Assembly: GCA_014237965.1 (NCBI GenBank) | Contig: JABABZ010000006.1 | Span: 1-35,455 of the forward strand | DNA length: 35,455 nt | From: Phycisphaerales bacterium | Lineage (GTDB): Bacteria > Planctomycetota > Phycisphaerae > Phycisphaerales > SM1A02 | Direction: 5' to 3' | Shown here: positions 1 to 35,455 of the stretch, piece by piece | Numbering within the stretch: the stretch's first letter is position 1 | How the letters are laid out: the number at the start of each line of letters is the position of its first letter | Translations under genes and position numbers: made by a program | The notes under the pieces: model-generated | Seen by the model: the letters and a program-made list of their open reading frames with translations, nothing else | Databases searched by the model: none | What the model was told of the DNA's origin: nothing

Positions 1-828
1 GATGAGGACGTCCAGGCCCTTGATCGGGTCGTGGCGGGCGATCGTGCCGATCAGCGCGCTCTCGGTGGCGCGCGCCGCCGGTGTTCGGTCGACGTCGGGG
101 ACGCCGTGGTAGATGGTGGCGGTGTTGAACGCGATCACGCCGTTCACCGAGTCGCGGACGGGTGAGGTGAAGACTTCGCCGTCGGGAATGTTCATTTCTC
201 CGGTGCAGGCGACCGCGGGGATGTCCTTGACGCTGAATCGAAGGTCGGTCTCACCCGGACCGACGATGTGCACTTGATCGGCGACCTGCATTCGAGCCTG
301 CAGGGCCGCCGCCGCGTTCGCCATGCGGCGATAGTCGAGGCAGCAGACTCGGAAGTAGAAATCCTCGAATTCGTCGGTGCTCATTCCGGCGAGCTGGGCC
401 ATCGAGGGCGTCGGCCATCTGAGCACGCACCACTTGGTCTTCTTGACGCGTTGCTCGAAGTGCACGGGCTTCTGGTACTTCCGCCCGAAGAGGCTCATCG
501 AGGTCTCGTCGACCGATGCCATCTCGCACGCGTTCTCCGAACCACGAACGCCGATGTAGGCGTCCATCTTCTTCATTCGATGCTGGTCGATCTCCGCCCA
601 GGCTTCGATTCCTGCTTCATCGGCGCCATCCACCAGCGTGCGAAGAACCCGGGTCGACCGGAGCGCGACGTGGGGGTGGGCGCCGCAGTCGCGAGCCGCC
701 TTGATCACTGCGCAGATGAATGCCTCGGGTACGTCGAAGGCCTCGACCAGGACGTGCTCACCCTTCTTGAGTCCGGTGGAATGCGTGGTCAGCAGTTCGG
801 CAAGTCGGTCGAAGCGAGGATCATTCAT
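1..828 (-). CDS. M29-family aminopeptidase (leucyl aminopeptidase / aminopeptidase T-like), 3' end truncated by the window edge
   Basis: My translation of the minus strand gives MNDPRFDRLAELLTTHSTGLKKGEHVLVEAFDVPEAFICAVIKAARDCGAHPHVALRST... running open off the left edge; N-terminus resembles M29 aminopeptidases. Not in the ORF track because it is open at the edge. Confidence 0.75.
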   Translation of the reverse strand, partial: MNDPRFDRLAELLTTHSTGLKKGEHVLVEAFDVPEAFICAVIKAARDCGAHPHVALRSTRVLRTLVDGADEAGIEAWAEIDQHRMKKMDAYIGVRGSENACEMASVDETSMSLFGRKYQKPVHFEQRVKKTKWCVLRWPTPSMAQLAGMSTDEFEDFYFRVCCLDYRRMANAAAALQARMQVADQVHIVGPGETDLRFSVKDIPAVACTGEMNIPDGEVFTSPVRDSVNGVIAFNTATIYHGVPDVDRTPAARATESALIGTIARHDPIKGLDVLI

Positions 829-909
829 GCGGGAGTCTTGCTTTCATGTCAGTGGAGCGGGAGGGTCTTCGTCGGGAGACAAACCGGCGAGATTCGATCG
901 GGATGCGAT

Positions 910-1590
910 TCAACGGCGATCGAACAGGGCCGCGAGCCGGTGGGAGTTCAACTCGGTCAGTTCCTGAACGACGAGGTGGGCGTGAGCGAGTTCTTCGGTC
1001 GTTCGGCCGGTGGAGACGAGCCCGACGGATGCCATGCCGGCGGCGTGGGCGGCGTCGATTCCGTGTCCGGCATCTTCGATCACCACGCAGTGTTCCGGCG
1101 CGACGCCGAGTCGTTCCGCGGCAAGCAGGAAGACCTCCGGATCGGGCTTTCCTCGAACGACTTCGTCTCCGCAGACCGTCGCCTGGAGTCGGCCGGCCTC
1201 TGGCAGCAGTCGCAACGCAGTTTCGAGATTTCCCCGAGGCGCGCTGGTTCCGATCGCCAGTCGCCAACCTGCCAGGTCGAGATCGACCAGAAGCTCGGGA
1301 GCGCCGGGCATGGTCGGAAACGACCGCTCGAGTTCGTTGCGGAAGTCCGTCTCCTTTTCGTCGGCGATGTTGCCGGTCGACGCTTCATCAGGCTCCGGGA
1401 GTCCGGCGTCGGGCCAGATCCGTTCGATGATGGCGGGATTGGTGCGCCCGAAACTCCAGTCGAACTGCGCCGGCGTGAGATCGATGTCATGGGCGCGACA
1501 AACCGCCTTCCATGCGCGGTGATGGGCGTCGTAGGAGTCGATGAGGGTTCCATCGAGGTCGAAGATGGCGGCGAATGCGGCGTCGTGCAC
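910..1590 (-). CDS. HAD-superfamily hydrolase (beta-phosphoglucomutase / phosphatase-like)
   Basis: FDLDGTLIDSYDAHHRAWKAV, GTSAPRGNLE, GKPDPEVFLLAAERLGV, VIEDAGHGIDAAHAAGM are HAD motifs I-IV. Proposed GTG start at 1590; the longer ORF (to 1893) overlaps ltaE. Confidence 0.85.
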   Translation of the reverse strand: MHDAAFAAIFDLDGTLIDSYDAHHRAWKAVCRAHDIDLTPAQFDWSFGRTNPAIIERIWPDAGLPEPDEASTGNIADEKETDFRNELERSFPTMPGAPELLVDLDLAGWRLAIGTSAPRGNLETALRLLPEAGRLQATVCGDEVVRGKPDPEVFLLAAERLGVAPEHCVVIEDAGHGIDAAHAAGMASVGLVSTGRTTEELAHAHLVVQELTELNSHRLAALFDRR

Positions 1591-1618
1591 GGCGGGCGAT
1601 CCTGGGAGCGGGAGGTCT

Positions 1619-2680
1619 TCAAGTGGGGCGGGCGATCTCGCGAACGATCTCGAGTGCTCGTTCGATTCCGGCGGCATCGACATCCAGGTGCGTGATCGCG
1701 CGGATGCGATCAGGATCCAGTGCAAGCACCTTGACGCCTCGAGCCGAAAGCCGATCCGCGACGGCGGGGGCGCCGCCCCAGGCGGGATTCGGTCTGAAGA
1801 AGACGATGTTCGTCCGCAGGCCCTCGAAGGGCGAGTCGACGTCGATGCCCTCGATCTTCGCGAGGCCGTCGGCCAGTCGCTCGGCATTCGCATGATCCTC
1901 GGCCAGTCGGGCGACGTGGTGATCCAGAGCGTGATGGCCGGCGGCGGCGAGCAGGCCCGACTGTCGCATCCCGCCTCCGAGCATCTTGCGGAAGCGTCGA
2001 GCTCGATCGATGAAAGGACGGGGACCCAGAAGCACGCTGCCGACCGGGGCGCCGAGCCCCTTCGAGAAGCAGATGGACATGGTGTCCGTCAGCGCCGCGA
2101 ATTCGGATGGTTCGTATCCGGCGGCCATGGCGGCATTGAAGAACCTTGCGCCGTCGACGTGCACCTGCAGATCGTGTTCCCGAGCGGCGTTCACGACCGA
2201 ACGGAATCGTTCCAGAGGCCAGACGGCGCCGCCTCCTCGGTTGTGCGTGTTCTCGATCACGAGCATGCGCGACCGAGGAGCGTGGATGTCGCGATGCCGG
2301 ATCGCGGCATGCACCGCGTCGGCCGTGAACACGCCGGCTTCGCCGTCCAGGCCGGCCACCATGCAGCCCGAGAGTGCGGCGGGGCCTCCGGTCTCGTAGT
2401 GAATGATGTGACTCTCGCGATGCGCGATGATCTCGTCGCCGGCCTCGCAGGCCCCGCGGATGGCGAGTTGATTCGCCATGGTTCCGCTCGGGGTGAACAG
2501 CGCCGCTTCCTTCCCGGTTCTTTCTGCGACGGCCTCTTCGAATGCCTGAACGCTTGGTTCGTCACCAAGAACGTCGTCACCGAGCGGGGCGGATCGCATC
2601 GCGTCCCACATGGCATCGGTGGGACGGGTGACGGTATCGCTCCGAAGATCGATCGAGTTGTTCGGTTCGTTGATGTTCAT
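1619..2680 (-). CDS. ltaE: low-specificity L-threonine aldolase
   Basis: IDLRSDTVTRPTDAMWDAM, GDDVLGDEPSVQAFEEAVAERTGKEAALFTPSGTMANQLAI, HVDGARFFNAAMA, SICFSKGLGAPVGSVL; PLP-dependent threonine aldolase signature. ATG at 2680. Confidence 0.92.
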   Translation of the reverse strand: MNINEPNNSIDLRSDTVTRPTDAMWDAMRSAPLGDDVLGDEPSVQAFEEAVAERTGKEAALFTPSGTMANQLAIRGACEAGDEIIAHRESHIIHYETGGPAALSGCMVAGLDGEAGVFTADAVHAAIRHRDIHAPRSRMLVIENTHNRGGGAVWPLERFRSVVNAAREHDLQVHVDGARFFNAAMAAGYEPSEFAALTDTMSICFSKGLGAPVGSVLLGPRPFIDRARRFRKMLGGGMRQSGLLAAAGHHALDHHVARLAEDHANAERLADGLAKIEGIDVDSPFEGLRTNIVFFRPNPAWGGAPAVADRLSARGVKVLALDPDRIRAITHLDVDAAGIERALEIVREIARPT

Positions 2681-3504
2681 GGTTGGGCGGCCGTCGGAGT
2701 CGGAAGTGCGGTGTTCGGGGCCGTGGTCGTCTCGGGAGTCGAAGCGCCGGGAGCGGCGGAACCGGAAGGCGGCGGTATCTTCTCCGCCTTCGGTTGGGGG
2801 AGATCCATGGAGAGAACCGACTCGGAACGTCCATCGATGAAGTCGATGAGCATCGCGGTCAGCAAGGCGTCCAGAGTGGTCTGGATCGCGGGCGAACTCC
2901 CGACCAGATTCTCGCCGGCGAGGGTGCCGCTTCCCGTCGCCTGCCAGACCAGTTGGCCGGTCGGTGCGTGCCAGAGTTGCAGTCCGATCTCCACCGTGGT
3001 CCAACCGGTCATGATGAAGGTGAATCCAGCGAAACTGAATCGGGTCGTATTGTCGGTGATGACGTCGACCAGACGCGGGAGCATCAGGTACTCGACGCCG
3101 AGTGACTTTCCGACCTTCTGTAGTTTTTCCCGACCGAGGAAATCACCGGGATCGACCGAAGCGAGGAGTTCGTTCAGGAGCGCGGCATCTCCAGTCGTGT
3201 TGAGACGATTCACGACATCGGCGTGAGAGAGGATGCTGACATCCTTGATCTCTCTTCGGGCGACGTAGGCGAAGGAGAGGTTGGCGAATGAGGCCACCCC
3301 GGCATTGGAACCGGAGGCGACGGTGGGGAGCACCGCGCAATTCGGCGGAGTGCTGCTCAGAATGGCCTTCGGCGCCGGCATCGGGACGTACTGCTCGGAG
3401 CGATTCTGAACACCGACTTGAATTCCACTGGCCGCACAGCCGCCCAGCATCAGAAGGAGAGCAGGCAGAACTGGCCAACGGGAAGTCATATGGAATTGGC
3501 GCAT
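2677..3504 (-). CDS. putative lipoprotein
   Basis: MRQFHMTSRWPVLPALLLMLGGCAASG: signal with lipobox LGGC. Pro/Thr-rich C-terminus; stop overlaps the ltaE start (ATGA). Confidence 0.7.
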   Translation of the reverse strand: MRQFHMTSRWPVLPALLLMLGGCAASGIQVGVQNRSEQYVPMPAPKAILSSTPPNCAVLPTVASGSNAGVASFANLSFAYVARREIKDVSILSHADVVNRLNTTGDAALLNELLASVDPGDFLGREKLQKVGKSLGVEYLMLPRLVDVITDNTTRFSFAGFTFIMTGWTTVEIGLQLWHAPTGQLVWQATGSGTLAGENLVGSSPAIQTTLDALLTAMLIDFIDGRSESVLSMDLPQPKAEKIPPPSGSAAPGASTPETTTAPNTALPTPTAAQP

Positions 3505-3557
3505 CCCACGATCGTATCGGATGCGGCCGCCGCCCAACGGCGCGATGGAAGGTCGAT

Positions 3558-4334
3558 TCAAGGCATGGAGAGGTCGGAATCATCGATTCCGGCGACCGCG
3601 ACATCCGCGATCGGAACGAGCGTGATACCACCCGCGGCTTCGACTCGGAGTTCGTACGCCTCTCCCGGTCGCATCGGCTTGTAGACCGCTTCGCCCTGGG
3701 CGACCCTGATCCCGGATCTCCGGGCCGCGTCGGGGTCCGAGGCGAGGGTCCAGAATCGGGACCAGATCGCCTGTTCGAATCGGGCCTGATCGCTCCCGGC
3801 ATATCCATCCGGGATTCCCCCCGGCGTGTCGATCGGAATACCGTCTCGGGGAGGAGTCTCGTCGGAGTAGATCCGGCGGAGGAGGACGATGGTCTGGTCG
3901 CGGAAGGGGTCGCTCGCCGAGGCCACGGTTTCGGAGGGAAATCGGGCCGTCCAGGCGTCCACGTAGATCACATCTCCGGGGAGTCTCATTTCACGGGAGG
4001 CGAGTTCACGACCCTCATCGTCGAGTTCGATGAAACGGAGGTCGGTCCAGGAGCCTTCTCCGTCCTGATCCTGGTCTTGATCCAGGACCTCGAGACGCGC
4101 GATTCGGCGATCCCGCCCAAGTCGATCGATGGCCGCATCTCGGACCGCGATTTCCGCCGCCATGCGGGCCTCGATGGCCGCAATCTCCTCACGGAGGCGG
4201 TTTTCCTGGTTCGTCGTCCACCAGGCCATCCCTCCGATCAGCAAGCCCCCGACCAGGACCACCATTCCAGTGACTCGCACCGACGCACCGACCAGGGCCG
4301 TACTCAGGGAAAACGTTGAAGGTGAAGGACTCAT
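3558..4334 (-). CDS. hypothetical membrane-anchored protein with a short coiled-coil
   Basis: One N-terminal TM (VRVTGMVVLVGGLLIGGMAWW) followed by RLREEIAAIEARMAAEIAVRDAAIDRL, then a periplasmic-type domain. ATG at 4334. Confidence 0.65.
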   Translation of the reverse strand: MSPSPSTFSLSTALVGASVRVTGMVVLVGGLLIGGMAWWTTNQENRLREEIAAIEARMAAEIAVRDAAIDRLGRDRRIARLEVLDQDQDQDGEGSWTDLRFIELDDEGRELASREMRLPGDVIYVDAWTARFPSETVASASDPFRDQTIVLLRRIYSDETPPRDGIPIDTPGGIPDGYAGSDQARFEQAIWSRFWTLASDPDAARRSGIRVAQGEAVYKPMRPGEAYELRVEAAGGITLVPIADVAVAGIDDSDLSMP

Positions 4335-4395
4335 GATTCGTCTTCTATCGGCCGTATGGCTCCAGTTTCGCGCGAAAAGTGCCGATATCGGACGC

Positions 4396-7119
4396 ATGCA
4401 CTTGTTGTTTTCCACGGGCCGATTCCGGACCCTGATCGGGATCGTGGCGCTTCTTTCGATTCCGGCCGAGGGTTCGGTGACGTCCGAGTCGGTCGGGACC
4501 GGGGTCGAGGCTCCGCCGGCCACCAGGCGGTTGATCCATCGCTTCGACTTCGAAGAGATCCAGAAGGCCGATTGGTCGCACGTCTTCCAGCAGGCTGACG
4601 GGCTTCCCCCCAAGGGTCGCTTCTTCACCGCCAACGTCGATGAGAACGAGCGCAGTCGTGGTGACTGGAGTCTTCGAGTCCACATCTTCGGAGGATCGGT
4701 CTCCTATCGAACCCGACCCGAAGTGCTTCTCCCGGCCAACGTCGATTCGCGTTTTCAACTCGTCGGTTCGGTACGAACTCTCGACCTGCAGCATTCTTCC
4801 GCCCGACTCGAGGTCCGACTCGTGGACGGCGATCTGCTCGATCGATCTCATGACGCAGGAATGTCCGACGCGATCGAAGTCGCCACGGTGGCATCCTTCG
4901 TCTCCGACGCGGTACGGACCGATGGTGACTGGAAGGAGCTGGTCGTCGATATCGATACGTCCGGCGAAGCATGCCGCGAAGCCGGAATCGATCTCCGATT
5001 CGTCGTCGCGATGCAGGTGACGCAACCCGGCTTCGAAGAAGAAGCCGGCATCCAGCGTACGGTCGCGGGTGATCCTCGAATCGAGGATGTCACCGGAACC
5101 GTCTGGTTCGATGACCTTGCGATCTGGCAGCTTCCGTGGGTCGATTTCAGATCCGTCTCGCCATCCGGCATCGTGCGGCATCCGCAGCCGGTCGAACTGC
5201 GCATCGCCGTGGACGATCCGATCGAACCGGTTCCCACCGTGACGCTCGAGGTCAGCGATCTCGATGGAAACGTCGTCGAACGGCGTCCCATTCGCGTGCT
5301 CTCGAGTGGTCGACCTCTGGTCGCCAGCGTGGAAGTGCCTCTTCCCGGTTGGTATCAAGCGCGTCTGCTGGTGAGCGGGTCGGGGCCGGAGAAGGCGGTT
5401 CGGGATCTCTCGATCCTCGTGCTCCCGGAGTCTGAAGAACGACGGTCCAGTGGCGTTCCCGCGCTCGGCTACTCGATTCCCCAGTGGAGTGCCGCGGACC
5501 TGGGTGGAATCGCGACGGTCATCGAGTGGCTCGATCCCGGCGCGATCGAGTTTTCGATCTGGCCCGAGGCCAATGACCAACTCACGAGCACCGATGCGAT
5601 CTCCGCGCTCAAGAAGGTCTTTGAACGGCAGCGGGCCGGATATCGCGAGCCGATGCTCGCCGTCGATCGTCTGCATCGAGGCCTGGCACGGGCGGCGAGA
5701 CTCAAGCCTCAGGAGGTCTATGCGGCGATGATGGGCGACGACTCGATCAGTCTCGCTTCCCTCGAGTCGTGGATGGATCGGTTCGGAACGATCGTCGATC
5801 GCTGGCGAATTCCCGGCGGGATTCGATCGGGGCCCGACCTCACGAACCTTCGAAGGGTGATGGGGGATCTCGTCGCCGATCCGATTCTGGCCATCTCGCA
5901 ACATCCCGACACGATCGACGACCGATGGGGCGACGAGCTCTTCGTGATGGGCAGGTCGGATCTCTCGGCGACCACGATGTCGGACATCTTCGCGGGAGGC
6001 GGCGTCTCGGGCGCGACGCTTCGCATCGAGACTCCCCCGGCCGACTGGATTGCTCGCGCGCGAGTGGATGCGGCGGCTCGCCGTCTGCTCGCGGCCTGGC
6101 GGTCCGATGCGGATCGAATTCTCCTCCCATGGAATCCGGGGTCCGGCCCCGATCCGACGATGCTTGCGTGGACTGGGCTGAGCCACGCGCTTTCGGGCCA
6201 TCGGTTCAAGGGCGAGATTCCGTTGTCGCCCACCGCCCGTTGCTGGATCGCGGGCGACTCCGATGCTTCACAGCTCGTCGTCTGGTCGGAACGGCAGGGT
6301 TCCGCCGAGCTCGTTCGCATTCCGGTTGGTGATCGGCCGGTCGATGTGCTCGATCTGGAGGGACGCGGTCGTCGCCTCGATCCCCGTGCAGGGATGATCG
6401 ATCTGGTGGTCGGATCCACTCCCCTGGTGATCCGTGGAGTGTCCGCCGCCGCGGTGCAGGTCGCCGCTCGAATGCAATTCGAACCGCAAGTGATGGACCT
6501 TGCCGCCGGACCGCAGAACGTCCACCTGCTGATTCACAATCCGACCGCGGTCGCATTGGAAGGCGAGGCGTCGATCGACGTTCCGCGTGGGTGGTCGATC
6601 GAACCGGCTCGACCCCGCGTGCGCATCGCCGCCGGGGAGACCGCTCGCATTCCCATCGAGATCCGCTGGACCACGCCGCCTGTCGCGGGGGAGATGCGAA
6701 TTCCCATCGCCGTCCTTCTCGAAGCCGATTCGACCCTCCGGTTCGAGACGGAGGTTCCGATGGAGGTTCGAAACGAGATCCTCGAGGTGCGGACCGACTG
6801 GGCGCTCACCACTTCGGCGGTCGACGGGAGCCCCGGGATCGTGGTCAGTGCCGAAGTGATCAACCACGGAGATCGACCCATGGATCTCCAGATGGAAGCC
6901 GTCGCCTGGCATTCCGGGCGCGAACGAAGGCCGATCTCCGCCTTGCAGCCCGGGGAGCGTGCGGTTCGACGATTCCATTTCAAGGGTGGGCTGGCTCGAT
7001 TGTCGCGAACCGACGTCCGGGTGATCATCACCGAGTTCGGCGGTCCGCTCGGTGTGACGTCCTTGATCCCGATCGCGGGCGGTTCGCAACGGGTCGATAC
7101 GGCATTGGTGGAGGAATGA
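4396..7119 (+). CDS. large secreted protein, possibly glycosidase-like with C-terminal beta-sandwich domains
   Basis: Signal peptide MHLLFSTGRFRTLIGIVALLSIPAEG; C-terminus NPTAVALEGEASIDVPRGWSIEPARPRVRIAAGETARIPIEIRW resembles NEW3/Ig-like domains. The ORF-track start (4129) overlaps the divergent gene; 4333 is an alternative start. Confidence 0.7.
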   Translation: MHLLFSTGRFRTLIGIVALLSIPAEGSVTSESVGTGVEAPPATRRLIHRFDFEEIQKADWSHVFQQADGLPPKGRFFTANVDENERSRGDWSLRVHIFGGSVSYRTRPEVLLPANVDSRFQLVGSVRTLDLQHSSARLEVRLVDGDLLDRSHDAGMSDAIEVATVASFVSDAVRTDGDWKELVVDIDTSGEACREAGIDLRFVVAMQVTQPGFEEEAGIQRTVAGDPRIEDVTGTVWFDDLAIWQLPWVDFRSVSPSGIVRHPQPVELRIAVDDPIEPVPTVTLEVSDLDGNVVERRPIRVLSSGRPLVASVEVPLPGWYQARLLVSGSGPEKAVRDLSILVLPESEERRSSGVPALGYSIPQWSAADLGGIATVIEWLDPGAIEFSIWPEANDQLTSTDAISALKKVFERQRAGYREPMLAVDRLHRGLARAARLKPQEVYAAMMGDDSISLASLESWMDRFGTIVDRWRIPGGIRSGPDLTNLRRVMGDLVADPILAISQHPDTIDDRWGDELFVMGRSDLSATTMSDIFAGGGVSGATLRIETPPADWIARARVDAAARRLLAAWRSDADRILLPWNPGSGPDPTMLAWTGLSHALSGHRFKGEIPLSPTARCWIAGDSDASQLVVWSERQGSAELVRIPVGDRPVDVLDLEGRGRRLDPRAGMIDLVVGSTPLVIRGVSAAAVQVAARMQFEPQVMDLAAGPQNVHLLIHNPTAVALEGEASIDVPRGWSIEPARPRVRIAAGETARIPIEIRWTTPPVAGEMRIPIAVLLEADSTLRFETEVPMEVRNEILEVRTDWALTTSAVDGSPGIVVSAEVINHGDRPMDLQMEAVAWHSGRERRPISALQPGERAVRRFHFKGGLARLSRTDVRVIITEFGGPLGVTSLIPIAGGSQRVDTALVEE

Positions 7120-7211
7120 AGTTGCGACGCGTCCTGATGCTGCGACATTCCCGTGCCGTGCCGGGGTGGCGTTCGATTCGATCATGGTCCGATCGCATCA
7201 CGAGGCGTGAG

Positions 7212-7817
7212 TCAGGGAAGGACCGAACGCCCGGTGGGAGTTCGGCCCGCGATCGAGATCGCGGTGATCGAACGAATCGACCAGCGGTCGGATTCGCGTT
7301 CCCATTCCAGGAGCCAGCGAGACGGGACGGTGCCGAGACTCGACGTCGTTCTCGTCAGGCAGGCGAGCTCGACCAGTGCGGTGTTCGACCCGGTCCCGAC
7401 GGAATCGAGCAGCGTGATCGTGTTCTGCTCGATCCGGTGGCGCGAGCGCAGCGAATCGAGCATTCGCCGCAGTTCTTCGACGGGTCGGCCCGGGTTTTCG
7501 ATTCGTCCCACGTGAAGCGTCGCGTCGGGATCCAGCTCGGCGAGCATCTCGTCGATTCTTCCGTCAGTCGCGGCGGCGACGAAGATCCGGGTCCGATGGG
7601 CAGCCGACTCCCCGGAGGTCTCGACGACGAGTCCGATGGTCAGGATCAAGACTCCGAGCGCAAAGGTGACCGCCGCAGGGACGGCGAAGCGTCGATCATC
7701 ACGTTGCAATCCCATCCACAGGATCGTCGCGGCGACCAGAGCGAGCACGATGGCGAGCGGCCATGGATTCTCGAGAACGAAGCTGGTGATGAGCCCGGAG
7801 CGGGCGGTGTCGGGCAT
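7212..7817 (-). CDS. hypothetical membrane protein with an NTF2/SnoaL-like soluble domain
   Basis: Two predicted TM segments (PLAIVLALVAATILWMGL; AVPAAVTFALGVLILTIGLVV), then FVAAATDGRIDEMLAELDPDATLHVG...WLLEWERESDRWSIRSI. ATG at 7817. Confidence 0.6.
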   Translation of the reverse strand: MPDTARSGLITSFVLENPWPLAIVLALVAATILWMGLQRDDRRFAVPAAVTFALGVLILTIGLVVETSGESAAHRTRIFVAAATDGRIDEMLAELDPDATLHVGRIENPGRPVEELRRMLDSLRSRHRIEQNTITLLDSVGTGSNTALVELACLTRTTSSLGTVPSRWLLEWERESDRWSIRSITAISIAGRTPTGRSVLP

Positions 7818-7915
7818 GATCTTCTTCCGATCAACGGCGGAGTACCAGGAGTCCGGGCAGCGGCATCGGCCATCCCGGAGTCGCGTGAAGAAGCCTATCC
7901 CCTCGAGGAGGTGAC

Positions 7916-10900
7916 ATGGGAATGACGACGTCGAAGACCCATGAAAGGCCTGGATCATCGTCGATTCCATCGAGTTCGTCTTCACGATTGGAAGCGAATC
8001 TCAGTGCGCTCGGGCCTCAGAACCACGCCGCCGCCGAGGCGATTCGATCATCGGCGGATCTTCCCATCGAGTTGGAGACGGCCGAGGATGGACGGCTCAC
8101 CGGCGTCTGGCAGGGGCGTCGACTCGCCAGTGCCCGTCGACCCGGGGAAGAGACGGCTCGCCTCATCGGCGACATCGACTATCGCGAGTCCGCATGCATC
8201 GTGGTGGCGGGATTCGGATTGGGAGATCATGTCGAAGCGATCGCCAGGCGTCTCGGTCGGACCGGCGTGCTTCTGGTGCTCGAAACGGATACGGCGCTCT
8301 TGAAGGCGGTCATGTCGAGATTCGATCTGACCGACTGGTTCAACCGGAGCCGACTCCTGCTCCGCGTGGATGAGAACGATGCGGCCGGGCTGGCGCTGGG
8401 ACTTCGCGGCTTCGAGTCGATCCTGATGCTTGGAACCTCGATCATCGAACATCCGCCGAGTCGAAGTCGTCTGAGCGACGCGACCGCCGTCTTCACTCGT
8501 TCGCTCGTCGACATCACCGCGACCGCTCGAACATCGATCTACACCGCATTGACCAGATGCAGTTCCACGATCGAGAACCAGCTTGCGAATCTCGATCGAT
8601 ACGCGATCGGATCCGGCATCGACGAACTCGCCGGCATCGCGGCAGGGCGTCTGGGAATCGTGGTCAGTGCGGGGCCGAGCCTTCGGAGGAACCTTCCGCT
8701 CCTCGCCGCCCCCGGAGTTCGTGATCGATGCGTGATCGTGGCGACGCAGACCACGCTCAAACCACTCCTGGCTGCCGGAGTCGCTCCCCACTTCGTCACC
8801 GCGCTCGACTATCACCCGATCTCGCGTCGCTTCTACGAGGGCATCGATCCCGTGGCGGTCGAGAACACCGAACTGATCATCGATTCGAAGGTGCATCGAG
8901 CGGTTCCCGAGGCGTGGCCGGGCAGGATCCGGTGCATTCCATCGCCGGAGCTGGATCAGTTCCTCGGCCCGCTGGCGGATGGTCATCCTCCGCTCGAAGC
9001 GTCGGCGACGGTCGCTCATCTGGCGTACGTGCTGGCACGTCACCTCGGTTGTGATCCGGTGGCGTTGATCGGGCAGGATCTCGGTTTCACCGACGGCCTC
9101 TACTACGCGCCAGGAACCGCGATCCATGACGTCTGGCTTCCGGAGCTCAACGCATTCAACACGATCGAGACCATGGAGTGGGAACGAATCGTCCGGCATC
9201 GCACCCACCTCGCGGAACGCGAGGACGTTCACGGGCGTCGCATCTTCACCGATGCGCAGATGTTGAACTACCTCCAGTTGTTCGAGATGCGGTTCACCGC
9301 CGATGTCGCATCGGGCCTGACCGTGATCGATGCGACCGAAGGAGGAGTACGGAAAGCCGGTGCCGACGCCCGGACCCTCGCAGACACGCTGGCCACCCAT
9401 GCGGGCTCAGAGCGAGAAGCCGTTCATCTCCCGCGGGCGAGCGAGGCCGATCCGACGCGACGTCCCGCCTTGATGAAGCGGCTCGAAGGGCTCGCCACGG
9501 AGATCAAGGAGGTCTCGAAGGCCTCCGACGAGACTCTGGAGATTCTCCGTTCCATGCTCGCAGCGCAGCGCGACGAACGTCGGATGAACCGCTTGTTCGA
9601 TCGACTCGCCACCATGCAGGAACTCGTTGCCGAGCGGGAGTCCGCGAGGAAGATCATCGACATCATCAATCAGGTCGGTGTCTACAAGAGAATGCGGGCG
9701 GATCGGCGGATCGAACTCTCGACCGATCTCGAACCTCACGAGAAACAACGGGCCGAGATCGAACGGGACATCGTCAACGTCGAATGGACCCGCGATGCAT
9801 CGAATCTGCTGGTTGATCTGATCGATCGCACCGGCGAGTCGATCCGCACCGGCGAATTCGTGGAACCAGCGCAGGATCTGACGGTCATCGAGCGAACCGC
9901 GGGAATCCAGCCTGCAGACACCAGCGAGGCGACCGTGATCGCGGTGGTCCCGGTGGATCCGGCGTTCGGTGGGACCGGCGTGTCTCGGAGTCTGGGATCG
10001 AATCTGGCCGATCGGTCCGTCTTTCGCCGCACGCTCGAACGCCTCGGAACCGCGACTGGAATCAAGGCGATCGTCCTGCTGGTGCCCGACGATTTCGATG
10101 TCGAAGACGCCTTCGATCCAACGCAGGTCGGGCTTCCGGTGGAGATCCACCGGTGCGGTGCACGCGTGTTCGGCCCGGAGCACGAAGCCATCCGTGTGGC
10201 GAGAGCGGTGGCGCCGACATCCTGGCGGGGTGGCATCCACGGGCTCACGGCGTTCGATGAAGTGTTGGCCCCCGGACCCACCGCCGAAGTGATGGAAGAA
10301 CTCGACGCCGATGCGGCGCTGTTGGTCGGGCCGGACTGGTCGCTCCTTCCCATCACCGGTCGCGGAGGCGTCGACGAACTGGTTCAGAGGTTCAGCGAAC
10401 GACCGAAGTCACCCTACGTGTTCGCTCAGGGGCCTCCGGGTCTGGCGGCGATGATCATCGGTCGGAGCACCGTGCATGCGATGGCGAATCGCCGATCCCG
10501 ATTCGCAACGATCGGGCATCTGCTTGGATATCGATCCGAGCGACCGCAGGGTGATCAGATCGTGGGGGATCTCTGTGTGTCGACCGACCCGACGGTGCGA
10601 AGTGCCATCGGTCGATTCACCGTCGATTCTCCGCGCCAGTTCATGAGGATTGGAAGAGCGATCGAGCCACTGGTCAGAGATGACCGGGCCGTCGAGCCGG
10701 ATGCCGCGGAACTCGCCGTCCGAATGGAGCATCGGATCATGACTGGTCCGTTGCTCTCTCCGCAGTTTCTTCGGGTGGAACTGACCACGGGCCGCGTCGG
10801 CGTGCACGCTGGAACGCCGCATGCCGGCGAGATCCAACGGGCGCCGATGGAGGAGTCGACCTTCCGGCGCATCGTCGAGTCACTCGGGAAGACCGGCGAT

Positions 10901-11614
10901 TCGACGCTGTTCCTGGATGGCGTCGGGGACCCACTTCTGCATCCGCGATTCGATGAATTCATCGAGATCGCGATCGATGCGGGCGTGCGGGTGGTCTCGC
11001 TTCGAACGGATCTGGCGGTCTCCGAAGACGTCGTTGATCGCCTTCTCGCGACCCGGGTCGGTGTGGTCGAGGTGGACCTCGATGCCGAGACGGCGGAGAC
11101 GCATCGACTCCTGCACGGCCCCGGCCACTTCGAACGAGTGATCTCGAATCTCGAACGATTGATCGCGGGCCGGAGGCGACTCGGTCCTTCGGTCGATGCG
11201 CCGTTGCCCATCGAACTGGACTTCGCACTTCCCTGGATCGTGCCGAGGTGCGTCCGACGGGTCGAGAACATCGCGGAGATCCCCGAGTTCTTCGAGCGAT
11301 GGCGACGAAGACTGGGCGTGGCGGTGATCGACGGGCCGGTCCGGTGGCCGGAATCCTATGGGGTCGATCCGGACCCGCTCAGTCGCACCTGGCCTCCGGC
11401 GCGGTACGACGAGGCCGTGAACGCCACCCGGATGACGATTCTCGCGGATGGATCCGTTCCGTCCGCGGAGACCGACTTGTTCGGTTCGACGAGCGTGGGA
11501 ATGGTCGGCGAGCGTTCGCTCCAGGACCTGTGGCAGGAAGTGGTGCAGATTCGCCGTCGAGACTCCGACGGCCGTTCGGGAACATCCATCCCATTCCAGC
11601 CGGCGAGGTCCTGA
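7916..11614 (+). CDS. fusion protein: MAF-type (DUF115/MptE-like) nonulosonate glycosyltransferase + nucleotidyltransferase-like domain + cysteine-less radical SAM/SPASM-like domain
   Basis: N-terminus: LGIVVSAGPSLRRNLPLLAAPGVRDRCVIVATQTTLKPLLAAGVAPHFVTALDYHP (DUF115 motif). Middle: ATVIAVVPVDPAFGGTGVSR...DADAALLVGPDWSLLP. C-terminus: FLRVELTTGRVGVHAGTPH...LDGVGDPLLHPRFDEFIEIAIDAGVRV...MTILADGSVPSAETDLFG...SLQDLW. GAGGAGG-type RBS just upstream. Confidence 0.8.
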   Translation: MGMTTSKTHERPGSSSIPSSSSSRLEANLSALGPQNHAAAEAIRSSADLPIELETAEDGRLTGVWQGRRLASARRPGEETARLIGDIDYRESACIVVAGFGLGDHVEAIARRLGRTGVLLVLETDTALLKAVMSRFDLTDWFNRSRLLLRVDENDAAGLALGLRGFESILMLGTSIIEHPPSRSRLSDATAVFTRSLVDITATARTSIYTALTRCSSTIENQLANLDRYAIGSGIDELAGIAAGRLGIVVSAGPSLRRNLPLLAAPGVRDRCVIVATQTTLKPLLAAGVAPHFVTALDYHPISRRFYEGIDPVAVENTELIIDSKVHRAVPEAWPGRIRCIPSPELDQFLGPLADGHPPLEASATVAHLAYVLARHLGCDPVALIGQDLGFTDGLYYAPGTAIHDVWLPELNAFNTIETMEWERIVRHRTHLAEREDVHGRRIFTDAQMLNYLQLFEMRFTADVASGLTVIDATEGGVRKAGADARTLADTLATHAGSEREAVHLPRASEADPTRRPALMKRLEGLATEIKEVSKASDETLEILRSMLAAQRDERRMNRLFDRLATMQELVAERESARKIIDIINQVGVYKRMRADRRIELSTDLEPHEKQRAEIERDIVNVEWTRDASNLLVDLIDRTGESIRTGEFVEPAQDLTVIERTAGIQPADTSEATVIAVVPVDPAFGGTGVSRSLGSNLADRSVFRRTLERLGTATGIKAIVLLVPDDFDVEDAFDPTQVGLPVEIHRCGARVFGPEHEAIRVARAVAPTSWRGGIHGLTAFDEVLAPGPTAEVMEELDADAALLVGPDWSLLPITGRGGVDELVQRFSERPKSPYVFAQGPPGLAAMIIGRSTVHAMANRRSRFATIGHLLGYRSERPQGDQIVGDLCVSTDPTVRSAIGRFTVDSPRQFMRIGRAIEPLVRDDRAVEPDAAELAVRMEHRIMTGPLLSPQFLRVELTTGRVGVHAGTPHAGEIQRAPMEESTFRRIVESLGKTGDSTLFLDGVGDPLLHPRFDEFIEIAIDAGVRVVSLRTDLAVSEDVVDRLLATRVGVVEVDLDAETAETHRLLHGPGHFERVISNLERLIAGRRRLGPSVDAPLPIELDFALPWIVPRCVRRVENIAEIPEFFERWRRRLGVAVIDGPVRWPESYGVDPDPLSRTWPPARYDEAVNATRMTILADGSVPSAETDLFGSTSVGMVGERSLQDLWQEVVQIRRRDSDGRSGTSIPFQPARS

Positions 11615-11677
11615 CATGGGTTCTTCCTCGTCCAGTCCTCCGGGACGATTCAGCGGTTCGCATCGAGGTCTTCAGGC

Positions 11678-12442
11678 ATGAACGACGACGGCATCAAGAA
11701 CAACTGGGATCGCATCGCCACCGCGGTGGTGCTCGGTCGGGCGGGAAGCAAGGGGCTGCCTCGGAAGCACGTCCGTCTGGTGGCAGGCGTCCCGATGATC
11801 GCTCGGAGCGTGGGGCATGCATTGGCCGCACGGTCGGTCGGGCGCGTCCTCTGTTCCACGGACGGTGAAGCGATCGCCAGTGCCGCTGCGGCGGTCGGCG
11901 CGGAGATCGTCGATCGCCCCGCGTCGCTCGCCGGCGACCTGGCGACGGTCGATTCCGCCGTTCGACAGGCGGTGGAAACCGTGGAAGACACGTCGGAGAT
12001 CGTGGTCATCCTCTACGGGAACATTCCGGTTCGACCTGCAGGTCTCATCGACCGAGCGGTGGCCCGACTCGTCGAGACCGATGCGGACAGCGTGCAGAGC
12101 TACTCTTCAGTCGGCAAGCACCATCCGTTCTGGACCTGCCGGGTCGACGACGAAGGACGCGTCGGCGCCTGGGAGGAGAACGATGTCTTCCGAAGGCAGG
12201 ATCTTCCGGCGGCGTACATCCCTGACGGCGGGGTCATCGCGGTGAAACGCGAATCCTTGTTCCAGATCGATCCGGCCCGGCCTCATGCCTTCCTCGGACT
12301 CGATCGCCGGGGCGTGCTCAACCCGCGTGGATCGGTGATCGACGTCGATGACGAGATCGACCTTCTCGTGGCGGAGGCGATTCTCCAACGCTCCCAGAGC
12401 GATCACGGAGTCGCCGAGGCCCGGTCCGGAGTGCATGCATGA
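11678..12442 (+). CDS. acylneuraminate cytidylyltransferase family protein (CMP-nonulosonate synthetase-like)
   Basis: AGSKGLPRKHVRLVAGVPMIARSVGHAL, VLCSTDGEAIASAAAAVGAEIVDRPASLAGD, C-terminal VIDVDDEIDLLVAEAIL; next to neuB/neuC-like genes. Confidence 0.85.
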   Translation: MNDDGIKNNWDRIATAVVLGRAGSKGLPRKHVRLVAGVPMIARSVGHALAARSVGRVLCSTDGEAIASAAAAVGAEIVDRPASLAGDLATVDSAVRQAVETVEDTSEIVVILYGNIPVRPAGLIDRAVARLVETDADSVQSYSSVGKHHPFWTCRVDDEGRVGAWEENDVFRRQDLPAAYIPDGGVIAVKRESLFQIDPARPHAFLGLDRRGVLNPRGSVIDVDDEIDLLVAEAILQRSQSDHGVAEARSGVHA

Positions 12443-13479
12443 TGCAGGCCCAACTCCGCATCGGCGAACGCTCGATCGGAGCGGCGTCACCGACCTACAT
12501 CATCGCGGAGATCGGCGTCAATCATGACGGCAGCGTCGAGCGCGGTCTCGAGTTGATCGATGCGGCGGCGGGAGCCGGGGTGGATGCCGTGAAGTTCCAG
12601 TGGTTCGAGGCCGACCGACTGGTGGGTGATCCGAATGCGGTCGCCGCCTATCAGCGCCGGTCGAAGATTGACGATCAGCGAGCCATGTTGCAGGGTCTCG
12701 AGATCGATGCGGCGGGAATGGAGCGATTCATCCAGGCGTCTCATGATGCCGGACTGGATGCGCTGGTGACCGTGTTCAGCGTCGAACTCGTGAGTGTCGC
12801 CAGATCACTCGCCTGGAATGCCTGGAAGACGGCATCGCCGGATCTCGTGCACCGACCGCTTCTTGAAGCGCTCGCCGAAGATGGGAGGCCGATGCTGGTC
12901 TCCACCGGCGCGGCCGATCTTGAAGAGGTCCGTCGCACCGATCAGTGGTTTCCCGAGGCACCCATCGCATTCCTGCATTGCGTCAGCGCCTATCCGACTC
13001 CGGAATCGGAAGCGTCACTCGGAGCGATCGGAAGCATCGCCGACGCGACAGGCCGTCCCGTCGGTTACAGCGATCACACGACTCTGGAGACCACCGGGGG
13101 GCTCGCGGTCGCCGCCGGCGCTCGCCTCCTCGAGAAGCATCTCACCTGGAATCGATCCGCCGAAGGCCCGGATCACGCGGTGAGTCTCGATCCGGAAGGT
13201 CTGACTCGGTTCGTCGACTTCAGCAGGAGGGCTCGGGAGGCGTTGGGAACTGGGGTCAAGAAGGCATCGACGATCGAATCCGATGTTCGAAGCGTGGCGC
13301 GACAGTCGGTGCGGGCGGCACGAGAACTCCGACCGGGTGTGGTGCTTGCGGCGAGCGATCTGGCCGTGAAGCGACCTGCCGACGGCCTTGAACCCTGGCG
13401 ACTGGACGAGATCGTGGGGCGGACCCTCCGAACGACCCTCGAACCGGATGCGCCGATCCGTGAAGAGGATCTCGCGTGA
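12439..13479 (+). CDS. N-acetylneuraminate synthase family protein (NeuB/LegI/PseI-type) with C-terminal SAF domain
   Basis: YIIAEIGVNHDGSVERGLELIDAAAGAGVDAVKFQWF, STGAADLEEV, LHCVSAYPTPESEASLGAI, VGYSDHTTLETTGGLAVAAGARLLEKHLTWNRSAEGPDHAVSLDPEGL; C-term SVRAARELRPGVVLAASDLAVKRPADGLEP (SAF/antifreeze-like). ATGA overlap with the upstream gene. Confidence 0.92.
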   Translation: MMQAQLRIGERSIGAASPTYIIAEIGVNHDGSVERGLELIDAAAGAGVDAVKFQWFEADRLVGDPNAVAAYQRRSKIDDQRAMLQGLEIDAAGMERFIQASHDAGLDALVTVFSVELVSVARSLAWNAWKTASPDLVHRPLLEALAEDGRPMLVSTGAADLEEVRRTDQWFPEAPIAFLHCVSAYPTPESEASLGAIGSIADATGRPVGYSDHTTLETTGGLAVAAGARLLEKHLTWNRSAEGPDHAVSLDPEGLTRFVDFSRRAREALGTGVKKASTIESDVRSVARQSVRAARELRPGVVLAASDLAVKRPADGLEPWRLDEIVGRTLRTTLEPDAPIREEDLA

Positions 13480-14588
13480 TGCGGAGGATCGCGGTGATCA
13501 CCGGCTCACGGGCGGACTTCGGACTGCTCCGAAGCACCATCGACGCCGTGGAGGCGCACCCGGATCTCGAGTTGCAGATCGTCGCGTCGGGCGCACATCT
13601 GCTTCCTCCCGATCGCACCATCGAGGAGGTGCGGTCTCAGGTCCGAGTCGACGCCGTCGTTGAAATGCAGAAGCCGGAGGTCTTCGGAAGATCCGCGGAT
13701 GCCGCCGCGCTCGGTCGCGGTGTGTCGGGATTCGCGGAGGTGTTCGATCGAATCGATCCGCAGGTGGTGTTGGTCCTCGGCGATCGAATCGAAGCCTTGG
13801 CGGCGGCGAGCGCGGCGAGCATCGGGGGTCGGACGCTGGCCCATGTGCACGGAGGCGATCGAGCCGAGGGTGTGGCGGACGAAGCGATGCGCCATGCGAT
13901 CACGAAGCTGGCACACCTCCATTTCGCCGCGACCGAGGAAAGCGGCGAGCGAATTCGCCGGTTGGGTGAGGCGCCGCCCACGGTGCACGTGGTCGGAAGT
14001 CCCGCGATCGATGGTCTCGAAGAGATGGCGTCACTGGACGACGCCCGTCATGCCGCCTGGGGAAGTCCGTCGGCCGTTCTCCTGATGCACGGCGCCGGGC
14101 AGTCTCCGGCGACCGAACGCCGGTGGGTGGAGGTCGCCCTCCAAGGGGTTCGGCGGCATGGTCCCGTCGCGGTTCTTCGGCCCAATCAGGACCCGGGAAG
14201 CGAATTCGTCGAGCAGGCGCTGATGGCCGTCGAGACGGATCCAGACATCGAAGTCATCGGTCATCTCGACCGTCCGTCGTTCATCGGGCTTCTTCGGCGA
14301 GCGGATGTTCTGGTCGGAAACTCGAGCGCGGGGCTCATCGAGGCCGCGGCGCTGGGATGTCCGGCGGTGAATCTCGGACCGCGTCAGGCGGGTCGCGAAC
14401 GTCCGGCTTCGGTCATCGAGGTCGATACCCCGGACGTCGATCGGATCGCGCGTGCAATCGAGGAAGCCGTCTCGGGAAGGACGTCGTGCGACCATCCGTA
14501 CGGGAGTGGTGGCGCCGGAGGTAGAATCGCCGCCGTGCTCGGTCAGTGGGCGATCGAAGGCCCGCCGCGCAAGCGGAACGCGTTCTGA
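13476..14588 (+). CDS. UDP-N-acetylglucosamine 2-epimerase (hydrolysing, NeuC/LegG-type)
   Basis: AVITGSRADFGLLRSTI, VLVLGDRIEALAAASAA, DEAMRHAITKLAHLHFAATEESGERIRRLGE, VGNSSAGLIEAAALGCPAVNLGPRQAGRERP. GTG at 13476 or ATG at 13479. Confidence 0.9.
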   Translation: MMRRIAVITGSRADFGLLRSTIDAVEAHPDLELQIVASGAHLLPPDRTIEEVRSQVRVDAVVEMQKPEVFGRSADAAALGRGVSGFAEVFDRIDPQVVLVLGDRIEALAAASAASIGGRTLAHVHGGDRAEGVADEAMRHAITKLAHLHFAATEESGERIRRLGEAPPTVHVVGSPAIDGLEEMASLDDARHAAWGSPSAVLLMHGAGQSPATERRWVEVALQGVRRHGPVAVLRPNQDPGSEFVEQALMAVETDPDIEVIGHLDRPSFIGLLRRADVLVGNSSAGLIEAAALGCPAVNLGPRQAGRERPASVIEVDTPDVDRIARAIEEAVSGRTSCDHPYGSGGAGGRIAAVLGQWAIEGPPRKRNAF

Positions 14589-14634
14589 ACAGACGGGCCC
14601 TCCGCCACCTTCGAACCCCTCCTGGACTTCCTTG

Positions 14635-15291
14635 ATGCGAGAGAATGCCGGATCCGTCACCTCCCGGACCGCCACGGTCGAACTGCCCCTGCTCGTGGAC
14701 ACTCCGGACGCTTGGGCGGAGGCGGCGCTTCGCGAGCCCTGCGCCCTCCTGAACGATCACGCCCATCTGGAGAAGAAAGCCGCTCAGAACGCGCTCGAGC
14801 TCCTGCACCGATGGCCGGAACCGACGCCTCCCGACAACTGGGTGGTGGCGATGACCGCAGTGGCCCGAGACGAGGTCGAGCACCTCGCACTCGTCGTCCG
14901 GCTTCTCTCCAGGCGGGGAGGGCGGCTGACCAAGTCGCATCGAAACGACTACGCGGCGGCGCTTCGTGGATTGATCCGTCGCGGTGGCGACGAGGAGACC
15001 ATCGATCGCCTGATGATCTCGGCGCTGATCGAGGCGAGATCCTGCGAGCGATTCGAGATCCTGTCACGAGTGGCGACGGACGAGGCCCTGGCCAAGGTGT
15101 ACAAGGCGCTTTGGGCGAGCGAGAAGGGGCACTATCTGTCCTTCATCGATCTGGCACGGCAGGTCGCCGCGCTCGAAGGCGATGACGAGGCGGCCGCGGT
15201 GGAGGATCGCTGGCAGTCGATGCTGGTGGAGGAGCGAACCATCATCATGAATCAGAAACCGGGTCCACGGATGCACTCCTGGGTGGTCTGA
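14635..15291 (+). CDS. miaE: tRNA-(ms[2]io[6]A)-hydroxylase MiaE-like diiron protein
   Basis: LLNDHAHLEKKAAQNALELL, MTAVARDEVEHLALVVRLLSRRG, SALIEARSCERFEIL, LWASEKGHYLSFIDLA: spacing of ferritin-like diiron Glu/His ligands typical of MiaE. Confidence 0.85.
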   Translation: MRENAGSVTSRTATVELPLLVDTPDAWAEAALREPCALLNDHAHLEKKAAQNALELLHRWPEPTPPDNWVVAMTAVARDEVEHLALVVRLLSRRGGRLTKSHRNDYAAALRGLIRRGGDEETIDRLMISALIEARSCERFEILSRVATDEALAKVYKALWASEKGHYLSFIDLARQVAALEGDDEAAAVEDRWQSMLVEERTIIMNQKPGPRMHSWVV

Positions 15292-15430
15292 GACTGTTCT
15301 CGGGCCTCGCACGCGTCGACGCGGACTCCCAGACCGATCAGTCCGAACCGATCGCGGGGGTTGGGGGTGCTCTGCGGGAAGAGCATGAAGGAGCCTCGTC
15401 TCCCGGCCGATTTTCTGAGGTCGGGGTGTG

Positions 15431-16369
15431 ATGAATTCGGCTCCTGAGGCCGAGGCGGACCACGACGAAGGAAAGCCCGACGAGGACTTCGAAATGGACC
15501 ATGGCATCCAGAACGACCGGAACGACGTGGCACTGGAAGCAGTGCGGAAAATCAGTCACATCGCCACGCTTCCCGAGGTGACGGTTCGAATCATCGAGCT
15601 CGTTGAAGACTCCTCGTCGAGCGCCCGTGATCTCCATGCCATGATCTCGAGCGATCCGGCGCTCACCGCTCGCATGCTCAAGGTGGTCAACTCGGCTTTC
15701 TACGGACTTCCGAGACAGATCGCCTCGATCAATCGGGCGGTGTCGCTCCTGGGCCTCAACGCGGTCAAGAACATCGCGGTGGCCGCGAGTCTGGCGAAGC
15801 TCTTCCGCGGGGGCGAACTCGGGCCCCATTTCGATGCCCACGACCTCTGGCTTCACTCCTGCGTCACGGCGAGCACGGCGAGAATCATCGCGAACTCGAA
15901 TCGAAAGAACGCCGTCGACGAGGCCTTCCTCGCCGGCCTCATCCACGATGTCGGGGTGCTCGTCGAGCTTCAGAGCGACCGTGCACGATTCGCGGAAGCC
16001 GTCGAGCGAGCCGCGGCCGGACGCGACCTCCGGGAGTGCGAACGGGAGTGTCTCGGGAACGATCACGAGGGATTCGGTGCGGCGCTGTGCGAACACTGGA
16101 AGTTTCCGTCGAGCCTGGTCTGGGCCGCGGGGCACCATCACGACCCCGTTTCGGTGCCGCCGGCCAATCGCGATCTGCCCATGATCGTTCATGTCGCGGA
16201 TCGAATCGCGGCCGAAGTCAGCGGCGGTTTCACGCTTGACCTGCAGGCGGGAGGGATCGCTCCGGAAGCGCTGGATTTCCTGGGGCTTGACGCGGCGAGC
16301 CTCGAGGCGATTCGGGTACAGGCCACCCTGGCTGCCCGTGAGGGTGGAGAAATGCTCGCTGCAGCCTGA
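15431..16369 (+). CDS. HDOD domain protein
   Basis: ISHIATLPEVTVRIIELVEDSSSSARDLHAMISSDPALTARMLKVVNSAFYGLPRQIASINRAVSLLGLNAVKNIAV...FLAGLIHDVGVLV is a classic HDOD sequence. Confidence 0.93.
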   Translation: MNSAPEAEADHDEGKPDEDFEMDHGIQNDRNDVALEAVRKISHIATLPEVTVRIIELVEDSSSSARDLHAMISSDPALTARMLKVVNSAFYGLPRQIASINRAVSLLGLNAVKNIAVAASLAKLFRGGELGPHFDAHDLWLHSCVTASTARIIANSNRKNAVDEAFLAGLIHDVGVLVELQSDRARFAEAVERAAAGRDLRECERECLGNDHEGFGAALCEHWKFPSSLVWAAGHHHDPVSVPPANRDLPMIVHVADRIAAEVSGGFTLDLQAGGIAPEALDFLGLDAASLEAIRVQATLAAREGGEMLAAA

Positions 16370-16391
16370 GTTTCGCGGGCTTCGATTGGCG

Positions 16392-16411
16392 AGCCCGCCC
16401 ATCGGCGGGCT
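16392..16411. terminator. perfect inverted repeat; candidate terminator or mRNA-end hairpin downstream of the HDOD gene
   Basis: AGCCCGCC-CATC-GGCGGGCT: 8-bp perfect GC-rich stem with a 4-nt loop. No T-tract follows, so terminator function is uncertain. Confidence 0.4.
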
Positions 16412-16424
16412 ACCATTCGAGCAG

Positions 16425-17138
16425 ATGTCCTCCTATCGCGTCGATTTCGGAAAGCCCATCGCGCTCTTCCCGCTTCCGGGCGTGTCGCTTCTGCCGCACG
16501 GCGCGCAGCCTCTTCACATCTTCGAGCCTCGCTATCGCCAGATGGTCGAGCGATGTCTCGCCACCGGCAATGGTGATCTGGAAAGAGCGGATCCGATCGC
16601 GATGGCGGTGATCGACGAGCGCAAGGGTGTGGGAGCCGGCGAGGTGTCGTTGTGCGAGGCGGTGTGCGTGGGGCGGATCGCGAGAGTGGAACAGCTTCCG
16701 AGCGGACGTTTCAATCTTCTGCTTCACGGGCTGTGCCGGGCGCGGATCGACGAGCTCGATCCACCGGCGGACGAACGACTTCATCTTCGAGCCTGGCTCC
16801 GTCCGATCGAACCGGACTTTCAGTCCGCTCCGACGCTTCCGGAAGCGCGCCGGACGATTCGAAGCCTGCTCGGGAACACCCGTCTTCGCCGACTGGCGGC
16901 GGCCGGCATGGCGACGGAGTGGCTCGATCGCGACGATCTGCCGACGAGCGTGGTCCTCGACCTCATCGGATTCGCGGTGGTGCGGGACGAGGCGATCAGG
17001 TATCGCCTTCTCGAACAAGGCGACTGCCGACGCCGAGCGGAGACGGTGACCCGTGAGTTGAAGATGCTCGACCGACTGGTCGCGCAGGCCGATCTTCAGA
17101 ACCATGCGTCCTGGCCGAAGGGCCTGAGCTGGAATTGA
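16425..17138 (+). CDS. LON peptidase substrate-binding domain protein (stand-alone)
   Basis: IALFPLPGVSLLPHGAQPLHIFEPRYRQMVERCLA, VGRIARVEQLPSGRFNLLLHGLCRARI; no Lon ATPase or protease domain. Confidence 0.88.
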   Translation: MSSYRVDFGKPIALFPLPGVSLLPHGAQPLHIFEPRYRQMVERCLATGNGDLERADPIAMAVIDERKGVGAGEVSLCEAVCVGRIARVEQLPSGRFNLLLHGLCRARIDELDPPADERLHLRAWLRPIEPDFQSAPTLPEARRTIRSLLGNTRLRRLAAAGMATEWLDRDDLPTSVVLDLIGFAVVRDEAIRYRLLEQGDCRRRAETVTRELKMLDRLVAQADLQNHASWPKGLSWN

Positions 17139-17147
17139 TCGGACGAC

Positions 17148-17831
17148 TCACTTCCGCGGATCGGGCGAGTAGTCGAGCGCTTCGTTCCATCCGGCGACTC
17201 GTTCGGCGTGGACGTCGAGCAGGGGAGTGGGGTCGCCTTCGATGATGATCCGACGGAGAACGTCGTCTTTCATCAGGCCGATGACCACATCCTGTCCTTC
17301 CACGACTTCGCCGAAAATCGGATACTTGAACGTGTAACGCTCGCTCTGCGGCTTGGTCGTGACGAAGAACTCGTTGGTTCTCACCATGGCGGTCGGATCG
17401 TCACCGAGTCGGACCATCGCGACCATGCCGCCTCGATCGAATTTCAGATCCGCCGCGAACTCGGGGGCGATCGAGTATCCCGGGAAGTACCGCTCATTCT
17501 CGTCGTTGAACGGGTTTCCGACCTGCCTGATGACCCGTGAGTGTCGATAGAACGAGAGATCGTCGAAGTACCCGCGTTGCACGAGGTTCACGAAGTTGGC
17601 GCAGCTGATCGGCGCGCGATCCGGACGAAGCTTGAAACGAAAACTCCCGCGATCGGTCTCGACCGTCGCGAAGAGCGGACCCTGATCCTCCATGGTCGCC
17701 GGCGCAGAGGGTGTCACGGGCGTGGTCGAGGGATCGCCGCATCCCACGAGCAAGAGGAAGGCGGCGATCATGCCGAGTCGGGTGAAGCAGCGTCCGTGAA
17801 GTCCTGATGTGCGTGGCGTGCTGGGTGGCAT
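17148..17831 (-). CDS. cyclophilin-type peptidyl-prolyl cis-trans isomerase, lipoprotein
   Basis: LGMIAAFLLLVGCGDPS lipobox; FATVETDRGSFRFKLRPDRAPISCANFVNLVQRGYFDDLSFYRHSR...NEFFVTTKPQ...YPIFGEVVEGQDVV. Confidence 0.9.
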   Translation of the reverse strand: MPPSTPRTSGLHGRCFTRLGMIAAFLLLVGCGDPSTTPVTPSAPATMEDQGPLFATVETDRGSFRFKLRPDRAPISCANFVNLVQRGYFDDLSFYRHSRVIRQVGNPFNDENERYFPGYSIAPEFAADLKFDRGGMVAMVRLGDDPTAMVRTNEFFVTTKPQSERYTFKYPIFGEVVEGQDVVIGLMKDDVLRRIIIEGDPTPLLDVHAERVAGWNEALDYSPDPRK

Positions 17832-17917
17832 GAAGTCGATCCGGTGCGAGGGACACGAGGCGGACGGATTTCCAGGAAAGAAGTCACAGGATACGATCTG
17901 GATCGGAGGTGGACGCC

Positions 17918-18724
17918 ATGTTCCGATCGCTATTCATCATTTGGCCGTCTGAGTCGAAGCGCCGCATTCGAAGACCACTCGGGTTTCTTGTCGGGGTGGC
18001 AGGCGCGTCGGCGATGATCGGTTCCGCACCGCCGACGCTCGACGGAGTGGAATCCTCGCTGTTGAAGTCCTTCGGCGGTGATCTCAAGGTGACGTCGAGC
18101 ACGGCGAAGATCGATCGGAAGAAGGTCCTCGATCGAATTCTCCAGGTGGGCGACGCCGATTTCGTGCAGTACGACGGCGATCACCGCACGCCGATCCGGG
18201 TCACCACGAAGAAGGCGGGGAAGACGCCGGGCGACTGGCCGAAGGGGGACTCGTCGCCGGTCCTGCTGACCGTTCCGGGCCACTCTTCGAACTGGATGAT
18301 TCGGAAGGGAGATTCCATCGTGGTCCCGGTTCAGGCCGATCTCACCGAATCGGTGTCGGTGCGATACGACCCGCCGGAAGTCCGCGCGTTCGCAGGAGCG
18401 GATCCGGCGCCTCTGACGATGTCCGTGAAGGTCTACGACATTCACGGAACCGGATCCCCGGAGCACACCGGTAGCTTGAAGGTGACGGCCCGTGATCGTG
18501 GCGTCTGGAAGGTCGTGACGCCCGGAGGAACCTTCGATGCCGTGCTCTATCGCATCGACTACCAGGGCGAGATCGGACCGGCCTCGGTCGAGGATTCCTC
18601 CCTGGTGTTCGCATCACCCGTCGCGGGCATCATCGCCAGCGTGAATCACAAGAAGATCTCGGCGCTCATCTTCTACAACAAGGACACGCGATTCGCCTAC
18701 ACGCTGGCGCCGACCGGGAAGTGA
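17918..18724 (+). CDS. hypothetical exported protein
   Basis: MFRSLFIIWPSESKRRIRRPLGFLVGVAGASAMIGSAPPT with signal-like N-terminus; no family recognised. Confidence 0.6.
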   Translation: MFRSLFIIWPSESKRRIRRPLGFLVGVAGASAMIGSAPPTLDGVESSLLKSFGGDLKVTSSTAKIDRKKVLDRILQVGDADFVQYDGDHRTPIRVTTKKAGKTPGDWPKGDSSPVLLTVPGHSSNWMIRKGDSIVVPVQADLTESVSVRYDPPEVRAFAGADPAPLTMSVKVYDIHGTGSPEHTGSLKVTARDRGVWKVVTPGGTFDAVLYRIDYQGEIGPASVEDSSLVFASPVAGIIASVNHKKISALIFYNKDTRFAYTLAPTGK

Positions 18725-18742
18725 CGCGGCCTCCGCCGGAGA

Positions 18743-19918
18743 TCAGGACTCGAGGCGAACCCCCTGGCAGGCGTGGACGATCATCGACTTCGGGGTCCTG
18801 CCGTAGGCATCCGCGAAGCGTCTTTCGACCGTCTGCCGCACGGTTTCGATCGAGGGAGACTCGACCAGGAGAATGGCGCTTCCGCCGAAGCCGCCGCCGG
18901 TCATTCGAGCACCAAAGCAGCCTTCGTCACGCAGGTCGGCGGCGGTGTCCACGATGCAATCGAGTTCGGGAATCGAGACTTCGAAGAGTTCACGAAGCGA
19001 GCGGTGGCCGTCGAGCAGGATCTCGCCGAGTTCGCGCAGATCACCGGCTTCAAGCGCGGCGACCGCGTCGTCGACCCGGGCATTCTCCTGAACGACGTGG
19101 GTCGCTCGTCTTCGGTCCCGTTCGGAGAGATCGGCGTCGGCGAGTGACTCGATCGATGCATCCCGGAGTGACCCGGCAAGGACCGCCTGGACCCGTTCGC
19201 AGGACTCGCGTCGATCGGCGTAGCCGCCGTCGGAGAGTCGATGGGTGACTCCGCTGTCCACGATCAAGACGACGGCCTCCTCCGGTGACGGCATCACCAC
19301 CGGAGTCAGGCGAAGGTCACGGCAGTCGATTCGAAGGGCCTTGCCTTCGATGCCTGCGGCGGAAATCAGCATGTCCATGATGCCGCAAGGGGTTCCGACG
19401 AACTCATGTTCGGCGGCCTGGGCCTGTCGGGCGAGGGTGTGGTGGTCTGCGGGCCGGTCGAAGAACGCGGCGAACGCCGCGCCGAGCGCCACCTCCACTG
19501 CGGCGCTCGACGAAAGCCCGGCACCCATGGGGATGTCGCTGGTGACCAGGACATTCAAGGGCTTCCCATCGGTGCCACCAGCGGCATGCAGGACGCCGAG
19601 CAGGTGGTTCACGAAGCGGTGATCCGGGCTCGGGTCGGGGACGGTGATCGGGGCTCCGGGATACTCGGCGGAGACTTCGAGATCGTGGGCGACGAAGACC
19701 GATCGATCGTCGGTGCCGGTTCCGATGGCGATGGCGGCTCGTGGGTCGATCGCGAATGGAAGCACGAGACCCTCGGTGTAGTCGACGTGTTCTCCGATCA
19801 GATTCACCCGGCCCGGTGCGGACGCCACGCAGGCGGGGGCCTCGCCGAAGCGATCGAGGAATGCGGACCGGGCTCGATCGGCGGTGGTCGGGCGCGATGG
19901 GTCGTTCGGGCCGGTCAT
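18743..19918 (-). CDS. galK: galactokinase (GHMP kinase)
   Basis: ASAPGRVNLIGEHVDYTEGLVLPFAI, MGAGLSSSAAVEVALG, CGIMDMLISAAG, GARMTGGGFGGSAILLV: all three GHMP/galactokinase motifs. Confidence 0.95.
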   Translation of the reverse strand: MTGPNDPSRPTTADRARSAFLDRFGEAPACVASAPGRVNLIGEHVDYTEGLVLPFAIDPRAAIAIGTGTDDRSVFVAHDLEVSAEYPGAPITVPDPSPDHRFVNHLLGVLHAAGGTDGKPLNVLVTSDIPMGAGLSSSAAVEVALGAAFAAFFDRPADHHTLARQAQAAEHEFVGTPCGIMDMLISAAGIEGKALRIDCRDLRLTPVVMPSPEEAVVLIVDSGVTHRLSDGGYADRRESCERVQAVLAGSLRDASIESLADADLSERDRRRATHVVQENARVDDAVAALEAGDLRELGEILLDGHRSLRELFEVSIPELDCIVDTAADLRDEGCFGARMTGGGFGGSAILLVESPSIETVRQTVERRFADAYGRTPKSMIVHACQGVRLES

Positions 19919-21339
19919 GGAGCGTCCGGGGCCGATCCCTCGGAGGTGTCGGGATTCGTCCATGCGGGCTGTTCACGAATCAATCGAAGGTCTTCGACGG
20001 TCTCCCGGAGTCGATCTCGCGACCACTCGTCTCGGCGGTCGTAGGCGCCGGTGGCGGCACGATGGTTTCGCACTCGAAGTTCGATCTTCTCGCCCAGACC
20101 GGCCAGAGGTCGCACCAGTTGATCGAATTGCTTCCGTCGCTTGAGGACCAGATCGAGCAGATCGATCTCGTTCTGCAGCGCGATGATGTCGTCGTCGATG
20201 CTCGGGCCATCGGCGATCTCTGAGAAGGGAATCGAAGCGCCGACGTGTCGATACTGGGCCTGGAGCGTCAAGTCGGCCTGGCGCGCCGCATCGACGCCCA
20301 GTCGGTTGAGTCGATCCGCGGTCGCCGCGAGGAGCGACTCGATGTCGTCCTTGGAGCGTTCGTCGATGTCATCGGATTCCAGGACGTCGAAGATCAACCG
20401 GTCGAGACGCAGGTCTTCGACGAAGAGTGCGGGGTGGGCGAGTTCGTGGTGCCGTCGGACGATCTGGAGAAAGACCAGTGGCGGCAGGCGTCGGGCGAGA
20501 CCCGCGACCATCTCCGCGTTCAGTCTTCGTCGAGGGATTTCGGTCGCGACCATGGCATCATCGAGCGCTTCGAATTCCGCCTCCAACCGTGCTCTTTCCT
20601 CGCCGTCGACGAGTCGTCGCCAGCCGGGTCCGAGTTCGACCTCGAGGTTCGCCCGCATCCGCTCGATCGCTTCGAGTCTCGACCATCGGTCCACCAGCGC
20701 CGTATCCACTTCGACGTCCCACTGGTCGAGGGCGGGAAGCACTGCATCGAGAAGCTCGGGATCCGCGGCGACGGACTCGAGCAGGTCGGCGGCCTCGATC
20801 GACGTCCCCGGGAGTCGGTCCGGGAAACCGAGGAGCTCGCGACGACGCTTCCTCCGTTGTCGCACGGTCGCCGCGGATTGATCACCCTTGACCTCTTCGC
20901 CGCGCTCCGCGAGACGAAGGCGATCGAAGACCGCGGCGTCCGCGGCGTCGGCGGCGCGAAACGCCTGTCCCCGCGCATTCAGGAGTGCCGTGAGTTCGGG
21001 CGTGAAACTCGTCTCGATCCGGCCGATCTGAGGATCGATGGAGAAACAGGCTGCCCAGCGCTCGCGGATCGTCTTGATGGGGCCGTCGAGAAGGGGTTCC
21101 CAGGTTCGCTGGTAGGTCTCGATGGCTTCCGCGACCGCTTCGTCGTCCTCGATTCCGAGTTTCTCGGCCAACCCGCGGATCCGAGCTTCGTCCATGGCCG
21201 ACGGTTCGTAGAGCGAACGAAGATCCCGTTCGAGTCTCGCTCGCTCGGCCGCGGAGATCTGCGCCTCCGCGGTGTCCGGGGCTCCGAGGATCATCAAGGT
21301 CAGGCAGAACGACAGGAACGTCACGCGGCCTGTGATCAT
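19915..21339 (-). CDS. hypothetical exported, highly charged alpha-helical protein
   Basis: Signal peptide MITGRVTFLSFCLTLMILGAPDTAEAQ, then Glu/Arg/Asp/Leu-rich sequence. Overlaps the galK start by 4 nt. Confidence 0.65.
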   Translation of the reverse strand: MITGRVTFLSFCLTLMILGAPDTAEAQISAAERARLERDLRSLYEPSAMDEARIRGLAEKLGIEDDEAVAEAIETYQRTWEPLLDGPIKTIRERWAACFSIDPQIGRIETSFTPELTALLNARGQAFRAADAADAAVFDRLRLAERGEEVKGDQSAATVRQRRKRRRELLGFPDRLPGTSIEAADLLESVAADPELLDAVLPALDQWDVEVDTALVDRWSRLEAIERMRANLEVELGPGWRRLVDGEERARLEAEFEALDDAMVATEIPRRRLNAEMVAGLARRLPPLVFLQIVRRHHELAHPALFVEDLRLDRLIFDVLESDDIDERSKDDIESLLAATADRLNRLGVDAARQADLTLQAQYRHVGASIPFSEIADGPSIDDDIIALQNEIDLLDLVLKRRKQFDQLVRPLAGLGEKIELRVRNHRAATGAYDRRDEWSRDRLRETVEDLRLIREQPAWTNPDTSEGSAPDAP

Positions 21340-21412
21340 CGATGATGCTGGAATGGAATCGATCTTGAGCGTGGCGAAACTCCGTCCGAGGGGACCTGGT
21401 CGGTCATGGTGG

Positions 21413-22300
21413 TCAGTCCTGAAGATCGTATCGGTCCACCCAGTCCCGATCCTCTTCATATCCCACTGCAACGAGCGCGTCTCCCGCGAGTTCGTCGAAT
21501 CTGCGTGCGGCGGTGGGCCCGAAGTGATTGACCCAGTCGCCGGCGACGCCCTTGCGGATGAACGAGCCACGGTCCTCTTCGCCGGCCTTTCGTCCGCCGG
21601 TCTGTCGGGCCATCGAATACTTCTCGACCGTCTGTCGGACCACCCAGTCATCCGGGCGATTGCCGGTGAGTCCTTCGATCGAGGAAGAGAGCGTTTCAGC
21701 GGTGTCCGCGACGAGATCTTCGTAACTCAGATAGACGACGCCCGGTCGGCCGCGTCCGCCGTCATGCCACTCCATCACGTGGTCCCGCCAGTTTCGGGGT
21801 GAGTCTCGAGGGTTCTGGAACTCGTGCTCGATGAACGGACCGAGATTTCGTCGAGTGTCGTCCGGGTCGTAGCCGGCGCCGAAGATTCGATCGTAGACCT
21901 GCCCGAAGCGGCGGACGACGGTGGGATTCCCCGCCTGAAGTTCACGCATCCGGTGAAAGTAGAAGGACACCATGACATCACGCCCGTCACGGCGGAGGTA
22001 CCAGGCATGGTCGAGTCCCTTCCGCCACGGCCAGTGATTGTGAAGAACGCAGGCGCAACCGATCGGAAAGATGTTGTGCTCGGGGTAGGGGATCTGCATG
22101 ACTTCCGAGGCCATCTTTCCGAACCAGGTCCCACCGGCCTTCGGATATTCGCAATCGAGATGGAAGTTCAGGGTCCGCCCGTACCTCGTGGCGAGGCTGC
22201 GATTCAGTCGGTTGGAGACCGAACGCATCGTCACGACGACGCGGTTCTGCACCGGCGCAAATCCCATTCGAGCGTTCTTTCGAGGCGTGGCGGTACTCAT
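21413..22300 (-). CDS. PAPS-dependent sulfotransferase family protein
   Basis: CEYPKAGGTWFGKMASEV (5'-phosphosulfate-binding loop-like), RRDGRDVMVSFYFHR, VVYLSYEDLVADTAETL, FIRKGVAGDWVNHF. Confidence 0.85.
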   Translation of the reverse strand: MSTATPRKNARMGFAPVQNRVVVTMRSVSNRLNRSLATRYGRTLNFHLDCEYPKAGGTWFGKMASEVMQIPYPEHNIFPIGCACVLHNHWPWRKGLDHAWYLRRDGRDVMVSFYFHRMRELQAGNPTVVRRFGQVYDRIFGAGYDPDDTRRNLGPFIEHEFQNPRDSPRNWRDHVMEWHDGGRGRPGVVYLSYEDLVADTAETLSSSIEGLTGNRPDDWVVRQTVEKYSMARQTGGRKAGEEDRGSFIRKGVAGDWVNHFGPTAARRFDELAGDALVAVGYEEDRDWVDRYDLQD

Positions 22301-22418
22301 GTCTTTCATGATACGGAGGAGGCGGTTCAGGGGGTGGGGCGACTGGTCTCCGAGCACGCCTACGGGATGGCGACGGAGGAATGGTACGCTTCGGGACCCC
22401 GATGCCCGAATGGAGCCG

Positions 22419-23120
22419 ATGATGAGCGGATTGGTGATCTTCGATCTCGATGGAACCCTGGCGCTCACCAGCGAAGTCGATGATTCCTGTTGGATCGAGG
22501 CGGCCCGCGAAGTCCTGGGACTGGAGTCGATCGAGACCGACTGGGGGCACTATGAGCACTCGACCGATGAAGCGATCGCGATGGAGCTCATCTCCCGACG
22601 GACGAGTCTTCCGCCGACCGAGGACACCGTGCATCTGGTCCGGGACGCCTTCGTGCGTCGCGTCGAAGCCGCGGCCGGACGAGACCCCGGACTCTTCCGG
22701 CCCGTGCCCGGTGCCACGACCGTCTTCGCTCGGCTTCGGGATGCCGGTTGGCAGGTGGCGATCGCCACGGGCGGCTGGAGAACCACCGCTCGTCTGAAGT
22801 TGAAGGCCGCGGGTGTGTCCGATTCGGAGGTTCCGGCCGCCCATGCGGACGATGGACACCCCCGCGAAGACATCATCAGACGAGCCTTCGAACGAGCGTC
22901 CGATGTTTCCGGTGAGGAGATCGAGCGGGTCGTCTACGTTGGAGATGGTCGTTGGGACGTGATCGCCACCGATCGAATGGGGATCGGATTCGTCGGTCTC
23001 GCGGGTGGTGATCGGGCGGAGATGCTCCGCGCCGCGGGAGCGGCGGATGTGAGACCGGACTACCTCGATTTTTCAGCGTTCCTATCTGCGGTGAATCGCC
23101 GTGCAACGCCGTTTTCTTGA
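22419..23120 (+). CDS. HAD-superfamily hydrolase
   Basis: LVIFDLDGTLALTSEVDD, VAIATGGWRTTARLKLKAAGV, VVYVGDGRWDVIATDRMGIGFVGL. Confidence 0.85.
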   Translation: MMSGLVIFDLDGTLALTSEVDDSCWIEAAREVLGLESIETDWGHYEHSTDEAIAMELISRRTSLPPTEDTVHLVRDAFVRRVEAAAGRDPGLFRPVPGATTVFARLRDAGWQVAIATGGWRTTARLKLKAAGVSDSEVPAAHADDGHPREDIIRRAFERASDVSGEEIERVVYVGDGRWDVIATDRMGIGFVGLAGGDRAEMLRAAGAADVRPDYLDFSAFLSAVNRRATPFS

Positions 23121-23129
23121 CTCACATGA

Positions 23130-23149
23130 CCGATTGACGGGTCAATCGG
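23130..23149. terminator. perfect inverted repeat; candidate terminator or operator between the HAD gene and lemA
   Basis: CCGATTGAC-GG-GTCAATCGG, starting about 10 nt after the HAD stop codon; 8-9 bp perfect stem. No following T-run. Confidence 0.4.
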
Positions 23150-23291
23150 ACGCGTCCCCGTCGCGGTATTGATTATCTTCTATCTCCGTGACGTCGGTTT
23201 TCGATATCGCCGGACAGGGTGATCTCGAAGTTTCGGTGCGACGGTCTTCTTCGTTTCCTCTTCCGGGATCTTCCCCAGTTCGGAGCTTCTC

Positions 23292-23873
23292 ATGACGACG
23301 ATGGCGCTTCTCATTCCTCTCTTGGTCGTTGCAGGCCTGGTGTTACTCGTGGTCATTTTCGTGATCGGTCTCTACAACGGCCTGCAGCGGAAGAAGCTCG
23401 GTGTCGAGAATTCATGGAGCGACATCGATGTCCAGCTCAAGCGACGGCATGATCTGATTCCGAATCTGGTGAACTCGGTCAAAGGCTACGCCTCGCACGA
23501 ATCCGGCACCTTCGAAGCGGTGACCGCGGCTCGGGCGGCCGCGACGAGTGCCAGCGGAGTCTCTGAACAGGCGGGCGCCGAGAGCATGCTGACGCAGGCG
23601 CTCGGAAAGCTCATGGTGGTCGCCGAGGCGTATCCGGATCTCAAGGCGAACACGAACTTCCTTCAACTGCAGGAAGAACTGACCAGCACCGAGAACAAGA
23701 TCGGCTTCGCTCGACAGCACTACAACCGAACGGTGAACACGTACAACGAGGCGACGAAGGTCTTCCCGTCGAACATCATCGCTGGAATGTTCGGATTCAA
23801 CGAGAAGGACTTCTTCGAACTCGACGAGAACGAAGCGGCCGCCGTGAAGCAGGCACCGAAGGTCGAGTTCTGA
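23292..23873 (+). CDS. LemA family protein (copy 1)
   Basis: VENSWSDIDVQLKRRHDLIPNLVNSVKGYASHE...LGKLMVVAEAYPDLKANTNFLQLQEELTSTENKIGFARQHYNRTVNTYN...PSNIIAGMFGF. Confidence 0.95.
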   Translation: MTTMALLIPLLVVAGLVLLVVIFVIGLYNGLQRKKLGVENSWSDIDVQLKRRHDLIPNLVNSVKGYASHESGTFEAVTAARAAATSASGVSEQAGAESMLTQALGKLMVVAEAYPDLKANTNFLQLQEELTSTENKIGFARQHYNRTVNTYNEATKVFPSNIIAGMFGFNEKDFFELDENEAAAVKQAPKVEF

Positions 23874-24000
23874 GTCGTCGTCTTCGAGGTCCGCGTGAGG
23901 TGGTCTTCTTCCGTTCTTCGCATGCCCGTGGGGGATCGAGGAAGTCGGAGATGGCGTCCGGTGGTTTTCTCCGGTGGGGCCGACACGGGAGGGTTCGGCC

Positions 24001-24714
24001 ATGGAAGTGATCCTGATCATCCTGGTCGTGGTGGCCGTGATCGCGGGGCTGGTGTTCAGTCATCGGCTGGCGCGAAAGCGACGAGAGGCGATGCAGGCGT
24101 TCGCGGCCGACCGCGGACTTGCTTTCATCGCGGGGCACGATTCGTCTCATGACGATCGGTTCGGACGTTTCGGAATGTTCCGGCGGGGGCATTCCCGCGC
24201 CGCTTTCAACACGATGGACGGAACGATGGCGATGGGGGACCGGTCGGTCCGGGTTCGAGCCGGCGACTTCAGATTCCGGGAGGAGCGTGGATCCGGCAAG
24301 AATCGACGGACCGTGACCGTGAATCTCAGTTACCTCATCGTGTGGAATCCATTCGGCGAGGGACCGGAGACCATCGTCCGCCGTGAGGGGATCTTCGATC
24401 GTTTGAAGGGCGTGCTCGGCTTCGATGACATCGACTTCGAGAGCGTCGAGTTCAGCAAGGCCTATCACGTCTCCAGCGACGACAAGCGGTTCGCCTACGA
24501 CCTCATCGACCCTCGGATGATGGAATTCATCATGTCCACCTCGCCGCCCGCGTTCGAGATCGACGGCGAACTCATCTGCATTTCGGACGGGAAGAGGCGG
24601 TGGGACATCGAGGGGTTCGGTCGGCACTTCGACTGGGCCCGTGATTTCCTGAACCACTGGCCTCGGCATCTGGCGAAGTCGATGGCCGAGCGAGACACGA
24701 AAGGAAGCCAATGA
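24001..24714 (+). CDS. membrane-anchored protein, DUF3137-like C-terminal region
   Basis: N-terminal TM MEVILIILVVVAVIAGLVF; C-terminal FESVEFSKAYHVSSDDKRFAYDLIDPRMMEFIMSTSPPAFEIDGELICIS resembles DUF3137. Lies between two lemA genes. Confidence 0.65.
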   Translation: MEVILIILVVVAVIAGLVFSHRLARKRREAMQAFAADRGLAFIAGHDSSHDDRFGRFGMFRRGHSRAAFNTMDGTMAMGDRSVRVRAGDFRFREERGSGKNRRTVTVNLSYLIVWNPFGEGPETIVRREGIFDRLKGVLGFDDIDFESVEFSKAYHVSSDDKRFAYDLIDPRMMEFIMSTSPPAFEIDGELICISDGKRRWDIEGFGRHFDWARDFLNHWPRHLAKSMAERDTKGSQ

Positions 24715-25265
24715 TCGCGATCGTCATCGTCGGTGTGGTCCTGTTGATGGTCCTGATCTGGGCGGTCGTCACCTTCAATCGGCTGGTTTCCGTCCGTCAG
24801 CATCTCAAGGAGAGCTGGTCCGACGTCGACGTCGAGCTCAAGCGACGTTACGACCTCATCCCGAATCTGGTCTCGACCGTGAAGGGGTACGCGGCCCACG
24901 AGCGGGAGACGCTCGAGAAGGTGGTGGAACTCCGGAATCACGCCCAGGCGAACCATGGGCGTCCCGATCGGCAGAGTGGCGACGAGCAGGCCCTGGTTTC
25001 GGGGCTCGGAAGGCTCATGGCGGTGGCCGAGGCGTATCCCGATCTGAAGGCCGATGCGAACTTCATGGCCTTGCAGGAGGAACTGGCCAACACCGAGGAT
25101 CGCATTGCGGCGGGACGTCGGTTCTACAACGGCAACGTTCGAGAGATGAACCAGCTCTGCACCACGGTGCCGTCGAACATCGTGGCGAATCTCTTCGGTT
25201 TCGAGTCGGAGGGCTTCTTCGAAGTCGACTCGACCACGCGCGAACCCGTCTCCACGGACTTCTAG
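24711..25265 (+). CDS. LemA family protein (copy 2)
   Basis: LKESWSDVDVELKRRYDLIPNLVSTVKGYAAHE...LGRLMAVAEAYPDLKADANFMALQEELANTEDRIAAGRRFYN...PSNIVANLFGFE; ATGA overlap with the upstream gene. Confidence 0.95.
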   Translation: MIAIVIVGVVLLMVLIWAVVTFNRLVSVRQHLKESWSDVDVELKRRYDLIPNLVSTVKGYAAHERETLEKVVELRNHAQANHGRPDRQSGDEQALVSGLGRLMAVAEAYPDLKADANFMALQEELANTEDRIAAGRRFYNGNVREMNQLCTTVPSNIVANLFGFESEGFFEVDSTTREPVSTDF

Positions 25266-25352
25266 CGACCCGAGCCCGGTTCGGCCGCCAAGATCCAGAG
25301 ATCGATGTTCCCGGGACTGGCATTGATCGCTCATTGCCCCGATGATGCGGGC

Positions 25353-26369
25353 ATGGCAAGAGAGCGAATCGTCTCCGGGGAGTCGCAGGATGGGGAGAAG
25401 CACTCCGTGCCCGAGCCCTCCGTGTCATCCGGGCCGGTGGTTCGCCCGAAGACCCTCCAGGACTACGTCGGCCAGTCGGCACTGGTCGAACGGCTTTCCA
25501 TCGCGATGGAAGCGGTCAAAGGTCGCGGGGAGTCGATGGAACATGTCCTGTTGCATGGCCCACCCGGACTCGGGAAGACCACCCTGGCGCATGTCATCGC
25601 CAATGAGATGGGCTCGACGGCCTGGGTGACCAGCGGGCCGGCCTTGAACAAGGCGGCGGATCTGGTCGGCACGCTGACGAAACTCGGCGAGGGTGACGTG
25701 CTCTTCATCGACGAGATCCACCGGCTGCCGCCCGCGGTCGAAGAGTACATCTATCCCGCGATGGAGGACTTCAAGGTCGACTTCACAGTCGACAGCGGGA
25801 TGCACGCCAAGGTGATCACGCTCACGTTGAAACCGTTCACGTTGATCGGTGCGACGACCCGCGCGGGAATGCTCACGCAGCCGTTGCGAGCTCGTTTCGG
25901 GATCACGCATCATCTCGAGTACTACCCGCACTCCGACCTGATCGAGATTCTCCAGCGTGCCGTGGTTCGCATGGGTATCCCGACGGTGGCGGCCAGTGGC
26001 GTCGACGCGATCGCGGAGAGAAGTCGCGGAACACCACGAGTGGCGCTTCGGCTGCTTCGCCGGGTTCGAGACTTCGCGGAAGTTCGCGGAACGGGCGCGA
26101 TCGACGCGCCGGCCGTCACGGCGGCGCTCGAACTTGAAGGCGTGGACGACCTCGGACTCGACGAGATCGATCGAAAGTACCTGCGGGTGCTGGCCGAGGT
26201 CTATGAAGGTGGTCCCGCCGGTCTGGAAGCGATCGCGGCCACGATGGGCGGCGATGCCGGAACGCTCGAGGACATCGTCGAGCCCTACCTGCTTCAGATC
26301 GGTTTTCTTTCACGGACCCCGCGAGGCCGGAAACTCACGGCTGCCGGCGAGGGGCACCTGCGGGGCTGA
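25353..26369 (+). CDS. ruvB: Holliday junction branch migration DNA helicase RuvB
   Basis: RPKTLQDYVGQ, HVLLHGPPGLGKTTLAHVIANEMG, VLFIDEIHRLPPAVEEYIYPAMEDF, LIGATTRAGMLTQPLRARFGI, GLDEIDRKYLRVL. Upstream alternative start at 25305. Confidence 0.97.
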   Translation: MARERIVSGESQDGEKHSVPEPSVSSGPVVRPKTLQDYVGQSALVERLSIAMEAVKGRGESMEHVLLHGPPGLGKTTLAHVIANEMGSTAWVTSGPALNKAADLVGTLTKLGEGDVLFIDEIHRLPPAVEEYIYPAMEDFKVDFTVDSGMHAKVITLTLKPFTLIGATTRAGMLTQPLRARFGITHHLEYYPHSDLIEILQRAVVRMGIPTVAASGVDAIAERSRGTPRVALRLLRRVRDFAEVRGTGAIDAPAVTAALELEGVDDLGLDEIDRKYLRVLAEVYEGGPAGLEAIAATMGGDAGTLEDIVEPYLLQIGFLSRTPRGRKLTAAGEGHLRG

Positions 26370-26391
26370 GCGCTGCCGCGACGCGCCGGAT

Positions 26392-29300
26392 TCAATACGT
26401 CGGGAAGCCCACGCCGGGTGTCGGAGGCACGGCGATCCGCAGGCCGAAGATCGTCTCGTCTCGGATCAGGTCGTATCCGACCGTCATGGAGAAATTGAAG
26501 TCGGGGAGCGTTCTGACGATGGAGGCGCTCGCGGCGCGGAACTCGCCACGGCGCAGGTCGTACTGCGGTGAGATTCCGAGTTGATACAGGCGGCCGATCC
26601 GATACCGGAGTCCGGCCTGGAGCAGTTCGTCGTCTGTGGCTGCGAGGAATCGATACTCCAGATAGGTGCTCGTGTCGGGGGCGTGGTTCATCTCGACGCC
26701 GACCGATCCTCGCAGCAGACCGTTGATGTTCCGGACTTCCGGAGATCCCGAGGTGAGGTCGACGACCTCGCGGTCGTCCCACCCGAAGAGTCCGGATCCG
26801 GCCAGGGTCAGCGAACTGCTCAACTGCCAGATCGCGCTTCCGTAGGCGTGGCTGCCCCATTGGCTCAACTCCGGTTCCCAGCTGTAGAACTGGGGATACG
26901 GAGATTGCACCCATGAGTAGGGGTTGTACTGGGTCAGCGGCGCCAGGCTGGGCTCGATGGCGGAAGACCGTTGGAAGTCGTCCGCGCCGTCGTTGAAGAC
27001 GGCGCCGTAGTCGAGGATCAGAAAGTCGACGGACTCACGGTTGCCCGGTCCGCCCCGCTGGGTCTGCAGCGTCTGGCGAATTCCGATCTGTGCCGCGGTG
27101 CCGCCGGTGGCGCCTTCGATGCGCTGGTCGTAGATCGGAAAGGCGCCGGTGGGGAGGCTGTCCCATCCGTACCAGAGCGTTGCGTTGGGTTCGATGATGT
27201 GCCGAAGCCGGTGGACGTCGAAGAAGTCGCTTCGCGCGTCATTGTCGATCTCGACGAAACTGGTGCTCGCCCGGGCGCCGCCGCCGAGCATCACGCGGTA
27301 CTCGTCAAGGTCCTGGTCCAGTCCCTGCTTCTCTCGATACTGGTTCCAGTTGCCGTTCATGTACCCGGTGAACCGTCCGAAGACGAAGGGCGAGACGTTC
27401 CAGCCCTCTCCGGAGATGGGAAGCGCGAACTCCTGTCGGGTGTGGAATCGCTGGACGAGGTCGTCGTTGTAGCCGACGCTCTCATAGAGCGAGCTCACGG
27501 TGTCGGAGGCGTCGTCGGTCGCGAAGGCCTGCTTCTTGACGCCAAGGCTCTCGGCGGTGCCCGCGGTCGGAGAGAGTCGCATGCTCGAGAAGCCGTAGTT
27601 GCTCGACCAGGTCACGGTCTCGAACAGGTCGTCGCCTTCACGGTCGTAGGTGATCTCGGGAAGTTTCTCGACCTGATAGGGCCGGCTGGCGATCAGCCAT
27701 CCATTCGAGATGAAGTCGTTCAGCTTCGACTTGCCCAGGAAGGACAGCGAGGTGTTGTCCGGGCTGTAGTCGAGATACAGGGACGACTCGTACTCGCGTC
27801 GGTTGTTGTACGCCCGTTGTCGCCACGACGTGGCCCAGGTCTGATCGGAGAGATAGGACAACTGGGCTTCGAGGTAGAGGTCCGCGGAGAGCACCGCGCG
27901 ATACTCGCCCACCACCTCGCCGCGAAGACCTTGATCGATCTCGACATTCCGTCCCGACGTCGTACGGTCGGTACCGCCGAAGTCGTAGAGTCCGTAGAGG
28001 TCGACGGAGCCGGATCCGGCGATGCCGCCGAGCCGAGACAGTTCGAGGTCGAGTCCGACGGCGGGGCCTCGTTTCTCGAAGCCATCGATGAGCAGATCCG
28101 CCGCGACCCAGTTCGGTTCCGCCAGACCGAGGAGTCGGAAGAGATCCCAGGTGGTTCCGATTCCGAACCCCTTGTCGGCCTGGTAGCCGGAACTGAGTCT
28201 CTTCAGTGGCGGCTGTTCCGCCGTGCCTTCGAATCCCGGCCAGTAGAAGAAGGGGATCCCGCTGGCGTTCATGGTGAGACCGTCTCCCTTGACCCAGGTC
28301 GTGGTCTCACCGTTGGAGTCGGGTCGTTCGGTCACGGTCACCCGCTCGAGGCCGATCGAGAGATGCGGGTTGAAGAACTCGCTGGTCGAGATCGTCGCCC
28401 GGTCGGCCTTCCACTGGTCGGAGGCGAGCTGCCGCATCTCCTCGGCCCGGGCGTAGACCGGAAGCACTCGTCCTCGGCGGGAATAGGTCCGAAGGACGGC
28501 ATCCATGATGACCGCCTGGTTGTTGGGAAGGTCGTAGTAGACGCTCGATCCTCTGAGCGTGTAGTTGCCGTCGCTCGCGCGGACCGCGCCCTCGAGGAAG
28601 ATTCCGGTGATTGCTTCGGCCTGGACGGTGGCGGTCCCTTCGCGGAGCCCGCGAATGGTTCCGGGAGTCAGGAAGACGACGCCTCGTTCGGCGACCAGCG
28701 AGAGCCTTCGAATGTCCTCGCCCGTGTTGGCGCCGTCGTAGTCGATCACCACGGACCCGACCACGACGACGGCATCGCGCGCCTCGTCGATGATCACATC
28801 ATTCGCGTTGAAGGAGACCAGGCCTCTCGGATCGAAGATCGGAACCTCGCCGCTGCCGGATACCGGAAGTTCGATCTCGGTCGGACCGGTTGCGATGGTC
28901 GTGGGAGGTTCCCGCACGATCCTGCCCCCGGGTTCGAGGACCGGTTTCGGAGGGCTTGCGGGAATCTGTACATCGAGTCGGTTGCCGAGAGACGGGAGAG
29001 GGCGAGTGACGAGCGTCTTCAAGTACCTGGCGAGACGTCTTTCGCCACGGGCCACGGTGGCGTTGCGCACCGGTTCCTTGTCGAGGAGAACGGTCCTCAT
29101 CCTGACCGTTCCGGAGATCGTCGCGGTGACCAACACGTCCTGGCCGGAAGCGCCGAGACCCGCTCGTCGGGTCGGCTCCGAGACTTTCGGGAACCAGAAT
29201 GCGACCTGAGTCACGAGCCCGTCCCTGGTCGGGAGGCGATTGATCCAGATCAAGGCCGCGTCTGCACGGAACGCATAGGTTCCGAGGGTGACTTCGACGT

Positions 29301-29550
29301 CACCTTCCAGATAGAGCCTCTTGGTGTCATCGACCGTCCAGTCTCTGACCTTCCTGGCATCGATCTCGAGATCGTGCTGGACCGGCAGAATGGGCAGGAC
29401 GAATCCCCCGAGGCTGGATCCATCGATCGCCACTCGTCGAGTGGGCGGTGTACTTCGATCATCCTGATCGCTGCCGCCACTCGGAGCGGCGAGGGAGATT
29501 CCGCCGATCAGGAGGCTGCCGAAGGCTGCGATGAGCAAGGGGTGAAGCAT
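26392..29550 (-). CDS. LptD-like LPS-assembly outer membrane protein (OstA-like N-terminal region plus beta-barrel)
   Basis: Signal peptide; LYLEGDVEVTLGTYAFRADAALIWI; FLEGAVRASDGNYTLRGSSVYYDLPNNQAVIMDAVLRTY; DQWKADRATISTSEFFNPHLSIGLERVTV; IPFFYWPGFEG; C-terminal barrel-like strands. Confidence 0.8.
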   Translation of the reverse strand: MLHPLLIAAFGSLLIGGISLAAPSGGSDQDDRSTPPTRRVAIDGSSLGGFVLPILPVQHDLEIDARKVRDWTVDDTKRLYLEGDVEVTLGTYAFRADAALIWINRLPTRDGLVTQVAFWFPKVSEPTRRAGLGASGQDVLVTATISGTVRMRTVLLDKEPVRNATVARGERRLARYLKTLVTRPLPSLGNRLDVQIPASPPKPVLEPGGRIVREPPTTIATGPTEIELPVSGSGEVPIFDPRGLVSFNANDVIIDEARDAVVVVGSVVIDYDGANTGEDIRRLSLVAERGVVFLTPGTIRGLREGTATVQAEAITGIFLEGAVRASDGNYTLRGSSVYYDLPNNQAVIMDAVLRTYSRRGRVLPVYARAEEMRQLASDQWKADRATISTSEFFNPHLSIGLERVTVTERPDSNGETTTWVKGDGLTMNASGIPFFYWPGFEGTAEQPPLKRLSSGYQADKGFGIGTTWDLFRLLGLAEPNWVAADLLIDGFEKRGPAVGLDLELSRLGGIAGSGSVDLYGLYDFGGTDRTTSGRNVEIDQGLRGEVVGEYRAVLSADLYLEAQLSYLSDQTWATSWRQRAYNNRREYESSLYLDYSPDNTSLSFLGKSKLNDFISNGWLIASRPYQVEKLPEITYDREGDDLFETVTWSSNYGFSSMRLSPTAGTAESLGVKKQAFATDDASDTVSSLYESVGYNDDLVQRFHTRQEFALPISGEGWNVSPFVFGRFTGYMNGNWNQYREKQGLDQDLDEYRVMLGGGARASTSFVEIDNDARSDFFDVHRLRHIIEPNATLWYGWDSLPTGAFPIYDQRIEGATGGTAAQIGIRQTLQTQRGGPGNRESVDFLILDYGAVFNDGADDFQRSSAIEPSLAPLTQYNPYSWVQSPYPQFYSWEPELSQWGSHAYGSAIWQLSSSLTLAGSGLFGWDDREVVDLTSGSPEVRNINGLLRGSVGVEMNHAPDTSTYLEYRFLAATDDELLQAGLRYRIGRLYQLGISPQYDLRRGEFRAASASIVRTLPDFNFSMTVGYDLIRDETIFGLRIAVPPTPGVGFPTY

Positions 29551-29617
29551 CGTCGCTGGAGATGCTACCGGTCACGCCGATTCGGCGCTGGATTCCATCG
29601 ATTCCCGGTGCTCCGGG

Positions 29618-30592
29618 TCAGACTCGATAGCCGACCATTCCCGGGTCGGTCGAGGTGAGTTCCTTGAGGAGCGTCATGCAGACGATTCCAACGAAGGTGA
29701 ACACCGCCATCAGGATGGTGGCCTGCCAGAGTCCGAGCGCTGCGAACCAGGCCACCCCGTAGACGCCATGCCACATGGCGCCGTATCGGCGGAGTTTCTC
29801 GGCGCCGAGGGCTCCCCCGACCGGACCGACCTTCCGCCAGGCGACCGCGATGAACGCGATGATCGCCAGAATCGGCCACACGAGCGTTTCAAGTCCGAGG
29901 TCGCCGGGGAGGAAGTACCCCATCGGGTCTCTCCTCGCAGCGATCCCGAGGATGACGATCGACCAGAAACCCCAGCCGAGGAGGATCCCGGCCATCCCGA
30001 GTCCGGTGAGCTGGGGACGCTTTCCCTCGAGATGATGGCCGATGACGGAGATCACGAGAACATGCGTGAAGATCAGCCAGATCGGGAGCATGAAGGCGAT
30101 CTCGTGATTGGGAACCAGCATGTGGGCGACGTGAACCAGCCCGGCCGTGACCACGCCGACCGCGGGGAGGTGCTTCCCGGTGGCGTTGTAGAAGAGCGCC
30201 GCCGTGGCCGCCAGGACGGCGAAGACGAGTCCGCCGGTGCCGAATGGGATGGCGGCTGCGATGGCGAGGAGCAGGGCTCCGATCGTGATCACCACTGCCT
30301 GGGCGGCGCGAATTCTCCCGGCCGGAAGAGGGCGATCGGGGCTGAACGCCGCATCGTGTCGGAGGTCCAGGAGGTCGTTCAAGCTGGTGGCGAACGCGAA
30401 GAGTCCCACGGAAAGCAGCGCGGCGGTGACCAGGCCGATGATCAAGGGCATCTCGAAGGCCGGGAGGAGTTCGTATCTGGGATCCTGCCGGGTGTAGACG
30501 ACGATGAACCACACGTCGGCGATCGCGCCGAAGACCAGTGAGAGTCGGGTCAGCTGGAAAGCGGTCAGGAGTTTCTCGGCGAGCCGCTGCAT
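29618..30592 (-). CDS. UbiA-family prenyltransferase-like integral membrane protein
   Basis: LLTAFQLTRLSLVFGAIADVW...FAFATSLNDLLDLRHDAAFSPDRPLPAGRIRAAQAV (UbiA NDxxDxxxD-type motif and RPLPxG); multiple TM helices. ATG at 30592. Confidence 0.8.
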   Translation of the reverse strand: MQRLAEKLLTAFQLTRLSLVFGAIADVWFIVVYTRQDPRYELLPAFEMPLIIGLVTAALLSVGLFAFATSLNDLLDLRHDAAFSPDRPLPAGRIRAAQAVVITIGALLLAIAAAIPFGTGGLVFAVLAATAALFYNATGKHLPAVGVVTAGLVHVAHMLVPNHEIAFMLPIWLIFTHVLVISVIGHHLEGKRPQLTGLGMAGILLGWGFWSIVILGIAARRDPMGYFLPGDLGLETLVWPILAIIAFIAVAWRKVGPVGGALGAEKLRRYGAMWHGVYGVAWFAALGLWQATILMAVFTFVGIVCMTLLKELTSTDPGMVGYRV

Positions 30593-30694
30593 CGGCGTCG
30601 ATGCTACCGATCGGGCCGGGTTGCCGTACGATGTGCCGTCCACGGGTGATCGGCGTTGCCTCGCCATCGGCCGTGAAAACAGGGATTTCGACTC

Positions 30695-31177
30695 ATGACC
30701 GCATCCGACACCATCGCCGCCGACGCCTCCGGACTCCGGATCGCGGTTCTGGTGAGCCGGTATCACGTCGCGATCACGGAAGCCCTGGAGGAAGGGGCGC
30801 GAAACGCCTTCACGTCGGCCGGGGGTGCTCCCGGGGATCTGGAGATCTTCGACTGCCCTGGCGCCTTCGAACTCGCCGGACTCGCCTCGGTGGCGATGGA
30901 GACCGGAAGATTCGATGCCGTCGTCTGTCTCGGTTGCGTGATCCGAGGGGAGACCAGTCACGACGAATGGATCAACTCGGCGGTCGCGAACGAGTTGGCG
31001 GCGATCTCGAGCCGCCACGGTCGTCCCGCCGCATTCGGAGTGATCACCTGCAACGACATGGATCAAGCCCGATCCAGATCCGGAGGAGACCGTGGCAACA
31101 AGGGTGTCGAATCGATGAATGCCGCGATCGTCGCGGTCCGGGTCGCGGTCGCGATCCGAGACGGAGCCGGTTCATGA
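30695..31177 (+). CDS. ribH: 6,7-dimethyl-8-ribityllumazine synthase
   Basis: VSRYHVAITEALEEGA, CPGAFELAGLA, FDAVVCLGCVIRGETSHDEW, NKGVESMNAAI. Confidence 0.92.
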   Translation: MTASDTIAADASGLRIAVLVSRYHVAITEALEEGARNAFTSAGGAPGDLEIFDCPGAFELAGLASVAMETGRFDAVVCLGCVIRGETSHDEWINSAVANELAAISSRHGRPAAFGVITCNDMDQARSRSGGDRGNKGVESMNAAIVAVRVAVAIRDGAGS

Positions 31178-31578
31178 AGATCGACCGCGACGCTCGCCGA
31201 TGCGCCTTGCAGGCGATGTACCAGTTCGACGCCGTCGGTGCCGGCGATCACGAGATCATCAGAGAGTCGCTCGAAGGCTCGAGTGCCGCTCCCGAGAATC
31301 AGGAGAAAGGATTCGCGCTCGCGACGCTGGCCTGGGAGTTCCGGGAGGAGAGTGACGAGATGATCCTCCGATTCTCGCCCGACTGGCCGATCCATCGACA
31401 GCCGATGGTGGATCGAAATCTCCTCCGACTCGCCTGTTACGAGATCAACCACGGGGAGACACCGGCGAAGGCGGCGATCAACGAGGCCGTCGAACTGGCC
31501 AAGGAATTCGGTGGCGAGAAGTCTCCGGGATTCGTGAATGCGCTTCTGGATCGCGTCATGCGCGAGGCTGCCTCATGA
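31174..31578 (+). CDS. nusB: transcription antitermination factor NusB
   Basis: DARRCALQAMYQFDAVG...VDRNLLRLACYEINHGETPAKAAINEAVELAKEFGGEKSPGFVNALLDRVM; ATGA overlap with ribH (classic ribH-nusB pair). Confidence 0.95.
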   Translation: MKIDRDARRCALQAMYQFDAVGAGDHEIIRESLEGSSAAPENQEKGFALATLAWEFREESDEMILRFSPDWPIHRQPMVDRNLLRLACYEINHGETPAKAAINEAVELAKEFGGEKSPGFVNALLDRVMREAAS

Positions 31579-32522
31579 GGTTCTTCAGGAAGGCGGCGGG
31601 TGCGGTCCGGCAGGGGCTCGCCCGCACCAGGTCGGTTCTGGGGACGGGACTCCGGTCTCTGCTCGCCGGCCGTCGGCTCGATGACGATCTGATCGATCAG
31701 ATCGAGGCGAACCTGATCGGCGCCGATGTGGGCGTGAAGGCCACCGACGAGATCGTCGGTGAACTTCGAGAAGCGGTTCGCAAGGGTGAATTGGAAAAGG
31801 GCGAGGATGCGATCGAATTCCTGAAGTCGCGCTTGAAGCGGCGGTGGGATGATGCGCCGATCGACATCGCGGTCGCCGACGCGTCGCCGACCGTGGTCCT
31901 CGTGGTCGGCGTGAACGGAGTCGGAAAGACCACGAGTGTGGCGAAGATCGCTCACACACTGCGCGGGGAAGGGCGAAGCGTCGTTCTCGCCGCGGCCGAC
32001 ACCTTCCGGGCCGGGGCGGTCGAGCAACTCGCGATCTGGGCCGATCGACTCGGAGTGGATCTGATTCGCGGCGCCGCCGGTGCCGATCCCGCCGCGGTGG
32101 TCTTCGACGCCGTGGACGCGGCCCTCGCCCGGAACGCGGATGTGTTGCTGGTCGACACCGCAGGTCGTCTTCACGTCGAAGCGAATCTGATGCGACAGCT
32201 GGTCAAGATCCGGGAAGTCATCGCCCGCAAGATTCCGGGTGCGCCGCACGAAGTCCTGCTGGTGCTCGACGCGACCAGCGGCCAGAACGGACTCCAGCAG
32301 GCGACCGTCTTCGGGGAGGCCGTCGGCGTGACCGGCATCTTCCTCGCCAAACTCGACGGGACGGCCAGGGGTGGCATCGTGGTCGCCATTCGTGACGCCC
32401 TGAAGGTTCCGGTGAAGCTCGTGGGAGTCGGGGAACGGGTGGAGGACGTCCAGCCGTTCGACCCTGACGCCTTCATTGACGCGATGTTCGCCGCCGAAAC
32501 GGAATCAGCCTCGACATCCTGA
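31575..32522 (+). CDS. ftsY: signal recognition particle receptor FtsY
   Basis: [96 protein letters not shown]; short N-terminus lacking a long acidic A domain. Confidence 0.97.
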
Positions 32523-32707
32523 CCCCATCTCGTACGATCATGGAGCGGGGAGGGGTGGATGGCCGAATCCACCACTACCGGCTCACGAAGTCGCCTCTGG
32601 AGAAGACCCGTTCCGCGATCCGGGCATCCCGCCGGGAGAAACCGAACCGGTCGTCCCCGGTACAGATCCCCGTCGATCCCGAAATATCGAACCTGGAACA
32701 GTTCCCG

Positions 32708-33376
32708 ATGAATTCCCGCCCCGAAAAGTCGATGCTCCGAGCCGCCGGGTTCACCCTGATCGAGACGCTCGTGGTCCTCGGAATCATCACGGTGCTGATC
32801 GGAATCTCGGTTCCGACCCTGCGCGGGATGCGCGAGGAGGCGCGGTCGACCGAGTGTCGGACGACGCTCCGGGAGATCGGGCTCGGTCTCTCCGCCTATC
32901 GAGCGAACATGAATGATCGGATTCCCTCCTGCGAGCCGCTTCCGGCGGTGATCGGGGACGAGACGGAGGGCGGTCTTCCCGAAGTGCTCGAGGGTTATCT
33001 CGACAAGGATTGCACCTGTTGGCTCTGCGGCGCGGACGGCGATCCGGAGAGCACGGTCACCGGCACCAGCTATCTCTACGTCCCGGGGCTTCTCCGCTAC
33101 TCGCCGCAGATCCAGATCGCCGTGGCCCAGGCGCTGATTCCGTACCTCGAGAATCCGGATTGGAATCCGACGCAACTCGAACTGCTTCGTCGCAACATCG
33201 AGTCGCGTGAACTCATGGGCGTCTTCGTCCACGAGTCGGGTCGTCGACTTCCCTTGCTCATCGACAGTCAGGACCGTCATCCCGTCGGCGACTTGATTCC
33301 GAGAAACGCCTTGTTCACCGACGGAAGCGTCGCGCAGATGAGAGAGGCGTTCGCGGAGATGGAGGATGGCGGATGA
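32708..33376 (+). CDS. prepilin-type N-terminal cleavage/methylation (pseudopilin) protein
   Basis: AAGFTLIETLVVLGIITVLIGISVPTLRGMREEAR class III signal; C-terminal region with LFTDGSVAQM as in planctomycete-type pseudopilins. ORF-track start (32540) extends too far upstream. Confidence 0.85.
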   Translation: MNSRPEKSMLRAAGFTLIETLVVLGIITVLIGISVPTLRGMREEARSTECRTTLREIGLGLSAYRANMNDRIPSCEPLPAVIGDETEGGLPEVLEGYLDKDCTCWLCGADGDPESTVTGTSYLYVPGLLRYSPQIQIAVAQALIPYLENPDWNPTQLELLRRNIESRELMGVFVHESGRRLPLLIDSQDRHPVGDLIPRNALFTDGSVAQMREAFAEMEDGG

Positions 33377-34113
33377 CCGGCATCGCCGAAGGATACGAGT
33401 CGATTCGATATCGGATCGAGCAGCTCATCAGCGGTCGGGAACGAACCGTCGCCACGGCGTCCATCGCCACGGTGGTCGGCGTGCTGCTCGTCTTGATCGT
33501 GATCTGGTGGATGGGTTCGAGATGGCGGCCGCCGCCGAGCATCTTCGATTCGCCGGTGGACGACGTGCTTGGCTATCTCGCGCTCGATGACTTCAACAGT
33601 CTGAGTCTCGAAGAGCGAATGAGGTATCTCACGGAGTTCGCGGGCCGATTCCAGGGCTTCGCTCAGGAGGAATCGGCTTCTGCGGCCGCCTTCCTCGCCG
33701 GGATCACCGGGCCGACTCGAGAGCAGATGCGTCAGAACGCCCGCATTCTCGTCAAGGACGTGCTGCTGGAGGGCGCCGAAGGCTACTTCGCGGTTTCGGA
33801 AGCGGATCGGGGCAAGTTCCTCGACGAGTGGATGGCGGGATGGCAACGCAAGGCCGAAGAGATGATCGGGCAGGGAGGGGACGCACGATCCGACGACGAA
33901 CGAGCGGCGGAGATCCGGGCCGACGCTCGCGAAGACATGACCCGCGAGCGTGACACCGATCGAATTCCCGACCTGGACGGGAAGGCGGCGGAGCGATTCA
34001 TCGGGTTCTGGCAGAGCGACGTCGATTCGGCGAGCACGCCTCGAGAGCAGGGGCAGATCATTCGGTTTCTCGACGATCTGCGGGTGCACCTCGCGAAACC
34101 CCCCGGGGCATGA
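33373..34113 (+). CDS. hypothetical single-TM membrane protein
   Basis: TVATASIATVVGVLLVLIVIWWMGSRW TM followed by a soluble helical domain; ATGA overlaps at both ends. Confidence 0.65.
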   Translation: MTGIAEGYESIRYRIEQLISGRERTVATASIATVVGVLLVLIVIWWMGSRWRPPPSIFDSPVDDVLGYLALDDFNSLSLEERMRYLTEFAGRFQGFAQEESASAAAFLAGITGPTREQMRQNARILVKDVLLEGAEGYFAVSEADRGKFLDEWMAGWQRKAEEMIGQGGDARSDDERAAEIRADAREDMTRERDTDRIPDLDGKAAERFIGFWQSDVDSASTPREQGQIIRFLDDLRVHLAKPPGA

Positions 34114-35455
34114 GCGACCCGACGGAGCCGCTTCCAGCATTGGAGGCCGTGCCCGAGACGGCATCGGCCCTCGAACGAAACGAGTCCGTGATCGTCGTGG
34201 CCCCGCCGGGGACCGGCAAGAGCACGGCGCTTCCCTCGGCCCTTCTCGATCGGGTGAGTGGCCGGATCCTGGTCACGCAGCCGCGACGGCTCGCGGCGCG
34301 AATGCTGGCGACCCGCGTCGCGGGAATTCGTGGGACTCCCATCGGAGGAGAGGTCGGCTTCGCCACGCGGGCCGAACGACGAGAGGGACCGAAGACCCGA
34401 CTCTGCTATCTGACCGAGGGGCTTCTTCTGAGGCGACTCCTGAGCGATGGAGGCCCTCGTCCGGATGATCTCGTGGTGCTGGATGAGTTCCACGAACGGT
34501 CGATCGATGCCGATCTGCTCTTCGGACTGCTCCGGGCCCGCCATGCCCGGATGCTCGTGACCAGTGCGACCCTCGATTCGACGGCGCTCCAGGAGTGCAT
34601 CGATGCCCGAGTGATCGAGATCGAGAGTCGCCTGCACCCGGTCACGATCACGCATCGTCGGGCGCCGTCGGCGGACCCGCTCTGGGATCTGGCCGCCGTC
34701 GCGGTGCGCGAGGTTCTGGCGGATCAGGAGGATTCGGGGGACATTCTCGTGTTCATGCCCGGCAGGTTCGAGATCGATCGAACGGTGGAGGCCTGCCGGC
34801 GGGTGGCGCCGAGTTGCCAGGCCGTGCCGTTGCACGGTGGCCTTCCACCCGCGGCTCAGGATGCCGCGGTGGCCACCGACGGTCCGAGGAGGATCGTGGT
34901 CGCGACCAACATCGCTGAAACCTCGATCACCATTCCGCGGGTGACCACGGTCATCGACTCCGGCCGGGCCAGAGTCGCTCGATTCGATCGCGACCGTGAT
35001 CTCGATCGGCTGGTCACCGAGCCCATCGATCGTTCGTCGGCGACGCAGCGGGCGGGCCGGGCCGGCCGGGTCCGTCCGGGACGATGCGTGCGTCTGTACA
35101 CGGAGTCCGAGTTCCTTCGCCGTCCGACCCACGGTGAACCGGCGGTGGTTCGTGAGGATCTCTCCGCGCCGTTTCTTCGATTGATGGCCGCGGGTTTCGA
35201 GCCTCGGACCTTCCCCTGGCTGGACCTTCCGAGTCCCGAGGCCACCACGCATGCCCGAACGGTGCTCGCCTCGATCGACGATGTACCTCACGGCGCCGCC
35301 GACATGGTCTTCATCTGCACGTCGACGACGATCAACGAGGGACTTCTGCGCCAAGCCGCGGCCAAGGGAGTCACCGCTGCGTTCTGCGCAGCCGGCGGAT
35401 ATCGCGAAGCCGGACCCGAAGGAGTCGAGGCGGAGCAGAGCCTTGTCGCCCTTTG
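34110..35455 (+). CDS. hrpB: HrpB-like ATP-dependent (DEAH) helicase, truncated by the window edge; last ~57 codons not helicase-like (see findings)
   Basis: VIVVAPPGTGKSTALPSALL (Walker A), VLDEFHERSIDADL (DEFH), LVTSATLD, VATNIAETSITIPRVTTVIDSG, SATQRAGRAGRVRPGRCVRLY. My own translation, open to the right edge; not in the ORF track. Confidence 0.85.
   Translation, partial: MSDPTEPLPALEAVPETASALERNESVIVVAPPGTGKSTALPSALLDRVSGRILVTQPRRLAARMLATRVAGIRGTPIGGEVGFATRAERREGPKTRLCYLTEGLLLRRLLSDGGPRPDDLVVLDEFHERSIDADLLFGLLRARHARMLVTSATLDSTALQECIDARVIEIESRLHPVTITHRRAPSADPLWDLAAVAVREVLADQEDSGDILVFMPGRFEIDRTVEACRRVAPSCQAVPLHGGLPPAAQDAAVATDGPRRIVVATNIAETSITIPRVTTVIDSGRARVARFDRDRDLDRLVTEPIDRSSATQRAGRAGRVRPGRCVRLYTESEFLRRPTHGEPAVVREDLSAPFLRLMAAGFEPRTFPWLDLPSPEATTHARTVLASIDDVPHGAADMVFICTSTTINEGLLRQAAAKGVTAAFCAAGGYREAGPEGVEAEQSLVAL
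35284..35455 (+). other. in-frame segment resembling the CoA-binding domain of an NDP-forming acyl-CoA synthetase / Pat-type protein
   Basis: VPHGAADMVFICTSTTINEGLLRQAAAKGVTAAFCAAGGYREAGPEGVEAEQSLVAL is similar in pattern to 'DxVxVxxPxxxxxxxxxxAxxxGVxxxxxxxxGxxExGxEGxxxExxL' of ACS CoA-binding domains. Confidence 0.55.

Follow-up and report, generated by a model that had tools for sequence, protein, structure and literature searches.

A predicted radical SAM fold without its cluster cysteines, fused to a Maf-type flagellin glycosyltransferase in a Phycisphaerales bacterium

Radical SAM enzymes require three cysteines to hold the radical [4Fe-4S] cluster, and dead families of this superfamily have been little described. 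Our literature search found no paper treating a dead radical SAM family, and the superfamily goes unmentioned in a recent review of pseudoenzymes; the title of one NCBIfam model, TIGR04347 (pseudo-SAM/SPASM, haloarchaea), already describes a radical SAM/SPASM-like protein without radical function. The named family closest to the protein described here is TIGR04321 (spiro-SPASM, named in no paper found by the literature search), with which it shares the order of an N-terminal domain, a radical SAM region, and a C-terminal twitch/SPASM part. The twitch domain of BtrN binds one cluster through four cysteines, and this auxiliary cluster persists in BtrN variants whose radical-cluster cysteines have been exchanged (PMC9012708). 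Maf enzymes transfer CMP-activated nonulosonates to serine or threonine residues of flagellin, and the flagellin features that they recognise have been little studied (PMC11339370). The literature search returned no relevant paper tying radical SAM proteins to flagellin glycosylation.

The window (the whole stretch of DNA analysed, 35,455 nucleotides from a Phycisphaerales bacterium) contains an open reading frame at 7916-11614 encoding a 1232 a.a protein. Using Pfam, AlphaFold2/Foldseek, and profile searches, we determined its domain order as Maf, nucleotidyltransferase-like, radical SAM barrel, and twitch remnant, with the following features:

7916..9889, + strand: Maf-type flagellin glycosyltransferase part, aa 1-~658 (PF01973, E 2.5e-29)
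9908..10660, + strand: nucleotidyltransferase-like domain, aa ~665-915 (Foldseek match to 6oew, weak profile match, conservation in the family)
10760..11320, + strand: pseudo-radical-SAM barrel, aa ~949-1135 (PF04055, AlphaFold2, Foldseek, cysteine columns, dN/dS)
10793..10795, + strand: R960, cluster cysteine position 1 (alignment column)
10805..10807, + strand: H964, cluster cysteine position 2 (alignment column)
10814..10816, + strand: T967, cluster cysteine position 3 (alignment column)
10919..10945, + strand: GGE-like loop GVGDPLLHP, aa 1002-1010 (alignment)
11321..11545, + strand: twitch remnant, aa ~1136-1210 (family profile matching the BtrN twitch domain, alignment columns)

The N-terminal part carries the MptE-like/MAF_flag10 domain of Maf flagellin glycosyltransferases (Pfam PF01973 at aa 221-393, 102.7 bits against a cut-off of 34.6) and a weak match to a PseD-type NCBIfam model (aa 247-587). 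While the Pfam search of the protein gave no match in the next domain, the AlphaFold2 model of aa 665-1232 also matched the cytidylyltransferase 6oew via Foldseek (target TM 0.67), the first part of the family profile weakly recovered 6oew again among solved structures (E 0.0016), and a WRGGI..T..DE stretch within the domain is conserved across the family. The basis for calling aa ~665-915 nucleotidyltransferase-like is a predicted structure together with a sequence match that is weak. Upstream of the fusion lies a 996-aa open frame (4129-7119) with no Pfam match over the cut-off and no NCBIfam match.

By predicted fold and descent, residues 949-1232 belong to the radical SAM superfamily and form a partial beta/alpha barrel. 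The Radical_SAM model PF04055 matched aa 979-1083 over its gathering cut-off (E 3e-7 with the whole protein, 3.6e-8 with the domain alone), and many NCBIfam radical SAM/SPASM models matched, the best being TIGR04321 (45.1 bits). AlphaFold2, given the window protein and nine relatives, modelled aa 665-1232 and aa 941-1232 with a pTM of 0.75 for either segment, and placed a small beta-hairpin domain after six beta/alpha units. With the aa 941-1232 model, all 50 among the Foldseek matches listed were radical SAM enzymes (probability 1.00), the best among those listed being DesII, SuiB, BlsE, and BtrN; BtrN and BlsE were recovered by sequence profile search as well. The agreement of Pfam, NCBIfam, and Foldseek rules out a chance match as the source of the assignment. 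A tblastn search against plasmids yielded just distant radical SAM matches covering half of the query.

Relatives were gathered from genome contigs, class, order, and phylum (Planctomycetota), and the register of the cluster motif was set by an alignment of 142 domains, comprising 130 family members and 12 canonical radical SAM relatives. The sequence-only reading had aligned the CxxxCxxC positions to R960, H964, and T967, and its open reading frame, residue numbers, and codons proved correct on rechecking; these columns hold cysteine in 12/12 canonical relatives, while the triad is missing from all 130 family members, 129 of which have no cysteine at any of the three columns (L022, with one, is the lone exception). 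Writing cysteine into the three positions of the window protein raised the score of TIGR04317 from 43.9 to 53.6 bits and of TIGR04545 from 33.3 to 41.3, a gain of 8-10 bits for the best radical SAM models that serine did not produce. The first position is arginine in 94/130 relatives; the second and third vary across the family. The GGE-like loop, GVGDPLLHP, is indeed retained with Asp as its acidic residue, compared to Glu in 11/12 canonical relatives; across the family, its glycines are kept in 96–98% and the Asp in 84% of members. Given that the cluster cysteines are absent, and that the single cysteine in the region (in VPRCVRR) is at no cluster position and is accompanied by no other group of cysteines, radical SAM chemistry by the window domain is very unlikely.

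The earlier description of a radical SAM/SPASM layout held for the barrel; the C-terminal part of the family matched the BtrN twitch domain (E 2e-8, profile against solved structures) and appears BtrN-like rather than a full SPASM domain, and such a domain should hold one auxiliary cluster. At the four twitch ligand columns, 12/12 canonical relatives have cysteine, as do 61-71 of the family's 130 members. None of the four is cysteine in the window protein, where two columns read E1166 and A1184 and the remaining two (the final CxxC) lie beyond the shortened C-terminal end. The reading of the SPASM 'PC..D..G' position as PSAETDLFG was thus right about the absent cysteine and one residue out in its placement, the cysteine column being A1184, not S1183.

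The unfused relatives (~560 aa) comprise the nucleotidyltransferase-like domain, the dead radical SAM domain, and a twitch part with its four cysteines kept. Twitch cysteines are kept in 55/56 unfused genes adjoining maf and lost in 53/54 genes fused to it; these counts mostly go back to one event, in which fusion and loss of the auxiliary cluster nearly coincide. L152 represents a separate fusion to maf with the twitch cysteines kept. A second apparent case (L102 in genome G149) was rejected, as a long open frame had misled us; maf is in another frame and the gene is unfused. L123 (genome G039) is unfused, has lost the twitch cysteines, and has as its neighbour not maf but a gene of the peptidyl-arginine deiminase type.

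In a tree rooted with the canonical relatives, a starred branch sets the family apart from them. On this tree, obtained by a quick search with the cysteine columns left out, no bootstrap, and a small canonical sample, loss of the cysteine triad requires one change and loss of the twitch cysteine set two. One ancient loss would explain the missing triad throughout the Planctomycetota family, and the order of changes suggests an ancient loss of the radical cluster, with the second cluster disappearing at a later stage. Neither this two-step loss nor the nucleotidyltransferase-like domain featured in the sequence-only reading. Three Maf fusions (L158, and L159 and L160 of genus g16, family f2) have a heavily eroded radical SAM-like part, with the Maf and nucleotidyltransferase-like parts still matching. 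We considered L142 (565 aa, cysteines present) as a full-length counterpart that is still active and rejected it, since its match is limited to the radical SAM/twitch part. L148 is a canonical radical SAM/twitch protein that runs on into a carbamoyl-phosphate-synthase-like domain.

Comparison of the window protein with four close relatives (L002-L005) gave dN/dS values of 0.046–0.086 for the barrel, 0.08–0.14 for Maf, 0.10–0.13 for the nucleotidyltransferase-like domain, and 0.13–0.18 for the twitch remnant, with a fast-evolving tail past aa 1210. The barrel was lowest in 4/4 comparisons; it is under strong purifying selection and more constrained than any other part. Together with the predicted fold, the shared cysteine loss, and its single change on the tree, this supports the earlier proposal that the fold was kept after radical chemistry was lost.

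The fusion is followed directly by three genes of nonulosonate synthesis type, of which the NeuB- and NeuC-type genes each have a 4-bp overlap:

11678..12442, + strand: CMP-sugar synthetase-like gene, NeuA/PseF type (PF02348; TIGR03584 PseF, 85 bits, under the cut-off)
12439..13479, + strand: NeuB-type nonulosonate synthase (PF03102 and SAF; TIGR03569, 276 bits, under the cut-off)
13476..14588, + strand: NeuC-type UDP-GlcNAc 2-epimerase (PF02350; TIGR03568, 291.6 bits, over the cut-off)

A MiaE-like tRNA hydroxylase gene comes after these (14452-15291, its listed start overlapping the NeuC-type gene). With flagellin genes also present in the window's own genome, nonulosonate transfer to flagellin by the Maf protein is plausible. 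In the fetched stretches, maf is fused to the module or is its same-strand neighbour at 110/121 family loci, compared to 0/12 canonical radical SAM loci; seven of the 11 relatives without maf in the fetched stretch come from other classes of the phylum. Like the twitch cysteine counts, these figures carry no correction for common descent. Among 151 genomes of the order, counted by hand from two tables and resting on the totals printed there, 109 have both module and flagellin, 5 the module alone, 16 flagellin alone, and 21 neither (Fisher p 1.7e-11, with shared ancestry ignored). Among the 16, several are either incomplete genomes or members of genus g16, which has an eroded copy. In four genomes with the module and no detected flagellin (L056, L057, L065, and L103 in G102, G371, G353, and G155), Maf is also diverged, matches poorly, or is undetected, as though the fusion now served a different role. 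Given the 11/121 loci without maf and the five module genomes without detected flagellin, some copies have a different purpose or have moved.

We consider the module in the window most likely to be a twitch-type radical SAM descendant without its radical cluster, serving Maf-type flagellin glycosylation as a non-catalytic accessory, most likely by binding, and give this a probability of about two in three; we infer both its non-catalytic nature and its ligand. A Planctomycetota ancestor would have lost the radical cluster and kept one auxiliary cluster, as a separate gene beside maf; in the window lineage, this gene would then have fused to maf and lost the auxiliary cluster as well. The nucleotidyltransferase-like domain and the dead radical SAM domain would together form an accessory module for Maf, in which the inherited pocket or the barrel surface may keep either the CMP-activated nine-carbon sugar or the flagellin acceptor in place for Maf; stabilisation of Maf by the module is another conceivable role. 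The strong selection and the Maf linkage argue for such a binding or organising role in nonulosonic acid transfer, and we counted the presence of sugar-acting radical SAM enzymes (DesII, BlsE, and BtrN) among the best structural matches in its favour. The scaffold for glycosylation suggested by the sequence-only reading accordingly gains its glycosylation setting from the Maf fusion or adjacency, the NeuA/B/C-type genes, and the flagellin co-occurrence, while we infer the substrate-binding or scaffolding role itself. A broader version, which we hold tentatively and at clearly less than even odds, is that the disarmed radical SAM class is, phylum-wide, a dedicated specificity or donor-handling Maf subunit with a repurposed pocket (Arg for the first Cys), its radical cluster lost once early and the other at fusion.

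The most serious alternative, which seems to us unlikely, is that the module kept catalysis of a non-radical kind: for example, its nucleotidyltransferase-like domain might work on a nucleotide-sugar, or its old barrel pocket might employ SAM or a different nucleotide (methyl transfer, epimerisation, or hydrolysis). The GxGD/E loop, the first-strand E, and the W/D/G core positions are conserved through the family, selection acts more strongly on the barrel than on any other part, and the frequent Arg at the first cluster position could bind phosphate or carboxylate; however, in the family alignment we found no newly conserved residues of a catalytic type near the former cluster site, and the second and third cysteine positions are variable.

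Less probable again is that the unfused relatives are redox or iron sensors acting through their single auxiliary cluster, with the fused forms keeping the structural part of that role only. The four twitch cysteines kept in unfused genes, and the ability of cysteine-replaced BtrN to retain its auxiliary cluster (PMC9012708), would fit such a role, but it cannot directly explain a window protein with 0/4 twitch cysteines. We give still less credence to a functionless C-terminal module being lost after fusion: the family f2 and genus g16 lineages do have clearly eroded radical SAM parts, and evolution past aa 1210 is fast, but in the window's lineage decay is contradicted by a barrel dN/dS lowest of the whole protein and below the Maf part in every comparison, with reading frames open in all close relatives compared. 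A sequencing or assembly error concealing the cysteines can be set aside, as identical replacements occur in independent genomes and contigs and across the phylum.

The living lineages show a stepwise loss, first of the radical cluster and then of the auxiliary cluster, with a fold that stays strongly selected. The locus also hints that flagellin glycosylation in Planctomycetota has one more component; acceptor recognition by Maf is poorly understood. The unfused forms are natural proteins predicted to carry the auxiliary cluster only, useful for probing that cluster's own role.

Compared to the described systems, TIGR04347 matched the window protein weakly (12.6-13.4 bits, cut-off 525). The TIGR04321 cut-off of 250 bits is reached by no member here (window protein 45.1; best relative 176, an unfused Phycisphaerae protein aligned over model positions 80-506 of 510); its profile rewards cysteine by ~9.7 bits at the three radical SAM positions and ~26 bits at the four twitch positions, and its seed, judged from the profile, seems to hold cysteine at the three positions in some members at least. 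The sugar-acting BtrN, BlsE, and DesII share the barrel with the window domain, and BtrN the twitch fold also, but these enzymes have a radical cluster and catalysis, whereas the window domain has neither cysteine set. With the Maf flagellin glycosyltransferases (PF01973), the window protein shares the central Maf domain, within aa 1-~658; the solved Maf structure (PMC11339370) has three domains and is without the nucleotidyltransferase-like and radical SAM-like extension that the window protein carries.
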